Position numbers and translations under genes: made by a program
NCBI GenBank assembly: GCA_017624025.1
Contig: JAGANY010000016.1
Location: 49,717 to 113,716 of the forward strand
Direction of reading: 5' to 3'
DNA length: 64,000 nucleotides
Origin: Ruminiclostridium sp.
Lineage (GTDB): Bacteria > Bacillota > Clostridia > Oscillospirales > Ruminococcaceae
Shown: in pieces, positions 1-64,000 of the stretch
How positions within the stretch are numbered: position 1 is the first letter of the stretch
Layout of the letters: every line of letters starts with the position of its first letter
The notes under the pieces: generated by a model
Seen by the model: the letters and a program-made list of their open reading frames with translations, nothing else
Told to the model about the DNA's origin: nothing
Database searches by the model: none

Positions 1-1408
1 AGAAGCCTTCGCTTTCGTAAACCTCGTCATAGATGTAATATGTTCTTGAAACACGTCTTCCGCTTTTAAGAGTATAGTAGATATAGAAGTCTGAGGTTTT
101 GTGAGTGTACGGCTCGAGCTCAGTTGTTTCGTGTCTGCCTGTTTCATCGAACTCAACAGCCATATCGATAATATGCTTATGCTCGTCGGTAATAAGCTTT
201 ATAGCGTCCTCGGAATATACGGTTATATAGTTTCTTGTTGACCTGCCGTAATCCGAGTTATAGTGGTTTACGCTTATTTCAGCACTTTCGATAACAGAAG
301 GGGAGGGGATATAGTGTGCGATACCGAAGCCGTCTGTAATAGCGAGAGCGAAACAGATTGCAATACCTCCGCCTAAGGTAAGTATATATTTTACGCCGAA
401 TTTAAGGATGCCGTTTATCTTCTTATAGTTTACTACTTCGAGGATAAGCATAATTATAAGAAGAATTACGCACATAACGGTTATTGTAATTGAGATGCCC
501 GAATAATCGTTATAGTTTATAAGGTCAAAAATCGCTACATAAAGAAGAATAAAGGCAAGTGCAACGATTGTTGAAGCAACAGGGTAGGAGAACTTGAAAA
601 CGAAGGTCTTTCCGATATTTTCCGCACGGCGTTTTTTATAGCTGATGTAAGCGAGGGCGGTAAAAACAACGGTCATAGCTATCGCATAAACGTAGAACAA
701 CGGTGCACTCTCCATAAATATGGATATAGCGTTGCCGATAGGCCAGATTCTTACGACAGGAGAAAGGAAAACCTCTGTATAGGTATCGGAAATACCTACA
801 CAGTCATAAATCGAAAGGTAGCATCCGAGAGCGGTAATACCGAAAAGTACAATGTTAAGCCCGATAGGATAAAGGATAGCCTCTGCTACTCTTCCGCAGG
901 CAGTTATTACAGCAATATTAAGTGTTGCAAACATAATAAGGCAGAAGAAACCCTTAAGTGCATACATAGAGATGTTTTCAAAATCGTATGAAAAGGGCGG
1001 GAAGAAGCTTTCGATAATTGCCGTTATTCCGCAGGATATAAGAAACGGTACAGCGAAGGGGAGTATGGACGAAAGAATGTCAATAACGAAACGCTGGTTT
1101 CCTGTAATGGGGAGAGAGAGGATGTTGTCGGCCTTTGTTTTCGTATAAAGATGCTTAAGGGAGATAAGAGGGGTAATATAGCTCATTGCACATATACCTA
1201 TTATCGAAATAACGCTCAGTGCAAAAAGCGGAGCATAGATATCGTTGTTTATTACCTCAAAATCCGCGTATTGATCTAAAAGTAATGAAGTAACGAGGAG
1301 AGGGAAGCCTAAAATCGCAAAGATACAGGAAAAGATAGTACAAAGCTTTACCCGTCCGAGCTGGAAGCCGAAATATGATCTGGTATAATTAAAGGTCTTT
1401 TCCGTCAT
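1..1408 (-). CDS. ABC transporter permease (3' end beyond window)
   Basis: I translated this frame by hand from the ATG at 1408 down to base 2 and met no stop; about 469 codons are visible and the C-terminus lies outside the window. The first 300 or so residues carry repeated hydrophobic segments (for example FSCIFAILGFPLLVTSLLL near the N-terminus), then a more polar Tyr-rich region follows. The start overlaps the last 20 bases of the ATPase gene, so the two are translationally coupled and probably form one exporter under the GntR regulator upstream. YtrABC-like systems have this arrangement. The substrate cannot be told from sequence. Confidence 0.8.
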   Translation of the reverse strand, partial: MTEKTFNYTRSYFGFQLGRVKLCTIFSCIFAILGFPLLVTSLLLDQYADFEVINNDIYAPLFALSVISIIGICAMSYITPLISLKHLYTKTKADNILSLPITGNQRFVIDILSSILPFAVPFLISCGITAIIESFFPPFSYDFENISMYALKGFFCLIMFATLNIAVITACGRVAEAILYPIGLNIVLFGITALGCYLSIYDCVGISDTYTEVFLSPVVRIWPIGNAISIFMESAPLFYVYAIAMTVVFTALAYISYKKRRAENIGKTFVFKFSYPVASTIVALAFILLYVAIFDLINYNDYSGISITITVMCVILLIIMLILEVVNYKKINGILKFGVKYILTLGGGIAICFALAITDGFGIAHYIPSPSVIESAEISVNHYNSDYGRSTRNYITVYSEDAIKLITDEHKHIIDMAVEFDETGRHETTELEPYTHKTSDFYIYYTLKSGRRVSRTYYIYDEVYESEGF

Positions 1409-2282
1409 AACCGAGCACCTCCATTTCATAAATAAATATCTCATCAAGAGTAAGGGGTATCATATCAACAAAGCGGGGATTGTGCTTTTCAACAGAGGCA
1501 CGTATTTCTTCCTCTGTACCCTTTGCAATAATATTTGTAACGCTTCCGCTGTTTTCGATATGTAAAATTTCGATTTCGGGGAAATCCTCCTTCGAGGGAG
1601 CGGTCGGGAAAGAGGTCTGAACCTTTCTGATGCTTCCCATAACGCTGTCAAGCTCACGGCAGAAGATAATCTTTCCTCCGTGGAGTAAAGCGGCAGTGTC
1701 ACAGAATTCCTGTACTTCCTTTAAATTGTGCGAAGAAAGGATAATTGTTGCTCCGTTATCAATCATAGCGTCAATCATCATATTCTTTACAATAATTCTC
1801 ATAGTCGGGTCGAGACCGTCGAATGCTTCGTCAAGGAAAATGTACTTTGTACAGCAGGCGATAGCACAGATAACGATAGCCTGTCTTTTCATACCCTTTG
1901 AGAATGTTGAAAGCTTTTTATTCATAGGGAGATTAAGAACACTATGAAGCTTTACGAATTTTTCTTCGGAGAATGTGCGGTAAAAACGCTTGTAGTAGTT
2001 TTTAAGCTGTTTTAAGGTATAGTTTGTGAACTGTATTGTTTCATCGTTTATGAAGCATATCTGTTCCTTTATTTTAACATTATCGTAAATGTCCTCGCCG
2101 TCAATCTTTATGGAGCCCTCCTGTAGCTGATAGATGCCCGATAAAAGACGGAGAATGGTAGATTTACCTGCACCGTTGGAGCCTAAGAGCCCGAATGCTC
2201 TTCCGTCGGGGACAGTCATTGTAACACCGTCGAGAATGACATTTTCATCGAAGCTCAGCTTTACGTCCTTAAGTTCAATCAT
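1389..2282 (-). CDS. ABC transporter ATP-binding protein
   Basis: A 297-aa nucleotide-binding subunit that should power the membrane protein encoded next to it. Walker A GSNGAGKST lies near residues 34-42, the signature is a degenerate LSTFSKGMKRQ near 122-132, Walker B with the catalytic Glu is YIFLDEAFDGLD, and the switch His is in SSHNLKE. The C-terminal ~80 residues are a short accessory region common in drug/bacitracin-type exporters. The gene starts inside the end of the GntR gene (8-bp overlap) and overlaps the permease at its own end, giving a tight three-gene operon. Confidence 0.92.
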   Translation of the reverse strand: MIELKDVKLSFDENVILDGVTMTVPDGRAFGLLGSNGAGKSTILRLLSGIYQLQEGSIKIDGEDIYDNVKIKEQICFINDETIQFTNYTLKQLKNYYKRFYRTFSEEKFVKLHSVLNLPMNKKLSTFSKGMKRQAIVICAIACCTKYIFLDEAFDGLDPTMRIIVKNMMIDAMIDNGATIILSSHNLKEVQEFCDTAALLHGGKIIFCRELDSVMGSIRKVQTSFPTAPSKEDFPEIEILHIENSGSVTNIIAKGTEEEIRASVEKHNPRFVDMIPLTLDEIFIYEMEVLGYDGKDL

Positions 2283-2640
2283 CAGACTTTTCCTCCTTTA
2301 TAAGCTTAATAATTTCCTCTTTTGTAATACCTGCCTTAAGGGCTTCGGCGATACTTTCCGAAAGCTCCTTAAGAAGCTTTTTCTTTATGATTTCTTCGGT
2401 AGTCTCTGTTTTTGCCACGTAGCTTCCCTTTGCAGGGATAGAGTAGGTAAGTCCGTTCTGTTCAAGCATAGCGTAAGCCTTCTGAACAGTATTCGGGTTT
2501 ATTCCGAGGGATTTTGCTACTTCGCGTACAGCAGGTAGCTTTTCGTTTTCCTTAAGGGTACCGTTTGCGATTAGCTCAGTTATCTTTGATACAAGCTGTT
2601 CGTAAATGGGAGCACCGCCTTCAAGCTGCATTGCAAACAC
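2275..2640 (-). CDS. GntR-family transcriptional regulator, YtrA-like
   Basis: A 121-aa protein with an N-terminal GntR winged helix: PIYEQLVSKITELIANG, then LPAVREVAKSLGINPNTVQKAY as the recognition part, and no large effector-binding domain. This short build is typical of the YtrA subfamily, which represses its own ABC transporter operon. The start is GTG at 2640, with AGGAGG at 2648-2653 spaced 7 bases; the in-frame ATG nine bases downstream would be too far from that site. Autoregulation through the palindrome at 2660-2684 is inferred. Confidence 0.9.
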   Translation of the reverse strand: MFAMQLEGGAPIYEQLVSKITELIANGTLKENEKLPAVREVAKSLGINPNTVQKAYAMLEQNGLTYSIPAKGSYVAKTETTEEIIKKKLLKELSESIAEALKAGITKEEIIKLIKEEKSDD

Positions 2641-2659
2641 TGTATTACCTCCTTGCTTA

Positions 2660-2684
2660 ACTGTATTAGTTCAATTAGTACAGT
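2660..2684. promoter_or_regulatory. Palindromic operator, probable GntR (YtrA-like) site
   Basis: Imperfect 25-bp palindrome with outer arms ACTGTATTAG and, on the other strand, ACTGTACTAA, placed between the -10 box and the ribosome site. A further ACTGTATTAG half-site lies in the promoter spacer (about 2699-2708). Position and repeat favour a repressor site; assignment to the adjacent GntR protein is inference. Confidence 0.65.
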
Positions 2685-2688
2685 TTGT

Positions 2689-2717
2689 ATTATAACAGCT
2701 AATACAGTTTTTGTCAA
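2689..2717 (-). promoter_or_regulatory. Promoter of the GntR/ABC operon
   Basis: On the minus strand TTGACA (2717-2712), a 17-base spacer and TATAAT (2694-2689): a perfect sigma-A consensus. The spacer contains ACTGTATTAG, one half of the palindrome found just downstream, so bound regulator would block polymerase. Confidence 0.85.
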
Positions 2718-2821
2718 TAGCTTTTTTTGAAAAAATTTCATAAGTGTTAGTAAAAAACATCCAAAAAACTTTCTCTCCGCATAAAAAAAGAGGTTAAAAC
2801 ATAGAAAAAGAAAAAATCCTG

Positions 2822-2850
2822 TTGCATTGTCGTACTAAAAGTTCTATAAT
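2822..2850 (+). promoter_or_regulatory. Promoter of the antiporter gene
   Basis: TTGCAT (2822-2827), 17-base spacer, TATAAT (2845-2850), with the start codon 43 bases further on. The rest of the gap 2718-2821 is AT-rich with no gene or repeat that I can see. Confidence 0.7.
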
Positions 2851-2892
2851 ATCAAAGGTTTAAATTTATATAGTACAGAAAGAAGAAAAGAA

Positions 2893-4095
2893 ATGGAAAC
2901 AACAATAGAATTATTTAAAGACCTCGCTATTATAATATTAGCGGCAAAGGTATGTGGAATCTGGGCAAAGAAGCTTAAAGCACCCCAGGTAGTAGGCGAA
3001 ATAATCGCCGGTCTTCTTATCGGACCCAGCGTTCTCGGACTTGTGGACCAGTCGGATATACTCGCATCAATGGCGGAAATCGGCGTAGTTCTTCTTATGT
3101 TCGGTGCAGGACTTGAAACGAATTTCAAGGAGCTTATGAAAACAGGACCTAAGGCTCTGCTTGTTGCAGTGGTAGGCGTTTTTGTTCCTCTTCTCGGCGG
3201 CTTCCTGCTTTACGGCTGTTTTTACGGCTTCGGGGATATGGGAAGCGACGAGTTTTACAGAGGCGTATTTATCGGTACGATTATGACCGCTACTTCTGTA
3301 GGTATAACTGTCCAGACCTTAAAGGAGCTCGGAAAGCTTAAAAGCGAAATAGGAACACTTGTTGTAAGTGCGGCAATTATCGACGACGTTATCGGTATTA
3401 TTGTGCTTACATTTGTAATCGGTATGAAAACTCCCGACTCGAACCCTCTCGACGTTATAAAGAACACAGGCTTTTTCTTCCTCTTCTGTGTGCTTGCGGG
3501 AATAATCTGTTATTACGTTTTCAAGTATATCGACAAGCGTCACCCTCACCAGAGACGTATTCCGATTTTAGGACTTGCTCTCTGTATGATAATGGCATAT
3601 TCTGCCGAGCATTTCTTTGGTATCGCTGATATTACAGGTGCTTATGTTGCTGGGCTTATTCTTTGTAACCTTCGTGATTCAGAGTATATTGCGGAAAAAA
3701 TGGATATAAGCTCATATATGCTTTTTGGTCCTGTTTTCTTCGCAAGTATCGGTCTTAAAACAGAATTTTCGGGCTTCACTCCCGCACTTTTAGGCTTCTC
3801 TCTCCTTTTCGTCACGGTTGCACTTTTAACTAAGATAATCGGCTGTGGTGCGATAGCTAAGCTTTTCAAGTACAACATAAAGGACAGCCTTAAAGTAGGC
3901 GTGGGTATGATGACAAGAGGCGAGGTAGCCCTTATCGTTGCACAGAAGGGACTTTCGGTAGGACTTCTTGACCCGTTATATTTTACCTCTGTAATTCTTC
4001 TTATAATAGTTTCATCCATTCTTACCCCTATTATAATGAAGCTTCTCTTCAGAGGGGAAAAGAGCACAGCAGAGAATGCTGTTGTAACGGAATAG
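2893..4095 (+). CDS. Cation:proton antiporter (CPA2 / KefB-like)
   Basis: A 400-aa integral membrane exchanger for monovalent cations and protons. Hydrophobic helices run along the whole length. Family landmarks are QVVGEIIAGLLIGPSVLGL near residues 34-52, GVVLLMFGAGLETNF near 66-80, DITGAYVAGLIL in the second half and RGEVALIVAQKGL near the C-terminus. It ends after the membrane domain and lacks the cytosolic TrkA/RCK domain of KefB and KefC, so any gating subunit would be separate. It has its own promoter, ends with TAG, and a repeat and terminator follow. Ion preference (Na+ or K+) cannot be judged. Confidence 0.85.
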   Translation: METTIELFKDLAIIILAAKVCGIWAKKLKAPQVVGEIIAGLLIGPSVLGLVDQSDILASMAEIGVVLLMFGAGLETNFKELMKTGPKALLVAVVGVFVPLLGGFLLYGCFYGFGDMGSDEFYRGVFIGTIMTATSVGITVQTLKELGKLKSEIGTLVVSAAIIDDVIGIIVLTFVIGMKTPDSNPLDVIKNTGFFFLFCVLAGIICYYVFKYIDKRHPHQRRIPILGLALCMIMAYSAEHFFGIADITGAYVAGLILCNLRDSEYIAEKMDISSYMLFGPVFFASIGLKTEFSGFTPALLGFSLLFVTVALLTKIIGCGAIAKLFKYNIKDSLKVGVGMMTRGEVALIVAQKGLSVGLLDPLYFTSVILLIIVSSILTPIIMKLLFRGEKSTAENAVVTE

Positions 4096-4103
4096 TCTTT
4101 TAT

Positions 4104-4247
4104 TGATGAATAATGAAAAATGAATGATGAATGATTAAGGTGTCCGTCTTCGACGGACGGATTTAAATAAGATTTTAAGTCTGAGTACTTTTTAGCCAAT
4201 TATTTAAATTAATGCCCAGTGGCCGTATCCTAATTATTCATCATTCA
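4104..4247. repeat. MITE-like palindromic repeat, copy A
   Basis: Terminal inverted repeats GAATGATGAATGATTAAGG (ending 4140) and CCTAATTATTCATCATTC (4229-4246), a nested inverted pair ATTTAAATAA (4161-4170) and TTATTTAAAT (4200-4209), and an inner 7-bp hairpin GTCCGTC/GACGGAC (4142-4158). The same module AAGGTRTC-hairpin-GGATTTAAAT recurs at 30304 and in part at 56605. Non-coding. Confidence 0.7.
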
Positions 4248-4251
4248 GCTG

Positions 4252-4280
4252 ACCACAGTGTATATTACGCTGTGGTTTTT
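4252..4280 (+). terminator. Terminator downstream of antiporter
   Basis: Stem ACCACAG (4252-4258) / CTGTGGT (4270-4276) followed by TTTTT. Confidence 0.65.
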
Positions 4281-4294
4281 ATATAATATTTTGT

Positions 4295-4323
4295 TTGACA
4301 TTTACAGATAGCTGTGATATAAT
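4295..4323 (+). promoter_or_regulatory. Promoter of the zinc-ribbon membrane protein
   Basis: TTGACA (4295-4300), 17-base spacer, TATAAT (4318-4323): full consensus, 66 bases before the ATG at 4390. Confidence 0.8.
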
Positions 4324-4389
4324 TTATTTAATTGTAAGATAATAACGCAAGATACGTTTTTAAGGCGTTTTTTAAGGAAAGGAATCGTT

Positions 4390-5379
4390 ATGGCAGTTAT
4401 TTATTGTCCCCAGTGTGACAGTGAAATTCCCGAAAAGGTAGCTATCTGTCCGAGCTGTGGCTTTAATCTTGATACATACGCTGAGGAAGAGCAGGACGAA
4501 CAGTTTAACAGCCTTCTTAATGCGGCAAACAAAAAGCTCAGTGAAGACAACGGAGAAGCCGCTCCCGAAGGAGAAAAGAGTAATTCCACTATTTCACAGA
4601 GTCAGATTGACGCACTTCTCGGAGGAAATATTGTTGACCTTTCGGGAAGCGGAAAGCCAAAGAAAACTGTAAAAAAAGAATCGGAAAAGCCTCCCGTAAG
4701 CAAGATTGCAGAGGAAAAGCCTCTTGAAAAAGAGAAAGCGGAAGAAAAGTCTCCCGAAGCTGCTGAAACAGCAGTAAAAGAAGCTGTGGAAGAGACAGAA
4801 ACGTTTGAAGCTGCTCCGGCTGTATCTGCTCCCGCTGCAAAGAAAAGCGGCAATATTTCAGCAATTGTTACTGTTGCGGCGGTAGTTGTCGCACTTGCTT
4901 TAGGTTTTTGCATTTCGCTTTTAATGTTTGGTAACGTTATAAAAACCCCCGAAGAATCCTTCGCTATAAAAGCGGCGAATGCTGTAAACAGCAAGCTCAG
5001 CGTTAATGAAAATCTCTGTGTTTATAAGGCTTATGTAAAGCTCGGTGCGGCTTCGGACGAATGCATTATTTATGCAATAACCGACTATAAGGATACTGTT
5101 TCCGCATCAAAATACCGTGTTGTAATAAATAAAGAAGACGAAAACATAATAAACATATACTATACTGTTGACGAAAACAGTGCGGAATATCTTGCTATGA
5201 AAAACAGCGAGGATCCCGAGGTTCGTATCCAGGCAAGCGTTTTAAAGAACTATTCCGATTCTATCGAAGACGCACACCGTGAAATCTCTATCGGAACTCC
5301 GTCCTGGAAAAGCGTTGATATTTCTACAATCAACAGCAATATTACGTCCAGACCAACAAAGAATACTGCTGAGGAATAA
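4390..5379 (+). CDS. Zinc-ribbon single-pass membrane protein
   Basis: A 329-aa protein of unknown role. Residues 6-23 form a zinc ribbon (CPQCDSEIPEKVAICPSCG). A charged, low-complexity region rich in Glu, Lys and Ala follows, then one transmembrane helix near residues 155-180 (AIVTVAAVVVALALGFCISLL) and an extracytoplasmic domain of about 145 residues. Near residue 69 the segment SQSQIDALLGG resembles the LSQ-x-x-IDALL peptide at the N-terminus of FliM, which binds CheY; whether that matters here is unknown. The next gene begins 24 bases downstream and is probably co-transcribed. Confidence 0.75.
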   Translation: MAVIYCPQCDSEIPEKVAICPSCGFNLDTYAEEEQDEQFNSLLNAANKKLSEDNGEAAPEGEKSNSTISQSQIDALLGGNIVDLSGSGKPKKTVKKESEKPPVSKIAEEKPLEKEKAEEKSPEAAETAVKEAVEETETFEAAPAVSAPAAKKSGNISAIVTVAAVVVALALGFCISLLMFGNVIKTPEESFAIKAANAVNSKLSVNENLCVYKAYVKLGAASDECIIYAITDYKDTVSASKYRVVINKEDENIINIYYTVDENSAEYLAMKNSEDPEVRIQASVLKNYSDSIEDAHREISIGTPSWKSVDISTINSNITSRPTKNTAEE

Positions 5380-5403
5380 GCAGGCTTTCGGGGAGGAAAT
5401 ACA

Positions 5404-6144
5404 TTGAATATTTTTGCGGTTTACAGCCTGCCTCAGCTTTTATTTCTGTTCTATCTTTTCTGTAATATAGGCTGGGTCATAGAATCAACGGTAGAGACCC
5501 TTTACCGTAAAAGCTTCATAAACAGAGGCTTTTTAAAAGGTCCGTATATACCGATTTACGGTTTTGGCGGTGTGACAATACTTGTGTGTTGTATGCCCTT
5601 TAACGAGAACGGCTTTCTCGTTTATCTTGTAGGTGTTCTTTCCTGTACGACCCTCGAATATTTCGTGGGCTGGGTTATGGAATCTATTTTCCAGAAGCAG
5701 TTCTGGGACTACAGTATGCTTAAATTCACCTATAAGAACCGTATATCCCTTATTCCGTCCCTTTTCTGGGGACTTCTGTCGCTGTTTATGGTCTATATCC
5801 TTTATGATATAGTTGATGCAGTGGTAAACTTTATACCTTTGAATTTCGTAGCAATCTATGATATAGTTTTCTCGCTTATTATGGCTGTGGATATTTTTAT
5901 AAGCGTTTCAAGTCATATCCACTTCAAGGAATATCTCAAGAAATTCCCTGCAGAAAAGGCGAAGAAGCTTTTAAGAAACAAGTACATACGCCTCGGCGGT
6001 GAGGTTATTAAACGCCGACAGAGAAGAATTGTGCGTATGTTCGAACGGTTAAGATCGGAAATACTCGATAATGATGATGATTGGTTCGAGGAATTTCCCG
6101 AAATGGAAGACGAGAGAGAGGAAAAAGAATCCGCAAAGGAGTAA
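5404..6144 (+). CDS. CmpB-like membrane protein (putative ABC transporter type IV family)
   Basis: A 246-aa membrane protein with about five hydrophobic segments and a basic then acidic cytoplasmic tail (RRQRRIVRMFERLR, ending in EEKESAKE). The N-terminal run FCNIGWVIESTVETL and KGPYIPIYGFGG match what I know of the CmpB family (PF06541), widespread in Clostridia and of unproven function. The start is TTG at 5404: GGAGG at 5392-5396 is spaced 7 bases from it and no ATG is near. It sits in a probable operon with the zinc-ribbon gene upstream and the HD gene 7 bases downstream. Confidence 0.8.
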   Translation: MNIFAVYSLPQLLFLFYLFCNIGWVIESTVETLYRKSFINRGFLKGPYIPIYGFGGVTILVCCMPFNENGFLVYLVGVLSCTTLEYFVGWVMESIFQKQFWDYSMLKFTYKNRISLIPSLFWGLLSLFMVYILYDIVDAVVNFIPLNFVAIYDIVFSLIMAVDIFISVSSHIHFKEYLKKFPAEKAKKLLRNKYIRLGGEVIKRRQRRIVRMFERLRSEILDNDDDWFEEFPEMEDEREEKESAKE

Positions 6145-6151
6145 TCTCTTT

Positions 6152-6838
6152 ATGAAGAATAATCCCGAGTTTCAGAAAGCAGTCTCCACGGTACTTGACA
6201 GTAAAAATCTCCAGCTTACAAAAACCTTTACCCAGCACGGGAATGTATCCGTTTTTGCCCACTCTATGGCTGTGGCGGCATACAGCAAGATGCTGGCTGA
6301 TAAGCTTAAGCTTAAATATGACAGCGAAAGCCTCGTAAGAGGGGCAATGCTTCACGATTTCTTTCTTTACGACTGGCACGAGACATCAAATATCGGCGAC
6401 GGTCTTCACGGCTTTGCTCATCCTTATACTGCTTCTAAAAACGCAATCCGTGAATTTAAGCTTAGTCCCCGTGAGCTTGATATAATAAGAAAGCATATGT
6501 GGCCGCTTACCTTTACGAAGCTTCCGAAATACCGTGAAAGCTGGCTTGTGTGTGCGGTAGATAAGTATTGTTCGGTTCTTGAGACCTTTAAGCTCAACAA
6601 GTACAACGATTTCAGCTTCGTAAACCCGAAGCTTATAAAGAAGCTTCAGCAGGAAAGAGAGCTTAATCTTCGTCTCGAAGAAGGCAAGGGAAAGCTTAAG
6701 GAGTATATCCACCGTACGAACGAAGAAGCTGCTGAAAAGCAGAAGGAAGCAAGAAAAAAGATTTCCGAATTAAGAAAAAACAACAATCAGCCAAAGAATA
6801 TTAGCAGATATGAGCAGTATAAAGCAAGAAAAGGTTAA
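6152..6838 (+). CDS. HD-domain phosphohydrolase
   Basis: A 228-aa cytosolic metal-dependent phosphohydrolase of the HD superfamily; the substrate is not known. The metal-binding pattern is visible: His in FAHSMAVAAYS, then GAMLHDFFLYDWH with the paired His-Asp, later HGFAHPYTASKNA and KHMWPL, and a distal Asp in AVDKYCSV. The C-terminal ~60 residues are basic and helical. I take ATG 6152, preceded by AAGGAG at 6136-6141 (10-base spacing); a longer frame back to 6071 would overlap the upstream gene and has no better site. Confidence 0.85.
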   Translation: MKNNPEFQKAVSTVLDSKNLQLTKTFTQHGNVSVFAHSMAVAAYSKMLADKLKLKYDSESLVRGAMLHDFFLYDWHETSNIGDGLHGFAHPYTASKNAIREFKLSPRELDIIRKHMWPLTFTKLPKYRESWLVCAVDKYCSVLETFKLNKYNDFSFVNPKLIKKLQQERELNLRLEEGKGKLKEYIHRTNEEAAEKQKEARKKISELRKNNNQPKNISRYEQYKARKG

Positions 6839-6855
6839 AAATCCAACATTTTCTA

Positions 6856-6884
6856 TTGACAATACGCTATTACTGTGATACAAT
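6856..6884 (+). promoter_or_regulatory. Promoter of metK leader
   Basis: TTGACA (6856-6861), 17-base spacer, TACAAT (6879-6884). Transcription would begin just before the riboswitch aptamer. Confidence 0.8.
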
Positions 6885-6901
6885 TACAAAGTAAACAAAA
6901 A

Positions 6902-7046
6902 GTCCTTATCAAGAGCAGCGGAGGAACAGGTCCTGTGAAGCTGCGGCAACCGTTCGGAAACGAAAATGGTGCCAATTCCTGCGTCGAAAGACGGAAGATG
7001 AGGGAGTACGAAAAAATTACGGCTCCCATAATAGGGAGCTTTTTTG
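6902..7046 (+). ncRNA. SAM-I (S-box) riboswitch with terminator
   Basis: The leader holds the S-box core elements in order: CTTATCAAGAG (6905-6915), GGAGG-AACAGG-TCCTGTGAAG, GCGGCAACC (6943-6951), a variable stem, GGTGCCAATTCCTGC (6968-6982) and the closing GATGAGGGA. An intrinsic terminator follows, stem GCTCCC (7022-7027) / GGGAGC (7034-7039) with a T-run. By the known mechanism, S-adenosylmethionine binding favours the terminator and shuts off metK, the enzyme that makes it. Confidence 0.93.
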
Positions 7047-7086
7047 TTTAGAATAAAACCAATAAAAAAGAAAGGAACAAAGAAAA

Positions 7087-8262
7087 ATGGCAAAATTTTT
7101 ATTTACCTCTGAAAGCGTTACAGAAGGACATCCCGATAAAATCTGTGACAGAATTTCCGACAGCGTTTTAGACGCACTTTTAGCACAGGACCCTATGTCC
7201 CGTGTAGCTTGCGAAACCTGCACAACAACAGGTCTCGTTATGGTTATGGGCGAAATTACAACAAAGGCTGTAATTGATATCCCTGCTATTGTTCGTGAAA
7301 CAGTACGCGAAATCGGTTATGACAATGCTGAATACGGTTTCGACTGCAACACCTGTGCAGTTATGACAACTCTCGATAAGCAGTCCCCCGATATCGCTAT
7401 GGGCGTTGACAACGCTCTCGAAGGCAGAGAAGAAAACGCTATGGATACAGGTGCAGGCGACCAGGGTATGATGTTCGGTTACGCTTGTACAGAAACTCCC
7501 GAGCTTATGCCTCTTCCTATCTCTCTTGCACAGAAGCTTGCAAAGAAGCTTACAGACGTAAGAAAGAGCAGCGAACTCGATTATCTCCTTCCCGACGGTA
7601 AGTCCCAGGTTACAGTTGAATATGATGACGGAAAGCCCGTAAGAGTTGATACAGTAGTTATCTCCTCTCAGCATAAGGCTTCCGCAACTCTCGAACAGAT
7701 CCGTAAGGATGTAATCGAAAAGATCATCAAGACAACAATCCCCGCAAATCTCCTCGATGAAAATACAAAGTACTATGTAAACCCCACAGGCCGTTTCGTT
7801 GTAGGCGGACCTCAGGGCGACAGCGGTCTTACAGGCCGTAAGATAATCGTTGATACATACGGCGGTTACGCAAGACACGGCGGCGGTGCTTTCTCCGGTA
7901 AGGACCCGACAAAGGTTGACCGTTCCGCTGCTTACGCTGCAAGATATGTAGCTAAGAATATCGTAGCAGCAGGTCTCGCTGAAAAGTGTGAAGTTGAACT
8001 TGCTTACGCAATCGGCGTAGCTAAGCCCGTTTCCGTATTCGTTGATACTTTCGGTACAGGTAAGGTAGGCGACGATAAGATCAGCGAAGCAGTAAACAAG
8101 GTATTTGACCTCCGTCCCGCTGCTATCATCTCCACTCTCGAACTCAGAAAGCCCCAGTATAAGGAGCTTTCCGCATACGGCCACATGGGTAGAGAAGAAC
8201 TCGGCGTAGCATGGGAAAAGACAGACAAGGTTGACGCTCTTAAGGCAGCAATCAACGGCTGA
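7087..8262 (+). CDS. metK: S-adenosylmethionine synthetase
   Basis: Makes S-adenosylmethionine from methionine and ATP. The 391 residues match the usual family length. Visible landmarks are the N-terminal [16 protein letters not shown] with the ATP-contacting His, [12 protein letters not shown] near residue 121 (the ATP-motif hexapeptide region), [18 protein letters not shown], and the Gly-rich loop [18 protein letters not shown] with catalytic Lys and Asp. Its only neighbour in the transcript is the SAM-I riboswitch, giving product feedback. Downstream lies the three-hairpin repeat rather than a simple terminator. Confidence 0.98.
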
Positions 8263-8270
8263 TTATAAAA

Positions 8271-8523
8271 ATATCCGTAAGGGTATCGTTTTTATAGAAA
8301 CAGTATAAGTATTTATCGGGAGAAACCTTTCTGAAGAAAGGCTTTCTCCCGAACCCACTTCCAAAGACTTTTAATATAAATTCAAGACCCACAGGATTAC
8401 TCTGTGGGTCTTGAATTTAAACTGAAAGTTTTCGGAAGGGAGTATGAGGGAAATCCCTTTTTCAAAAGGGTTTCCCTCAATAATACCCGTACTGATTTTA
8501 AAGAAATGATACCTTTACAGGAT
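8271..8523. repeat. Three-hairpin repeat, copy 1, inside outer inverted repeat
   Basis: Core about 8304-8488, inverted relative to the copies at 14839 and 17443. It holds the hairpin GGGAGAAACCTTTC/GAAAGGCTTTCTCCC, the central hairpin AAGACCCACAG/CTGTGGGTCTT and the hairpin GAGGGAAA-CCC/GGG-TTTCCCTC. Outside the core, ATCCGTAAGGGTATC (8273-8287) pairs imperfectly with GATACCTTTACAGGAT (8508-8523), forming a locus-specific outer stem between metK and a possible minus-strand small gene. A 67-codon frame at 8404-8607 is a by-product of the repeat and is not called. Confidence 0.8.
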
Positions 8524-8636
8524 TATCTTTGCGAGGATGAAACGGGGGCTTTGAAGTATTCGCCGTATCCGAGACTGTCGGCATTAACGCTTGAAACAGG
8601 TTTCTGAACAGCTGAGGTTGTTTGTGTTTTTAACAT
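8523..8636 (-). CDS. Possible 37-aa peptide (uncertain)
   Basis: ATG at 8636 to TAA at 8523 reads MLKTQTTSAVQKPVSS followed by VNADSLGYGEYFKAPVSSSQ and R. No strong ribosome site precedes it (a loose AAGAAAAGAAAG lies about 25 bases away) and I recognise no family. It is listed because it would make the repeat-bearing outer stem at 8271-8523 a terminator between convergent genes, as at the other two copies. It may be chance. Confidence 0.25.
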   Translation of the reverse strand: MLKTQTTSAVQKPVSSVNADSLGYGEYFKAPVSSSQR

Positions 8637-8694
8637 ATATAAGCTGTTATGTCAAATATATCCGCTTTCTTTTCTTGTTTATATTGTTAATCTA

Positions 8695-8723
8695 TTGACA
8701 AACAATGTCTTAAATTGTATAAT
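8695..8723 (+). promoter_or_regulatory. Promoter of the secreted Fn3 protein
   Basis: TTGACA (8695-8700), 17-base spacer, TATAAT (8718-8723): full consensus. Confidence 0.8.
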
Positions 8724-8754
8724 ATAATAAAATATATATTTGGGGGGATTCTTT

Positions 8755-9534
8755 ATGAAAAGAATTATTAGTGTATTTCTTAGCGTAATTATGCTGATCT
8801 CCGTTATCAGCATACCTGCTTCGGCAGCAAGTTATTTCGAGCTTTACGATGACGGCGAGCTTTACACAACTGATTCATTCTATGATGATGTTGCTATGTG
8901 CCGTGCAAGTGCAAACAAGGTAGATCTTACCAGTGGTAAGAAGATAACGGACCAGGTTTTTTCAAAAAACCTCAGCGAAGTTCGCAGCGTAAACTTTGCA
9001 GGTTATGAGTTCACACTCAAGAAAAAGGATAAGGTAACCTTTAAGTTCTATGCAAACGAAAAGTTTATTTCTGATTGTGTAGCAATTTATATCTTCAACG
9101 ATGACCACGAATTCTTCTATGAAGGCGGATTTGAAAGAAAATCGAGAAAGTCCCCCAAGACCTTTAAGGATTCCATCACTCTTTCAAAGGGTACATACTA
9201 CTTATTCTTTGCTACAAAGACAAACAAGAATGTTGACTTTGATTTAACTATCTCCGCTCCCAAGCACAAGGAAACAAAGCCTACTTTCTCTGTAAAGGCA
9301 AAGGGCGACGGAAAGGTAAAGATTTCCTGGAAGGAAGTTCCCGGTGCTACAAAGTATAAGGTTTACAAGTATTCAAGCGGTAAGTTCAAGGCTATCAAGA
9401 CCACAACAAAGACATCCTATACAATTAAGAACCTTGTAAAGAACAACAAGTATTCTTACGTTGTTACAGCCTATGTAAACGGAAAATGGACATCGACATC
9501 CGTTGATGATATTAAGAGCGTTACAGTAAAATAA
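8755..9534 (+). CDS. Secreted protein with C-terminal fibronectin type III domain
   Basis: A 259-aa exported protein. Residues 1-25 are a signal peptide (MKRIISVFLSVIMLIS, cleavage likely after PASA). The middle ~140 residues look like a beta-rich pre-peptidase-type domain (VTFKFYANEK, KGTYYLFFATKTNKNVDFDLTI), by inference. The last ~85 residues are an Fn3 module with WKEVPGATKYKVYKYSSGKF and YSYVVTAYVNGKW, closely like the modules of the giant protein at the right end of the window. ATG 8755 follows TGGGGGGATTCTTT; an in-frame TTG at 8740 lies at the edge of the ribosome site itself. A terminator follows, so it is monocistronic. Confidence 0.8.
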   Translation: MKRIISVFLSVIMLISVISIPASAASYFELYDDGELYTTDSFYDDVAMCRASANKVDLTSGKKITDQVFSKNLSEVRSVNFAGYEFTLKKKDKVTFKFYANEKFISDCVAIYIFNDDHEFFYEGGFERKSRKSPKTFKDSITLSKGTYYLFFATKTNKNVDFDLTISAPKHKETKPTFSVKAKGDGKVKISWKEVPGATKYKVYKYSSGKFKAIKTTTKTSYTIKNLVKNNKYSYVVTAYVNGKWTSTSVDDIKSVTVK

Positions 9535-9541
9535 AATACAT

Positions 9542-9573
9542 AAAAAGAAGCAGATGATTTCTGCTTCTTTTTT
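9542..9573 (+). terminator. Terminator after secreted Fn3 protein
   Basis: Stem AGAAGCAGA / TCTGCTTCT with a five-base loop, A-run before and T-run after. Confidence 0.85.
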
Positions 9574-9608
9574 GTTATATTTTATACTGTTTTATATGTC
9601 GTTTTATG

Positions 9609-9637
9609 TTGACAAAACGGGCTCATTATGGTAAAAT
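9609..9637 (+). promoter_or_regulatory. Promoter of purL
   Basis: TTGACA (9609-9614), 17-base spacer, TAAAAT (9632-9637). The ~70-base leader has a small GCGG-AAAA-CCGC hairpin but no purine riboswitch core. Confidence 0.75.
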
Positions 9638-9710
9638 TAATGTGATATTTTGTGCGGAAAACCGCTGAAAAATAATATTTCTTGTTGTAGAACGAGAGAA
9701 AGGACTGTTT

Positions 9711-12700
9711 ATGTCAGTTTATCGTATTTATGTTGAAAAGAAGCCGCAGTATGCGGTAGAGGGCGAGGCTGCTTTATCTGACCTCAGAACCTCTCTTCGA
9801 ATCGAGGGCGTCGAAGGCGTAAGAATTGTAAACCGTTATGACGTTGAAGGTATTTCTGAAGAAAACCTCAACCGTTCAATTCCTACCGTTTTCTCCGAAC
9901 CCCCTGTTGACGATGTATATTATAATCTCCCCGAAATCGGCGAGGGCGAACGTATGTTTGCGGTAGAATTCCTCCCCGGTCAGTTCGACCAGAGAGCTGA
10001 TAGTGCCGCACAGTGTATCCAGATGCTCTGTCAGGGCGACCAGCCTGCTGTAAAGTACGCAAAGATCTATATCTTAAGCGGAAAGATAAGCGATGAAGAA
10101 TTCGCTAAGATAAAGCACTATCTCATCAACGCCGTTGAATCGAGAGAATGCGGCTACGAAGAATATAAGACATTAAAGACCGAATATGACATTCCTACCG
10201 AGGTTGCTGTTTTAGACGGCTTCCTTGACCTTGACGAAAATGGTCTTGCTGAATTTGTAAAGAGCTACGGCCTTGCTATGGATAACGGCGACATCAAGTT
10301 CTGTCAGGATTATTTCAAGACAGAAAACCGTAATCCTACAATTACCGAAATCCGTATGATTGATACATACTGGTCTGACCACTGCCGTCATACTACTTTC
10401 GGTACAATTATCGATAAGGCTGATATCGAAGCAGATTATATCGCTGAAACATATAAGGAATATAAGGTAAACCGCGAAGAACTCGGCAGAGGAAACAAGC
10501 CCGTATGCCTTATGGATATTGCAACCTTAGCCGCTAAGAAGCTTAAGGCTGACGGTCTTATGCCCGACCTCGACGAAAGCGAAGAAATCAATGCCTGCTC
10601 CGTTAAGATTACCGTTGATGTTGACGGTAAGGACGAAGAGTGGCTCCTTATGTTCAAGAACGAAACACATAACCATCCTACAGAAATCGAACCCTTCGGC
10701 GGTGCGGCTACCTGTCTCGGCGGTGCTATCCGTGACCCCCTTTCCGGCCGTGCTTATGTTTACCAGGCTATGCGTGTAACAGGTGCAAGCGATCCGCTTC
10801 TTCCTGTTTCTGAAACAATCGAAGGTAAATTACCCCCCAGAAAGATTACTACTACTGCTGCTGCCGGTTACTCCTCCTACGGTAACCAGATCGGTCTTGC
10901 AACAGGCCACGTAGCAGAGCTTTACCACCCCGGATATATGGCTAAGCGTATGGAAATCGGTGCAGTTATTGCTGCTGCTCCCGCTGACCACGTAAGACGT
11001 GAAAGACCCGCTCCCGGCGACGTTATCGTTCTCCTCGGCGGACGTACAGGCCGTGACGGATGCGGCGGTGCGACAGGTTCTTCCAAGTCCCACAGCGTAG
11101 CTTCACTTGAATCCTGCGGTGCAGAAGTACAGAAGGGTAATGCTCCTATCGAAAGAAAGCTTCAGCGTTTATTCAGAAAGCGTGAAGCTACAACCTTAAT
11201 AAAGAGATGTAATGACTTTGGTGCAGGCGGTGTATCCGTTGCTATCGGCGAGCTTGCTGACGGTCTTACTATCGACCTTAACGCTGTTCCGAAGAAGTAC
11301 GACGGCCTCGACGGTACAGAACTCGCTATCTCCGAATCCCAGGAAAGAATGGCAGTAGTTGTAGATAAGAACGATGTTGAAAAGTTCATTGAGCTTGCAG
11401 GCATCGAAAACCTCGAAGCTACTCCCGTAGCAGTTGTTGAAGCTGAACCCAGACTCAGAATGAACTGGAACGGTAAGACAATCTGTGATATTTCCCGTGA
11501 ATTTTTAAACTCCAACGGTGCTGAAAAGCATACAGAAATCGCTGTTCCTGCTCCTTCTGTTTCCTATAAGACAGAATACAAGAACACAGCTGAAGACTGG
11601 GAAAAGCTCGCAACAGACCTTAACGTATGCTCACAGAGAGCACTCGTTCAGCGTTTCGACTCTACAGTAGGTGCTGCAACAGTTCTTATGCCTTTTGCAG
11701 GTAAGACACAGCAGACTCCTGTACAGGCTATGGCTGCAAAGATTCCTGTTCTTGACGCTAAGACAACAACAGCTTCCCTTATGGGCTGGGGTTATAACCC
11801 TGCTGTTGCAGTACAGTCTCCTTACCACAGTGCTATGCTGGCTGTAATCGAATCTATCGCAAAGATTGTTGCAGCAGGCGGTTCTGCTAAGAAGTGCTGG
11901 CTCACATTCCAGGAATATTTCGAAAGAACACAGGGTACTCCCTCACGTTGGGGCAAGCCCTTCAGTGCACTCCTCGGTGCATATAAGGCACAGCTCGAAC
12001 TCGGCTGCGGTGCTATCGGCGGTAAGGACTCTATGAGCGGTACCTTCGAAGATATCGACGTACCTCCCACACTCGTTTCCTTCGCTGTTTCCACAGCTAA
12101 GGCTGACAAGATTATTTCCGCTGAATTCAAGTGTCCTTTCAGCAAGATTTATATCATCAAGCCTAAGTACGATGAAAATATGCTCCCCGATTTTGACAGC
12201 GTAAAGGACGTATTTGCAAAGGTAGAAAAGGCAATTGCTGACGGAAAGGCTCTTTCTGTATGGTCTTACGCTAACGGCGGTCTTGCTGAAGGTATCTTTA
12301 AGATGTCTCTCGGTAACCGTATCGGTGCAAAGCTCAACAAGCTTTCCGACGATGAACTCTTCTCTCTCTGCTACGGTGCATTCATCATCGAAGCAAACGA
12401 AGAAATCGAAGGTGCAGAGCTTATCGGTGAAACAATCGAAGAATACAAGATCTACAGCGGTGACGTTGTTATTGATATGGAAGCCCTCGAAAAGAAGTGG
12501 GACAGCGTTCTCGAACCTATCTTCAAGGACAGCGTAAAGGCTATGCCTGCTCCCGAAAAGATAAGCTATAAGGAAGGCTGTAAGATTTCCTGTGCACCCG
12601 CTAACAAGATTGCAAAGCCCCGTGTACTTATTCCTGCATTCCCCGGTACAAACGGTGAATACGATATGGCTGATGCGTTCAACCGTTACGGCGGTATCTC

Positions 12701-13412
12701 TACACAGTTCGTAATCCGTAACCTTGATGCAAAGGCTATGGAAGAATCTGTTGACGCATTCGCTGAGCTTATCAAGCAGAGCCAGATTATTGCTGTTCCC
12801 GGCGGTTTCAGTGGCGGTGACGAACCCGAAGGCTCCGGTAAGTTCATTAACGCTTTCTTCCGCAACCCGAAGGTTAAGGAAGCAGTTCACGAAATGCTCT
12901 ATAAGAGAGACGGTCTTATGCTCGGTATCTGTAACGGTTTCCAGGCTCTTATCAAGCTCGGTCTCGTACCCTTCGGCGAAATCGTTCCGCTTACAGAAGA
13001 AAGTCCTACTCTTACATTCAACACAATCGGCAGACACCAGTCCCAGCTTGTCAACACAAGAATCTGTACAGACAAGACTCCCTGGCTTATGCACTGCAAG
13101 GTTGATGAAATCTATACTATCCCGATTTCTCATGGTGAAGGCCGTTTCGTAGCAAGCGACGAGGTTATCCGTAAGCTTATCGAAAACGGACAGGTTGCTA
13201 CACAGTATGTTGACCTTAACGGCAATCCTACAATGGATTTACGTTACAACCCCAACAGCTCTATGTACGCTATCGAAGGTATTATCTCTCCCGACGGCCG
13301 TGTATTCGGTAAGATGGGTCACAGCGAGCGTATCTCTGATAACTGCTGTGTAAATGTTGACGGTAAGAAGGAACAGCCTATGTTCAAGGGCGGTATCGAC
13401 TACTTCAGCTAA
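9711..13412 (+). CDS. purL: Phosphoribosylformylglycinamidine synthase, single chain
   Basis: Fourth step of de novo purine synthesis: FGAR, glutamine and ATP give FGAM. At 1233 aa it fuses the N-terminal PurS-like part, two ATP-grasp-like synthetase halves and a C-terminal glutaminase, whereas bacilli use separate PurS, PurL and PurQ. Landmarks: DTYWSDHCRHTTF near residue 220, FKNETHNHPTEIEPFGGAAT near 317, then the glutaminase oxyanion loop PGGFSGGDEPEG near 1030, the nucleophile Cys in GICNGFQ near 1071 and the His-Glu pair in SHGEGRF near 1140. It resembles the clostridial class (TIGR01857 type). It stands alone with its own promoter and terminator, without other pur genes. Confidence 0.96.
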   Translation: MSVYRIYVEKKPQYAVEGEAALSDLRTSLRIEGVEGVRIVNRYDVEGISEENLNRSIPTVFSEPPVDDVYYNLPEIGEGERMFAVEFLPGQFDQRADSAAQCIQMLCQGDQPAVKYAKIYILSGKISDEEFAKIKHYLINAVESRECGYEEYKTLKTEYDIPTEVAVLDGFLDLDENGLAEFVKSYGLAMDNGDIKFCQDYFKTENRNPTITEIRMIDTYWSDHCRHTTFGTIIDKADIEADYIAETYKEYKVNREELGRGNKPVCLMDIATLAAKKLKADGLMPDLDESEEINACSVKITVDVDGKDEEWLLMFKNETHNHPTEIEPFGGAATCLGGAIRDPLSGRAYVYQAMRVTGASDPLLPVSETIEGKLPPRKITTTAAAGYSSYGNQIGLATGHVAELYHPGYMAKRMEIGAVIAAAPADHVRRERPAPGDVIVLLGGRTGRDGCGGATGSSKSHSVASLESCGAEVQKGNAPIERKLQRLFRKREATTLIKRCNDFGAGGVSVAIGELADGLTIDLNAVPKKYDGLDGTELAISESQERMAVVVDKNDVEKFIELAGIENLEATPVAVVEAEPRLRMNWNGKTICDISREFLNSNGAEKHTEIAVPAPSVSYKTEYKNTAEDWEKLATDLNVCSQRALVQRFDSTVGAATVLMPFAGKTQQTPVQAMAAKIPVLDAKTTTASLMGWGYNPAVAVQSPYHSAMLAVIESIAKIVAAGGSAKKCWLTFQEYFERTQGTPSRWGKPFSALLGAYKAQLELGCGAIGGKDSMSGTFEDIDVPPTLVSFAVSTAKADKIISAEFKCPFSKIYIIKPKYDENMLPDFDSVKDVFAKVEKAIADGKALSVWSYANGGLAEGIFKMSLGNRIGAKLNKLSDDELFSLCYGAFIIEANEEIEGAELIGETIEEYKIYSGDVVIDMEALEKKWDSVLEPIFKDSVKAMPAPEKISYKEGCKISCAPANKIAKPRVLIPAFPGTNGEYDMADAFNRYGGISTQFVIRNLDAKAMEESVDAFAELIKQSQIIAVPGGFSGGDEPEGSGKFINAFFRNPKVKEAVHEMLYKRDGLMLGICNGFQALIKLGLVPFGEIVPLTEESPTLTFNTIGRHQSQLVNTRICTDKTPWLMHCKVDEIYTIPISHGEGRFVASDEVIRKLIENGQVATQYVDLNGNPTMDLRYNPNSSMYAIEGIISPDGRVFGKMGHSERISDNCCVNVDGKKEQPMFKGGIDYFS

Positions 13413-13422
13413 TAAAAAAACT

Positions 13423-13455
13423 AAAACCTGCATTGGCTATGCCTTTGCAGGTTTT
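13423..13455 (+). terminator. Terminator after purL
   Basis: Stem AAAACCTGCA (13423-13432) / TGCAGGTTTT (13446-13455). The ribosome site of the next gene follows at once, so some read-through is plausible. Confidence 0.75.
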
Positions 13456-13472
13456 AAAAATAGGAGTACAGT

Positions 13473-14336
13473 ATGAAATTCGCAAAACGTTATTTCAGCA
13501 AGGCAATAAAGAGTATGAAGGTTGAAAGCTGGGGCTTTGTTATAAAATTTATGGCAATTGTTGCCTTTGTGCTCGGTATTCCGTGTATGTTTATCGGAGG
13601 CTTCAAGCTTACTGACCTGCTTATACCGGTAATTGCTTCTGCTAGTGCAGCGTTGGTTGTAATACTGCTTCCGTATGTGGTTACGATTATTTATAATCTT
13701 CGTTATTATAGATTTTACTCTCTTTTTAACCGTAAAGGGTATTCTCCCGAGCTTCTCGATAAGGTTAAAAATATGAAGGAAAAATATATCCACAATAAAG
13801 CATTTTATAAGCTTGAGCTTGCGAATATTTATCGTAATGTCGGAGAGTTCGACGAAACGATGAAGCTTTTTGCGGAGCTTGATTCCGAGGACTTGGGTGA
13901 CAGAAGAGTGTTATACATCTATTACTATCTTCTTCTCGCTCTCCAGATGGAGAATACTGAGCTTTTTGATATGCTGATTCACGAAAACAGGGATTTACTT
14001 AAGACTGATACTGAAAATGAAAAGAAAAGCATTAACGGTGCGGTTTCTCATCTTTGTATCCGTGCGGAGTGCATAAAAGGGAATTATGAAAAGGCTCTAG
14101 AAATGTGTAAGTACCAGTATGAAAATAACATCTGGACAGGGGTATGTTTAAATATCCTCTTTACCTATGTGCTTACTATGAACGGAAAAACAGAGTATGC
14201 GTCTGAGATTTATGAAGTGGCAAAAAAATCTATAGAGGAAACGAAATGTGAATATGATTTCGAGAAGCCTGTTTTTTTGAAGAAGCTTGAAAAGGCATTG
14301 AACGGCGAATTGACATTACCATATACACAGATTTAA
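13473..14336 (+). CDS. Membrane-anchored protein with helical repeat domain, unknown
   Basis: A 287-aa protein I do not recognise. Two hydrophobic segments lie near residues 22-45 (FVIKFMAIVAFVLGIPCMF) and 50-77, followed by a ~200-residue soluble helical region with a TPR-like rhythm (FYKLELANIYRNVGEFDETM and ALEMCKYQYENNIWTGVCLN). TPR-type scaffolding is inference. GGAG precedes the ATG by 7 bases. The next gene starts 20 bases downstream, so the two are likely co-transcribed. Confidence 0.7.
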   Translation: MKFAKRYFSKAIKSMKVESWGFVIKFMAIVAFVLGIPCMFIGGFKLTDLLIPVIASASAALVVILLPYVVTIIYNLRYYRFYSLFNRKGYSPELLDKVKNMKEKYIHNKAFYKLELANIYRNVGEFDETMKLFAELDSEDLGDRRVLYIYYYLLLALQMENTELFDMLIHENRDLLKTDTENEKKSINGAVSHLCIRAECIKGNYEKALEMCKYQYENNIWTGVCLNILFTYVLTMNGKTEYASEIYEVAKKSIEETKCEYDFEKPVFLKKLEKALNGELTLPYTQI

Positions 14337-14356
14337 TATAGTAAGGAGAAAAAATT

Positions 14357-14785
14357 ATGACGGCAGAAGAAATAGCAGAGAAAATTTTTTGTGTTTTCGT
14401 AATACTTACAGGTGTATTTTTCATAGGTCTTGCAATATACAATATCGTAAGAGACGGAAATAAAAAGAACTGGAAAAAGACTACAGCAAAGGTTATCGGA
14501 AGACATCACTATTCAACTCCTAATCCCCCTTCTAAGACGAGAGCCAGACCTGCCTATAGGGAAGGCTATGAAAAAGAGATAACTTATACTGTAAACGGAA
14601 AGAGCTATAATAAGTACGTGGATGACAAGTATGACGGAAGCTTTGAAATTTACTATAACGTAAAAAAACCGGATTATTTCAGAATTGCAGATGAGTTCGT
14701 TCCCGGTAAAAACAGCAAAGCCTCTTTATTCGTTGCGGTTTTCGGCACCATCGGCTTAATATTGATATTCGTCGTAGCTGACTAA
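14357..14785 (+). CDS. DUF3592-like membrane protein
   Basis: A 142-aa protein with two membrane helices, near residues 10-30 (FCVFVILTGVFFIGLAIYNI) and the C-terminal 20 residues (SLFVAVFGTIGLILIFVV), enclosing a beta-rich loop. The loop pattern WKKTTAKVIGR, ITYTVNGKSYNKYV and IYYNVKKPDYFRI resembles DUF3592, whose function is unknown. AAGGAGAAAAAATT precedes the ATG. It follows the TPR-like gene in a probable two-gene unit ending at the three-hairpin repeat. Confidence 0.7.
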   Translation: MTAEEIAEKIFCVFVILTGVFFIGLAIYNIVRDGNKKNWKKTTAKVIGRHHYSTPNPPSKTRARPAYREGYEKEITYTVNGKSYNKYVDDKYDGSFEIYYNVKKPDYFRIADEFVPGKNSKASLFVAVFGTIGLILIFVVAD

Positions 14786-14793
14786 GAGCAATC

Positions 14794-15060
14794 AAAAAGG
14801 CAGTCAGTTTGCTGTCCTTATATAGAAATATTCACAGGTGTTATTGAGGGAAACCCTTTTGAAAAAGGGCTTTCCCTCATACTCCCTTCCGAAAACTTTC
14901 AGTTTAAATTTAAGACCCACAGGGTAAATACCCTGTGGGTCTTAAATTTATATTAAAAGTCTTTGGAAGAGGGTTCGGGAGAAAGCCTTTCTTCAGAAAG
15001 GTTTCTCCCGATAATACTTATAAATACTTCTAAAAAGACAGCAGACTGACTGCCTTTTTT
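14794..15060. repeat. Three-hairpin repeat, copy 2, inside a split terminator
   Basis: Core about 14839-15022 with three hairpins: GAGGGAAACCC-TTTTGAA-AAGGG(C)TTTCCCTC, a central stem AAGACCCACAGGGTA/TACCCTGTGGGTCTT, and GGGAGAAAGCCTTTC/GAAAGGTTTCTCCC. It is flanked by AAAAAGGCAGTCAGTTTGCT (from 14794) and AGCAGACTGACTGCCTTTTT (to about 15059), which pair with one mismatch and end in a T-run on both strands. These outer arms look like a bidirectional terminator whose loop holds the repeat, between convergent genes. Confidence 0.85.
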
Positions 15061-15065
15061 ATTGA

Positions 15066-15431
15066 TTAAATGCCGAAGAGCTTTATGAACTTTTGTTCAT
15101 TGTAAGCCTCTTTTAACAGGTTTTTAAGCTCCCATATTTCTGAAATCCCTTCTGGAGTATCAGGGGATAGCTCCGAGGGGGCTGTCCTTAAGATTTCCGC
15201 AAATTCCTTACAGGTCTCGGGCGGAATAAGGTTGATGCCTGTCCATTCTATAGTATCGCTCTCAATATCGAGAGTATGAAGATAAAGCCTTCCTTTTAAA
15301 AGATGAATATAAGGTTCAAAATAATCGTCTGTGACAGAAACAAGTCTTCTGAAGCTTTCGGGGTCATATTCATCATAACGAACGCCTTTTTCTGGTGCAG
15401 TATCCATAATGCCGAATTCGTATCTTGACAT
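15066..15431 (-). CDS. Hypothetical protein, 121 aa
   Basis: I do not recognise this acidic, probably cytosolic protein. It has no signal peptide or membrane helix; visible features are FGIMDTAPEKGVRYDEYDPE near the N-terminus, a helix-rich centre, and SPDTPEGISEIWELKNLLKE near the C-terminus. GAGGGA precedes the ATG by 7 bases and a full-consensus promoter lies upstream, so the gene should be expressed. It is alone on its strand, converging on the membrane-protein pair across repeat copy 2. Confidence 0.7.
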   Translation of the reverse strand: MSRYEFGIMDTAPEKGVRYDEYDPESFRRLVSVTDDYFEPYIHLLKGRLYLHTLDIESDTIEWTGINLIPPETCKEFAEILRTAPSELSPDTPEGISEIWELKNLLKEAYNEQKFIKLFGI

Positions 15432-15459
15432 AATTATCCCTCGCTTTCATAGTTTTATG

Positions 15460-15488
15460 ATTATATCATTCTTTTGTGACGGTGTCAA
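15460..15488 (-). promoter_or_regulatory. Promoter of the 121-aa hypothetical gene
   Basis: Minus strand TTGACA (15488-15483), 17-base spacer, TATAAT (15465-15460): full consensus. Confidence 0.8.
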
Positions 15489-15527
15489 TTTAATTATGAT
15501 AATTTGTTAAAAATCGGTAAAAAACTA

Positions 15528-15556
15528 TTGATTTTTGAATATTGTTTTGTTATAAT
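15528..15556 (+). promoter_or_regulatory. Promoter of fucI
   Basis: TTGATT (15528-15533), 17-base spacer, TATAAT (15551-15556). Confidence 0.7.
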
Positions 15557-15622
15557 AATATATGGATTTATGTAATCGTTTTTATATGATTGCAGAATAA
15601 AGATATGAAAGGAAATTTGAAT

Positions 15623-17398
15623 ATGTTAGCAAAAATTGGTATCAGACCCGTAATTGACGGCAGACAGTTCGGCATAAGAGAGAGCCTCGAGGTTCAGACT
15701 ATGGAGCTTGCTAAAATTGCGGCAGAATTTATTACAAAGAATGTACGCCACGCAAGCGGAGAGCCTGTAGAATGTGTTATTGCAGACAGCACAATAGGTG
15801 GTATTGCTGAAAGTGCAGCCTGCCGTGAGAAATTCTCAAAGGAAAACGTTGTTGCAACTCTTACTGTTTCTCCCTGCTGGTGTTATGTAACACAGGTTAT
15901 CGACGAAGACCCGAATACAATCAAGGCTGTATGGGGCTTTAACGGTACAGAACGCCCCGGTGCTGTTTTCCTTGCAGCAGCTATGTCTGCTTACGCACAG
16001 AACGGAATGCCTTGCTTCTCTATCTACGGCCACGATGTAAAGGATATCGGCGATAAGGAAATTCCCGAAGACGTTGCTGAAAAGATTTTACGTTTCGCTA
16101 AGTGTGCAACAGCTATCGGCGATATAAGAGCAAAGAGCTATGTAAATATCGGTGCGGTTTCTATGGGTATTGCCGGTTCATACTGCAACGAAGACTTCTT
16201 CCGTTCATATCTCGGTATGCACGTTGAATGGGTAGATATGTCCGAAATTATCCGCCGTGAAAAGCTTGGTATTTATGACGAGGAAGAGTATGAAAAGGCT
16301 CTTGCCTGGATAAAGGAAAACTGTAAGGAAGGTATGGATGTTAACCCCACACCCGGTATGTTCTATCAGAGAACACACCTTACTGACGAAGAAAAGGAAG
16401 AAAACTGGAAGTTTATCGCTAAGATGACCTGTATCTTTATGGATATTATGCACGGTAACGATAAGCTCGAGGCTAAGGGCTGGCTCGAGGAGGCTAAGGG
16501 CAAGAACGCTATCTTAGGCGGTTTCCAGGGACAGAGAAACTGGACAGACTTTATGCCTAATGCAGATTTCAGCGAAGCTATCCTTAACTCTACATTCGAC
16601 TGGAACGGAAAGCGTGAGCCTATTCCTTTCGCAACCGAAAATGACGGCCTTAACGGCGTAACATTACTTTTACTCCACCAGCTTACAAATAAAGCGGCAA
16701 TTTTTGCTGACGTAAGAACCTACTGGTCTCCTGCAGCAGTGGAAAGAGTTACCGGCTGGAAGCCCGAAGGCGTTGCAGAAAACGGCTTTATTCATATGAT
16801 AAACAGCGGTGCTGCTGCTCTCGACGGTACAGGTGCGGTTAAGGACGAAGACGGCGAAAGAGTTATGAAGGAATGGTGGGATATGACCGATTCCGACATA
16901 AAGGCTTGCCTCAATGATACAAAGTGGTGCTGTGCAAACCTCGGATATTTCAGAGGCGGCGGATTCTCCTCAAGCTTCTCCACAAAGGGTATTATGCCTT
17001 GCACTTTCGCAAGAGTAAACTACGTAAAGAACTTAGGCCCCACAATCCAGATTGTTGAAGGCTATACAGTAGAGCTTCCCGAAGACGTTAACAAGAAGCT
17101 TCTCGACAGAACCGATCCTACCTGGCCTTCTACCTGGTTCGCTCCTATCTGTAACAACGAAGCCTGCAAGGATGTTTACACAGTAATGGCTAACTGGGGT
17201 GCAAACCACGGTGCGTTCGTTTACGGTCACGTTGGCGATGACCTTATCACATTAGCGTCTATGCTCCGTATCCCTGTATCGCTGCATAACGTTGCAGAGG
17301 GCAGAATCTTCCGTCCTCACGCTTGGACAGCATTCGGTACACAGGACATAGAAGGTGCCGACTACAGAGCTTGTGCAGCTTACGGAAGTCTTTATTAA
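15623..17398 (+). CDS. fucI: L-fucose isomerase
   Basis: Converts L-fucose to L-fuculose (and related aldoses) using Mn2+. From ATG 15623 the product is 591 aa, the same length as E. coli FucI; AAAGGA at 15608-15613 supports this start over an in-frame TTG at 15590. Landmarks: IGIRPVIDGRQFGIRESLE at the N-terminus, TVSPCWCYVTQVID, FNGTERPGAVFLAAAMSAY, MHVEWVDMSEIIRR, ATENDGLNGVTLLLLHQL with the metal-binding Asp, and GHVGDDLITLASMLRIP. It stands alone: no fucK, fucA or fucose transporter is in the window, so the rest of the pathway must lie elsewhere. Confidence 0.93.
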   Translation: MLAKIGIRPVIDGRQFGIRESLEVQTMELAKIAAEFITKNVRHASGEPVECVIADSTIGGIAESAACREKFSKENVVATLTVSPCWCYVTQVIDEDPNTIKAVWGFNGTERPGAVFLAAAMSAYAQNGMPCFSIYGHDVKDIGDKEIPEDVAEKILRFAKCATAIGDIRAKSYVNIGAVSMGIAGSYCNEDFFRSYLGMHVEWVDMSEIIRREKLGIYDEEEYEKALAWIKENCKEGMDVNPTPGMFYQRTHLTDEEKEENWKFIAKMTCIFMDIMHGNDKLEAKGWLEEAKGKNAILGGFQGQRNWTDFMPNADFSEAILNSTFDWNGKREPIPFATENDGLNGVTLLLLHQLTNKAAIFADVRTYWSPAAVERVTGWKPEGVAENGFIHMINSGAAALDGTGAVKDEDGERVMKEWWDMTDSDIKACLNDTKWCCANLGYFRGGGFSSSFSTKGIMPCTFARVNYVKNLGPTIQIVEGYTVELPEDVNKKLLDRTDPTWPSTWFAPICNNEACKDVYTVMANWGANHGAFVYGHVGDDLITLASMLRIPVSLHNVAEGRIFRPHAWTAFGTQDIEGADYRACAAYGSLY

Positions 17399-17400
17399 AA

Positions 17401-17667
17401 TAGAGCAGCCCTTAAGGGTAGTGCTTATATAAAAATGTTTATGAGTATTACCGAGGGAAACCCTTTTGTAAAAGGGCTTTCCCTCGAGCTCCCTTCCGAA
17501 AACTTTCAGTTTAAATTCAAGACCCACAGGGTAATACCCTGTGGGTCTTGAATTTATATTAAAAGTCTTTGGAAGAGGGTACGGGAGAAAGCCTTTCTTC
17601 AGAAAGGTTTCTCCCGATAAATACATATAACACTTCTATATAAGCACTACCCTTAAGGGCTGCTCTA
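17401..17667. repeat. Three-hairpin repeat, copy 3, inside a perfect 31-bp outer inverted repeat
   Basis: Core about 17443-17627 with the same three hairpins as copy 2 and the same orientation. The outer arms 17401-17431 (starting TAGAGCAGCCCTTAAGGGTA) and 17637-17667 (ending CCCTTAAGGGCTGCTCTA) are exact reverse complements over 31 bases and are unrelated to the arms of copies 1 and 2. It sits between convergent fucI and the 108-aa gene. A 124-codon minus-strand frame at 17252-17626 arises from the repeat and fucI antisense and is not called. Confidence 0.88.
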
Positions 17668-17669
17668 TG

Positions 17670-17996
17670 TTAATCACACTTATCATCCTTGAAAAATGCC
17701 TGGATATCTTCTAAAACCTTGCTTTCTTCGGTAACGAAGCCAAAGCCTTTAAGGCGGTAAAGCTTTCTTTCATCGGTTATGTCGAAAACCGCTTTCTTAA
17801 CGAAACGGTTATCAGCGTAAGCAAGGATTGCACGTACAAGACCGTCATAGAAAATCTCCATCTGGCTTTCGAGCTCCGAGATTGTTATTGTATCACCGTT
17901 AATGATACCCGAAACGGTTCCGTAAATATCTTCTCCATCCTTCATCTCGAAAAGAATACGGTCAGTGACGTCTTTGTTCTGAAGAATTGTAATCAT
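17670..17996 (-). CDS. Hypothetical protein, 108 aa, last gene of scpAB-rluB operon
   Basis: Small cytosolic protein with no membrane helix. The layout of beta strands and helices (ILFEMKDGEDIYGTVSGI, MEIFYDGLVRAILAYADNRF, YRLKGFGFVTEE) faintly recalls a shortened GNAT acetyltransferase fold; this is weak inference only and no acetyl-CoA loop is clear. Its ATG overlaps the TGA of rluB by 4 bases, so it is translationally coupled and ends the eight-gene operon just before repeat copy 3. Confidence 0.7.
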   Translation of the reverse strand: MITILQNKDVTDRILFEMKDGEDIYGTVSGIINGDTITISELESQMEIFYDGLVRAILAYADNRFVKKAVFDITDERKLYRLKGFGFVTEESKVLEDIQAFFKDDKCD

Positions 17997-18760
17997 CTTC
18001 TTCCGCCCTTTCTTCCGCCTGTGGGACGTTCCGCCTGTCCCATAGCGTTTCTTAAAACACGCATTTCTTCCTTTGTAAGCTCAGCATATTCGCCGGGCTT
18101 AAGCATACCTAACTTAACACCGCCGACAGAGGTACGGCGAAGACGCTTTACGGTAAGATTTACTGCATCGCACATCTTACGAATCTGGCGGTTTTTTCCT
18201 TCTTTTATAGTAAATTCAAGCACTGTACGTTCATCCTCTTCGAGAAGGATATTTACGATACAGGGCTTTGTCATAACGTTCGGTTCAATCTCTACTCCCG
18301 CCATAAGCTTGTTGATCTGTTCTTCTGTAACCTTTTCGGCTACAGTAACACGGTAAGTTTTCGGAACGTGTTTTCTCGGGTGCATAATATCGTTGGCGAA
18401 GGCACCGTCATTTGTAAGGAGTAAAAGTCCCTCGGAGTTACGGTCGAGACGGCCAATAGGATAAACACGCTCTTCGATTCCGTCAAGAAGATCGGTAACG
18501 GTTTTTCTACCCTGGTCGTCGCTCATAGTTGTAACATAGCCTCTGGGCTTATAGAGCTTTATGTAGCGGAGGGTAATACCGCCCGCCTTTATTTTTTCTC
18601 CGTTTACGGTTATAAGGTCGTTGCGGGGATCTGCCTTGTCGCCAATTGATACAGGTCTTCCGTTTACTTTAACCTCGCCGTTCTGGATATACTGCTCGGC
18701 TTTTCTTCTTGAACAGTATCCGCTGTCGGCAATTATTTTCTGAATTCTGATTTTTTCCAT
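17993..18760 (-). CDS. rluB: 23S rRNA pseudouridine synthase, RsuA/RluB family
   Basis: 255 aa. An N-terminal S4 RNA-binding domain (IRIQKIIADSGYCSRRKAE, then GEVKVNGRPV) is followed by the RsuA-type catalytic domain with the active Asp in YPIGRLDRNSEGLLLLTND, then FTIKEGKNRQIRKMCDAV. By family it converts a uridine of 23S rRNA helix 89 to pseudouridine. Position after scpAB, gerW and a D-Ala-D-Ala carboxypeptidase parallels the B. subtilis scpA-scpB-ypuI-dacB-spmAB-rluB order, which supports RluB over RsuA or RluE. The C-terminus is Gly/Arg-rich. Confidence 0.9.
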   Translation of the reverse strand: MEKIRIQKIIADSGYCSRRKAEQYIQNGEVKVNGRPVSIGDKADPRNDLITVNGEKIKAGGITLRYIKLYKPRGYVTTMSDDQGRKTVTDLLDGIEERVYPIGRLDRNSEGLLLLTNDGAFANDIMHPRKHVPKTYRVTVAEKVTEEQINKLMAGVEIEPNVMTKPCIVNILLEEDERTVLEFTIKEGKNRQIRKMCDAVNLTVKRLRRTSVGGVKLGMLKPGEYAELTKEEMRVLRNAMGQAERPTGGRKGGRR

Positions 18761-18795
18761 AAATCTGTCCTCGTTTTCCGGGGAGCCTTCTCGGC

Positions 18796-19917
18796 TCAGC
18801 CTAAATTAAAAATATCCATAATCCATTCCGAAAAGGTTTTTTCGGGGATTTCGCGGAATGAATCTTCCGAAGCTATCATAGGAATAGCGGATATTTCTTC
18901 GTCATTATAATAAATTTTAGCAGTACCTATCTTGTCGCCTTTTTCTATGTCGGCATAAAGAAAAGCAGGGATATGGTACTCGATTTTTACATTCTGCTCG
19001 CTTCCGGGAGAGATACCGATAATCTCATTTTTTTCGGGTGAAACAGAAATTTTTGTTTCCTTTCCGCCGAACACAGGCAGAGTAAAGCTTTCGGGAGTTA
19101 TCTCCATAGGAGAAAGAAGTGAAAAGCCGTAATCGAGAAGCTTTTCGTGGTCATTCCAGTCGTCAGGGGCATTCAGAGTTACGGCAATAAGCGTAACGCC
19201 GTCCCGTTCAGCAGCAGAAACAAGACATCTTCTTGCATTATCGGTAAAGCCTGTTTTTACGCCGATACAGCCTTCGTAAAGATTAAGAAGCTTGTTGGAA
19301 TTATAGAGAGTTCGTTTATAAGGCGGGTTTCCGTATTCGAGCGAAGCGGAAGAAAGACCGCATATATTTCTGAACTCTTCGTTTTTAAGAGCGTAACGGG
19401 TAAGTAAAGCCATATCGTAAGCGGTAGAATAATGACCGTCAGCGTCAAGTCCCGACGGGTTAGCAAAGCTCGTATTATTCATACCTATTTCGAGAGCTTT
19501 TTTATTCATCTTTTCCGCAAAAGCAGAAATATCTCCCGAGATACTTACAGCGGCGGCGTTAGCAGCGTCGTTCCCTGACGGTAAAAGCATACCGTAACAA
19601 AGTGCACGCCTTGTTACTATATCGCCTTCCTGTAAGCCCATAGAAGTACCCTCGACTCTTATCGCCATGCTATCTACAACAAAACGTCTGTCAAGCTGAC
19701 CTTCCTCGAGGGTAATAAGGGTAGTCATAATTTTTGTAGTGCTTGCCATTGCCCGTTCTTCGTATGGGTTCTTTCTGTACAGTATTTCGCCTGTATCGGC
19801 ATTTATAAGAATCGTACTTTCAGCGGATAAATCCTCGGGTTCGGAATGACAGCTGAAATTAAAAAATGCAACAGCAAAGCAAGCGGTAATAACCGCCGTA
19901 ATTTTTTTGAGGTTCAA
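18796..19917 (-). CDS. dacF: D-alanyl-D-alanine carboxypeptidase (DacF/PBP5 family)
   Basis: A 373-aa penicillin-binding protein that trims the terminal D-Ala from peptidoglycan stem peptides outside the membrane. The N-terminal hydrophobic stretch (ITAVITACFAVAFFNFSC) is a signal peptide, possibly with a weak lipobox. Catalytic motifs: MASTTKIMTT (SxxK), PSGNDAANAAA (SxN) and GVKTGFTDNA (KTG), followed by the beta-rich PBP5 C-terminal domain. The start is TTG at 19917 with AAAGGA at 19926-19931. Its place beside gerW and scpAB, as dacB in Bacillus, suggests a role in the spore cortex, but vegetative use is equally possible. Confidence 0.92.
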   Translation of the reverse strand: MNLKKITAVITACFAVAFFNFSCHSEPEDLSAESTILINADTGEILYRKNPYEERAMASTTKIMTTLITLEEGQLDRRFVVDSMAIRVEGTSMGLQEGDIVTRRALCYGMLLPSGNDAANAAAVSISGDISAFAEKMNKKALEIGMNNTSFANPSGLDADGHYSTAYDMALLTRYALKNEEFRNICGLSSASLEYGNPPYKRTLYNSNKLLNLYEGCIGVKTGFTDNARRCLVSAAERDGVTLIAVTLNAPDDWNDHEKLLDYGFSLLSPMEITPESFTLPVFGGKETKISVSPEKNEIIGISPGSEQNVKIEYHIPAFLYADIEKGDKIGTAKIYYNDEEISAIPMIASEDSFREIPEKTFSEWIMDIFNLG

Positions 19918-19991
19918 ATAATCAGTCCTTTCGGTAATATCTTTCTGACATTATTTTATGCCGAAAAGGACAGAATATTTATATAAAACGA

Positions 19992-20381
19992 TTATTCAGA
20001 CTTAGGTTCTTCGTCTTTTTTCTTTCCGAAAATTTCCTTAGCCTTATTTAAAAGCTCGGGAGCACCTTCGATAAGGGAATCAACAGGACTGCTCTTTGCA
20101 CCCATTTCAAGAATCTTTACATCGCCTGTTGTTGAAACAACGATAAATGCCTGGGGCTTGATAGTAACGCCTGCACCTGCACCGCCGCCGAATACATCCT
20201 TATCTACCTTTGCGGGAATATCGCTTCCGCCGGAAGCAAAGCCGAAAGAAACCTTAGAGATAGGGATAATTGTTGTACCGTCGGGGGTTGTGATGGGGTT
20301 TCCGATAATTGTGTTGACATCAACGAGCTGACGGATTTTTTCCATTGATGTGCTCATAAGTCCTTCTAAATGCTGTGCCAT
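19992..20381 (-). CDS. gerW: GerW family sporulation protein (YtfJ)
   Basis: 129 aa from ATG 20381, which starts MAQHLEGLMSTSMEKIRQLV; the longer frame from 20423 would run into the upstream gene. The family core is seen as GNPITTPDGTTIIPISKVSFG, then FASGGSD and FGGGAGAGVTIKPQAFIVV. GerW/YtfJ is made in the forespore and is needed for lysozyme-triggered germination in B. subtilis; its biochemical role is unclear. The upstream DUF2953 gene ends 4 bases before this start, as in many Clostridia. Confidence 0.9.
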   Translation of the reverse strand: MAQHLEGLMSTSMEKIRQLVDVNTIIGNPITTPDGTTIIPISKVSFGFASGGSDIPAKVDKDVFGGGAGAGVTIKPQAFIVVSTTGDVKILEMGAKSSPVDSLIEGAPELLNKAKEIFGKKKDEEPKSE

Positions 20382-20385
20382 AAGT

Positions 20386-21117
20386 TTATTTTCCTTTCTT
20401 TGCCGAAGAGGGATTAAGCTCATCGGAGTATTTCAGATATGTTTTAAGTACACGCACTGCCAGCCAGATAACACAGGCAAGAGCGGTTGATAACCGTAGT
20501 TTTAATACGAAATAAGCGAATATATCGCTTTTTTCCTTAGAGAAATCGGCTTCGATATTTATTTCCTTTATGTGTGCGGTAAAATAAGTGTCGAGCCATT
20601 TAAAGAACGGGTATAATACCGAACAGATTCCGCCGTACATAAGTGCGGTTTTTGCCGCGTCATCGGAACCTACTACCCAGTCCACATATACGTCGTACCA
20701 GCGTATTTTCTTGAAGAGCCTTTTAAGAGGCGGAGAAGCACTTCTTACAAAATCCATAATCATATCGAGATTTATATTAAGCTTAGTTTTCTCTTTTTTC
20801 TTCGGTTTATTATCTGCTATTTTATTGTCGCTTACCGGAGCATCAGAAACTTGTTCACCGGGTTTCGTATCGCTCTTTTCAGCGGTAACGGTTTTGCTTT
20901 TCGTTTCAGCAGTCTTTTCTGCTTTCTTTTTTTGTTTCTGTTTCTTTTGTTTTTTAGGCTTCTTTTTCTTTTTCGGTTTTGTGGGATAAATTGTAAAGAA
21001 AAGGAATTTTACCTTTAGTTCAAGCTCATTTTCATATACAAAGATAACCTTTACCGACTGCCACAGTATAATAAGGATTAAAAGGACTATGGAGCCGAAT
21101 ATTATCCAACCGGTCAT
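20386..21117 (-). CDS. DUF2953 membrane protein (YtfI-like)
   Basis: 243 aa. An N-terminal helix (IIFGSIVLLILIILWQSVKV) is followed by a short beta segment, a very Lys-rich linker (KKKKKPKKQKKQKQKKK), and a C-terminal DUF2953-like domain (KKIRWYDVYVDWVVGSDDAA near residue 143, then membrane-associated ALACVIWLAVRVLKTYLKY). In bacilli the ytfI-ytfJ pair is also adjacent, so function alongside GerW in sporulation is a fair inference. The run of Lys codons makes the linker poorly conserved and possibly variable in length. Confidence 0.8.
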   Translation of the reverse strand: MTGWIIFGSIVLLILIILWQSVKVIFVYENELELKVKFLFFTIYPTKPKKKKKPKKQKKQKQKKKAEKTAETKSKTVTAEKSDTKPGEQVSDAPVSDNKIADNKPKKKEKTKLNINLDMIMDFVRSASPPLKRLFKKIRWYDVYVDWVVGSDDAAKTALMYGGICSVLYPFFKWLDTYFTAHIKEINIEADFSKEKSDIFAYFVLKLRLSTALACVIWLAVRVLKTYLKYSDELNPSSAKKGK

Positions 21118-21151
21118 ATCCTCAATCCTTTCCTGGTTGGTTTATAAAAAG

Positions 21152-21745
21152 TTACTGCTGTCCCGAAGACTCTTCGGCAGCCTTTTTCTCAAGTTCAAGC
21201 TCAGCGAGCTCGTCGAAATCAAGCTGCCCCTCCTGGTTCGGGAGAGGGGGAAGCTCAGCCAGCGAGGAGATACCGAAACAGCGTAAAAATGTATCTGTGG
21301 TTCTGTATGCAACAGGTCTTCCGGGAAGGTCGAGCCTTCCTGCTTCTTCGAGTAAATCACGTTCAACGAGAGTGTTTACAACGCTTGAGCTGTCAATTCC
21401 TCGAACCTGTTCAACGAAGGATTTTGTTACGGGCTGGTTATAAGCGATAATCGAAAGGGTTTCCATAGCCGCCTGTGAAAGTGGCTGCTGTTTTCTCGTT
21501 TCGAGAGCGGATTTGATGTATGAAGCGTATTCTTCTCTTGTTGTTATCTGGAAACCGTTATTGAGGCGTATTATTTTAAGACCGCTTTCCTGGACATTGT
21601 AACGGCGTTCAAGCTGGTCGATAAGCTTAACGGTAGTTTCAACATCAATACCGCTGGCTTCCGAAAGCTTTTCGGGAGTTATCGGGTCGCCGTGTGCAAA
21701 GAGTATAGCTTCGATAATAGCTATGCTTTCGTTAAGTTTCATCAA
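21152..21745 (-). CDS. scpB: Segregation and condensation protein B
   Basis: 197 aa. ScpB is the winged-helix partner of ScpA in the SMC-ScpAB condensin that compacts and segregates the chromosome. The sequence shows the family start ESIAIIEAILFAHGDPIT, the paired winged helices, and the motif ETLSIIAYNQPVTKSFVEQV, then GRPVAYRTTDTFLRCFGI. The C-terminal 35 residues are acidic. Its start overlaps the end of scpA by 14 bases, giving coupled translation. Confidence 0.95.
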   Translation of the reverse strand: MMKLNESIAIIEAILFAHGDPITPEKLSEASGIDVETTVKLIDQLERRYNVQESGLKIIRLNNGFQITTREEYASYIKSALETRKQQPLSQAAMETLSIIAYNQPVTKSFVEQVRGIDSSSVVNTLVERDLLEEAGRLDLPGRPVAYRTTDTFLRCFGISSLAELPPLPNQEGQLDFDELAELELEKKAAEESSGQQ

Positions 21746-22445
21746 TAGTTTCCTTTCGTTTCATCATAGTAAGGTACTCGCCGTCGGGGGAAAATTCAAC
21801 ACGGGAATGCTTCGAAAGCTCGAGAAGAGCTAAGAATGTGGCAACCTGTGCGGAGCGGGGCTGTCCTTTATACAGCTTTTTTACTTCGATGGTTTCGCCG
21901 TGTCTGATTTTTTTTAGCACGTACATTACTTTTGTAAATACGCTTACGTAGTTCTGGACAACGATAGGCTTTAAGACCTGTTTAGCTTCGTTTTTAAGCT
22001 TTTCGCTTTTTGTGCTTACAGCGGAAAAGCTGTCTATAAGCTCGTATTTATCGTGAAGATTTCGGTAAGTATTGTCAACGGGAATATCCATAGGGTCACG
22101 GACGAAAATATTGTCGCCGACAAAATGTCTTTTAAGACGTTCCGCAACCATTTTACAGAGAGCGTATTCGATAAGCCGTCCTGTAAGCTCTTTTTTAAGC
22201 TCCTCGACTTCGTGCTTCGGGAGGAGGTCGGCGGTTTTTATAAGGATAAGATGAGCCGCCATTTCGACGAATTCGCCTGCTACTTCGATATCAGCGTCCT
22301 GCATTTTTTCCAGGTACAGAAGGAACTGTTCAAGAAGAACGGATATTTCTATATCTCTGATATTGAGCTTATGCTTTCGTATAAGGTCGAGCATAAGGTC
22401 GAGCGGCCCTTCGTATATTTCAAGTTTAAAGCTTAATTCTTCCAT
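21732..22445 (-). CDS. scpA: Segregation and condensation protein A
   Basis: 237 aa; the kleisin that links the SMC heads and binds ScpB. The N-terminal signature KLEIYEGPLDLMLDLIRKHK with DIRDIEISVLLEQFLLYLE is characteristic, followed by AGEFVEMAAHLILIKTADLLP; the C-terminal winged helix contains VATFLALLELSKHSRVEF. It lies 13 bases after the M50 protease gene and overlaps scpB. Confidence 0.95.
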   Translation of the reverse strand: MEELSFKLEIYEGPLDLMLDLIRKHKLNIRDIEISVLLEQFLLYLEKMQDADIEVAGEFVEMAAHLILIKTADLLPKHEVEELKKELTGRLIEYALCKMVAERLKRHFVGDNIFVRDPMDIPVDNTYRNLHDKYELIDSFSAVSTKSEKLKNEAKQVLKPIVVQNYVSVFTKVMYVLKKIRHGETIEVKKLYKGQPRSAQVATFLALLELSKHSRVEFSPDGEYLTMMKRKETIDET

Positions 22446-22458
22446 ATTTCACCGTTTC

Positions 22459-23124
22459 TCAGCAGATAAAGCTTGTAATAAAGTCGAGACCTGTGTATAT
22501 GAGGTTTGAAACTATACTGAAAGGTATAGAGAGGATACCTGTATATAAAAGCAGAAGAACTGCCATCATAATAAATCTCTCGTAACGCATAATTGCGAAA
22601 TAGTATTTCGTAGGGAGAAATGCAAAGAAAATTCTTGAACCGTCGAAAGGGGGAATAGGGAGAAGGTTAAATACGCCGAGATTTAAGTTTATATTTATTA
22701 CCATCTGAAATGCAAGAACGAGGTATAAGGTTGTGGTACTTGTTTCGCCGAAAACAATAACAAGCTTCATTATTATCATAAAAATCAATGATACAATAAC
22801 ATTGGAAAGAGGGCCGGCCGCTGCTGTCAGAGCCATAGCAGTTTTCTGTGAAACCTTTCTTGCTCTTCGGGGCTGTACGGGAACCGGTTTTGCCCAACCT
22901 ATGCCGAAAACAAGCAGACCGATAGTGCCCATCGGGTCAAGATGGGAAATAGGATTAAGAGTAAGTCTTCCTTGTTCTTCGGCGGTATCATCACCGAGAA
23001 GCTTTGCCGCATAGCCGTGTGAACATTCGTGGATAGGGAATGCGATAAGAAGAATTACGAGGTATGAAAATACAGTAATAACAGCAGTTACTACGTCAGT
23101 GCATTTAAATAAATCAAATAACAT
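22459..23124 (-). CDS. Site-2-protease-family zinc metalloprotease (M50)
   Basis: A 221-aa membrane protease-like protein with five or six helices. The zinc site is FPIHECSHGYAAKLLGD (HExxH) and the second motif NLLPIPPFDGSRI supplies the conserved Asp. FNPISHLDPMGTI-like sequence between them (LTLNPISHLDPMGT) marks the compact YwhC/Rv1735-type subgroup, which lacks a PDZ domain. Its substrate is unknown; the subgroup is commonly found beside scpAB. It is the first gene of the eight-gene operon and has AAGGAG six bases before ATG. Confidence 0.9.
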   Translation of the reverse strand: MLFDLFKCTDVVTAVITVFSYLVILLIAFPIHECSHGYAAKLLGDDTAEEQGRLTLNPISHLDPMGTIGLLVFGIGWAKPVPVQPRRARKVSQKTAMALTAAAGPLSNVIVSLIFMIIMKLVIVFGETSTTTLYLVLAFQMVININLNLGVFNLLPIPPFDGSRIFFAFLPTKYYFAIMRYERFIMMAVLLLLYTGILSIPFSIVSNLIYTGLDFITSFIC

Positions 23125-23161
23125 ATAGTCTCCTTAAATCTAAGAAATACAATCATATTTT

Positions 23162-23190
23162 ATTATACTATATTAATGTAAATTTTGCAA
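23162..23190 (-). promoter_or_regulatory. Promoter of the M50-scpAB-gerW-dacF-rluB operon
   Basis: Minus strand TTGCAA (23190-23185), 17-base spacer, TATAAT (23167-23162). Confidence 0.75.
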
Positions 23191-23235
23191 GTCTTTTCGG
23201 CAAAATAAACGCTTTAATACGGTTTTTAAAGACAT

Positions 23236-23748
23236 TTATCCGGCCAAAACAAATCTCCATTCTATTTTGCTCCAGTATTCGCCTGCATAATCAACGCCTA
23301 CACGGGGTTTTGTGATATAGCCGAATTCTGTTCCGTCATCCTCAAGCCAGATTTCTTCGCTTGTAATAAGGTCTGATTTATTAAGGCTTCGGTCTATGCC
23401 GAGGTATTTCGTAAGCTTTGCGGGGCCGTTATAACCCTCACAGCATCGTATAAGAACAGCTTCGGGGCTTCCGTCCTCGCCACAGACAACATTGAACATA
23501 TTATGCATACCATAGACGAGATAAACATAGGAAACGCCTCCTCTTCCGAACATAACAGAGGTTCGTTCGGTCTTCCCCTTGCTTGCGTGACAGGCTAAGT
23601 CCCCTGTGCCCATATAGCATTCCGTTTCGGTGATGCGGAGCTTTTTTATCTCTCCGTTTATTTTTGTACAGAGCAGTTTTCCTAAAAGAAGCGGAGCAAG
23701 CTCTAAAGCTGTTTTTGAAAAAAATTCCATATCGGTTATTCTTGCCAT
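23236..23748 (-). CDS. mpg: 3-methyladenine DNA glycosylase (AAG/MPG family)
   Basis: A 170-aa base-excision repair enzyme that removes alkylated purines and hypoxanthine. The N-terminal half shows LAPLLLGKLLCTK, ITETECYMGTGDLACHAS with the catalytic Glu, RTSVMFGRGGVSYVYLVYGM, and MFNVVCGEDGSPEAVLIR. It is shorter than most family members (about 190-200 aa) and ends at SKIEWRFVLAG, so the C-terminal tail is trimmed, but the core is intact. GGAGG precedes the ATG. It seems to be monocistronic. Confidence 0.92.
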   Translation of the reverse strand: MARITDMEFFSKTALELAPLLLGKLLCTKINGEIKKLRITETECYMGTGDLACHASKGKTERTSVMFGRGGVSYVYLVYGMHNMFNVVCGEDGSPEAVLIRCCEGYNGPAKLTKYLGIDRSLNKSDLITSEEIWLEDDGTEFGYITKPRVGVDYAGEYWSKIEWRFVLAG

Positions 23749-23868
23749 AATTTATACCTCCATTTATATCGTTTAATAAGAGTTAAAGAAGATAATACTA
23801 TTATTGAGCGTAATTGCTCTGAAAACAATGTGTTGAATGAATGAAAAAATAGTTTAAGGGTGAGATTT

Positions 23869-24024
23869 ATGAAAAAATTATTCGGAAAAAGGACTGACCC
23901 TATGAAAAAGGCTATGGAAATAGCGGAAACGGGTGTACAGTCTATAACAGACCCGAACGGCTCATATACAGGCGTACCTTCTGACCCGAAGGAAAAGCCT
24001 GTCCAGGATGCGGACGACCTGTAA
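23869..24024 (+). CDS. Small 51-aa protein with DPNGSYTG motif
   Basis: ATG 23869 to TAA 24022, read directly from the sequence. The product begins MKKLFGKRTDPMKKAME, has TDPNGSYTGVPSDP in the middle and ends PVQDADDL. AAGGGTGAG precedes the start. The first third is basic, the last third acidic. The pattern DP-x-GSYTG-x-P ... QDADDL is familiar to me from short unannotated proteins of Clostridia, but I cannot confirm this here and know no function. Confidence 0.65.
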   Translation: MKKLFGKRTDPMKKAMEIAETGVQSITDPNGSYTGVPSDPKEKPVQDADDL

Positions 24025-24035
24025 ATTGTTGCGAA

Positions 24036-24064
24036 GGCGGTACTTCTCTTAAGAACGTACCGCC
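24036..24064 (+). terminator. Possible terminator hairpin
   Basis: Stem GGCGGTAC (24036-24043) / GTACCGCC (24057-24064), just after the 51-aa gene. No T-run follows, so termination is doubtful. Confidence 0.4.
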
Positions 24065-24145
24065 AGAGTAAGAAGCTTCTAAAAATATTCAGCCGTTTAC
24101 ATAAGAGAATGGATATTTAAAGCCCGATAAATAAAGTTTTCCGCC

Positions 24146-24174
24146 TTGACAGGTATTATAAATTATGATAAAAT
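24146..24174 (+). promoter_or_regulatory. Promoter of the CapA-VanY gene cluster
   Basis: TTGACA (24146-24151), 17-base spacer, TAAAAT (24169-24174). Confidence 0.75.
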
Positions 24175-24222
24175 AAAATTTGGTGTTTATATATAATTTA
24201 CAGCCGTAACGAGGTGATAAAA

Positions 24223-25383
24223 ATGAAGAAAAACAGAATAATTCCAGTGATACTTACGGCTGTATTATTAAGCGGTTGTGCGGAAAAAAAGCCTTCGGAA
24301 ACGGAGCTTATACCCGAGGGTGTAATCCTTTCGGACGAGCCTTCCGTAAAGCCTGCTGAAACTATCGGAACGACCACAGCTCTCGAAATACCGATTTACA
24401 GTGAACCAAGCGAAGAAGCTTCTGGCAAGGCTGTTATTGCATTCGGCGGTGATACGACGCAATCGGACGTCTTCGCTGAAGCAACTTCCTGGCGTTCTAT
24501 GGGGTATCCCTTCGAGGATGTAAGAGATATATTCAGAAATGCAGATATATCCTTCGTAAATCTCGAAACCTGTGTCAGCGACAGGGGTGAAAGCGAGAAG
24601 AAAGAGGGCTTCGGCTTCAGAACTCCGCCCGAATATCTCGGAGTTTATACCGAAGCAGGTATAGATATAGTTTCCTGTGCAAACAATCATACCCGTGATT
24701 ATGGAATGGATGCTTTAAGCGATACCTTCAAGCACCTTACCGAACACGGTATCGATTATATCGGAGCAGGTAATAACCCTGCCGAAGCGGAGAAGCTTGA
24801 AATCTATGAAAAGAATGGCATAAAGATAGGCTTTACCGCCTTTAATATGATAAATATGGACCCTACCTGGTACGTAACGGACGAAAGGGCAGGTCTTAAC
24901 TGTGTGGATTTTGCTGACAGCGAGTATTATCTTAATCTTATTTCCGAGTATGATAAAAGATGTGATGTTCTTATCGTTTCCGCACACTGGGGCGTTGAAT
25001 ACACAAACGCTATAACCGAAGAACAGGAGCAGTTCGCTCATCTTCTCTGTGACAACGGTGCCGATATTATCCTCGGACATCATTCTCACGTGTTACAGCC
25101 TATCGAAAGCTATAACGGAAGTATGATTTTCTATAGTCTCGGAAATTTCCTTTTCTATAAAATGGACGATACCTCGGGTATGAAAGCAATTTTCGAGATT
25201 GAGATTGATAAGAACGGTTTTGTAAGCGGTAAGCTTTCTCCTGTTTTTATAACCAACTGTAAAGCAAACCTTATTGCCGAAGATAAGGAAATGTACGGCG
25301 AGATAATTGAACTTTGCAGAAGCATTTCCGAACCATATAATGTAAAAATAACTGAGAACGGAGGTATTGAGCCTGTTGAATAA
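24223..25383 (+). CDS. CapA-family lipoprotein (metallophosphatase fold)
   Basis: A 386-aa surface lipoprotein. The signal ends in lipobox LLSGC (Cys near residue 20). The CapA fold, related to calcineurin-like phosphoesterases, has its metal-site motifs: AVIAFGGDTTQSDVF, DISFVNLETCVSD, SCANNHTRDYGMDAL, VSAHWGVEYT and ILGHHSHVLQPIE. CapA/PgsA proteins act in poly-gamma-glutamate capsule export, but most clostridial homologues lack the other cap genes, as here, so a cell-wall or polymer role is only inferred. ATG 24223 has GAGGTG six bases upstream. It overlaps the VanY-like gene. Confidence 0.88.
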   Translation: MKKNRIIPVILTAVLLSGCAEKKPSETELIPEGVILSDEPSVKPAETIGTTTALEIPIYSEPSEEASGKAVIAFGGDTTQSDVFAEATSWRSMGYPFEDVRDIFRNADISFVNLETCVSDRGESEKKEGFGFRTPPEYLGVYTEAGIDIVSCANNHTRDYGMDALSDTFKHLTEHGIDYIGAGNNPAEAEKLEIYEKNGIKIGFTAFNMINMDPTWYVTDERAGLNCVDFADSEYYLNLISEYDKRCDVLIVSAHWGVEYTNAITEEQEQFAHLLCDNGADIILGHHSHVLQPIESYNGSMIFYSLGNFLFYKMDDTSGMKAIFEIEIDKNGFVSGKLSPVFITNCKANLIAEDKEMYGEIIELCRSISEPYNVKITENGGIEPVE

Positions 25384-26542
25384 GATAAAAAGAACAGTTG
25401 CGGTTCTGCTGGGTATTGCGGTTCTTACGGGCTGTACCGCCGAGGCTGTACAGGCCAACACAATGCCTGCCGCCGCATACGTTACGGATGAGACAACAAT
25501 TACCACAACAGTTACAACAACCACAGAAAAGCCTGTACTTACTACAACTATAACCGAGGGCGTAACTGCCGCTCCCGTAACCTCTCCCGAAGAGACAACG
25601 GTAAAAACAATAACCGAAGCAACAACTGAAAAGACAACAGCGTCAACAACTTCTGTTTCGACTACGACCGCCCCGAAAGCAACCACAAAAGTTACGACTG
25701 CTCCGAAAACAACCACGACTGCAAAGAGAGAGCCGAAGCCTGTAAAATATACCAACACCATAACGCTTCTCGGACCTAACGTTGTATATACGGGCGAAAG
25801 CTTTAAGTTTACATATAAAATAAGCCACAGAAACGCTGAGCGTGCTTCTGTACTCTGGCAGATGGTCGGAGGTTCGGGAAAGCTTTATAATGACGGTACC
25901 TTTGAGGCAACAGCCCCGGGCATCGTTACCCTTAAGGTTTCCGATATTTCCAACGGTTTAAGCGATACTCTCGAGGTTCACGTTGTTGACAGCCCTGAGG
26001 ACATTGATTTTGTATGCGAGGTAAACGGAATACCTATAGCGAATAAGACCTATCCTGTTCCGAAGGACTATAATCCAGGGCTTCTTACGGAAACCTATGA
26101 CGCATTTATGGAGCTTAAGCAGGCTGCATATCTTGAAGGAATAGAAATAAACTTTATGTCGGGCTTCCGTTCCTACCAGGAGCAGGTCGAGGTATATCAC
26201 GGCTGGAACGATGTTTATTCGGAGCAGGCTGACCGTGTATCTGCCCGCCCCGGACATTCTGAGCACCAGCTTGGACTTGCTATCGACGTAAACTCAATCG
26301 AGTTCACCTTTGCAGACACTCCCGAAGGGCTCTGGCTTGCTGAAAACTGCTGGAAATACGGCTTTATTATACGTTATAAAGAGGGCACAGAGCATATCAC
26401 AGGTTATATATATGAACCCTGGCATATAAGATATCTCGGTAAGGAGATTGCCGAAGAGGTTCATTTCAGCGGTCTTACATTAGAAGAATATCTCGGAATT
26501 GATTCTTATTATAGAATCGAAGAGTATGTTTTTGAGGAATGA
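25376..26542 (+). CDS. VanY-type D-Ala-D-Ala carboxypeptidase lipoprotein with Ig-like domain
   Basis: About 388 aa. The signal peptide ends in lipobox LTGC; a Thr-rich linker of about 85 residues (runs of TTT, PKTTTT) spans the wall; an Ig2-like domain follows (VVYTGESFKFTY to TLEVHVVDSP); the C-terminal zinc peptidase domain has SGFRSYQEQV, ARPGHSEHQLGLAIDVN (SxHxxGxAxD) and YEPWHIRYLG. This is the VanY/DdcY class that cleaves the last D-Ala of peptidoglycan stems. I take TTG 25376 (GGAGG at 25360-25364, 11-base spacing); CTG 25373 or TTG 25367 are alternatives. It overlaps the CapA-like gene by 8 bases. Confidence 0.88.
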   Translation: MNKIKRTVAVLLGIAVLTGCTAEAVQANTMPAAAYVTDETTITTTVTTTTEKPVLTTTITEGVTAAPVTSPEETTVKTITEATTEKTTASTTSVSTTTAPKATTKVTTAPKTTTTAKREPKPVKYTNTITLLGPNVVYTGESFKFTYKISHRNAERASVLWQMVGGSGKLYNDGTFEATAPGIVTLKVSDISNGLSDTLEVHVVDSPEDIDFVCEVNGIPIANKTYPVPKDYNPGLLTETYDAFMELKQAAYLEGIEINFMSGFRSYQEQVEVYHGWNDVYSEQADRVSARPGHSEHQLGLAIDVNSIEFTFADTPEGLWLAENCWKYGFIIRYKEGTEHITGYIYEPWHIRYLGKEIAEEVHFSGLTLEEYLGIDSYYRIEEYVFEE

Positions 26543-26544
26543 TA

Positions 26545-27060
26545 ATGACTGAAGAAGAAATAGACTGGAAAGAATATGAAAGGGAACGGAAGAAACAACA
26601 GGGATGCGTTGTTTTAACAGTATTCTTTGCTCTTTTATTTCTTATTGGCGGGTATTTTTCTTTTCGTTTGGTTTTCGATAACGGCGGGAAAATTTATCGT
26701 TATGAAAATCCTAATGAAGAAAGAAAAACTGAAATAATTGAAGTTTATGGTCTTTCGGATAGTATAGATTACGATATTGAAGCTGTAAGCATTATGTGGA
26801 GTATAAGAGATTCATTTATTGTTCTCGAACTTAATGAAAGCGATTTTGAAGCTTTTAAAACTGCTAATCCTGAAATATGTTCAGCCTCGTATGAATATAA
26901 AACCGAATCATTTATATTTAAAACCGTAAATTATCGTCCTGTCAGAGATGATGACGAAAAAATAACTGTGCGTTATTCGGAAGATAAGATTTATATTTCA
27001 GCGTTCAGTTATGATGTTAATGATATAAGCGAGATTGTTTTTGGATACTTCGGAAATTAA
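26545..27060 (+). CDS. Single-pass membrane protein, unknown
   Basis: 171 aa, with one helix near residues 18-40 (VVLTVFFALLFLIGGYFSF) and an extracytoplasmic beta-rich domain of about 130 residues. I do not recognise it. An ATG at 26539 overlaps the VanY stop, but GAGGA at 26534-26538 leaves no spacing to it and six bases to ATG 26545, so the latter is chosen. It is richer in A and T than the two genes before it. Tandem terminators follow. Confidence 0.65.
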   Translation: MTEEEIDWKEYERERKKQQGCVVLTVFFALLFLIGGYFSFRLVFDNGGKIYRYENPNEERKTEIIEVYGLSDSIDYDIEAVSIMWSIRDSFIVLELNESDFEAFKTANPEICSASYEYKTESFIFKTVNYRPVRDDDEKITVRYSEDKIYISAFSYDVNDISEIVFGYFGN

Positions 27061-27082
27061 TAATATATTCAGATTTTATTAT

Positions 27083-27169
27083 GAAAGCCACAGATTTTTT
27101 CTGTGGCTTTCTTCTTGCTTCTCTCGTTTTAAACAAACTTAAAGCCACAGATTTTACTCTGTGGCTTTT
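27083..27169. terminator. Tandem bidirectional terminators between convergent genes
   Basis: Two similar hairpins: GAAAGCCACAG (27083-27093)/CTGTGGCTTTC (27101-27111) and AAAGCCACAG (27141-27150)/CTGTGGCTTT (27159-27168). They share the same stem, so one likely arose by duplication; each has A- or T-rich flanks for both strands and separates the membrane protein from pnp. Confidence 0.8.
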
Positions 27170-27176
27170 GCGTTTA

Positions 27177-29312
27177 TTAGTTGTTGTCAGAGGAAGCCTG
27201 TGCCTTCTTCTTTGCTTCGATATCAGCAAGAGCTTCTTTTCTTGAAAGACCGATCTTGCCCTGGTTGTCGATCTTGATAATCTTAACGATAATCTGGTCG
27301 CCAACGTCACAAACGTCTTCTACCTTTTCAACACGTCTGTTTTCGAGCTCGGAGATATGAACCATACCTTCCTTGCCGGGAGCGAATTCTACGAATGCAC
27401 CGAATTCCTTAACACGTACAACCTTACCCTTATAGATAGCACCGATTTCGGGTTCAGTAACGATAGACTTGATTGTGTCGAGACAAGCATTAGCCTTTTC
27501 GCCGTTGTTGCCACAGATAAATACGTTGCCTTCTTCGTCAATGTCAATCTTAACTTCAAAGTCAGCACAAAGCTTCTGGATAACCTTACCGCCTGTACCG
27601 ATAACTTCTCTTATCTTGTCAACAGGCACCTTTGTGCTTATCATCTTAGGAGCATATTCGTTTACAGTAGCTCTGGGAGCGGGGATAGCCTTAAGCATTA
27701 CTTCGTCAAGAATCTTGATTCTTGCCTTATGAGTCTTAGCGAACGCGTCAGCGATAATTTCGGGAGTAAGACCGTCAATCTTAAGGTCCATCTGGATAGC
27801 TGTGATACCCTTGTGTGTACCGCCTACCTTAAAGTCCATATCGCCGTAGAAGTCTTCGAGACCCTGGATATCAACCATTGTCATCCAGCGGTCGCCTTCT
27901 GTGATAAGACCACATGAGATACCTGCTACAGGAGCCTTAATCGGAACGCCGGCATCCATAAGTGCGAGAGTAGAACCACAGATAGAAGCCTGGGAAGTAG
28001 AACCGTTTGAAGAAAGAACTTCGGATACGAGTCTTATAGCGTAAGGGAATTCTTCAACAGGGGGAATAACGGGCTCTAATGCTCTCTGAGCTAAAGCACC
28101 GTGGCCGATTTCTCTTCTGCCGGGGCCTCTGCTTGCCTTTGTTTCACCAACGGAGTAAGCAGGGAAGTTATAGTGGTGCATATATCTCTTTGTATCTTCT
28201 TCGTCAATACCTTCGAGCTTCTGTGCGTCGCTTACAGGGCCTAAAGTAGCAACTGTAAGAACCTGTGTCTGACCTCTTGTGAAGAGACCGGAACCGTGAA
28301 CTCTCGGTAAAAGGTTTACTTCGGAAGCTAAAGGTCTCATATCGTCCATACCACGGCCGTCAACACGCTTCTGTTCGTCGAGTAACCAGCGTCTTACGAT
28401 AACCTTCTGGAGCTTATAGATTGCTTCGTCAATCATAGAAGCCTGGTCGGGATAGATTTCGTCATACTTTTCGTGAATAGCGTCCTTGATAGGCTGGAGT
28501 CTTGCTTCACGGATGTTCTTGTCGTCTGTATCGAGGGCATACTTAACCTGGTCGCCGAATTCTTCCATAAGTGCGTCGATAAGGTTGTGGTCGATTTCCA
28601 TAGAGGGGAATTCGAACTTGGGCTTACCGATAGCAGCCTGGATTTCCTTGATGAAAGGAATGATGGACTTGTTGATTTCTTCGTGACCTGCCATAATAGC
28701 CTTGAGCATTGTGTCGTCGTCAACTTCGTTAGCACCGGCTTCGATCATAACGACCTTCTTTTCGCTGGAAGCAACTGTAAGCTGTAAATCGGACTTTGCT
28801 CTCTGTTCAGCGTCGGGCATAAGCACGATTTCGCCGTCAACGAGACCAACAGAAATACCGCCGATAGGTCCGTTCCACGGAATATCGGAGATTGTAACAG
28901 CTACGGAAGCACCGATCATAGAAAGGATTTCGGGCTGTGTGTCGGGGTCAACAGCTAAAACTGTCATAACGATAGCTACGTCGTTTCTCATATCCTTGGG
29001 GAAGAGAGGACGCATAGGACGGTCAACTACACGGGAAGTAAGGATAGCCTTTTCGCTGGGACGTCCTTCTCTCTTTAAGAAACCGCCGGGAATCTTACCT
29101 ACGGAGTAGAGCTTTTCTTCGTAATCTACGGAGAGCGGGAAGAAATCTACGCCGTCGCGGGGCTTAGGGCTTGCTGTAACGTTTACCATTACAACGGATT
29201 CGCCGTAGCGGATCCAGCAGGAGCCGTTAGCAAGTCCGCATACCTTGCCAGTTTCAACAGTTAATTCTCTGCCGGCAAAGGTAGTTTTAAAAGTTCTGTA
29301 ATTATCGAACAT
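27177..29312 (-). CDS. pnp: Polynucleotide phosphorylase
   Basis: A 711-aa phosphorolytic 3'-5' exoribonuclease of RNA turnover. The two RNase PH domains are seen (TFAGRELTVETGKVCGLANG at the N-terminus; second core with GQTQVLTVATLG, SNGSTSQASICG and MDFKVGGTHKGITAIQMD), followed by a KH domain (VPVDKIREVIGTGGKVIQKL) and an S1 domain (GAIYKGKVVRVKEFGAFVEF). The length is normal. It follows rpsO with a 178-base gap, the common rpsO-pnp order, and has AAGGAGGAACAG before ATG. Confidence 0.97.
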   Translation of the reverse strand: MFDNYRTFKTTFAGRELTVETGKVCGLANGSCWIRYGESVVMVNVTASPKPRDGVDFFPLSVDYEEKLYSVGKIPGGFLKREGRPSEKAILTSRVVDRPMRPLFPKDMRNDVAIVMTVLAVDPDTQPEILSMIGASVAVTISDIPWNGPIGGISVGLVDGEIVLMPDAEQRAKSDLQLTVASSEKKVVMIEAGANEVDDDTMLKAIMAGHEEINKSIIPFIKEIQAAIGKPKFEFPSMEIDHNLIDALMEEFGDQVKYALDTDDKNIREARLQPIKDAIHEKYDEIYPDQASMIDEAIYKLQKVIVRRWLLDEQKRVDGRGMDDMRPLASEVNLLPRVHGSGLFTRGQTQVLTVATLGPVSDAQKLEGIDEEDTKRYMHHYNFPAYSVGETKASRGPGRREIGHGALAQRALEPVIPPVEEFPYAIRLVSEVLSSNGSTSQASICGSTLALMDAGVPIKAPVAGISCGLITEGDRWMTMVDIQGLEDFYGDMDFKVGGTHKGITAIQMDLKIDGLTPEIIADAFAKTHKARIKILDEVMLKAIPAPRATVNEYAPKMISTKVPVDKIREVIGTGGKVIQKLCADFEVKIDIDEEGNVFICGNNGEKANACLDTIKSIVTEPEIGAIYKGKVVRVKEFGAFVEFAPGKEGMVHISELENRRVEKVEDVCDVGDQIIVKIIKIDNQGKIGLSRKEALADIEAKKKAQASSDNN

Positions 29313-29419
29313 TTCTGTTCCTCCTTGTAATTTTTTTATTCACAAGGTACAGATTTTTTTTAGCAATAAAGTCAGCCTGAAAAAAGCTTTCAGACTCAGT
29401 TTACCGCTAAAGCCTCTGT

Positions 29420-29482
29420 ACCTGTAAAGTTCATAAGATTGGTAAAAAGGGCAGAACGGCACGACCATTCTACCCCTTCCGA
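29420..29482 (-). terminator. Partial terminator/processing hairpin between rpsO and pnp
   Basis: On the minus strand GGG-TAGAATGG-TCGTG-CCGTTCT-GCCC followed by TTTTT lies just after rpsO. The remaining spacer to pnp has further pairing (CTGAGTCTGAAAGC, GCTTTTTTCAGGCTGAC). In E. coli this spacer is the RNase III site that starts pnp autoregulation; a similar use here is inference. Confidence 0.5.
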
Positions 29483-29490
29483 TGCATGAA

Positions 29491-29757
29491 TTACTTACGG
29501 ATACCAAGCTTTGCAATGATTGCACGGTAACGTTCGATATCCTTCTTCTGAAGGTAACCGAGAAGGTTACGTCTCTTACCTACCATCTTGAAGAGACCTC
29601 TTCTGGAGTGGTGGTCCTTCTGATGAGTCTTTAAGTGTTCGGTAAGATCGTTGATTCTCTTTGTGAGAATAGCAATCTGTACTTCGGGAGAACCTGTATC
29701 GTTTTCACTTGTACGGTTCGCTTCGATGATAGCTGTCTTTTCGTCTTTGAGCATCAT
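29491..29757 (-). CDS. rpsO: 30S ribosomal protein S15
   Basis: 88 aa, the normal length. S15 binds 16S rRNA helices 20-22 and nucleates the platform of the small subunit. The sequence has [22 protein letters not shown], the conserved [23 protein letters not shown] and the C-terminal [19 protein letters not shown] lies nine bases before the ATG. The 118-base leader after the promoter could fold as an S15 autoregulatory element, which was not tested. Confidence 0.97.
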
Positions 29758-29875
29758 AATAAATACACCTCTTTAAAAATTTTTGCACTCACATAGCATA
29801 GGGCAACAGTGTTTCTCTTACAAAGAGCATAAGCCACAACGCCAAGTGTGTGTAACTGCATAACACAGCAAATTT

Positions 29876-29904
29876 ATTATATCACAAAAATATCTCTTTG
29901 TAAA
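29876..29904 (-). promoter_or_regulatory. Promoter of rpsO-pnp
   Basis: Minus strand TTTACA (29904-29899), 17-base spacer, TATAAT (29881-29876). Confidence 0.75.
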
Positions 29905-29958
29905 GAGTTTTTTAAAATTTATTTAATAATAATGTGTGCCGTTGATTGCAAAAAACTC

Positions 29959-29987
29959 TTGACAAGAAGGAATGAAAATTGTATAAT
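29959..29987 (+). promoter_or_regulatory. Promoter of the ComFB-like gene
   Basis: TTGACA (29959-29964), 17-base spacer, TATAAT (29982-29987): full consensus. Confidence 0.8.
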
Positions 29988-30027
29988 ATTAACAAATAGT
30001 AACTTGCTTGAAAGGTTGGTAATAAAA

Positions 30028-30294
30028 ATGGCTCTTATAAATACAATGGAAGAAATCGTTGACTTAAAATTAAAGGAACTTCTTGTTGATGTTGACTGCT
30101 GTAAGTGTGAACATTGCTATGAGGATATAAAGTGCCTCGCACTCAACGCTCTTCCCTCAAAATACGTAAGCACTGCAAAGGGCGAGCTTTTCTCGAAGCT
30201 TTCACAGGCTATGATAAAACAGCATTCTATCGACGTTAATATTGCCGTTATTAACGCTATCGAGTTCGTTAAGACTCATCCTAAGCACCACTGA
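30028..30294 (+). CDS. ComFB-like late-competence family protein
   Basis: 88 aa from ATG 30028, with AAAGG about 13 bases before it. NTMEEIVDLKLKELL, a Cys cluster CCKCEHCYEDIKCLALNAL and LPSKYVSTAKGELFSKL match the ComFB family, which in cyanobacteria binds cyclic nucleotides and in Bacillus lies in the comF operon without a proven role. Four or five Cys within 20 residues suggest a bound metal. It stands alone, away from comFA or comFC, so a competence role cannot be inferred from context. Confidence 0.8.
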   Translation: MALINTMEEIVDLKLKELLVDVDCCKCEHCYEDIKCLALNALPSKYVSTAKGELFSKLSQAMIKQHSIDVNIAVINAIEFVKTHPKHH

Positions 30295-30303
30295 TTTAAG
30301 TGA

Positions 30304-30459
30304 GTGATGAAAAGTGAAGAGTGAAAAGTTATGGTATCGCCTTACGGCGATGGATTTAAATAAAACTCTGCACAAACGCACTTCATAAAAGGCTTTTTTA
30401 AAATTCACGCCCACAGGGCGCTCCTCAACTATTCACTATTCATTATTCACTTTTCACTT
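30304..30459. repeat. MITE-like palindromic repeat, copy B
   Basis: Long terminal inverted repeats: AGTGAAGAGTGAAAAGTT (ending 30330) and AACTATTCACTATTCATTAT (from 30427) plus TCACTTTTCACTT (ending 30459). Inside are hairpin ATCGCC-TTAC-GGCGAT (30336-30351) and then GGATTTAAATAAAA, as in copy A. Fills the gap between the ComFB-like gene and the next terminator. Confidence 0.7.
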
Positions 30460-30493
30460 TATAAATCACATTATAGGGTTTATCGACAAGTTG

Positions 30494-30525
30494 AAAAACA
30501 GCTTCCATACGGAAGCTGTTTTTTT
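30494..30525. terminator. Terminator for the minus-strand 748-aa gene
   Basis: AAAAACAGCTTCC (30494-30506) / GGAAGCTGTTTTT (30511-30523). T-runs on both strands make it bidirectional. Confidence 0.8.
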
Positions 30526-32770
30526 ATTCGTCATCATCGTCAAGATTTACTCTTAAGAACGGACTTGCCTTTGCGTTTCCGAAAAGAGCGTTCATAACGT
30601 GCTTTGTCTTGTGAGAAATCGGCATACCGTCAGCGTCAAGCTCTTCTTCTTCGCTTCTGAAGCCGTCGTTTCTGTTCATTCCGTCGAGAATGTTCGCAAA
30701 ATTCGCCTTTTCGGGCTTAGCTTCTGCCTGTTCATTCTTCGGGAGAGTTATGGTGCGGTAAGCGGAGAAAGCCTTTGCGGAGGCTGCAGGAGTAGCAGGC
30801 GGAATGTGAGCGGGAGGCGGAGCAATTTCAACCTCTTCGGCTGAAAGCTGACCGTCTATCTGAATCTCTTCTTCCTGCTTCTCTTCCTTTTCACGCTTAT
30901 ATTCCTCGAGGGGCTGCTTTATTTTTTCGTAAGGCGACGGCTCGATATATGCGTTAAAGGAAGCGGTTTTCTTAGGTGTAAATACCTTTACGTCCTCTTC
31001 GATTTCACGCTTTGTACGGAAAAGCTTTACGTCTGAATCGTCGGGCTCAGGCATAGGTCTTATAACCTTCGGTGGTTCAGCGGTAAGGGGTGTGCTTTCG
31101 AAAGGAACAGCTTTCTTTTCCGTTTCACCGTTAGGTATTACAACCGTCTTCGGCTTTGAAAAATCAAATGCCTTTTCGGTATAGCTTGTATTAGGAGCGC
31201 TGCCTCTTATGATTTTTGTTGTGGGCTTAGGCGGAACATACTGAGGCTGAGGCTGCTGATAATAATGCTGCTGGGGCTGCTGTCTTTGTTCCTGTACAGC
31301 ATTTGCAGCGAACAGTCTTTTAACTGCTTCGAGGGTTGCCTTTTCGGATTCGGCAAGACTCTGCTTCTGCTGTGGAGCGGGACGCTCAACTCTTTCAAAT
31401 ACGAATTTCTTTACTTCCTTGCCTTCTTCGGTAAGCTCGATAGGCTCGGGCTTAGGTTCGGGTGGAGGCGGAGGGGGAGGAGTACGCTTTTTAGAGGCAT
31501 ATTCATCGCCTCTTGAAAGCTCGATAAAGTCTTCGAGGTCTTTTTCTCCTGCTACGCCCGTAAGAAGCTTTTCTTTAAGACGAAGCTCAGCCTGGTACCA
31601 GAGTGAGAAGTCACGCTGTGTCATATCCACGTTGACTCTTGAAGCCATTTCTTTATAAAGAGCCTCGAGCTTTTCATTTACATAGCTCTTGTCCATAGGC
31701 TCGTTCTTCGGTTCAATAACGATAAATGCGGGTTCTTCCGCTTCGGGAAGCTGAACAGGGGTTTCCTTTCCGCTGTTCATAACTTCGACGCATACGGTTC
31801 CGTCCTTCTGTGGAATATTACAGTAATTATAGGGATATTCCTCGTCCTTAAGGAAGAATTCTCCGCATCTCGGACATTTGCGGAGTACGCCGCCGCTTTC
31901 GATTGTAGCGTCGATTTCAAGGTCAATAACCGCCTTGAATGAAGTAGGAATATAAATATGCTGGGGGATTCCCGACATAGATTTTATTATTGTATTTACG
32001 AGGCTGTCGTTTTTGTCGGGGATATACTGCTTGATGACCGAGAAAGCGTCCATAGCTGTCTGGTCGATAAGCTCGGGATTGTTCTTTGCCTTATATGTAC
32101 GTTCAGGATAGTCCATATTATTGAGGACATTTCTTACGATTTCCTTTGAGGCGTTGGAAAGAACAAAGGGCGAATTAGGCACACGGCCGGCAGTATATAC
32201 ACCGCACATACCTATGTCTTCAACAGGAAAACCCTGTTCATTTGCGGCAACGTTAAACATAAGGTCGAAATAATTTGCTCTGCAGGACGCTTCCATAGGA
32301 GAAGCAGGGTTCGCACCAAAGACAAAATCGACCTTACGCTGTGCGTATTCCTGCAGCTTAAGGAGATTTGTCCATTCGTTTATAGCATGGTTATGACGAT
32401 ATTCAGAAAGACGGCTGAAAACAGCCTTTTCGAAATCGTTTCTGCAACGCATAAAGCTCTGCCAGAGACTTGCCGCACTTATCTCGTTCTGCTTGCAGAG
32501 ATGGTCTATCCAGCAGTCTATAACGATTTTTTCGAACTTTGTACGCATATTCTGCTCATAGTATTTATGACAGCCCGAAATTGAGTTGCGTATAGAAAAA
32601 ACGTCCTCGACATTGTATTCCCCAGTGCGGTTTGCGAGACGGCAGAGGTCAGTACAATGGTTTAGAAAAAGCGTAAAATCATACTTACAGAAATTTATTA
32701 AATTGTTGGGGTAAAGCAGGGTATAGATTTCACTTGAATTCTTCCCTGTGATATTAAGCTGGCGAGTCAT
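30524..32770 (-). CDS. Large cytosolic protein with zinc ribbon and proline-rich tail, unknown
   Basis: A 748-aa protein I do not recognise. The first ~300 residues are helical and aromatic-rich; near residue 300 a ribbon-like site reads KCPRCGEFFLKDEE then NYCNIPQKDGTVC. After a helical stretch, from about residue 440 the sequence becomes low-complexity (TPPPPPPPEPKPEPIE, RQQPQQHYYQQPQPQY) and charged to the end, with EEEELDADG and a terminal DDDE. No signal peptide or membrane helix. The ribbon and helical part resemble the CGNR/DUF6076-like layout only loosely. It is 27 bases downstream of the membrane-protein gene and likely co-transcribed with it. Confidence 0.75.
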   Translation of the reverse strand: MTRQLNITGKNSSEIYTLLYPNNLINFCKYDFTLFLNHCTDLCRLANRTGEYNVEDVFSIRNSISGCHKYYEQNMRTKFEKIVIDCWIDHLCKQNEISAASLWQSFMRCRNDFEKAVFSRLSEYRHNHAINEWTNLLKLQEYAQRKVDFVFGANPASPMEASCRANYFDLMFNVAANEQGFPVEDIGMCGVYTAGRVPNSPFVLSNASKEIVRNVLNNMDYPERTYKAKNNPELIDQTAMDAFSVIKQYIPDKNDSLVNTIIKSMSGIPQHIYIPTSFKAVIDLEIDATIESGGVLRKCPRCGEFFLKDEEYPYNYCNIPQKDGTVCVEVMNSGKETPVQLPEAEEPAFIVIEPKNEPMDKSYVNEKLEALYKEMASRVNVDMTQRDFSLWYQAELRLKEKLLTGVAGEKDLEDFIELSRGDEYASKKRTPPPPPPPEPKPEPIELTEEGKEVKKFVFERVERPAPQQKQSLAESEKATLEAVKRLFAANAVQEQRQQPQQHYYQQPQPQYVPPKPTTKIIRGSAPNTSYTEKAFDFSKPKTVVIPNGETEKKAVPFESTPLTAEPPKVIRPMPEPDDSDVKLFRTKREIEEDVKVFTPKKTASFNAYIEPSPYEKIKQPLEEYKREKEEKQEEEIQIDGQLSAEEVEIAPPPAHIPPATPAASAKAFSAYRTITLPKNEQAEAKPEKANFANILDGMNRNDGFRSEEEELDADGMPISHKTKHVMNALFGNAKASPFLRVNLDDDDE

Positions 32771-32797
32771 TTTTATGACCTGTCCTTTCCCATTTGT

Positions 32798-33703
32798 TTA
32801 TTCGGAAGCTTCAGTTTCTTCGGTTTCTTCTGTTTCTTCATTATCTTCGGGTGCGGTTGTTTCTTCTGTCTCTTCGTTATCGAAAATTATCGGTTTTTTT
32901 ACATTCGAAACCTCTTCGGTTTCTTCTTCCTCTTCCTTAGGAGTACGCTGTTGTTCGAAAAGCTCGGGGATATCCTTTAATCGTCCGTCGATATAAAGCT
33001 CATCGTCTTTTTCCCAATGATATTCGAGTTCGTCCATACGTACGGTTACGAGAACCTTAAGGCTGTCGAAATGACGGTAGGCATTAGCGAAAGGAAGCTC
33101 TATATCGTTTGCGGTTTCTTCAACATAGAATGTTGCGGAAATACGTTCAGGGTTGTCGTCATCGATGTATTTTACAAGACGGTAAGTATTCTTCGGGGAA
33201 TATTCGTAGGTATAAACTCTGTTTTCCAGGTCACAGTAGTGAAGATTCTGAGGAAGGAATGTCTGGGGAGTAAGATTGAAATGTAAGAGGGTAAGGTAAA
33301 CGAGTGCACCTACAACGAAAAGGAGCAGATATATTGTACCAAGTATCGTTTTAAGAGTTTCGCCTGCTCCGCTTGCGAGAAAGCAAAGAGCACATATTGC
33401 AAGAGGCGGAATAAGGAGATACCAGTTTCCGAAATCTATAATCATCATAAGGAATACGAGCAGAGGCGAAATACAAAGCACAAATCTCGTAAGAATCTGT
33501 TTACGGGTATAAATCATAAGTCCGCCGAATATAAAATTAACGAGGACATACAATAAAAACAGGGCAATAGGGTTTACAGGCTCTATTGAATAAGCGAAAG
33601 CGAGCCAGTCGATATAAACGAGAAATAATGGAAACGCAAGAGAAAACAGAGCGAAAAAGCGTTTACACCATTTATTTTTAAAGAATGCGAGAATTTTATC
33701 CAT
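32798..33703 (-). CDS. Polytopic membrane protein with acidic tail, unknown
   Basis: 301 aa with five to six membrane helices in the first half (FFALFSLAFPLFLVYIDWLA, ALFLLYVLVNFIFGGLMIY, WYLLIPPLAICALCFLASG, ILGTIYLLLFVVGALVYLTL), a beta-rich external or cytosolic domain (VYTYEYSPKNTYRLVKYI), and a tail of repeated Glu-Thr runs (TEETTAPEDNEETEETEET). It precedes the 748-aa gene by 27 bases. No family is recognised. The repetitive acidic tail is encoded by TTCTTC-type triplet repeats that could vary in length. Confidence 0.75.
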   Translation of the reverse strand: MDKILAFFKNKWCKRFFALFSLAFPLFLVYIDWLAFAYSIEPVNPIALFLLYVLVNFIFGGLMIYTRKQILTRFVLCISPLLVFLMMIIDFGNWYLLIPPLAICALCFLASGAGETLKTILGTIYLLLFVVGALVYLTLLHFNLTPQTFLPQNLHYCDLENRVYTYEYSPKNTYRLVKYIDDDNPERISATFYVEETANDIELPFANAYRHFDSLKVLVTVRMDELEYHWEKDDELYIDGRLKDIPELFEQQRTPKEEEEETEEVSNVKKPIIFDNEETEETTAPEDNEETEETEETEASE

Positions 33704-33826
33704 TTATATAAATCCTTTCTTTAACACACAAAGGGGTATAAAAACCCAATATATAATATTATTGTACACGAAATCACGCTGAATTTCAATACTATTAAGA
33801 AAATTTTTATAAAATTTGAAAAAATA

Positions 33827-33855
33827 TTGACAAAATGCGGTAAATATGCTATGAT
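33827..33855 (+). promoter_or_regulatory. Promoter of the mntP leader
   Basis: TTGACA (33827-33832), 17-base spacer, TATGAT (33850-33855). Confidence 0.8.
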
Positions 33856-33870
33856 AGTTGAACAATTAAA

Positions 33871-34036
33871 TACTCCGTGAGGGAGTAGCAGGCGTGTGTT
33901 ACGCAGTAATCCAACATACTGATTGAAAAATCTGGGTTACTTTAATTTGCGAGACTCATGGTATAACTGTAAAGCTATACCTGTGTCTTTTTTTATTGAA
34001 AATGATTCGGGTAGGCGTAAGGCTTGCCCTTTTTTT
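33871..34036 (+). ncRNA. Mn2+-sensing riboswitch (yybP-ykoY type) with terminator
   Basis: The ~170-base leader of mntP has the conserved GAGGGAGTAGC (33880-33890), a paired arm, GCGAGACTCATGGTATA near 33950-33966, and hairpin GGTATA/TATACC before a T-run. A second intrinsic terminator follows: GGGTAGGC (34009-34016) / GCTTGCCC (34022-34029) and TTTTTTT. yybP-ykoY RNAs bind Mn2+ and turn on manganese exporters when Mn2+ is high, which fits the gene below. Confidence 0.88.
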
Positions 34037-34060
34037 GCGGGCGGAAAGGGAATAACAACT

Positions 34061-34651
34061 ATGGAATGGACGTTTGTATTTTTCTTTAACAGCATATTAC
34101 TTGGAGCGGGACTTGCTATGGACGCATTTTCAGTATCTCTCGCCAACGGTCTTAATGAGCCGAAGATGAAAGCAGGTAAAATGTCTGCTATTGCGGGAGT
34201 TTTTGCAGGCTTTCAGTTTTTAATGCCGATGCTCGGCTGGATATGTGTGCATACAATAGTAGAGGTATTTAATTCCTTTGAGTCGCTTATACCCTGGATA
34301 GCTCTTGGACTTCTCGGATTTATAGGCGGAAAAATGCTTATCGAAGGCATAAAGGGCGGAGAAGAGGAAGAAGACGGACCTAAAAAAACAACCTTGGGTA
34401 CTCTTATGCTACAGGGCGTAGCGACTTCTATCGACGCACTTTCGGTAGGCTTTACCATTGCGGAATATAACTGGTTTATGGCGTTTGTCTGTTCGCTTAT
34501 AATTGCAGTCGTAACCTTCGGAATATGTACGGTAGGACTTATCTTAGGCAAGAAATTCGGCACAAAGCTTTCGGGAAAGGCTTCGATTCTCGGCGGAGCG
34601 ATACTTATTTTTATCGGTATCGAAATTTTTGTTAGCAATGTATTTTTCTGA
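34061..34651 (+). CDS. mntP: Manganese efflux pump MntP
   Basis: A 196-aa membrane exporter of Mn2+ with six predicted helices. The two-fold repeat of the family is clear: GAGLAMDAFSVSLANGL near residue 12 and GVATSIDALSVGFTIAEY in the second half, each with a membrane Asp, plus GFIGGKMLIEG. I start at ATG 34061 (MEWTFVFFF), which follows AAAGGGAATAA; a longer in-frame start at 33923 lies inside the riboswitch and would be wrong. Control by the leader RNA matches the role. Confidence 0.93.
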   Translation: MEWTFVFFFNSILLGAGLAMDAFSVSLANGLNEPKMKAGKMSAIAGVFAGFQFLMPMLGWICVHTIVEVFNSFESLIPWIALGLLGFIGGKMLIEGIKGGEEEEDGPKKTTLGTLMLQGVATSIDALSVGFTIAEYNWFMAFVCSLIIAVVTFGICTVGLILGKKFGTKLSGKASILGGAILIFIGIEIFVSNVFF

Positions 34652-34700
34652 GACTGAAAAATCCCCCTGTTTTTTAGCCGGGCAGTAATATAGAATTAAG

Positions 34701-34740
34701 AAAGCCACTTTTGATATTGGTGTTAAAAGTGGCTTTATGT
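34701..34740 (+). terminator. Terminator after mntP
   Basis: Stem AAAGCCACTTTT (34701-34712) / AAAAGTGGCTTT (34725-34736). Confidence 0.7.
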
Positions 34741-34751
34741 TGCTTATGTTA

Positions 34752-34780
34752 TTGACAATTTATGATATTATTGTTACAAT
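34752..34780 (+). promoter_or_regulatory. Promoter of the 99-aa gene
   Basis: TTGACA (34752-34757), 17-base spacer, TACAAT (34775-34780). Confidence 0.75.
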
Positions 34781-34817
34781 CAATTTGATAAATTGGAATT
34801 TGGAGGAGGAATGCATT

Positions 34818-35117
34818 ATGGATATTGGCACAAAAAACGAATGGTTAAATATGATAAGGGATAATGATAATGAAATCGGGAAAATATATAGAGATAACTA
34901 TGAATATGTCATTGAAATAAATATGTGGAATGGAGAAACACGCATATTGAAAACCGTGAATTGTAGGAAATTTGTTCATAATGTTGAATTGGTAGATGAA
35001 ATTGGCGATATAACCTTTAATGACAAAGTATATAAATTTTGGACTGTTGATTATTTAGATGATAGTCTAGAAACAATTTTAGAAATAGAGGCAGATGAAA
35101 TTATATTGATAAAATAA
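34818..35117 (+). CDS. Hypothetical protein, 99 aa, AT-rich
   Basis: Small acidic beta-rich protein (DIGTKNEWLNMIRD, VIEINMWNGETRILKTVN, FWTVDYLDDSLETILEIEAD) with no membrane helix. GGAGGAGG at 34802-34809 is spaced eight bases from the ATG. Codons end far more often in A or T than in the neighbouring genes, which suggests recent arrival. It is not clearly a member of any family I know; an immunity-like or phage-derived origin is speculation. Confidence 0.65.
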   Translation: MDIGTKNEWLNMIRDNDNEIGKIYRDNYEYVIEINMWNGETRILKTVNCRKFVHNVELVDEIGDITFNDKVYKFWTVDYLDDSLETILEIEADEIILIK

Positions 35118-35239
35118 GCTCTCAGTCTTGCGGAGAGATTGGCAGAAAGAGATAACTTTGAAATATGTTTGTGAAAAAAATATAGAATTTTTTAATTCAT
35201 AGTATGATAGATAAATTAGAATTTTGCGGAGGTAATATT

Positions 35240-35437
35240 ATGGACAATAAATGTAGTAAATGTGGGGGAGAATTGATAACGGGTCGCTTGATGACAGGCG
35301 CTCATTTCGTTGGTTTTACTCCATTAGCTGATGAAAAAAAGTTTAAGCCACGTTATGTCGGATTAATTTGCGATACGTGCGTTCAATGCGGAAGTGTAGA
35401 AAATATCCGTGTAGAAAAAGTTGATAAACTGAAATAA
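35240..35437 (+). CDS. Small zinc-ribbon protein, 65 aa
   Basis: Starts at ATG 35240 (GGAGG at 35228-35232, 7-base spacing). Two CxxC knuckles, NKCSKCGGELITGRL at the N-terminus and LICDTCVQCGSVENIRV in the second half, form a zinc ribbon; the layout resembles small nucleic-acid-binding ribbon proteins common in Firmicutes. AT-rich like its upstream neighbour. Function unknown. Confidence 0.7.
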   Translation: MDNKCSKCGGELITGRLMTGAHFVGFTPLADEKKFKPRYVGLICDTCVQCGSVENIRVEKVDKLK

Positions 35438-35465
35438 ATTCCAATTTATATGTGTGATTTTAAAA

Positions 35466-35495
35466 TAACCCGTGAAGAAAATTCTTCACGGGTTA
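35466..35495. terminator. Terminator between convergent small genes
   Basis: Perfect 14-bp stem TAACCCGTGAAGAA (35466-35479) / TTCTTCACGGGTTA (35482-35495); the flanks have no clear T-run. Confidence 0.65.
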
Positions 35496-35536
35496 TACTC
35501 TTTAAGACCATTCCGCTATCTGAATAGGAGGATGTT

Positions 35537-35725
35537 TTATCTGTTAAGCTTCTTTATTTTTTCGAGCTCTGTCTTTGAAATGCCCTTTGTAAGCCCCGGG
35601 GCGGTATAGGGAATTATATTCTGGTAATTTTCGATTTCATCGGGAGTATGGTCACCGCCCGAGGGAATAAGACCTGTGCAGTCTCCCGAAGAAGCGGAAA
35701 TGCCTGTAAATTTTTCATTGTCCAT
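35537..35725 (-). CDS. Small 62-aa protein
   Basis: ATG 35725 has GGAG spaced eight bases; an in-frame GTG at 35734 overlaps the ribosome site and is less likely. The product begins MDNEKFTGISASSGDCTGLI, continues PSGGDHTPDEIENYQNIIPY, and ends with a basic tail (TELEKIKKLNR). A short CTGLIP segment followed by an acidic stretch with Tyr is familiar from small unannotated clostridial proteins, not confirmed here. Function unknown. Confidence 0.6.
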   Translation of the reverse strand: MDNEKFTGISASSGDCTGLIPSGGDHTPDEIENYQNIIPYTAPGLTKGISKTELEKIKKLNR

Positions 35726-35802
35726 TATATTCACTCCTTTCGTTTTTATTATCCTACGAAAAGAGAAAAATATGCGGTATGAAGAACCTTAAAGAAATTT
35801 AA

Positions 35803-35828
35803 AAGGGCAGTCTTTAAAGACTGCCCTT
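35803..35828. terminator. Terminator after hpf
   Basis: Perfect 13-bp stem AAGGGCAGTCTTT / AAAGACTGCCCTT with no unpaired loop in DNA and AT-rich flanks. Similar in style to the outer arms of repeat copy 2. Confidence 0.75.
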
Positions 35829-35837
35829 AAGTATCAT

Positions 35838-36365
35838 TTATTCATCACTGGGTTCGAGAACCGCATAGTTGTCGTCGGCACGCTTATAAACAACGTTTAT
35901 CGCACCTGTTTCAGCGTTCTTGAACATAAAGAAGCCGTGACCTAACATATTCATCTGTAAGATTGCTTCGTCAACGCTCATAGGACGGAGAGCGAATTTC
36001 TTGTACTTGATAACCTCGTAATCAACCTGTTCGTCGGGAGTATCCTCGAACTTATCAGCGAATGAATTATCACGTAACTGTTTTGCGAGCTTTGTCTTGT
36101 TCTTCCTTATCTGACGGATGATCTTATCGATACAAGCGTCAAGTGCGTCATTCTTGTCCTCGGCGGACTGTTCTGCACGGAACATAACGCCTTCGTATGT
36201 AACTGTAAGTTCGAGTACGATAAGGTTCTTGATTGTGCTTAAGGTAAGCTTTGCCTTTGCGTCGGAGCCGAAGAATTTATCGAGCTTGGACGCTAAACGC
36301 TCGTTAGCATAATCTGTAAAGCTCTGGCTTATCTGCATTTTCTTAGCTGTGATCTGAACTGTCAT
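35838..36365 (-). CDS. hpf: Ribosome hibernation promoting factor, long form
   Basis: 175 aa from ATG 36365. The N-terminal HPF/YfiA domain (VQITAKKMQISQSFTDYANE, LELTVTYEGVMFRAEQSA) binds the decoding site; the C-terminal domain (EVIKYKKFALRPMSVDEAIL, GHGFFMFKNAETGAINVVYK) dimerises so that two 70S ribosomes pair into inactive 100S particles. The start could instead be ATG 36377, four codons earlier, because AAGGAAAGGA sits between them; the family N-terminus favours 36365. Confidence 0.93.
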   Translation of the reverse strand: MTVQITAKKMQISQSFTDYANERLASKLDKFFGSDAKAKLTLSTIKNLIVLELTVTYEGVMFRAEQSAEDKNDALDACIDKIIRQIRKNKTKLAKQLRDNSFADKFEDTPDEQVDYEVIKYKKFALRPMSVDEAILQMNMLGHGFFMFKNAETGAINVVYKRADDNYAVLEPSDE

Positions 36366-36455
36366 ATTGATAATCATTCCTTTCCTTAGAAGCGGTACGG
36401 GTTTTCGCTCGCTTCTTTTCGGTTTTCGGGAAGTTCCCTTTAACCTTATGTCTGT

Positions 36456-36484
36456 ATTATACCATAATGAGCCAAAATATACAA
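36456..36484 (-). promoter_or_regulatory. Promoter of hpf
   Basis: Minus strand TTGTAT (36484-36479), 17-base spacer, TATAAT (36461-36456). Confidence 0.7.
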
Positions 36485-36615
36485 GTGTTTTTTGAAAATT
36501 TTTGAAATTTTGAATAATATGCACAAAAAATTAATCCAAATATCTTATAATGAGCCGAAAATAATCCTTGTTGTTGTATATATGCCGAAAAAACGTAAAA
36601 ACTCCTTTTCCGTAC

Positions 36616-36644
36616 TTGAAAAAAATCTTTTTATATGATATAAT
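36616..36644 (+). promoter_or_regulatory. Promoter of miaB and the long plus-strand cluster
   Basis: TTGAAA (36616-36621), 17-base spacer, TATAAT (36639-36644). It is divergent from the hpf promoter. Confidence 0.75.
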
Positions 36645-36680
36645 ATTATGGTATATTTCTAAAAGAAAGGTGAATGTGAA

Positions 36681-38078
36681 TTGCCACAGTTTGTGAGTGA
36701 TGAAGAAGTAAAGGAACAGGGCTTTTTTATGAAGCGTGTATGTGCTGTAACACATATGTTTGACCACGTTCCTTTAGCATATACCCATAGCTACGGCTGT
36801 CAGCAGAATGTTTCCGACGGCGAAAAGATAAACGGTATGCTTTACCGTATGGGCTATGATTTTACCGATGACCCCGAAAAGGCGGATTTTATTCTTTATA
36901 ATACCTGTGCGGTGCGTGAAAATGCGGAAAACCGTGTTTTTGGAAATTTAGGAGCACTAAAGCATCTCAAAAACCGCAACCCTAATCTTATAATCGCCGT
37001 ATGCGGTTGTATGGTTCAGCAACAGCATATTGCTGACCGAATAAAGAAGACATTTCCATTTGTTGACCTTGTTTTCGGAACCCACGTGCTTCATAAATTC
37101 CCCGAACATCTCTATAGTATTTTCGCTGAGGGCAAGCGTGTGTATAGTCTCCCCGAAAGCGAGGGCGTAATTTGCGAGGGAATACCCGTAAAGCGTGACA
37201 GCAAGTTTAAAGCGAGCGTTCCGATTATGTATGGATGCAATAATTTCTGTACCTACTGCATCGTGCCTTATGTAAGAGGAAGAGAACGTTCGAGAAATCC
37301 CGAAGAGATAATTTCCGAGGTAAGCGGTCTTATTGAAAAGGGCTATAAGGAAATTCTTCTTTTAGGTCAGAACGTAAATTCCTATGACGGAAACGGCGTT
37401 GATTTCAAGGAGCTTTTAAAGAAACTGGACAATCTCGAGGGCGAGTTCAAGATAAGCTTTATGACGTCTCATCCTAAGGACTGCTCCTTTGAGCTTATCG
37501 ATACTATTGCGGAGAGCAGACATATATCCTGGCATCTCCATCTCCCTGTCCAGAGCGGAAGCAACCGCATACTGAAGCTTATGAACCGCCACTATGATAT
37601 AGAGCATTATCTTTCACTTGTGGAATATGCCCGTAAGCGTATCCCCGAATTACAGCTTACAACGGATATCATCGTCGGCTTCCCCGGTGAGACCTATGAG
37701 GATTTCTGTGAAACGCTGGAGCTTATGAAAAAGGTAAAATACGACAGTGCATTTACCTTTATCTACAGCAAGCGTGAGGGTACAAAGGCAGCGGAAATGG
37801 ACGACCCCATATCCGAAGAAGAAAAAGGAAAATGGTTCAGAGAGCTTCTCGAGGTTCAGGGTAAATCCGGCGAGGAAGCTTATAAGAAATACGAGGGAAA
37901 GGTTCTCCGTGTTCTCTGTGAAGGAAAGGGAAGAACAGACGAAAGCCTCTATACAGGCAAATCCCGCCAGAATATTATAGTTGATTTTAACGGCGACGAA
38001 CAGCATATCGGAAAGTTTGTTGACGTAAAAATAACGAAAGTGCTTAACTGGGCACTTGTCGGTGAAATTATACAGTAA
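36681..38078 (+). CDS. miaB: tRNA-2-methylthio-N6-dimethylallyladenosine synthase
   Basis: A 465-aa radical-SAM methylthiotransferase that adds the 2-methylthio group to i6A37 of tRNAs, a base first made by MiaA, encoded further along the same cluster. The N-terminal domain has SYGCQQNVSDGEKI with the first cluster Cys, NTCAVRENAENRVFG and CGCMVQQ; the radical-SAM CxxxCxxC is YGCNNFCTYCIVPYVRGRE near residue 184; the C-terminus is a TRAM domain (VLRVLCEGKGRTDE). Start TTG at 36681 follows AAAGGTG. ylbF lies 17 bases downstream, like ymcA beside ymcB (miaB) in Bacillus. Confidence 0.94.
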   Translation: MPQFVSDEEVKEQGFFMKRVCAVTHMFDHVPLAYTHSYGCQQNVSDGEKINGMLYRMGYDFTDDPEKADFILYNTCAVRENAENRVFGNLGALKHLKNRNPNLIIAVCGCMVQQQHIADRIKKTFPFVDLVFGTHVLHKFPEHLYSIFAEGKRVYSLPESEGVICEGIPVKRDSKFKASVPIMYGCNNFCTYCIVPYVRGRERSRNPEEIISEVSGLIEKGYKEILLLGQNVNSYDGNGVDFKELLKKLDNLEGEFKISFMTSHPKDCSFELIDTIAESRHISWHLHLPVQSGSNRILKLMNRHYDIEHYLSLVEYARKRIPELQLTTDIIVGFPGETYEDFCETLELMKKVKYDSAFTFIYSKREGTKAAEMDDPISEEEKGKWFRELLEVQGKSGEEAYKKYEGKVLRVLCEGKGRTDESLYTGKSRQNIIVDFNGDEQHIGKFVDVKITKVLNWALVGEIIQ

Positions 38079-38095
38079 AAGAAAGGAAAATTACT

Positions 38096-38509
38096 ATGGA
38101 CGCAATTAAAGCAGCAAGAGAATTAGGAAAGGCAATCCAGGCTGACCCCCGTTATGTTGATTATGTAGCGGCTAAGACAGCAAACGATAATGACGAAGAG
38201 CTCCAGAACTTAATCGGCGAGTTCAACTTAAAGCGTCAGAATATCCAGTACGAAATGCAGAAGCCCGAAAGCGAAAAGGACGCTGAAAAGCTCCAGAAGC
38301 TTAACGCTGAAATGCAGGAATGCTACGGTAAGGTTATGGGCAACGTAAATATGGCTAATTTCGTTATCGTAAAGAACGCTCTCGATAAGCTTCTCGAAGA
38401 CGTTAATATGATTATTTCCATGTGCTGTGAAGGTGAAGACCCCGACACTTGTGAACCTGCAGCTCACGCTTGCTCCGGTAGCTGTGCTACTTGCGGCGGC
38501 TGTCACTGA
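38096..38509 (+). CDS. YlbF/YmcA family protein with Cys-rich tail
   Basis: 137 aa. The helical YlbF/YmcA (Com_YlbF) domain covers residues 1-112 (AARELGKAIQADPRYVDYVA, LNAEMQECYGKVMGNVNM). In B. subtilis YlbF, YmcA and YaaT form a complex with iron-sulphur clusters that assists RNase Y. Here the C-terminus has a Cys-rich tail (MCCEGEDPDTCEPAAHACSG, then SCATCGGCH) with eight Cys in the last ~30 residues, suitable for a metal or Fe-S centre (inference). It is probably co-transcribed with miaB. Confidence 0.85.
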   Translation: MDAIKAARELGKAIQADPRYVDYVAAKTANDNDEELQNLIGEFNLKRQNIQYEMQKPESEKDAEKLQKLNAEMQECYGKVMGNVNMANFVIVKNALDKLLEDVNMIISMCCEGEDPDTCEPAAHACSGSCATCGGCH

Positions 38510-38530
38510 TAATAAAAATGCCTGTGGGCG

Positions 38531-38613
38531 TACCGTAATGGTACGCCTCAGAGCGTTTAATGATGAATAATGAAAAATAAATGATAATATCCTTTGTTTT
38601 TCATTATTTATCA
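38531..38613. repeat. MITE-like repeat, copy C, with hairpin
   Basis: A hairpin GGCGTACC-GTAAT-GGTACGCC (38527-38547 region) is followed by TGATGAATAATGAAAAATAA (38561-38580), which pairs with TTGTTTTTCATTATTTATCA (38594-38613). The end sequence TGATGAATAATGAAAAAT is the same as in copy A. It fills the ylbF-mutS gap; the mutS ribosome site AAAGGA follows. Confidence 0.6.
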
Positions 38614-38636
38614 GCAAGAATGAAAGGAATGATAAA

Positions 38637-41231
38637 ATGGCTCCGAAGGAAGAAAAAATCTCCCCGATGCTCCAGCAGTATCTTGATATAAAGAAACAGT
38701 ACAAGGATTATGTTGTTTTCTTCAGATTAGGCGATTTCTATGAAATGTTCTATGAAGAGGCTGAAAAGATTTCGAAGGAACTTGAGCTTACCCTTACCTC
38801 GAGGGCAGGCGTACCTATGTGCGGAGTTCCTTATCATGCCTGTGAGCTTTATTTAAAGAAGCTTATAAAGAAGGGCTATAAGGTAGCTCTCTGTGAACAG
38901 CTCCAGGACCCGTCGCTTTGTAAAGGGCTTGTTGAACGTGATGTTACCCGTCTCGTAACGCCGGGCACTCTTTATGAGGACAGTATGCTTGACGAGACGA
39001 AGAATAACTATATCTCCTGTTTTTATGCGGAAGAAAGTGCCTGTGGTATGGTTTTTGCCGATATTTCTACAGGCGAGTTCCATATCGTCGAAAAGAGCGG
39101 AAATACGCTTATGGGCGATATAATAAACGAGCTTTCCCGCTATACGCCCAGCGAAATTCTTTTTAACCAGAAATTCGTTGATTACAGCGAAATACACGAA
39201 TTTATCCAGACCCGCCTTGATTTTGCGACAGGGGAGCTTTTCGATGAAGAACAGTTCGACAGTATTTCTACCGAAGAGCTTAACGAGCAGTATTTCTCTG
39301 ACACAAGATACAGCGGCACTCTTGAAGCTATGCCCCTTGCCGCAAAGGCATTGTATGCAGTTTTCCGCTACATAAATGAGACCCAGAAAGCGAAGATAAA
39401 GAGAAGCGTAAATCTTATCGCACATCTTAACGATGATTATATGTCTCTTCCGATTACAACAAGACGTAATCTCGAGCTTACGGAGACTATGCGTAATAAA
39501 GAACGCAAGGGCTCTCTTATGTGGGTTCTCGATAAGACGAAAACGGCTATGGGAAGAAGAAAGCTTAGACGCTTTATCGAACAGCCTCTTTTAAACCCGA
39601 CTCTTATTCTCGAAAGACTTGACGCCGTAAATTGTTTGTTTTCCGATTATACCTTAAACGGCGATTTAAGAGAAGCCTTAAGCGGAATATATGACCTCGA
39701 AAGACTTATTACGAGAGTTGTATATAAGGCGGCTTCTCCCCGTGATGTAATGGCTCTCGGCTGTACCTGCGGAAAGATTCCGGAGCTTAAGGCGGTTCTT
39801 TCGGGTGCAAATTCGAGACTTCTCGAAAGGCTTAACAGCGAGATAGACGAGCTTTCCGATATAGCGGCACTTGTTTCAAACGCAATAAAGGCTGACCCGC
39901 CCGCACTTACAAAAGACGGCGGATATATAAACGACGGCTTTAACGAAGAGCTTGACCGTTTAAGAGGTATCACAAACGGCGGCGAGGATATTTTAAAGGA
40001 AATCGAAGAACGTGAAAAGGAAGCAACGGGAATTAAAAACCTCCGTGTAAGCTATAACCGTGTTTTCGGGTATTATATCGAGGTTTCAAAGGGAAATCTC
40101 TCCCTCGTTCCCGACCATTACATAAGAAAACAGACTCTTACCAACGGCGAGCGTTTTATAACCGACGAGCTTAAGAAGATAGAAAGCGAGATACTCGGTG
40201 CAAAGGATAAGATACTCGCTTTAGAGGCAGAGATTTTCAGCGAGGTGCGTGAATTTATCGCTTCCCGTCTTGAAACTGTACAGGTTACAGCCGAAGCTGT
40301 GGCTTATGTTGACGTATTGCAGAGCTTTGCTGTTGCGTCTCTTGAAAATGACTACGTAAAGCCCGACATATCTCTCGAAAGCGTTATCGAAATAAAGGAC
40401 GGACGTCATCCTGTAATCGAAAAGATACGTAACGATACATTGTTTACGCCCAATGACACAAGGCTTGATATTTCGGACAACAGACTTCATATTATTACAG
40501 GACCCAATATGGCGGGTAAATCTACCTTTATGAGACAGGTAGCAATCATAACCCTTATGGCACAGATAGGCTGCTTCGTGCCTGCCAAAAGTGCAAGAAT
40601 CGGCGTTGTCGATAAGATCTTTACCCGTGTCGGTGCAAGCGATGACCTTACAGCAGGTCAGTCCACATTTATGGTGGAAATGAACGAGGTTGCCGAAATA
40701 TTAAGCGGAGCAACATCGAAAAGCCTTGTTATCCTTGATGAAATCGGACGAGGAACATCAACCTTTGACGGCATTTCCATAGCGAAATCCGTTGCCGAAT
40801 ATATCAATAACAAAATCGGGTGTAAAACCCTTTTTGCGACCCATTACCACGAGCTTATCGCTCTCGAAAAGGATAATAAGGGCATACGCAACTACAGCGT
40901 TGCAGTTACGAAGCGCGGAGACGATATAAAGTTCCTCCATAAAATCGTAGAGGGCGGTACCGATAACAGCTACGGTATCGAGGTAGCAAAGCTCGCAGGT
41001 CTTCCCTCGAAAATTATAGAAGCTTCGAAAAAGACCCTTAAGGGAATGGAAATGGGGTCGAAGATAGACCTCGAGAAACAGCTTAAAGAGGACGAAGAGG
41101 AAGAAGCATTTGACTTTTCCGCTATTGCCCGGAAAAACGCAATACAGATCATAAAGAATCTTGATCTTGATAATATGACTCCGAGAGAGGCCTTTGCCCA
41201 GCTCGAGGAGTTAAAGAAAATGCTTGACTGA
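38637..41231 (+). CDS. mutS: DNA mismatch repair protein MutS
   Basis: 864 aa, full length for MutS1. Recognises mispairs and recruits MutL. The mismatch-wedge motif is GDFYEMFYEEA near residue 33; domains II-IV follow; the ATPase has Walker A GPNMAGKSTFM near residue 621, DDLTAGQSTFMVEM, Walker B LVILDEIGRGTSTFDG and FATHYHEL. The C-terminus has the acidic linker and a short helical dimer part. mutL starts 14 bases downstream, so the pair is co-expressed. Confidence 0.97.
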   Translation: MAPKEEKISPMLQQYLDIKKQYKDYVVFFRLGDFYEMFYEEAEKISKELELTLTSRAGVPMCGVPYHACELYLKKLIKKGYKVALCEQLQDPSLCKGLVERDVTRLVTPGTLYEDSMLDETKNNYISCFYAEESACGMVFADISTGEFHIVEKSGNTLMGDIINELSRYTPSEILFNQKFVDYSEIHEFIQTRLDFATGELFDEEQFDSISTEELNEQYFSDTRYSGTLEAMPLAAKALYAVFRYINETQKAKIKRSVNLIAHLNDDYMSLPITTRRNLELTETMRNKERKGSLMWVLDKTKTAMGRRKLRRFIEQPLLNPTLILERLDAVNCLFSDYTLNGDLREALSGIYDLERLITRVVYKAASPRDVMALGCTCGKIPELKAVLSGANSRLLERLNSEIDELSDIAALVSNAIKADPPALTKDGGYINDGFNEELDRLRGITNGGEDILKEIEEREKEATGIKNLRVSYNRVFGYYIEVSKGNLSLVPDHYIRKQTLTNGERFITDELKKIESEILGAKDKILALEAEIFSEVREFIASRLETVQVTAEAVAYVDVLQSFAVASLENDYVKPDISLESVIEIKDGRHPVIEKIRNDTLFTPNDTRLDISDNRLHIITGPNMAGKSTFMRQVAIITLMAQIGCFVPAKSARIGVVDKIFTRVGASDDLTAGQSTFMVEMNEVAEILSGATSKSLVILDEIGRGTSTFDGISIAKSVAEYINNKIGCKTLFATHYHELIALEKDNKGIRNYSVAVTKRGDDIKFLHKIVEGGTDNSYGIEVAKLAGLPSKIIEASKKTLKGMEMGSKIDLEKQLKEDEEEEAFDFSAIARKNAIQIIKNLDLDNMTPREAFAQLEELKKMLD

Positions 41232-41245
41232 TAAGGAATTTTAAA

Positions 41246-43255
41246 ATGGCGAAGATAAATCTGCTCGACAGAAGCGTATTCGAGCTTATAGCTGCCGGAG
41301 AGGTAATTGAAAGACCTGCTTCGGTTATAAAAGAGCTTGTTGAAAATTCAATAGACGCCGGTGCAAAGCATATAACCGTCGAAATAAAGGACGGCGGAAG
41401 CAGCTTTATGCGTGTTACTGATGACGGATGCGGAATTTCACACGATGAAATCCCTACCGCCTTTCTTCGCCACGCCACAAGCAAGGTAAAAACTGCCGAT
41501 GACCTCGATAAGATACTTACCTTAGGCTTCAGGGGCGAGGCACTTGCTTCCGTTGCGGCAGTAGCAAGAGTAGAGGTTCTTACAAAAGAAGCGGGTACGG
41601 AGTACGGAAGCAGTTTTAAAATAAACGGCGGCGAAATAACCGAGCACGAGCATACGGGCTGTCCCGACGGAACTACTATTATAATAAGAGATTTGTTTTA
41701 TAATGTCCCTGCCCGCCAGAAGTTCCTTAAACGTGATGTTACCGAGGGAAACCAGGTTCAGGGCTTAATAGATAAGCTTGCCCTCGCTCATCCCGATATA
41801 AGCTTCCGTTTTATACGTGACAATAAGCCTGTCCGTCATACAGGAGGCGACGGCGATTATTATTCCGCAATCTATGCTGTTTTCGGAAAACAGTTCGCTA
41901 TGAGCCTTATACCTGTTGATTATTCTATGAACGGAGTTACTGTCACAGGTTATACCTCGTCTCCTTTATTTACAAGACCGAACCGCTCTATGCAGTACTT
42001 CTTTGTAAATGGAAGATATGTGCGTTCCGTAATATGCCTTACCGCTCTCGAGGAGGGTTACCGCAACAGCATTATGACAGGAAAATTCCCTGCCTGTGTA
42101 CTTAATATAACCATTAATCCCGAGCTTTGCGACGTTAATGTAAGTCCGTCGAAAACCGAAGTTAGATTTGCGGATGAAAAGAATATTTTCGACCTTATTA
42201 ATTTCGGAATTAAAAACGCAATACTAAACGCCGACAACAGACGAGAGTTAAAGCTTGAAAAAAAGCCTGTGCAAAATACAATTGTTGAGCAGACTGAAGA
42301 AAAGCCTCTTTCCGTAAGGGTAGAAAAGGCTCTCGAAGCTGTACCACAGGATAAGTATAAGGAAAAAATCCAAAAGACCCTTGAAGATGACCGTATATAT
42401 AAGGTTAAGGAAAAGCCTGTTATCTTCCATTCTCCCGTAAGCAATATCCAGCCGAAGAAAATGGAAAAATCCTTTGTACAGCAGAGGATAGAGGAGAAAA
42501 CAGAAATAAACCCTGTTCATATCCCCGAAAAGAAAAAGGAAAGTATAGAAGCTGAGCCTGTTCCCGAAAAGGAACAGTATATTGCCCCTGTACCTGAAGA
42601 AAAAACAGATAATACTTTTAAATATATAAGCGGTTCAGCCTTACAGAAGACAGAAACCGTTATAACAGAAGAACCCGAAAAGCCTTCGATAAAAGTAATC
42701 GGTGAGCTTTTCGCAACATATATTCTCTGCCAGTGCGGTGAGGAATTTATTATGATAGATAAGCACGCTGCACACGAGAGAATTAATTTCGAGAAGAAGA
42801 AAACCGAGCTTATGACTTCATCACAGCTTCTTGCGGAAAGCGAATATATAGACCTTTCACCCGAACAGTACAGCGTTCTTTCGGAAAACACCGATAAGCT
42901 TATGGATGCAGGTATCGAGGTTATTCTTACTGACGGCTTCCGCTGTGAGATAACGGCCTGCCCCTCTGCCTTTGCAGGAGAAAATGTACGCCCGTCGGAT
43001 ATAGTAATTCCCTGTGCTGAGCTTCTCTGTTCGGGAAATGATAATATAATAGGTGAAATATATGATGACCTTCTGCACAGCAGGGCTTGTAAGGTATCTA
43101 TAAAGGCCAACGACCTCAACAGCCGTGAGGAGCTCCGCGTCATAGCGGAAGAGGTATGGAACAATGAAAAGATACGCTTCTGTCCCCACGGACGTCCTGT
43201 TATGATAAAAATGACGAAGCAGGAGATTGAAAAGTATTTCAGCCGTATTGTTTAG
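41246..43255 (+). CDS. mutL: DNA mismatch repair protein MutL
   Basis: 669 aa. The N-terminal GHKL ATPase has ELVENSIDAGAKHI, DDGCGISHDEIP, ATSKVKTADDLD and GFRGEALASVAAVARVE. A ~130-residue variable linker follows. The C-terminal domain carries endonuclease motif DKHAAHERINFEK near residue 505 (the D-x-HA-x2-E-x4-E type), plus ACKVSIKAND and FCPHGRPV, so this MutL should nick DNA itself, as in organisms without MutH. It ends with TAG at 43253-43255 and miaA starts 7 bases later. Confidence 0.97.
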   Translation: MAKINLLDRSVFELIAAGEVIERPASVIKELVENSIDAGAKHITVEIKDGGSSFMRVTDDGCGISHDEIPTAFLRHATSKVKTADDLDKILTLGFRGEALASVAAVARVEVLTKEAGTEYGSSFKINGGEITEHEHTGCPDGTTIIIRDLFYNVPARQKFLKRDVTEGNQVQGLIDKLALAHPDISFRFIRDNKPVRHTGGDGDYYSAIYAVFGKQFAMSLIPVDYSMNGVTVTGYTSSPLFTRPNRSMQYFFVNGRYVRSVICLTALEEGYRNSIMTGKFPACVLNITINPELCDVNVSPSKTEVRFADEKNIFDLINFGIKNAILNADNRRELKLEKKPVQNTIVEQTEEKPLSVRVEKALEAVPQDKYKEKIQKTLEDDRIYKVKEKPVIFHSPVSNIQPKKMEKSFVQQRIEEKTEINPVHIPEKKKESIEAEPVPEKEQYIAPVPEEKTDNTFKYISGSALQKTETVITEEPEKPSIKVIGELFATYILCQCGEEFIMIDKHAAHERINFEKKKTELMTSSQLLAESEYIDLSPEQYSVLSENTDKLMDAGIEVILTDGFRCEITACPSAFAGENVRPSDIVIPCAELLCSGNDNIIGEIYDDLLHSRACKVSIKANDLNSREELRVIAEEVWNNEKIRFCPHGRPVMIKMTKQEIEKYFSRIV

Positions 43256-43262
43256 GAGAAAT

Positions 43263-44204
43263 ATGGAAAAGATTTTTATTGTAGTTGTGTGCGGTGCTAC
43301 CGCTTCGGGAAAAACGAGGCTCGCTATCGACCTTGCGAAGCGTTTTGACGGAGAGGTTGTATCCGCCGATTCAATGCAGATTTATAAAAAGCTTGATATA
43401 GCAAGTGCGAAGCCTACCGAAGAGGAAAAGGACGGCATCGTTCATCACCTTATGGACTTCTTAGAGCCGACAGAAGCTTTTTCTGTTGCGGATTATGTTC
43501 CTATGGCGAGAGAAATAATTGCGGATATCCATAAAAGAGGAAAGCTTCCCATAATATGCGGAGGTACGGGGCTTTATATAAACTCCCTTGTGGATAATAT
43601 CGAATTTGATGATACGGGAAGCGACCCTGTGTTCAGAGAAGAAATGAAAAAGCTTGCAGAGGAGCATGGAAACGGCTATGTACTTGAAAAACTCCGTGAG
43701 ATTGACCCGGAAAGTGCCGGAAGGCTTCATGAAAACAACCTTTCCCGAGTTATACGTGCCCTTGAGGTTTATCATATAAGCGGAAAGACAATGACCGAAA
43801 TACAGGCTGAAAGCCGTCGCAACCCCTCTCCCTATGAGCCTTGTATGATGATGATAGACTATGAGGACAGGGAAGTGCTTTATGAGCGTATCGACAAGCG
43901 TGTTGATATAATGATGGAGCAGGGGCTTCTCGAAGAAGCGAGGGAATTTTTTACCCATAAGGATTATGTTACCGCTTCACAGGCTATCGGCTATAAGGAG
44001 CTTAAACCATACTTTGACGGAGAGGCAGAGCTTTCGGAATGTCTCGAAAGATTAAAGCTCGAAACGAGACATTACGCAAAAAGACAGCTTACCTGGTTCA
44101 AAAAAGATATGCGAATTTACCGAATTTCTTCGTCAAAATCGACAAATTATGAAAAAATTTTAGAAATTGCAGAAAAATTAGTGAAAAAATATAGCATTTT
44201 ATAA
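43263..44204 (+). CDS. miaA: tRNA dimethylallyltransferase
   Basis: 313 aa from ATG 43263 (AGGAG just upstream); an in-frame ATG at 43227 lies within mutL and is rejected. MiaA transfers a dimethylallyl group to A37 of tRNAs, the substrate later modified by MiaB. It has P-loop [64 protein letters not shown], and the tRNA-binding [10 protein letters not shown] and [14 protein letters not shown]. Confidence 0.96.
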
Positions 44205-44277
44205 AAAAGTATGTTATAATGAAAAATATTATAGGCACTTACGCCTTTTTGCACAAATTTATTTACGGAAGGATTTT

Positions 44278-44547
44278 ATGACAATGGCAAAAGATATGAA
44301 TTTACAGGACGTTTTTTTAAACCAGGCAAGAAAAGACCGTATTCCCGTTACAATATATATTACTAATGGTTTCCAGTTCAAGGGTATTGTTAAGGGCTTC
44401 GACAGCTATACAGTTATTCTCGATACTGAAGGAAGACAGAATCTTATTTACAAGCACGCAATTTCAACAATAACTCCTTTAAGACCTATTTCTCTTCTTG
44501 ACGCATTCGACAAGGAAGAAACAGCAGAGGTCAAGGAAGAGTTCTGA
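44278..44547 (+). CDS. hfq: RNA chaperone Hfq
   Basis: 89 aa; a hexameric Sm-like RNA chaperone. Sm1 and Sm2 motifs are clear: [40 protein letters not shown], and [10 protein letters not shown] (the canonical YKHAIST-x-x-P). The C-terminal tail is short and acidic. Start ATG 44278 has AAGGA four bases upstream; ATG 44284 is possible. It follows miaA as in many bacteria, possibly with an extra weak promoter (TATAAT at 44215). Confidence 0.95.
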
Positions 44548-44566
44548 TTAATTTCCGGGGGTAACG

Positions 44567-45805
44567 ATGGCAGAAACGGATAAAAAACGGACTGTTACGA
44601 CGAAAATCATCTGGCTCATCATAGGCGTTTTCTTCACTCTTATGATTGTGAGCCAGCTTATGATACACTTATATAACCCCATAAAAACCGAAGTCGCTTC
44701 TCTCTATACAACAACCGATTCGGTTGGCTTCAAGGGAGTATATGTGCGTGATGAAAAGCTCGTTTCATATAACGTGAGCGGTGTTATCAATTATCTTCAT
44801 CCCGACGGCTCGAAGATTGCGAAGAACTCGGTTATTGCCGAAGTTTACAGCAATCAGAATGACCTCGCTATTCAGCAGGAGATTGAATCCCTCGAAGCAC
44901 AGAAAGCTGTGCTTCAGGACGCACAGGCTCTCGTAGGTACAGATACTTCACAGCTTGAATCATTCTCGACACAGATTTATGACAAGCACGCACAGATTAT
45001 GCAGAGTCTTTATGACGGAGATTTTAAAACGGCTTCTTCCTTAAAGGATGATATGCTCAATCTCCAGAGTAAGAAAGAAATAGTAAAGGGCGTTGAAACT
45101 TCTTACCAGAGTAAGATTGTCGAAATCGAAAACCGTATATCTATGCTCAAAGGTCAGATTTCGAGAGAACCTTATGCGATTTCTATCGGTGAGACAGGGT
45201 ATTTTGTAAGTGCGGTTGACGGTTTTGAGGATGTTCTTAACAGCGAAACTGTTTTTGATCTTACAAAAGAACAGATAGAATACGTTATATCCGCCGAAGA
45301 GCAGGAAACAAACCCTTCGGGAGTTATCGGAAAGCTTATTGACGGATACAGATGGTATATGGTGGCAGTTTTCGATACGGTACGTCTCGGTACAGTATTC
45401 GAGGGTGCTACGGTAACTCTTCATATCGGTGCTTCACAGCAGAATGTAAAGGCGAATATTATAAGCCTTAAGCGTCAGCCCGACGGAAGTAGCGTATGCG
45501 TTTTTGAATGCGATACATTCTCCTCGGATTTCGTTGACGGCCGTGTGGCACAGGTAAAGCTTATGATGGACGATTACGAGGGTATCCGTATTCCTACAGA
45601 TTCAATACGTGTAGAAGATGAAAAAGTAGGCGTATATGTTCTTGTAGGCGGTATCGAAGTAAAGTTCAGACAGATTAAACAGATTATTTCCGAGGAGGAT
45701 TACACCCTTGTTGTTGACACCAGCAACGAGGCGGGTTATATCTCCTTATATGATACTATTATAGTGGAAGGAAAGGATTTGTATGACGGAAAAATTATCA
45801 GCTGA
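44567..45805 (+). CDS. HlyD-like membrane-anchored protein
   Basis: 412 aa with one N-terminal helix near residues 10-32 (KIIWLIIGVFFTLMIVSQLM) and an external region. GVYVRDEKLVSYNVSGVINY resembles the lipoyl/barrel part of HlyD-family adaptors, then a helical hairpin (IEKALEAQ-type coiled coil around residues 105-210), then a second barrel (WYMVAVFDTVRLGTVFEGAT). No partner exporter is adjacent; genes of this kind are often found before yggS-sepF in Clostridia. The role is unknown, and a link to the cell envelope or division is inferred from position only. Confidence 0.75.
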   Translation: MAETDKKRTVTTKIIWLIIGVFFTLMIVSQLMIHLYNPIKTEVASLYTTTDSVGFKGVYVRDEKLVSYNVSGVINYLHPDGSKIAKNSVIAEVYSNQNDLAIQQEIESLEAQKAVLQDAQALVGTDTSQLESFSTQIYDKHAQIMQSLYDGDFKTASSLKDDMLNLQSKKEIVKGVETSYQSKIVEIENRISMLKGQISREPYAISIGETGYFVSAVDGFEDVLNSETVFDLTKEQIEYVISAEEQETNPSGVIGKLIDGYRWYMVAVFDTVRLGTVFEGATVTLHIGASQQNVKANIISLKRQPDGSSVCVFECDTFSSDFVDGRVAQVKLMMDDYEGIRIPTDSIRVEDEKVGVYVLVGGIEVKFRQIKQIISEEDYTLVVDTSNEAGYISLYDTIIVEGKDLYDGKIIS

Positions 45806-46502
45806 AAGATTATCTTTCGTAGCAGATAACTACCGGAGACTTTCCGAAAGGATTGAAAACGCAAGAATAAAGGCAGGGCGTACCGATACGGTTAATTTTA
45901 TGGCAGTCACAAAGACTGTTCCTGCTGAAATCGTGAACCATTCGGTTTCGCTTGGGATAAAGCTTCTGGGCGAAAACCGTGTACAGGAATTCCTCGATAA
46001 ATACGATAAGTATGAAGGGGATTACGATGTTCATTTTATCGGCGGACTTCAGTCCAATAAGGTCAAGTACATCATCGATAAGGTGAGTATGATACATTCG
46101 GTTGACAGTATGAAGCTGGCTTCTGAAATAAATAAAAGAGCACTTGCTGTCGGAAAGAAGATGGATATTCTTCTCGAGATAAATATCGGCGGGGAAGAAT
46201 CGAAAAACGGTATCGCTCCCGATATGCTTGATGAATTTGCTCTTGAGGCAGGAGAGCTTCCCGGTCTTCGTATAAGAGGTCTTATGACGATTCCGCCCGT
46301 TGATATGAACGGAAGCTCGGAACGTTATTTCGAAAAGATGGAACGTCTTTATAACGACCTTAAGGATAAGACAAAAAGTAACGAAAGCTTCCTTTTAGAT
46401 ACTCTTTCTATGGGTATGTCGGGAGATTTCGAAAAGGCAATCAATTATGGTTCAACAATAGTAAGAATCGGAAGCTTACTATTCGGATACAGGCAATATT
46501 AA
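45783..46502 (+). CDS. yggS: PLP homeostasis protein, YggS/PROSC family
   Basis: 239 aa; binds pyridoxal phosphate in a TIM-barrel without catalytic activity and keeps free PLP and amino-acid pools in balance. MAVTKTVPAEIVNHSVSLGI carries the PLP Lys; LGENRVQEFLDKYD, VHFIGGLQSNKVKYI, EINIGGEESKNGI and LSMGMSGDFEKAINYGSTIV are family signatures. It overlaps the HlyD-like gene by 23 bases and heads the classic ylmE-sepF-ylmH-divIVA order. Confidence 0.94.
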   Translation: MTEKLSAERLSFVADNYRRLSERIENARIKAGRTDTVNFMAVTKTVPAEIVNHSVSLGIKLLGENRVQEFLDKYDKYEGDYDVHFIGGLQSNKVKYIIDKVSMIHSVDSMKLASEINKRALAVGKKMDILLEINIGGEESKNGIAPDMLDEFALEAGELPGLRIRGLMTIPPVDMNGSSERYFEKMERLYNDLKDKTKSNESFLLDTLSMGMSGDFEKAINYGSTIVRIGSLLFGYRQY

Positions 46503-46522
46503 TTTTTTGGGGGGTAACTTTC

Positions 46523-46975
46523 ATGGGATTCATGGATCAGTTCAAAAAAATTACAGGCTATAACGGTAACACCGACAACGATTACGATGGTGATGATTAT
46601 TCCGAATCTGTACCTTCAACTGTTGGTTTTGACGACGATTTTGCAGCACCGTCAAGAGCTCCTATCAAGAGCAGCAAGACTTTAAGCATTCCTGCAACAA
46701 CACATCTCCAGGTTATTGTTGTAAAGCCCGAGAGATATGCTGATGCAGCTGCTATCGCTGATCATTTCAAGAACAAGAAGACAGTAGTTCTTAACCTCGA
46801 TAACACAAATAAGGACGTTGCAAACCGTCTTATCGACTTCCTTGGCGGCGTAGCTTATGCTATGGACGGCGAACTTAAGCGTATTGCGAATATGACTTAC
46901 ATAATCGTTCCCGTAAACGTTGATATTTCCGGCGATATGATTGACGAACTCGGAAGCAACGCTGACTTTATCTGA
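46523..46975 (+). CDS. sepF: Cell division protein SepF
   Basis: 150 aa. SepF binds FtsZ and anchors and bundles it at the division site. An N-terminal amphipathic segment (MGFMDQFKKITGY) inserts in the membrane; after an acidic linker the DUF552 core follows (VVKPERYADAAAIADHFKNK, TVVLNLDNTNKDVANRLIDF, LGGVAYAMDGELKRIANMTY). GGGGGG lies about eight bases before ATG. It ends in TGA overlapping the ylmH ATG by one base. Confidence 0.95.
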   Translation: MGFMDQFKKITGYNGNTDNDYDGDDYSESVPSTVGFDDDFAAPSRAPIKSSKTLSIPATTHLQVIVVKPERYADAAAIADHFKNKKTVVLNLDNTNKDVANRLIDFLGGVAYAMDGELKRIANMTYIIVPVNVDISGDMIDELGSNADFI

Positions 46976-47715
46976 TGAAAGAACTTTCGGTAAGGGAAAG
47001 CATAGAAAAACGGCTCCAGGACCTCTGTTTTTTATCTGAAAAACAGGGGACCGTGAAGTTTACTCCTTTTCTTAATGAACAGGAGCAGTATTTTGCTGAA
47101 AGCTATCTTAATTCCGTAAAACAGTCCTATGTTTTATGGGGCGGATACGATGGTGCAATAAGGAAAATGCTATGCGTTCTTCCTTATGATATTGAACCGG
47201 AGTTTCCGGTCTTTCCTATTACTGTAACATATAAAAAGTCTTTTTCTCTCGGCCACAGGGATTTTCTCGGCTCGTTTATGTCTCTCGGAATCGAGAGGTC
47301 ACAGATAGGCGATATACTCACAGGCGAGGGATATGCTGTTGTATTCTGTACACAGACAGCTTATGATATGATAACGGGATATGTGTCGAAAATCGGACGG
47401 GTAGGCGTTGATATTTCCGAGGGAATAAATAAGCCGCTTCCCGAAGCTTCCTTTGAGGAGATTACTTCGGTCGTGGCGTCAATGCGTACGGACTGTATCG
47501 TAAGTGCTGTTACGGGACTTAGCAGAGAAAAGGCTTCCGACTTCATAAAGGCAGGGAATTTTACCCTTAACTATGAGGTCTCAAATAACGTAAGCAGGCT
47601 TCTTTCCGAAGGGGATATAATATCCTTAAGAGGCTACGGTAAGTTTGTGATAAACGATAACGGAACAGAAACTAAAAAGGGCAGATTAAGGCTTGCTCTT
47701 AAAAAATACAGCTGA
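46975..47715 (+). CDS. ylmH: YlmH family S4-domain RNA-binding protein
   Basis: 246 aa. The N-terminal two thirds is the YlmH-specific region (FLNEQEQYFAESYLNSVKQS, SLGHRDFLGSFMSLGIERSQ); the C-terminal S4 domain follows (LSREKASDFIKAGNFTLNYE, EGDIISLRGYGKF). YlmH binds the ribosome and helps rescue stalled 50S peptidyl-tRNA in B. subtilis. It is translationally linked to sepF, and divIVA follows 22 bases later. Confidence 0.92.
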   Translation: MKELSVRESIEKRLQDLCFLSEKQGTVKFTPFLNEQEQYFAESYLNSVKQSYVLWGGYDGAIRKMLCVLPYDIEPEFPVFPITVTYKKSFSLGHRDFLGSFMSLGIERSQIGDILTGEGYAVVFCTQTAYDMITGYVSKIGRVGVDISEGINKPLPEASFEEITSVVASMRTDCIVSAVTGLSREKASDFIKAGNFTLNYEVSNNVSRLLSEGDIISLRGYGKFVINDNGTETKKGRLRLALKKYS

Positions 47716-47737
47716 TAAAAGAAACAGGAGGCAGAAT

Positions 47738-48709
47738 ATGGATGCGAATATTATAAGGGGTAAGAAATTCCCCGAAGTAATGCGTGGCTATAAAAAAGAA
47801 GACGTTGAAGAATTTCTCGGTGAAGTTGCCGAAGAATACGCAAAGCAGCAGAGAGCAGTACATGAACTCGAAAAGAAGCTTGAAGTTCTTGCTGACAAGA
47901 TAAGAGAATACCGCGAAAACGAAGACGACTTAAAGGAAGCTCTCCTTGGTGCACAGAAGCAGGGCAGACTTGTTGTTGACGAAGCAAAGGAAAAGGCTGC
48001 AAATATTATCCAGGACGCACAGAACAAGTCCGATGAAATGATAAAGGCTGCTGAAGATACCGTTGCTGAAAAAAAGGCAGAGGGCGAAAAGGCAATTGAA
48101 GATGCTCTCGCTGAAAAGAAGCGTATCGAAGAAGAAGCTGCAAAGAAGGCTGCTGATCTCCATACAGAAATGGAAATCCAGAATGAAATAGATAAGGAAG
48201 CTTTAGCAAGAACAAGACGTGAGGCTGAAGATTTCAGAACAAAGCTTATCGTTGAAAGCAACAACAACCTTGAATTCATCACAAAGGCATATAATGATTT
48301 CGTTGAGCTTGTAAAGAAGCTCCCCGAAGCTTGTCAGAATGAATTCGTAAAGGATGCTGTTGATAACCACGATACTTCTGTTTTACGTGAGCTTATTGCA
48401 AAGCAGAAGGGCGAAGAGGTTATTACTCCCGAAATCGAAATCAAGGAAGAAACTGACGATGACGTTAAAATCGTAAATAACTTCAACGAAATTCCTGTAC
48501 AGGAAGCAGAAGCGGAAGAAGTTACCGAAACAGATGACACAGAAAGCGGTTTTACTGTTGAAAACGCTTTTGCTGATGACGATGAGGACGATAATACTCC
48601 CGATTTCTTAAAGGATACAAAGCCGAGAGCAAACAAGTCAAAGTATGAAAAGCTCGAATTCGGCAATAATTCAAATAACCACGGCGGAAAAAACAAGAAA
48701 AGAAGATAA
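47738..48709 (+). CDS. divIVA: DivIVA-like cell division protein
   Basis: 323 aa. ATG 47738 has AGGAGG at 47726-47731. The N-terminal membrane- and curvature-binding part is KKFPEVMRGYKKEDVEEFLG; a long Glu/Lys/Ala coiled coil spans about residues 25-200 (EELEKKLEVLADK-like heptads); the C-terminal ~120 residues are acidic and end basic (SNNHGGKNKKRR). It marks poles and septa in Firmicutes. ileS follows after 24 bases. Confidence 0.88.
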   Translation: MDANIIRGKKFPEVMRGYKKEDVEEFLGEVAEEYAKQQRAVHELEKKLEVLADKIREYRENEDDLKEALLGAQKQGRLVVDEAKEKAANIIQDAQNKSDEMIKAAEDTVAEKKAEGEKAIEDALAEKKRIEEEAAKKAADLHTEMEIQNEIDKEALARTRREAEDFRTKLIVESNNNLEFITKAYNDFVELVKKLPEACQNEFVKDAVDNHDTSVLRELIAKQKGEEVITPEIEIKEETDDDVKIVNNFNEIPVQEAEAEEVTETDDTESGFTVENAFADDDEDDNTPDFLKDTKPRANKSKYEKLEFGNNSNNHGGKNKKRR

Positions 48710-48733
48710 AGCATAAAGGAAGGAATTAAAACA

Positions 48734-51526
48734 ATGGCACAGGATTACAACGAAACACTTAACTTGCCCCAGACCGAATATCCTATGAGAGGTAACTTAC
48801 CTGCTCGTGAGCCTAAGTGGCTTGAACAGTGGGAAAGCGACAGACTTTATTACGAGCTCCAGAAGAAGAACGAAGGACTTCCGAAATATATCCTTCACGA
48901 CGGCCCTCCCTATGCCAACGGCAACATTCACATGGGTACAGCTTTAAATAAGGTTTTAAAGGATATTATCATAAAGTATAAATCCATGACAGGTTACCAG
49001 GCTCCTTTTATCCCCGGCTGGGACTGTCACGGTCTTCCTATCGAATTAAAGGCAATAAAGCAGATTGGTGCTGACGGAAGTACAATCGACCCCGTTGAGC
49101 TTCGTAAGGTTTGCCGTGAGTTTGCTCTTTCCTGCCTCGACGACCAGAAGGCACAGTTCAAGCGTCTCGGCGTTTGGGGCGACTATGACGATCCATACCT
49201 TACAATCAGACCCGAGTTCGAAGCAAAGCAGGTTGAAGTATTCGGTAAAATGGCTGAAAAGGGTCTTATGTATAAGGGTCTTAAGCCTGTTTACTGGTGC
49301 CCCGATTGTAATACTGCTCTTGCTGAAGCAGAAATTGAATACGAAGACGATACATGTTACTCTATCTATGTTAAGTTCCCCATTGCTGACGCAAAGGGCA
49401 AGCTTGACGGTTTAGACATTGATCTTTCAAAGGCTTATGCTGTAATCTGGACAACAACAACCTGGACACTTCCCGGCAACGTTGCTGTCTGCCTTGGACC
49501 TAACTATGAATATACATTCGTAAAGGTTGAGGACGAAGAAAGCAAGTCCTTCGGCGAGTATCTCCTTATGGCTACAGACCTCGTTTCTACAGTTATGGAA
49601 ACAGCAGGCATCAAGAAGTACTCCACAGTCGGCACATTTATCGGTTCCGACCTCGAATTTATTGAAACAGCACATCCCTTTATGGGCAGAAATTCCACAA
49701 TCATTCTCGGCGACCACGTTACTCTCGAAAGCGGTACAGGCTGTGTACATACAGCTCCCGGCTACGGTCTCGAGGACTTTGAGGTATGCAACAAGTATAA
49801 GGGAATGTTCGATATTATTGTCGGCGTAAGCGACAGAGGTGTTCTTAACGAATTATCCGGTCAGTTCGCCGGTATTCCTACAGGCGAAGCTCACCCCATT
49901 ATCGCTAAGAAGCTTGAAGATGACAATATGCTTCTTGCTATGGAAAAGATTGTTCACCCCTATCCTCACTGCTGGCGTTGCCACAAGCCCATTATCTACC
50001 GTGCAACTGAACAGTGGTTCTGTTCTGTTGAAAAGTTTGCTGACGAAGCTGTAAAGGCTATCGAAGAAGTAAACTGGATTCCCGGCTGGGGCGAAGAACG
50101 TATCAAGAATATGGTACGTGACAGAAGTGACTGGTGTATCTCCCGTCAGCGTCGCTGGGGCGTTCCGATTCCTGTATTATACTGTAAGGATTGCGGAAAG
50201 CCTATCGTAAACGCTGAAACTATAAAGGTAATTTCCGACCTTTTCCGTGCTGAAAGCTCTGATGCATGGTACTCCAAGGACCCTGCTGAGTTCATTCCCG
50301 AAACAATCAAGTGTGAGTGCGGATGCGGTACATTTACAAAGGAAATGGATATCTTCGACGTATGGTTCGATTCCGGCTGTACATGGGCGGCAGTTATGGA
50401 CGAAAGAGAAAACCTCTCTTCTCCTGCTGACCTCTATTTAGAGGGCTGTGACCAGTACAGAGGATGGTTCCAGAGCTCACTCCTTACTTCCGTTGCAGCA
50501 ACAGGTCACGCTCCTTACAAGGCAGTATGTACACACGGCTGGATCGTTGACGGTAAGGGCGAAAAGATGTCTAAGTCGAAGGGTAACTACATTGTACCTG
50601 AACAGGTTATCGAAAAGTACGGTGCTGACGTTCTCCGTCTCTGGGTAACTTCCCTCGACTATCATAGTGACGTACGTGTTTCGGACGATATGTTAAAGCA
50701 GCTTTCCGAAACCTACAGAAAAATCCGTAATACTGCTCGTTATATCCTCGGTAACCTCTGTAACGGTAAGGGCTTCAACCCCGATGCTGATATGGTTGCT
50801 TTCGAAGAACTCGAGGATATTGATAAGTGGGCACTTTCCAAGTATGATACTCTTATCGAAAAGGTTAAGAAGGCATACGAGGATATGGATTATTATCACG
50901 CATACCACGCTATCAACAGCTTCTGTGTTGTTGATATGTCGAACTTCTATCTTGATATCCTTAAGGACAGACTTTACTGTGAAAAGGAAGACGGAAAGAG
51001 CAGAAGAGCTGCACAGACAGCTATGTACACAATCTTAAGCGGTCTTACAAGACTTATCGCTCCTATTCTTTCCTTTACAGCTGATGAAATCTGGCAGGAG
51101 CTTCCTAAGAAGGAAGGCGACGACAAGCGTCACGTTGTATTCAACTCTATGCCCGAACCTACAGGTATTTCTGTTGATACAGCTAAGTGGGACAAGATTC
51201 ACGCTATCCGTGACGATGTTCTTGTTGCTCTCGAAAAGAAGCGTAACGAAAAGGTTATCGGTAAGTCTCTCGAAGCTAAGGTCGTTCTTTACACAAAGGA
51301 TGATTTAAGCGATATTCTTCCCGAACTCGATAAGGCATTTATCGTTTCACAGGTTGAAATCGGTGAAGGTGAAGGCGAATTCAGCGGTAACGTTGAAGGA
51401 CTTTCTGTTACAGTTCTTAAGGCAGAAGGCGAAAAGTGTGCACGTTGCTGGACATATTCCTATACAGTAGGAAAGAACGAAAAGCATACTGACCTCTGTG
51501 CAAGATGTGCGTGTGTTATTGACTAA
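48734..51526 (+). CDS. ileS: Isoleucyl-tRNA synthetase
   Basis: 930 aa class I synthetase. HIGH motif is PYANGNIHMGT near residue 60, the editing domain lies about residues 200-390 (WTTTTWTLPGNVAVCLGPNY, GCVHTAPGYGLED), KMSKS is GEKMSKSKGNY near residue 610, and the C-terminal zinc site is CARCWTY with CARCAC at the end. It is the bacterial (ileS1) type. No T-box leader exists, as only 24 bases separate it from divIVA; most Firmicutes control ileS by T-box, so expression here should be set by the operon. Confidence 0.97.
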   Translation: MAQDYNETLNLPQTEYPMRGNLPAREPKWLEQWESDRLYYELQKKNEGLPKYILHDGPPYANGNIHMGTALNKVLKDIIIKYKSMTGYQAPFIPGWDCHGLPIELKAIKQIGADGSTIDPVELRKVCREFALSCLDDQKAQFKRLGVWGDYDDPYLTIRPEFEAKQVEVFGKMAEKGLMYKGLKPVYWCPDCNTALAEAEIEYEDDTCYSIYVKFPIADAKGKLDGLDIDLSKAYAVIWTTTTWTLPGNVAVCLGPNYEYTFVKVEDEESKSFGEYLLMATDLVSTVMETAGIKKYSTVGTFIGSDLEFIETAHPFMGRNSTIILGDHVTLESGTGCVHTAPGYGLEDFEVCNKYKGMFDIIVGVSDRGVLNELSGQFAGIPTGEAHPIIAKKLEDDNMLLAMEKIVHPYPHCWRCHKPIIYRATEQWFCSVEKFADEAVKAIEEVNWIPGWGEERIKNMVRDRSDWCISRQRRWGVPIPVLYCKDCGKPIVNAETIKVISDLFRAESSDAWYSKDPAEFIPETIKCECGCGTFTKEMDIFDVWFDSGCTWAAVMDERENLSSPADLYLEGCDQYRGWFQSSLLTSVAATGHAPYKAVCTHGWIVDGKGEKMSKSKGNYIVPEQVIEKYGADVLRLWVTSLDYHSDVRVSDDMLKQLSETYRKIRNTARYILGNLCNGKGFNPDADMVAFEELEDIDKWALSKYDTLIEKVKKAYEDMDYYHAYHAINSFCVVDMSNFYLDILKDRLYCEKEDGKSRRAAQTAMYTILSGLTRLIAPILSFTADEIWQELPKKEGDDKRHVVFNSMPEPTGISVDTAKWDKIHAIRDDVLVALEKKRNEKVIGKSLEAKVVLYTKDDLSDILPELDKAFIVSQVEIGEGEGEFSGNVEGLSVTVLKAEGEKCARCWTYSYTVGKNEKHTDLCARCACVID

Positions 51527-51531
51527 AATTT

Positions 51532-51601
51532 AATGGCGGAACTGCCGAAAGGCGTTTGCCTTTTACCCCGGAGCCGTACATATTTTATGTATGGCTCTGT
51601 G
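51532..51601 (+). other. Two hairpins between ileS and lspA
   Basis: First hairpin GGC-GGAAC-TGCC-GAAA-GGC-GTTT-GCC with a GAAA tetraloop followed by TTTTA; second, 11-bp stem GAGCCGTACAT-ATTTT-ATGTATGGCTC. Either could weaken transcription or protect mRNA ends; no known riboswitch core is seen. Confidence 0.5.
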
Positions 51602-51620
51602 GCGTGTATAAGGAGTTAGA

Positions 51621-52154
51621 TTGAAGAAGAACTTTTTTAAAATAGCGATGATTCTGTATAGCCTCGTGCTGGTTGGTATCGACCAGCTTACGAAATGGCT
51701 TGCGGTTACCCGTCTTAAACCCGTGGGGACAATTCCGATTATAAAATTCGGAGAAACTGAATGGATAAATCTTACTTATTGTGAAAATACAGGTATGTCC
51801 TTTAGTCTCCTCGAGGGTCAGAGATTTATTCTTATTGCTGTTCCGATTATCCTTATCGCTCTCGTTGAATGGTATATTTTTTCGGGACGTGCTAAGACGA
51901 AGGCGATGACTTTCGCTCTGGCGAGCCTTGCGGGAGGCGGTCTCGGTAACCTTATTGACCGTATTGTACAGGGTTATGTAGTTGACTTTATAGATTTCCG
52001 CATCATTAATTTTGCTATATTCAATTTTGCGGATATTTGTGCAGTTTTAGGCGGTTTTGCTTTTGCAATAATGATCTTTATTGAAGATATAAAGGAAGAA
52101 AAAGCGAAAAAAGCCGATAAAGCGAAGACGGAGAGTAACGATGGAGAGGCTTGA
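51621..52154 (+). CDS. lspA: Lipoprotein signal peptidase
   Basis: 177 aa membrane aspartyl protease that cleaves signal peptides of lipoproteins at the lipid-modified Cys. The catalytic Asp pair is in GGGLGNLIDRIVQGYVVDFI and FNFADICAVLGG, and YCENTGMSFSLLEGQ is the conserved N-x4-F loop. Start TTG 51621 has AAGGAG five bases upstream. The Lys-rich tail (KKADKAKTES) is unusual but harmless. It serves the lipoproteins encoded in this window. Confidence 0.95.
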   Translation: MKKNFFKIAMILYSLVLVGIDQLTKWLAVTRLKPVGTIPIIKFGETEWINLTYCENTGMSFSLLEGQRFILIAVPIILIALVEWYIFSGRAKTKAMTFALASLAGGGLGNLIDRIVQGYVVDFIDFRIINFAIFNFADICAVLGGFAFAIMIFIEDIKEEKAKKADKAKTESNDGEA

Positions 52155-53049
52155 ATTTATCGCTGAAGCATCGGGTGAAAGACTCGACAAATATATTTCT
52201 GTAAAAACTGACGGCGAAATAACGAGAAGCGGAGCTGTTAAGCTTATCGAGGACGGAAACTGTACCGTAAACGGAAAGACTGTTCCGAAAAATTATAAGC
52301 TTAAAAGCGGAGATATTATCGTAGTAGAAATTCCCGAGCCAGTGGATGTTGATATACTTCCCGAAAATATTCCTCTGGATATTGTCTATGAGGATGATGA
52401 TTTGCTGGTTGTGAACAAGCCTAAGGGAATGGTCGTTCATCCCGCTCCGGGTCATTATTCCGGCACTCTCGTAAACGCACTTATGTATCACTGTAAGGAC
52501 AGCCTTTCGGGGATAAACGGAGAGATACGCCCCGGAATCGTTCACCGCATAGATAAGGACACAAGCGGTCTTCTTATTGTAGCGAAGAACGATACCGCAC
52601 ATAAAGGACTTGCCGAACAGATAAAGGAGCATAGCTTCACCCGTGAATACGAAGCTGTTGTAAACGGCAGAGTAAAAGAGGACGGAGTTGTGAACGCACC
52701 GATAGGACGTCACAAGCTTGACCGCAAAAAAATGTGTGTTACCACGGAAAACAGCCGTGAAGCGGTAACACATTATTTTGTTCTTGAAACCTTTAACGAT
52801 TCGACCCATTTAAGACTTCGTCTCGAGACGGGACGTACTCATCAGATACGTGTTCATATGGCTTATATCGGTCATAGCGTAGCAGGGGACGAGGTTTATG
52901 GAAACGGAAAACCGAAATCCCTTATGGGACAGTGTTTACACGCTAAAAAAATCGGCTTTGTTCATCCTGTAACAGGAAAATATCTCGAATTCGACAGCGA
53001 GCTTCCCGAATATTTTAAAAAATACCTTAACGGAAAGAAAATAGTATGA
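52141..53049 (+). CDS. rluD: 23S rRNA pseudouridine synthase, RluA/RluD family
   Basis: 302 aa with an N-terminal S4 domain (ERLDKYISVKTDGEITRSGA, VNGKTVPKNY) and the RluA-type catalytic core with the Asp in GIVHRIDKDTSGLLIVAK, then RLETGRTHQIRVHMAYIGH. The most common role beside lspA is the RluD type, acting on helix 69. It overlaps lspA by 14 bases and ends in ATGA shared with the next gene. Confidence 0.92.
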   Translation: MERLEFIAEASGERLDKYISVKTDGEITRSGAVKLIEDGNCTVNGKTVPKNYKLKSGDIIVVEIPEPVDVDILPENIPLDIVYEDDDLLVVNKPKGMVVHPAPGHYSGTLVNALMYHCKDSLSGINGEIRPGIVHRIDKDTSGLLIVAKNDTAHKGLAEQIKEHSFTREYEAVVNGRVKEDGVVNAPIGRHKLDRKKMCVTTENSREAVTHYFVLETFNDSTHLRLRLETGRTHQIRVHMAYIGHSVAGDEVYGNGKPKSLMGQCLHAKKIGFVHPVTGKYLEFDSELPEYFKKYLNGKKIV

Positions 53050-53849
53050 ATTTTGAAAAAGTAATAATAATGACAGACCTTGACGGTACTCTTCTTGATG
53101 ATAAAAAAAGAGTATCCGAAAAGGACATTTTAGCTATAAACGAGTTCAGAAAAAAAGGCGGTTCCTTTACTCTTGCAACAGGCAGAGGTATCGCAATGTC
53201 AAGAAATGTAGTGGAAATGCTCGATGTGGATATGCCCTGTTTTGTTTTTAACGGAGCAGGCGTTTACGATTTCAAGGAAAATAAATTTTTATGGCACAGC
53301 TCAATGCCTCTTCACGTAATAGAATACATAAAGACCTTAGCGAAGGAATTTCCCGATATAGGAATTGAAATTCTTCACGCCGATAAGGTTTATGTTACAA
53401 ATAACAACAAGACCGTTGAAGAACACATGGCAATAGAAAGCATTACTCCCGTGTATGCTTCTGTTGATGAGGTTCCGAAGGAGAATTGGCTCAAGGTTCT
53501 TATTGCCTATCCCCCCGAAGAAATGCATAGAATTATTGAATTTACAAAGACAAGCTGTAATGAGGGTATAAACTGGGTTCATTCCTCACCTATGTATTAT
53601 GAAATGCTTCCCGAAGGAATAAGCAAAGGTTACGGCTATAAAAAGCTTCTCGAGGTAACAGGAAAAACAGATTATTTTACGGTAGCCTCGGGAGATTACG
53701 GAAACGACTATGAAATGGTGAGAACAGCAGACTTAGGTGTTGCTGTTGCTAACGCACTCCAGCCTGTAAAGGATGTTGCAAAGCTTATTGTAGGCGATAA
53801 TAACAGCTCGCCTATGTCACAGATTATAAAGCATCTTGAAACATTATGA
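53046..53849 (+). CDS. HAD-superfamily Cof-type phosphatase
   Basis: 267 aa. The nucleophile motif is MTDLDGTLLDD, then FTLATGRGIAMSRNVVE, a C2-type cap domain, Lys in PEGISKGYGYKKLLE, and the metal motif SGDYGNDYEMVRTADLGVAV. This family (Cof/YidA/YbjI) dephosphorylates sugar and cofactor phosphates such as FMN, but substrate cannot be told. The Cof motif here has Tyr where GD-x-x-ND is typical (GDYGND), which is normal. It overlaps the rluD stop by four bases. Confidence 0.9.
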   Translation: MNFEKVIIMTDLDGTLLDDKKRVSEKDILAINEFRKKGGSFTLATGRGIAMSRNVVEMLDVDMPCFVFNGAGVYDFKENKFLWHSSMPLHVIEYIKTLAKEFPDIGIEILHADKVYVTNNNKTVEEHMAIESITPVYASVDEVPKENWLKVLIAYPPEEMHRIIEFTKTSCNEGINWVHSSPMYYEMLPEGISKGYGYKKLLEVTGKTDYFTVASGDYGNDYEMVRTADLGVAVANALQPVKDVAKLIVGDNNSSPMSQIIKHLETL

Positions 53850-53865
53850 CGAAAGGATTACGAAA

Positions 53866-54702
53866 ATGGGATTTTTTGACAGTTTGATAAGAAGTGCTGG
53901 CAGAACTATCGGACGTGAGGCCGGAAGAAAAGCAGTCAACGCGGTAGTTGACCTTATTGACGGTGACGACGACAAGAAGAAAAAGACTTCCACAAAAAAG
54001 ACAGCAGAAAAATCTAAGGAAGTAAAAGCTGAAAAGGAAGAACAGACAAACTTCGAAGCATCTTCTCCTATGGCTATGGCTATGGCGAAGGGTAAATCGG
54101 AATATGATACAACTCCCGATATGCCGAAGCCTTTCGTTAATTTCAACGGTTGGCTCTGTATAAAGGGCGGTACACCCCAGAAGATTATAAAGGCCCTCGG
54201 TCTTAAAAACCCCCAGGAAGCAAACTGGGAAAGCGGACTTGAGGCAGCGAGCCTTAATTTTATGAAAAAAGTCTTTGTAACGCCTATGATAAACGGCAAT
54301 GTGCTTGTTATCGGATATATTCCTTTCGGCGTTAAGAATTCCGTAAAGGAAGAGCTTGAGATACTCGATAAAATCGCTGATAATTTCAACGAAATGACCT
54401 GCTTCGCAACACAGAGTACTGTTGATATTCACGTTTGGGCTAAGTATGTTGACGGAAAGCTTAAGAGAGGCTACGGCTGGCTCGGCGAAAGCGGAGAGGT
54501 TTATCTAAACAAGGGAAGCGTATCTCCCGAAGAATTCAGACTCGGCTATACAAATCTTATTACTGATACAGACTGTGACTGGGATACGGTTACAATTCCG
54601 GATATGGAGCACGTTTTTGCAATGGCTAAGGAATGGGGAATTGCTCCCGACTTATCCGATGTAAACCCCGAAGAGGGCACAGGCTACGTATGCGAATTAT
54701 AA
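53866..54702 (+). CDS. Hypothetical protein, 278 aa, with charged N-terminus
   Basis: I take ATG 53866 (GAAAGGA upstream); an earlier in-frame start lies inside the phosphatase gene. The first ~75 residues are basic and low-complexity (MGFFDSLIRSAGRTIGREAG, KKKKTSTKKTAEKSKEVK), followed by a globular alpha/beta part (FVNFNGWLCIKGGTPQKIIK, VFVTPMINGNVLVIGY, ATQSTVDIHVWAKYVDGKLK). No signal peptide or clear membrane helix. I do not recognise a family. Sits after the HAD gene and 71 bases before the transketolase genes. Confidence 0.65.
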   Translation: MGFFDSLIRSAGRTIGREAGRKAVNAVVDLIDGDDDKKKKTSTKKTAEKSKEVKAEKEEQTNFEASSPMAMAMAKGKSEYDTTPDMPKPFVNFNGWLCIKGGTPQKIIKALGLKNPQEANWESGLEAASLNFMKKVFVTPMINGNVLVIGYIPFGVKNSVKEELEILDKIADNFNEMTCFATQSTVDIHVWAKYVDGKLKRGYGWLGESGEVYLNKGSVSPEEFRLGYTNLITDTDCDWDTVTIPDMEHVFAMAKEWGIAPDLSDVNPEEGTGYVCEL

Positions 54703-54773
54703 TAAAGTAAATCTTGACGAGAAATCGTCTCTAATAAACCGCATTCCAGCGGTTAAAAATACAGGAGGTCAAT

Positions 54774-55616
54774 ATGGACGCAACTTTAAAAAAGCAGCTT
54801 GAAATAACTGCAACAAAAGTCAGAATGGGCATTATTGAGGGCGTTTATAACGCTAAAGCCGGTCATCCCGGCGGTTCTCTTTCCGTCGCTGACACATTAA
54901 CTTATCTTTATATGGCAAGAATGAATGTAAACCCCGAAGACCCCACAATGGCAGACCGTGACAGACTTGTTCTTTCAAAAGGACACACAGCTCCTGCACT
55001 TTATTCCTGCCTTGCACACAGAGGCTTCTTCCCTGTAGAAGAATTAAAGACATTAAGAAAGATTGATTCTCGTCTCCAGGGTCACCCCGTTCTCGGAAAG
55101 ATTCCCGGCGTTGATATGAGCACAGGATCTTTAGGCCAGGGCGTTTCCGCTGCTTGCGGTATGGCTCTTTCGGGCAAGATCTCCAATGACACATACAGAG
55201 TATATGCAATCTTAGGCGACGGCGAAATCCAGGAAGGTCAGGTATGGGAATCCGCTATGTTTGCGGCTCATTACCAGCTCGATAACCTTGTATTCGTTGT
55301 TGATAACAACAATCTCCAGATTGACGGTGCAATCGGTGACGTTATGAGTCCTTACCCGATTGATGAAAAGTTTGCTGCTTTCGGCTGGCACGTAATTACT
55401 ATCAACGGCCACGATTTCGATGAAATCGAAAAGGCATTCAACGAAGCAGAAACAATCGCTAACCAGCCTACCGTTATCATCCAGAAGTCCACAAAGGGCA
55501 AGGGTGTTTCCTATATGGAAAATAACGTTGCTTGGCACGGTGCGGCTCCTAACGAAGAGCAGTACAATATCGCTATGGGCGAATTACAGGCTCATCTTGA
55601 CGAATTACAGAAGTAA
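54774..55616 (+). CDS. Transketolase, N-terminal (TPP-binding) subunit
   Basis: 280 aa; with the next gene it makes a split transketolase of the non-oxidative pentose phosphate pathway. HPGGSLSVADTLTYLYMARM, DRLVLSKGHTAPALYSCLAH, MSTGSLGQGVSAACGMAL and the diphosphate-binding GDGEIQEGQVWESAMFAAHY with NNNLQIDG are clear. Split transketolase genes are common in Clostridia and archaea. AGGAGG precedes ATG. In the 71-base gap ahead lie two small hairpins (GACGAGAAATCGTC and AACCGCATTCCAGCGGTT). Confidence 0.93.
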   Translation: MDATLKKQLEITATKVRMGIIEGVYNAKAGHPGGSLSVADTLTYLYMARMNVNPEDPTMADRDRLVLSKGHTAPALYSCLAHRGFFPVEELKTLRKIDSRLQGHPVLGKIPGVDMSTGSLGQGVSAACGMALSGKISNDTYRVYAILGDGEIQEGQVWESAMFAAHYQLDNLVFVVDNNNLQIDGAIGDVMSPYPIDEKFAAFGWHVITINGHDFDEIEKAFNEAETIANQPTVIIQKSTKGKGVSYMENNVAWHGAAPNEEQYNIAMGELQAHLDELQK

Positions 55617-55634
55617 GAGAAAGGAAGTTTATAT

Positions 55635-56570
55635 ATGGAAAAGAAAGCTACTCGTGAAAGCTACGGCGAAGGTCTTGTAATGCTTGCTGAAAAGCGTCCC
55701 GACTTAATCGTACTTGACGCTGACCTTGCCGCTGCTACAAAGACAGGTATTTTCAAGAAGGCTTGCCCCGATAAGCATTTTGACTGTGGTATCGCTGAAG
55801 CGAATATGATGGGTGTTGCAGCTGGTATTGCAGCAACAGGCAAGCTCGTTTTCGCAAGCTCCTTTGCTATGTTTGCAGCAGGCCGTGCATTTGAAATAGT
55901 AAGAAACAGCATTTGTTATCCTAAGCTTAATGTAAAGATCGGTGCAACACACGCCGGTATTTCTGTAGGTGAAGACGGTGCGTCCCACCAGTGTAACGAA
56001 GACCTCGCACTTATGACTGCACTTCCTAATATGACAGTTATCAACCCTGCTGATGACGTTGAAGCTAAGGCAGCAGTTCTTGCAATGGCTGATTATGTAG
56101 GACCTACTTATATGAGATTCGGCAGACTTGCTGTTCCGGTATTCAATGACGCTTCCACTTACAAGTTCGAAGTAGGTAAGGGCGTACAGATCAAGGACGG
56201 TAAGGATATTACAATTATCGCAACAGGTCTTATGGTTGCTGAAGCAATCGAAGCAGGCAAGGCTCTCGCTGAACAGGGTATTGACGCAAGAATTATCAAT
56301 ATCCACACAATCAAGCCTATCGACCGTGATATTATCATAAAGGCTGCTAAGGAAACAGGTAAGATCGTAACTGTTGAAGAACACAGCGTAATCGGCGGTT
56401 TAGGCTCTGCTGTTGCTAACGTTGTAACAGAAGAATGTCCTGTTCCTGTTATTAAGATTGGTGTAAACGACTGCTTCGGCCACAGCGGCCCTGCAGTTGC
56501 ACTTCTTAAGGAATTTGGTCTTTGTGCTGAAAACATTGTTAACGTTACAAAGGCGGCACTCGGTAAGTAA
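55635..56570 (+). CDS. Transketolase, C-terminal (Pyr and C-terminal domain) subunit
   Basis: 311 aa completing the split enzyme. The pyrimidine domain has the catalytic Glu in FDCGIAEANMMGVAAGIAAT, FAMFAAGRAFEIVRNSICYP, AGISVGEDGASHQCNEDL, and the C-terminal domain has ATGLMVAEAIEAGKALAEQG and TVEEHSVIGGLGSAVA. AGAAAGGAAG lies before ATG, 18 bases after the N-terminal gene. A terminator closes the long plus-strand cluster. Confidence 0.93.
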   Translation: MEKKATRESYGEGLVMLAEKRPDLIVLDADLAAATKTGIFKKACPDKHFDCGIAEANMMGVAAGIAATGKLVFASSFAMFAAGRAFEIVRNSICYPKLNVKIGATHAGISVGEDGASHQCNEDLALMTALPNMTVINPADDVEAKAAVLAMADYVGPTYMRFGRLAVPVFNDASTYKFEVGKGVQIKDGKDITIIATGLMVAEAIEAGKALAEQGIDARIINIHTIKPIDRDIIIKAAKETGKIVTVEEHSVIGGLGSAVANVVTEECPVPVIKIGVNDCFGHSGPAVALLKEFGLCAENIVNVTKAALGK

Positions 56571-56573
56571 GCC

Positions 56574-56604
56574 AAAAAAAGACGGACATTGTCCGTCTTT
56601 TTTT
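56574..56604 (+). terminator. Terminator after transketolase genes
   Basis: AAAAAAAGACGGAC / GTCCGTCTTTTTTT with a 3-base loop (56581-56600): strong intrinsic terminator, bidirectional. Confidence 0.9.
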
Positions 56605-56670
56605 ATGAATGATGAGTGATGAACAGTGAATAATTAAGGTGTCTGCTTTGCAGACGGTTTTAAAAATAAT
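56605..56670. repeat. MITE-like repeat, copy D (one-ended)
   Basis: GAATGATGAGTGATGAACAG then GTGAATAATTAAGGTGTCTG, hairpin GTCTGC-TTT-GCAGAC (56641-56655) and GGTTTTAAAAATAA: the left end and inner hairpin of copy A. No matching right end is found before the next terminator, so the copy seems truncated. Confidence 0.55.
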
Positions 56671-56673
56671 AAT

Positions 56674-56708
56674 AAAACACGGTACATTTTTGGTGTACCG
56701 TGTTTTTT
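56674..56708. terminator. Bidirectional terminator, lipoprotein gene side
   Basis: AAAACACGGTACA (56674-56686) / TGTACCGTGTTTT (56694-56706) with T-run; serves the minus-strand lipoprotein gene. Confidence 0.85.
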
Positions 56709-56713
56709 ATAAT

Positions 56714-57772
56714 TTAGTCTGTGTACTGGGGAGCTGTACCAACGATAAGGTCATCCTCTGTAACACCGTCAAGATCGTCGCCCCATTCGAAGCCCTCAGC
56801 CCACTTACCGGTGGATGTATCGATTTCAGGGCAGTCTTCGCCGAGTTCAATTTTATCACTTGTTTCCATAGCATAAGCTACAGCCATGCACTTACCGCTC
56901 GCACAGGAAACAAAGAAGGAAGCCTCTTCAAGCTCGGGGAAAAGTTTTGAAAGCTCAATAGCCAGAAGCTGTTCTGCAGAGTCGGATGTTGTCTTGTTTG
57001 TAGATACTGTAGCTGAACCGGCTGTTACACCCCACTTACCGGCGGGACCTTTAAAGGAAGAAGGCGTAGAAGCTGCTGAAACTGTCCATACTGTCACATC
57101 ATCTTCAGTTTCAACGGTAATATAGAACTGACTAAAGTTATTACCTTGCTTCATACCATATCCTGCTGTATCAGCATCTGTAAGGAACGTATCAACATTA
57201 TTCTTTATAGAAGCAGCGGTAGAGTTGGCTGAAGTTACCTGAGAAGCACTTACATAGCCCGCGATAGCTATCTTCCAGCCCTGACCCTTGATGTTGATAG
57301 CGGTAAATTCATTTGTGATTTTTTCGCTGTCATCTTCACCCTTTATTTTCATTTTACATTCGAGGTTATAGGCTTCCTTTATTTCGATTTCTTCATCGAA
57401 TTCCTTTTCATATGCCTTAACAATCTTCTTTATATCCTTTTCCTTTTCTATTTCCTCGGCATCCTTGAGGTCAATGGTTATAACAATATCATCACCATAC
57501 CATCTTTCCCACTCATCGTATGCGTCGTCGATATAATCCTCTAATTCATCGAGTGCATCATCACGGTCCATATCCTCTTCCTTTTCGGCATAGGCAAACA
57601 TACCTTCGGTAACATAAACCTGTGCGAGAAGTTCGGGGTCCTGTTCGTTCATAGCCGTCTGAAGCTGTTCAACAAGCTTTTCATAAGAGCTGATACCCTT
57701 ACTGCAGCCCGATAAAGACGAGAGTGCAACAGCACCTGTGAGTAAACCGCATAATAACTTTGTTTTCTTCAT
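56714..57772 (-). CDS. Lipoprotein, paralogue 1
   Basis: 352 aa. The signal peptide MKKTKLLCGLLTGAVALSSL ends in lipobox LSGC near residue 23. Next, SKGISSYEKLVEQLQTAMNE begins a helical region with many acidic residues (EEDMDRDDALDELEDYIDD), then a beta-rich part (DDIVITIDLKDAEEIEKEKD). The C-terminus ends DDLIVGTAPQYTD. About half of the residues match the next lipoprotein by eye, so they are tandem duplicates. No function known; the acidic region might bind cations (inference). Full promoter and terminator of its own. Confidence 0.8.
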   Translation of the reverse strand: MKKTKLLCGLLTGAVALSSLSGCSKGISSYEKLVEQLQTAMNEQDPELLAQVYVTEGMFAYAEKEEDMDRDDALDELEDYIDDAYDEWERWYGDDIVITIDLKDAEEIEKEKDIKKIVKAYEKEFDEEIEIKEAYNLECKMKIKGEDDSEKITNEFTAINIKGQGWKIAIAGYVSASQVTSANSTAASIKNNVDTFLTDADTAGYGMKQGNNFSQFYITVETEDDVTVWTVSAASTPSSFKGPAGKWGVTAGSATVSTNKTTSDSAEQLLAIELSKLFPELEEASFFVSCASGKCMAVAYAMETSDKIELGEDCPEIDTSTGKWAEGFEWGDDLDGVTEDDLIVGTAPQYTD

Positions 57773-57809
57773 AATAAATCCTTCTTTCGAAACATTTTAT
57801 AATATATTT

Positions 57810-57838
57810 ATTATATAATATTTGTTATATTTTGTCAA
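57810..57838 (-). promoter_or_regulatory. Promoter of lipoprotein paralogue 1
   Basis: Minus strand TTGACA (57838-57833), 17-base spacer, TATAAT (57815-57810). Confidence 0.8.
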
Positions 57839-57857
57839 CAAACGCAAGCATTAAGAG

Positions 57858-57912
57858 AAAAAACTCCTGTACGATTAAAAGCACAGGAGTTTTTAAAAGC
57901 ACAGGAGTTTTA
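57858..57912. terminator. Terminator with duplicated arm between lipoprotein genes
   Basis: AAAACTCCTGT (57860-57870) pairs with ACAGGAGTTTTT (57883-57894); the arm ACAGGAGTTTT is repeated at 57901-57911, so either may form the stem. Confidence 0.75.
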
Positions 57913-57925
57913 TGTTTGTTAAGCT

Positions 57926-59089
57926 TTAATTGATGTATTGGGGTGATGTACCGACAATAAGACCGCTATTGGTAATGCCGTCATATTTCTCGCTCCATTT
58001 ATAGTCGGTATTCCAATATGCTTTGTAGTCGTTGGAGTCGAAAGAAATATCCGGACAATCCTCGCCGATTATAAGCATTTCGCTGGTGTCGCCGGTATAA
58101 GCTACAACTCTGCAATAGCCGCCTTGACAGAAAGCGATAATAGATGCGTTTTCTATCTCAGGGAAAAGCAGTGCAAGGTCAATAGCCATAAGAGTTTCGG
58201 GGCAGGTGATATCTGTTTTTGACATAGAGGAATTACCCATCCCGTATCCGCCCCATATCATGTCACTTCCGGTTTTGTAGTTGCTGGGGTTACAGGGCAT
58301 AATCTGCCACACAGAATCCTTTACGGTAATGATTAATGTATCATAATATGAATTTCCTTGAAGCATACCATACCCTAATGTATCAGCTTCGGTAAGAAAA
58401 GTGTCTATGCAATTTTTTAACATTGCCGCTGTAGCGTTTGCAGAGGTTACCTTTGAGCTGTTGATGTAATCGGTCATACCAAAGTCGAAGCTGATGTCAT
58501 AATCGCTTTTAGCGGGAGGAGCGGCCTCAGTGGCTGCTTCGCCACGCTCATATTCTTCTTCGTTGCTGATTAAGTCCAAAGCGGATAATTTCCAGCCCTG
58601 TCCCTTTATATTGAGAGCGGTATATTCCATAGTGGTTTTATCGCTGTCGTCCTCGCCCTTGTATTTTAGTCTGCATTCAAGCTTATAAGCTTCTTTTATT
58701 TCAATCTTATCGTCAAACTGCTTATCATAATCCTCGATAATATCTTCGATATCGTCCTCGTCGTCTATTTTTTCGGCGTCTTTTATTTCAATTGTCACAG
58801 TAATATCATCGCCGCATTTATCTTCCCAGTAGTCAATTTCATCGTTCAGAATATCTTCAAATTCATCGATAATATCGGCGTTATCCATATCTTCTTCTTT
58901 TTCAGCGTAAGCAATCATACCTTCTGTAAGATAAACCTGTGATAAAAGCTCGGCATCATTTTCGTTGAAGCTTGTCTGGAATTGTTCCATAAGCTTTTCG
59001 TAGGAGCTGATGCCCTTACTGCAGCCAGATAAGGATGAAATCGCAACAGTACCCGCAAGTAAATTGAATAAAAGCTTAATTTTTTTCAT
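57926..59089 (-). CDS. Lipoprotein, paralogue 2
   Basis: 387 aa, the second member of the pair. The signal MKKIKLLFNLLAGTVAISSL ends in LSGC; SKGISSYEKLMEQFQTSFNE follows, then acidic EEDMDNADIIDEFEDILNDE. An insert of about 35 residues (EYERGEAATEAAPPAKSDY to FGMTDYINSSKV) separates it from paralogue 1. The C-terminus is SGLIVGTSPQYIN. Lipoprotein export by LspA is expected. Unknown function; duplicated with divergence, so the two may bind related ligands. Confidence 0.8.
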   Translation of the reverse strand: MKKIKLLFNLLAGTVAISSLSGCSKGISSYEKLMEQFQTSFNENDAELLSQVYLTEGMIAYAEKEEDMDNADIIDEFEDILNDEIDYWEDKCGDDITVTIEIKDAEKIDDEDDIEDIIEDYDKQFDDKIEIKEAYKLECRLKYKGEDDSDKTTMEYTALNIKGQGWKLSALDLISNEEEYERGEAATEAAPPAKSDYDISFDFGMTDYINSSKVTSANATAAMLKNCIDTFLTEADTLGYGMLQGNSYYDTLIITVKDSVWQIMPCNPSNYKTGSDMIWGGYGMGNSSMSKTDITCPETLMAIDLALLFPEIENASIIAFCQGGYCRVVAYTGDTSEMLIIGEDCPDISFDSNDYKAYWNTDYKWSEKYDGITNSGLIVGTSPQYIN

Positions 59090-59103
59090 AATGAAACCTC
59101 TTT

Positions 59104-59119
59104 TGTTATAATTATAACA
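59104..59119. promoter_or_regulatory. 16-bp perfect palindrome after the paralogue 2 promoter
   Basis: TGTTATAATTATAACA lies at the expected transcription start of paralogue 2, just after its -10 box; a repressor site is possible. It is absent before paralogue 1. AT-rich palindromes arise easily by chance. Confidence 0.35.
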
Positions 59120-59121
59120 TT

Positions 59122-59150
59122 ATTGTATATTATTTTACCTAATTTGTCAA
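59122..59150 (-). promoter_or_regulatory. Promoter of lipoprotein paralogue 2
   Basis: Minus strand TTGACA (59150-59145), 17-base spacer, TACAAT (59127-59122). Confidence 0.75.
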
Positions 59151-59212
59151 TGTGCAAAATTGTGAAAATAGACAATATTAATGTACTAAATAAACAGAAA
59201 AGCTTATTTTGA

Positions 59213-59242
59213 TTGACTTTATAAGGAACAATATGGTATAAT
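59213..59242 (+). promoter_or_regulatory. Promoter of the giant Fn3 gene
   Basis: TTGACT (59213-59218), 18-base spacer, TATAAT (59237-59242), 43 bases before the ATG. Confidence 0.7.
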
Positions 59243-59284
59243 AGTATGTATAAATAATCTATTTTTTCAGAAAGAAGGAAAGAT

Positions 59285-59995
59285 ATGAAATTAAAACGTT
59301 TTGCGTCATTGACAGCGGTATTGCTTTCAGCAACAGTATTATCTGTCAATGCAAATGCGGCTCTGTCTGTTGTTACAGACGGAAAAGACGAGAACTTAAC
59401 CAGTAGTTCAAATCTCTGGCAGGCGTCCCTTTATGACTGGTATGAGGACTTAAGCTACGGTATTGAACTTGACGAAATCGCAAAGTTAAAGGTTAAGATC
59501 GAAGCTTTAGACCCCGAAAATTTCACAGGTTCAATCGGCGGTGCTGTTTCTACCTCCTGTGCTCTTGCAGCTCCCGGACCTAATTCGCATAGCTGGGCTA
59601 TGAAGGAATTCTGGGGCGTTTATGATGAAGTAATCGGTATTTCATCAATGGATGATTCAAAGGATATCCAGTTCTATGGTAACGGCGATTATACCTTTAC
59701 AGCAGTTGTGGATATCGATGAAACAAACTATTTTTATGATGATGCGCTTTATGCAGGTATTGCATTCCAGGAATGGGGTTCTGACGAATCGGAAATAAAG
59801 ATTGTTTCTGTTGAGGCTTTCGATATAAACAATAACTCTATTATAAAGTTCAACGATAAGGGTGTTGCAAACTTACCTGCAGTTGAAATTACAGAAAGCC
59901 TTTCTGACAGAATTACTCCCGAAGGAAATGAAAAAACCTTCAATCTGAGTAAAACAAGAGGCGACGCTTATTTTACATTAAAAAGCGAGCTTTAG
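59285..59995 (+). CDS. Secreted giant protein, N-terminal part up to an in-frame amber codon
   Basis: ATG 59285 (AAGGA upstream) starts a signal peptide (MKLKRFASLTAVLLSATVLS, cleavage likely after NANA). The 236-aa product up to TAG 59993 is a beta-rich extracellular domain (YGIELDEIAKLKVKIEALDP, GSIGGAVSTSCALAAPGP, FTAVVDIDETNYFYDDALYA) and stops inside a sentence-like stretch AYFTLKSEL. The same frame continues without further stops to the window end. It is thus the start of a >1570-codon gene that is either truncated by mutation, read through, or affected by an assembly error. Confidence 0.8.
   Translation: MKLKRFASLTAVLLSATVLSVNANAALSVVTDGKDENLTSSSNLWQASLYDWYEDLSYGIELDEIAKLKVKIEALDPENFTGSIGGAVSTSCALAAPGPNSHSWAMKEFWGVYDEVIGISSMDDSKDIQFYGNGDYTFTAVVDIDETNYFYDDALYAGIAFQEWGSDESEIKIVSVEAFDINNNSIIKFNDKGVANLPAVEITESLSDRITPEGNEKTFNLSKTRGDAYFTLKSEL
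59993..59995 (+). other. In-frame TAG within the giant Fn3 gene
   Basis: The only stop in 1572 codons of one frame (59285-64000, codon 237). Coding on both sides agrees in frame and composition. A single base change would restore AAG, CAG, GAG, TTG, TCG or a Tyr codon. TAG also ends the antiporter (4093) and mutL (43253), so it is a normal stop here. The following bases TTAGAT do not match the known CARYYA read-through context. Confidence 0.8.
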
Positions 59996-62900
59996 TTAGA
60001 TTATACATCAGAACAGATTGATATGTTCTCTACAAATACAAGTCTTACCATTAAGTATAACGGTTCGGAAATGGAAAGAATGACCGATGTTAACCTTATA
60101 ATTACAGGTAAGAAGTACGGTATGCCTTGCGCTTCCGATTATTACTACGCTTTTGATGACCAGAGCTATAGCGGATTAATAACTAAGGAACGTACACTTA
60201 ATTTCAAGGCTCAGTGGTTCAAAGCCTATGAAAGCATCACAAAGCTTACCATCGTTGCCAAGGGTCAGAAATCGACTTATAATATAAGCGATATCGAAAA
60301 CTGGCAGGAAAACTATGGTATTGCTACTACAGTACCGCTTTTCTCTGTGCTTTCTTATGGAGAAGATGAATTCGGCTTACAGCTTAAGGCTGCAGCTGAA
60401 AACTGCTGGTGGCATAACTTCGATTATTATGAGAGAAATACCGAACATGCGGCTTTAGCGGTTACATCCGATGAGTCCTATGATAATGCTAAAGATCTTA
60501 ACAGCGGTTCCTTCGCCGGTCTTCTTTCAAGCCTCCAGTCTCATTATAACGGTGCTACTGAAGGTACTATCGCATTCAATTTCTATAACAATCCAAATGC
60601 TTTCATAGCAGGTTATGAAAATGTTTATAACTTTGCAAACGAGGATTTATCACTTATGCTTTATTGCGGAAAGTCCGGTATTATTACTCTTCCCGCAAAT
60701 ATTGACTTCGTTAATAAGACAATCTTTTTCGACATTTCCGAGGTTCTTACAAGCTTAAACGGTGATACCTCCTTAATCGAGGACATCAGAATGTCCAACA
60801 CCTCTTCTGAATCTATCACAGTACACGAAATAAGCTTCTTAGACCGTTCCGTTAAGCTTTCTTCACAGCTTATGAAGCCTTATACAATAGCTAATACGGT
60901 TGTTAAGGTAAACAACCTGAGTACAGATGAGTGTTTCTTTGACGCTGATGATCTTGCTTCAACCTATGACGAATCCTTTATTCTTAAAACAAATACAATA
61001 AACAGAGTAACTTCTGCTTATGTATTAGTAGAAGGTATAAAGCAGGGCGATTCTACTTTAAGAACTTATTACTACTATTTTAATAAGTACAGCGATAAGA
61101 CTTGTACAGCTCCTTCAGCTTATGGTCCTTATCTTAAACTTGACATAAAGGCTTCATCTGAATCGGCTTCTGATTTAGTACCTGCTGATTTTGCGTATAT
61201 CTACAAAACAGGTATAGGTATTGATGGTGAACTTGAAGTTTCCGCGTCTGAATTTTCTAAATGGGGAGATACAATTTGGGGAGATTACAGTACTTCCTCC
61301 TTCCAGACTATCAGTAATTCTTACAGCGGAATAGGTTCTTCTCTTTCTAATCTTTTATGGATGTGGGGTTATAGCTACAGTGGCTCAAAATCCGCTGATG
61401 TATCATATCCCGTTCTCGAAACAACTGATTCTGCTGTTGATATTTCCGATATGACAAAAGGTGCAGGCTTTGGCGGTCTTGCTGAAGCAGCAAACAAGTA
61501 TTTTGAAGACTGCACAGACGGTTATATCAAGTTCAGCTTAGGTTCTGTTGCTCCCGGATTCCTTGATGCAGAGCTTGTAAACGGCGTATATGTATATGAC
61601 AAAAAGAACGTTGACGATTATCTCGCTGATATGTCTGCCGACGACGTAAGCTTATACATAAACAGCGTTGATGACGAGCATAAGGCTGTTACAACTATCG
61701 AACCCTTAACAAGAAAGCTTATTTTCGATATCTCTTCCGTTCTTACTAAGGGTGAAGCTATCGAAAGAATCTATATCGATTTAAAGGACGGCTTAAGCGT
61801 TGCAGGTACAACAGGCTTCGAGGTACTTAACGGTATTGAATTTGTAACATATTCTGCCGGCGGTTCTATAGAAACCTTTGAATCGGGTATTACGTTCGAT
61901 TCTGATACAGGAATAGTTGAAATGAATGCTGAAAAGGATGTTCAGTATTATTTCGTAATCAATAATAAGAAGTGCAGTGATTCATTCTCAACAAGTCTTG
62001 ATACAGGAAAATATTCGGTAAATATTTATGAATATCTTCTTGAGAAATCTATTTTAAATTCAACTACATATTCAACAGAAAATCTTAACATAAAGGTTGG
62101 TTATACTGACGCTGAAGGCACAAGATATATCTCATCCGACTATATTGTGGTTCCTTTCAGCGGAGGAAACAACACTTCAACGCTTTCCGCTCCCGAAAAT
62201 ATTCAGATTAAGAGCGAAAGAGGAAACTTCGATATCGCTTATTACTTCGATTATGAACCCGTAGATGGTGCAGTTGGCTATATCGTTAAGGTAAATGATT
62301 TCTATCACTTTATGACAGATCCTGCTGTATCACGCTTCTGGGGCGATAATTTCAATAATATCGAGTTCTCTATCGCTTCTGTTGACAGCGATTATAACTA
62401 CGGTGAGTTCAGCGATGTTATTGTTGTTGAACCTTCCTGGACAGCTAATTTCAATTTTGATGAAGCAACAGGAAAGATTTTCTTCGATAATTTCCCGACA
62501 AACCGTACCAGTGGAGCTGCATGGAGCTGTTATGCAATTTATCCTATCTATGTAAACGGCGACCTTATGAATGAAGTAGTTTGGAACTGTTATGATGACG
62601 GCGGTTATCCCTGTACACCGTCTATAAATGTTTACGGTTTATTGGCAAAATACAGTGCTATAAATGGTGAACCTGCTTATAACGGCGATATTACTATAAC
62701 AGTAAAAGCTGCTTCAGAAAGCAATTACAACTGGAACGGCGGTGGCATTCCTGCTTCCGATAGTATTACAATCAATTACCAGGACGGTAATTTAGATTCT
62801 GATATTGAAAAGCCGACCAATATCCTGGTATATGACTTTGATACTACAAACCCATTTAGTAACTACTTAAGATATAGCCCTGCTATTGAGAGTATCGGAT

Positions 62901-64000
62901 GTATAATATGCAGCAAGTGTCCGCTTAATGACTCGTTATCCTACAGCTATTCCGAAAGCAGTGTTATAGGTTCTTTATCTACTGGTTGTGGTTGTATAGA
63001 TTCTGAAGGTCATTACTTTTCAGTAGCAACAATAGATGGCAACGGCAATTATAGCGAATTTACAGATTTTGTTGAATTAGCAGCTGACCCCAACTGGGCT
63101 TCCAATATTGAATACAACGGTGAAACAGGTATGCTTACCTGGACAGAAGCCCCTGATACAGCAACTGTATTCAATATTTATGCAAACGGACGTTGCTTCG
63201 GTGAATTAACAGTAACTGAAGATATGGACGTATATAGCTTTGATGTTATCTCAGCTATCGAAAAGCATAACAAATCTATCGGTGACAATCTTTTTGCAAA
63301 GATATCCGGCAATTATATAAGAATTGATTTATCCTGTAAGGATAGCGAAGATAATTTAAACGCTATTTATTCAAAGGATTTTGTGGCAATCCGTTATAAT
63401 CCCGATGATAAGCCCGAATTAAAGGCTACTTCCGATAACGGAATAGTTAAGCTCGAATGGGAAGCAGTTGAAGATGCTGATTTATACAGCGTACAGGTTC
63501 TTGAAGACGGTAGCTGGAAAATTCTCGACAACATTGCTGAAACAACTTACACTGACACAGATGTAATTGTCGGTGAAACATACGAATATCGTGTAATTCC
63601 TTGCTTTGACGAGCTTTGGAGCGTTCCTTCCGATACAGCAAGCGTTAAGGTTGCTGTTTCAACTCCCGAAAACGTAAAGGCAGAAGCAGATGACATAAGC
63701 ATCACAATAACCTGGGACGAAGTAAGCGGAGCAACAAAGTACAGAGTACAGAGAAGCGAAGCAGGCGGAAGCTGGAAGACAATAACTTATCCTACAAAGG
63801 CAAGCTATATCGATTCTGATATCGTACCCGGAGTAACCTACAGCTACAGAGTACTTGCGTATGTAGGCGGAAAGTGGAGCAATCCTTCCGAAGCAGTAAG
63901 TGCAATGGTAGAAATCAACATTGTACCCGAAAACTTAAAGGCAGTTGCAGGCGACAGCAAGGTATCACTTACCTGGGACGCTGTAGAGGGTGCAACAAAG
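59996..64000 (+). CDS. Giant secreted Fn3-repeat protein, portion downstream of amber codon (partial)
   Basis: Translated by hand: 1335 codons open to the window edge, no stop. If translated alone, ATG 60023 is the first start but has no ribosome site. The first ~1100 codons are Tyr-, Ser- and Asp-rich beta domains of unknown family (for example GVYVYDKKNVDDYLADMSAD, SAPENIQIKSERGNFDIAYY). From 63409 come Fn3 modules of ~85-90 residues: LEWEAVEDADLYSVQV, ITWDEVSGATKYRVQRSEA with YSYRVLAYVGGKW, and LTWDAVEGATK, which is cut by the edge. Likely a cell-surface or cellulosome-type scaffold (inference); no dockerin, cohesin or sortase signal is in view. Confidence 0.75.
63409..64000 (+). repeat. 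Tandem Fn3 modules in the giant gene
   Basis: Two complete modules and the start of a third, each about 260 bases, with recurring WDEVSGATKYR / WDAVEGATK and GGKW-type motifs. The second and third modules are more alike, as expected for recent tandem copying. Confidence 0.75.

Follow-up and report, generated by a model that had tools for sequence, protein, structure and literature searches.

A short, multi-copy repeat without shared coding sequence and with a highly folded structure was found in the window, i.e. the whole 64-kb stretch of DNA analysed, and in related genomes of Ruminococcus-type gut bacteria. We give an even chance to the reading that this nested palindrome lives in the loops of mostly bidirectional intrinsic terminators and has spread by entering those loops, which suggests that gene stop signals serve as docking points at which one folded repeat comes to lie within another.

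Layout and distribution of the repeat

The window contains three copies of a core of about 165 bp composed of three hairpins (hp1 to hp3) and an inner stem, and in each copy the core is flanked on both sides by conserved inverted ends, with site-specific outer arms beyond them. Copies and flanks were located to within a few bases of where the initial annotation had placed them. As had been described, copy 1 has the opposite orientation and an imperfect outer stem: the left arm (8265-8297) begins directly after the stop codon of the gene identified by Pfam as metK and pairs imperfectly with the right arm (8503-8531), while the element between them (8298-8502, minus strand) carries the conserved inverted ends, hp3 (8316-8352), hp2 (8378-8418) and hp1 (8445-8479). 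Copy 2 consists of a left outer arm with an A-tract, forming one terminator half (14793-14816), the conserved left inverted end (14817-14844, plus strand), the core (14845-15011, plus strand; hp1 14845-14879, inner stem 14882-14902 with 14955-14973, hp2 14906-14949, hp3 14975-15011), the conserved right inverted end (15012-15036, plus strand) and a right outer arm ending in a T-tract, the other terminator half (15037-15064). The complementarity claimed for these arms holds over 34 nt (14789-14822 and 15031-15064) at 88%. In copy 3 the outer arms (17400-17431 and 17637-17668) form a perfect stem of 32 bp, for which 31 bp had been reported, around the conserved ends and core (17432-17636, plus strand; hp1 17452-17486, inner stem 17489-17509 with 17561-17579, hp2 17513-17555, hp3 17581-17616).

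An inverted-repeat search of the 64 kb (exact seed of 12 nt, arms of at least 18 nt, at most 400 nt apart) returned copies 2 and 3 as the sole inverted repeats whose arms are separated by over 20 nt. Folded as RNA and as DNA, copy 3 lies about 20 SD below shuffled sequences. The three nested hairpins of the initial annotation are present, but the inner stem, a fourth conserved stem, had been overlooked, and with it the core is a four-way junction. Among open reading frames of at least 80 codons, one crosses copy 3 (17252-17626, minus strand), while copies 1 and 2 are free of them.

Searching with a module pattern yielded 77 module matches in the genome of the window (G000, a metagenome-assembled genome 58% complete) and 52 in G022, with no match of the reversed control pattern in either. 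The repeat design is present in 19 of the 71 genomes of the genus and also in named R. flavefaciens genomes, and the cores of 35 G000 copies share a mean pairwise identity of 0.93. Carriage by phages or plasmids was dropped as an explanation, since neither of the two collections searched matched the repeat; four IMG/VR stretches match the module pattern. In Rfam 15 no family reached its gathering score at the elements, the only family found in the window being a SAM riboswitch away from them, and a known Rfam structured RNA was likewise dropped, as the matches to copies 2 and 3 in an E-value search all stayed below threshold. No description of this repeat was found in the titles and abstract beginnings of the open-access PubMed Central literature.

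Outer arms at gene ends

The initial annotation had set each core between complementary arms unique to its site. As a control, the left arm of one copy was paired with the right arm of another, and own arms paired far better than swapped ones in G000, G022, G009 and the named-record loci. The mean pairing was 23.2 against 9.7 for swaps in G000 (n=35, 19 copies above the swaps' 99th percentile), 22.1 against 9.2 in G022 (n=27, 18 above) and 29.7 against 8.2 in G009 (n=3, all three above). In this comparison, from which copies with short flanks were excluded, the core pattern missed 16 loci, including 5/43 of G000 (L007, L015, L023, L030 and L120 in G000, L142 and L158 in G022, L097-L103 in G009, L105 and L106 in G035). 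Among the named loci (83 module matches in 80 loci, 34 of them unscored for lack of a nearby hp1 or for lying at a locus end), 31 of 35 copies outscored every swap of their own. A second scoring of G000 placed 21 of the 35 copies above the 95th percentile of swaps; the arms of the other 14 fall below it, i.e. are weak or decayed, which counts against loop insertion. The claim that the core occupies the loop of a terminator-like stem is supported for the majority of tested copies in every set.

Outward profiles from the conserved inverted ends, which flank the core on both sides over about 25-30 bp, were taken over 34 G000 and 27 G022 copies. At positions -10 to -18 conservation between copies is near nil (at most 0.24 bit per column), yet in a 9-nt window this zone is paired at 0.66-0.71 in G000 and 0.71-0.76 in G022, compared with 0.46-0.51 for swapped arms. 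Further out the sequence turns A-rich (on the right side T-rich), and at around -30 the excess of pairing is lost. In these 34 and 27 copies the arms fit the intrinsic terminator test, with a stem, a following T-tract and a preceding A-tract as in the bidirectional type. In sequence terms, the outer arms look like a bidirectional intrinsic terminator, with an A-tract, a stem of about 9-10 bp and a T-tract, near stop codons.

The elements lie downstream of genes, as had been noted initially, with ORF ends converging on them from both sides in 30/34 G000 and 19/27 G022 copies. In G000, 34 of 68 stop ends are found 15-30 nt beyond the conserved ends, and in G022 29 of 49; the remaining ones are mostly nearer to the element, some inside the conserved ends. 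In a pooled set of 58 two-sided copies, 25 have stop-to-core distances that differ by no more than 3 nt from one side to the other, compared with 15% of swaps, and arm complementarity largely ends at coding sequence. In the nested form in G060 (L092) the terminator is found in the innermost loop rather than outside, which counts against loop insertion.

Orthologous sites with and without the element

Element-free orthologous sites were identified for window sites 1 and 2 in G022, for L004 and L153 in G004 and for site 3 in G094. All five usable sites, located at gene ends, carry a plain terminator hairpin with a small loop, and because of this the placement of the core in a terminator loop is supported; the G094 case is less clean and weak, its left gene being just 72% identical. 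The empty and filled genomes are separate species in all these comparisons, which counts against loop insertion; the DNA identity is 84-90% next to window sites 1 and 2, 71-72% at the L004 site and 79-86% at the L153 site. Insertion into the terminator loop, as opposed to mere location there, is likely. The clearest case is window site 2 (L001), at which the convergent genes are orthologous (protein identity 40% and 45%), and the empty site in G022 has 18-bp arms and a 3-nt loop. Of 34 G000 copies, the arms of this very site match the empty hairpin best (42, next 34.5).

Intact small-loop terminators are thus present at empty orthologous sites, as the initial annotation had looked for, and its interpretation as a whole is partly supported. 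When the empty sites were ranked by arms alone, L001 came 1st of 34, L013 22nd of 34, L004 34th of 34 and L153 9th of 26, so the filled copy ranked first for only one of the four ranked sites (the G094 site is unranked), which counts against loop insertion; filled and empty arms are recognisably alike only at window site 2. Clear first ranks for L008 and L122 were dropped, as the 36-nt flanks compared had included more than the arms. With arms alone L122 ranks 17th of 34, while L008 is narrowly the best of 34 G000 copies (40, next 38). The restriction to arms thus weakened L008, removed L122 and strengthened L001, and our confidence in loop insertion was accordingly lowered to even.

We also searched with the flanks of 12 G000 sites in G022 and G004, and found one empty site (L004 in G004), two at which a different insert lies framed by palindromes (L008 and L122 in G022) and one whose flanks are 1.5 kb apart (L132 in G004). 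The flanks of 12 G022 sites, searched in G000 and G004, gave one empty site (L153 in G004) and one with 1.5 kb between the flanks (L148 in G004). A comparison of G005 with G029 gave no clean empty site, all six sites being common to both. The L008 site is occupied in G022 by another nested palindrome, set between the arms that match L008 best. At this orthologous gene end the palindromes enclosed by terminator-like arms therefore differ between the two sister species.

Without any loop insertion, selection on a transcribed structure at the 3' end, acting in mRNA stability or in termination on both strands, could maintain outer stems, core and hp2, with arms that co-evolved with the core. Such an RNA structure or super-terminator accords with the position at 3' ends of convergent genes, with two-sided pair-keeping changes at 19 of 57 consensus pairs, many in the central hairpin (17 hand-picked copies from seven genomes), and with a covariance model that scores both strands well, e.g. 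169.9 and 138.5 bits at one place. However, the core is common to the sites, as its high identity in G000 indicates, while the arms are private, and orthologous sites without the core in sister species still have a plain terminator; we consider this explanation unlikely.

A well-kept site has three layers: the outer layer is what looks like the gene's own terminator (A-tract, private stem of about 9-10 bp, T-tract), the middle layer the conserved inverted ends of about 25-30 bp and the innermost layer the four-way-junction core. If the repeat does enter terminator loops, copies would reach new sites by way of a hairpin loop, which is single-stranded in both DNA and RNA, without target duplication. 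The outer stem would re-form around the insert, so that termination may persist and the insert may be tolerated.

Origin of the arms and mode of movement

Cores and arms change between orthologs. The core is inverted at sites 1 and 4 of G005, G029 and G094 (two of six shared sites) and also at L027/L143 and L003/L146 (of four pairs read). Exchange of cores between sites is shown by sequence identity in one case, the core of L051 being 98.9% identical over 183 nt to that of another site in a sister species. Site 3 differs between G005 and G029 by a coupled two-base change in both arms, and at site 4 in G029 arm changes go toward the partner arm; sites 1, 2 and 4 also have changes in the opposite sense. 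The alternative offered in the initial annotation, that the outer stems co-evolved with the core, is partly right, as the core flips and the single coupled change indicate. In G009, the L098 site has as its left arm the 3' end of the coding sequence of a RemA-like gene, of which the right arm is an inverted copy (20/21); the empty relatives G018 and G030 keep the coding sequence and lack the reverse copy, and the apparent own terminator of the RemA-like gene persists further downstream. Here one arm is copied coding DNA rather than half of an old hairpin, which counts against loop insertion. The core flips and the L098 arm fit template switching, a known mechanism.

The core inversions, the coupled change, the changes toward the partner arm and the L098 site favour fold-back copying, in which the element would land beside a gene end or terminator and template switching in replication across its own inverted ends would copy one flank reversed to the other side. 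The outer stem would then be made after insertion and kept perfect by repeated homogenisation, and the core would be inverted likewise. According to published work (PMC8604942, PMC8794818), template switching between inverted repeats leaves homogenised arms and an inverted spacer. The repeat here shows spacer inversion and, in single cases (sites 3 and 4 and the L098 site), arms that became more alike; the excerpted text of these reports describes the process for short inverted repeats and RNA stems and contains no dispersed bacterial repeat family. Furthermore, some single arms fold on themselves like whole terminators (28% of 69 G000 and 24% of 54 G022 arms, p<0.1), the left arm of window site 1 resembles by eye the whole G022 terminator, and arms differ at most ranked pairs of empty and filled sites, as expected of newly made arms. 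Copying of coding sequence into non-coding DNA should, however, be free, yet complementarity stops there in copies with a gene on one side. In 33 such copies complementarity into the coding sequence is 0.545, compared with 0.537 for swaps, and reaches at least 0.8 in none, compared with 4.1% of swaps. Two-sided copies show a small excess (0.680, SE 0.017, against 0.642 in a 15-nt window; at least 0.85 in 8/56 against 6.4% of swaps). Because coding-sequence copying is thus unseen in one-sided copies and at most slight in two-sided ones, the template-switch model lost first place. The changes away from the partner arm, the lack of correlation between arm score and core divergence (Spearman -0.10, p=0.58) and the full terminator of empty G022 at window site 2, which resembles the G000 arms, also speak against fold-back copying, which we regard as a serious possibility, less probable than entry into terminator loops.

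The initial annotation had proposed a MITE-like mobile element, and the repeat shares with MITEs its small size, high copy number, terminal inverted repeats and absence of a shared ORF. Moreover, REP palindromes are known targets of some insertion sequences (IS1397, ISKpn1, IS621; PMC1525189). It is nevertheless highly improbable that the repeat is an ordinary MITE mobilised by a DDE or Y1 enzyme that favours palindromic targets. No direct target repeat of 3-10 bp beside the ends was clearly above swaps (best excess 0.05 in 34 G000 and 0.10 in 27 G022 copies, the exact outer boundary being uncertain). PF01797 (IS200-type Y1 transposase), the family searched, gave no match in G022, which is 99% complete and rich in module matches, and is absent from G035, G005 and G094, which also hold copies; one each was found in G000, G009 and G011 and an interrupted one in G029. 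Mobilisation by IS200/RAYT was dropped, as G022 lacks a PF01797 match. In the 80 named loci a strict pattern search covering 6 kb on the upstream side of module B met no gene-carrying version, the one distant module A lying 368 bp away.

Returning to loop insertion, a wider version is tentative and rather doubtful: terminator loops might be a common docking address for several unrelated gene-free palindrome families, entered at the hairpin tip without target duplication. Inserts would dock further palindromes, turning terminators into nested dolls, and movement would be directed by nucleic-acid shape rather than sequence, with no dedicated transposase inside the element.

Group IIC introns use terminators as targets. 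They integrate beside a DNA stem-loop (PMC10190682) and thus recognise a structured DNA target, as the repeat would, but they have a ribozyme and a maturase and insert beside the stem, according to the excerpted source, whereas no intron or other Rfam family reaches threshold here. With IS1397, ISKpn1 and IS621 the repeat would share a palindrome that serves as address of a mobile element; as excerpted, those insertion sequences carry a transposase, whereas the repeat is a palindrome in which no gene was found and its site is a gene-private terminator-like stem. In Volvox carteri organelle genomes, palindromes inserted within palindromes form larger composite intergenic hairpins (PMC2670323), a similar nesting in intergenic DNA; these are organellar, average 50 nt and lack a four-way-junction core, and the excerpted text does not describe terminator-loop placement at convergent bacterial genes. 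REP/BIME and other bacterial palindromic interspersed repeats are similarly non-coding, extragenic, present in many copies and folded into hairpins, but REPs measure 20-40 bp in the excerpted sources (PMC2817692, PMC3733652), compared with about 230-250 bp and private outer stems here. REPs associated with RAYT are defined, following PMC3733652, by such a unit bearing a GTAG/CGTC tag.

If loop insertion is real, gene terminators would be safe harbours for mobile DNA, which would be targeting structure instead of sequence. With dozens of copies in a genome, arms private to each, inverted cores and sister species free of the core, the family offers a natural experiment on the origin of long perfect stems, whether from pre-existing terminators, template switching or selection, and either answer bears on the evolution of bidirectional terminators and long RNA stems.

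Anatomy and distribution of the nested palindrome

The three copies found in the window (copy 1, 8298-8502, inverted; copy 2, 14817-15036; copy 3, 17432-17636) belong to one non-coding element, and the window itself lies in a 1.6-Mb, 58%-complete MAG (genome G000). From the outside inwards the element consists of site-private outer arms, conserved inverted ends some 25-30 bp long, a first hairpin (hp1), an inner stem, a second hairpin (hp2) seated in the inner-stem loop and a third hairpin (hp3), with the outer stem, hp1, inner stem and hp3 forming a four-way junction. As RNA and as DNA alike, the fold of copy 3 is more stable than those of its dinucleotide shuffles by about 20 SD. The hp2 sequence varies while its base pairs are kept, and the core almost equals its own reverse complement, a covariance model scoring 169.9 and 138.5 bits on the two strands at one place. 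Two loci of a relative (L105 and L106 in G035) carry an extra hairpin (CGTACT..AGTAC) between inner stem and hp3, at the identical point in both copies, which is a palindrome within a palindrome. At locus L092 of genome G060 the innermost loop holds a terminator-like hairpin and the outer arms are arrays of CTCGAGCGCAAGCGACC-like repeats; the nesting order there is reversed relative to the other copies.

Searching the genome and its relatives, as the initial annotation had proposed, yielded 77 matches to module B, the searched part of the element, in G000 and 52 in the copy-rich relative G022, and none in either genome with the reversed pattern. With its own genome counted, the element was found by blastn in 9 of 60 genomes, all of one genus, and by a covariance model with strict filters in 19 of 71 genomes of the genus. 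A scan of genome contigs gave at least 104 stretches with a module match. Among the 80 of these that were listed are R. flavefaciens Y1, MA2007, YL228, YAD2003, YRD2003 and MC2020, Ruminococcus sp. YE71 and R. albus KH2T6, as well as MAGs labelled Desulfovibrio, delta-proteobacteria and Planctomycetota (loci L253, L260, L277 and L305). Beside the match, L253, L260 and L277 have only the module B half (module B with hp3), and L305 has, by eye, an apparently full element; these loci may reflect a wide distribution or misbinning of the MAGs. Several contigs of G000 and G022 terminate in or beside a copy (e.g. G022:C50:1, C53:2, C16:6), so the copy numbers are perhaps underestimated, as assemblies break at the repeat.

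Private outer arms at gene ends

The placement of nested-hairpin copies between complementary arms unique to each site was confirmed, and two comparisons speak against a chance arrangement. When the entire window was searched for inverted repeats (12-nt exact seed, arms of at least 18 nt, at most 400 nt apart), outer arms separated by more than 20 nt emerged for copies 2 and 3 only. In the second, arms of the same copy were compared with swaps, in which the left arm of one copy is paired with the right arm of another; 16 submitted loci had no core-pattern match and hence were not scored. True arms surpassed swaps in G000 (23.2 versus 9.7 over 35 copies, of which 19 exceeded the 99th percentile of swaps), G022 (22.1 versus 9.2; n = 27, 18 above) and the relative G009 (29.7 versus 8.2; n = 3, all above). 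The complementarity of the flanks extends genome-wide, although by a second score 21 of the 35 G000 copies lay above the 95th percentile of swaps and 14 below. The 80 listed loci from named records contain 83 module matches, of which 49 have hp1 nearby; after leaving out loci of G005, G022 and G029 and short-flank copies, 35 were scored, 31 of them above every swap of their own.

Positions -10 to -18 outward of the conserved ends show near-zero conservation between copies (34 in G000, 27 in G022), and their paired fraction is 0.66-0.71 in G000 and 0.71-0.76 in G022 versus 0.46-0.51 in swaps. Farther out, the left side is A-rich and the right side T-rich, and the pairing excess stops near -30. 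Convergent ORF ends flank 30/34 G000 and 19/27 G022 copies on both sides, and 34/68 and 29/49 stop ends, respectively, fall 15-30 nt beyond the conserved ends. Under a stricter length cut-off for ORFs, 98 pooled copies comprised 58 that were two-sided, 36 one-sided and 4 neither; in 25 of the 58 the two stop distances were within 3 nt of each other, versus 15% of swaps. In the window, the genes flanking copies 2 and 3 are convergent, while copy 1 lies 3' of metK, with the following ORF in the same direction; a SAM riboswitch (6903-7004, plus strand, 89.5 bits) precedes metK. Our own scan of the window counted 93 ordinary terminator-like hairpins, with a median arm of 10. Judged from the private paired zone, the A-rich and T-rich stretches and the converging ORF ends, the arms have the shape of putative bidirectional intrinsic terminators.

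Orthologous sites without the element

G022 is collinear with window positions 5000-17400, with blocks adjoining window sites 1 and 2 (those of copies 1 and 2) about 84-90% identical, and has no element at either site. At window site 2 the plain hairpin between the orthologous convergent genes (40% and 45% identical at the protein level) has 18-bp arms and a loop of 3 nt; the hairpin at window site 1 has 12-bp arms. Plain hairpins also occupy the L004 and L153 sites in G004, and site 3 in G094, where the left gene is only 72% identical. A simple, intact terminator was thus present in 5/5 empty sites at gene ends, and the earlier proposal that the element occupies the loop of a terminator-like stem was supported in this part; its MITE-like reading failed the target-duplication test. 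Dependence on a RAYT fails in G022, where a search for PF01797, the one transposase family checked, gave no match.

When empty sites were ranked on arms alone, the filled copy of window site 2 (L001) came first of 34 G000 copies (score 42, next 34.5), that of window site 1 (L013) 22nd of 34, L004 34th of 34 and L153 9th of 26 G022 copies. At the L008 site G022 has a different palindrome of two tandem units in place of the element, flanked by terminator-like arms that match L008 best among 34 by a narrow margin (40, next 38). The L122 site in G022 holds another palindrome-framed insert, and L122 ranked 17th of 34 on arms alone. The clear first ranks obtained with longer flanks (L008 68, next 46; L122 36, next 29) were overstated, as the arms-only ranking showed. 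The palindrome at the L008 site belongs to a second family (TTAATCCCGCC..CTGCGGGATTA units, ATAGAAG-like ends), seen at L224, close to where the L008 orthologue lies in G022; its signature also occurs in L199, L070, L174, L067, L213, L235, L236, L353 and L370; it is absent from the window.

Core inversion, possible fold-back copying and loop occupancy

G005, G029 and G094 have six sites in common, and at two of them the core of one species has the opposite orientation: that of G005 at site 1 and that of G094 at site 4. Between G000 and G022, the pairs L027/L143 and L003/L146 are inverted and L125/L135 and L128/L144 keep the same orientation. Over 183 nt, the L051 core shares 98.9% identity with a core at another site in a sister species. 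Locus L064 of G022 has the flank of one G000 copy (L012) on one side and of another (L022) on the other, so genome rearrangement between copies happened in one lineage.

Arm homogenisation with spacer inversion is described as the signature of template switching (PMC8604942, PMC8794818), and such fold-back copying could be a maintenance process or the origin of some arms. The trace expected from it occurs in G009 (L098:1268-1900), where the final codons of a RemA-like gene, whose Pfam match falls short of the cut-off, together with three bases make up the left arm, and the right arm is the inverse copy of this arm (20/21). In G018 and G030, two relatives that lack the element, the coding sequence is retained but the reverse copy is missing. 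The gene's apparent own terminator persists downstream at L098. In general, however, complementarity stays out of coding sequence in 33 one-sided copies (0.545 versus 0.537 in swaps), and two-sided copies show only a slight excess into it (0.680, SE 0.017, versus 0.642 in swaps). Because this general copying test failed, we prefer loop occupancy and place template switching closely behind it. The element appears to work like a palindrome docking in the loops of terminators.
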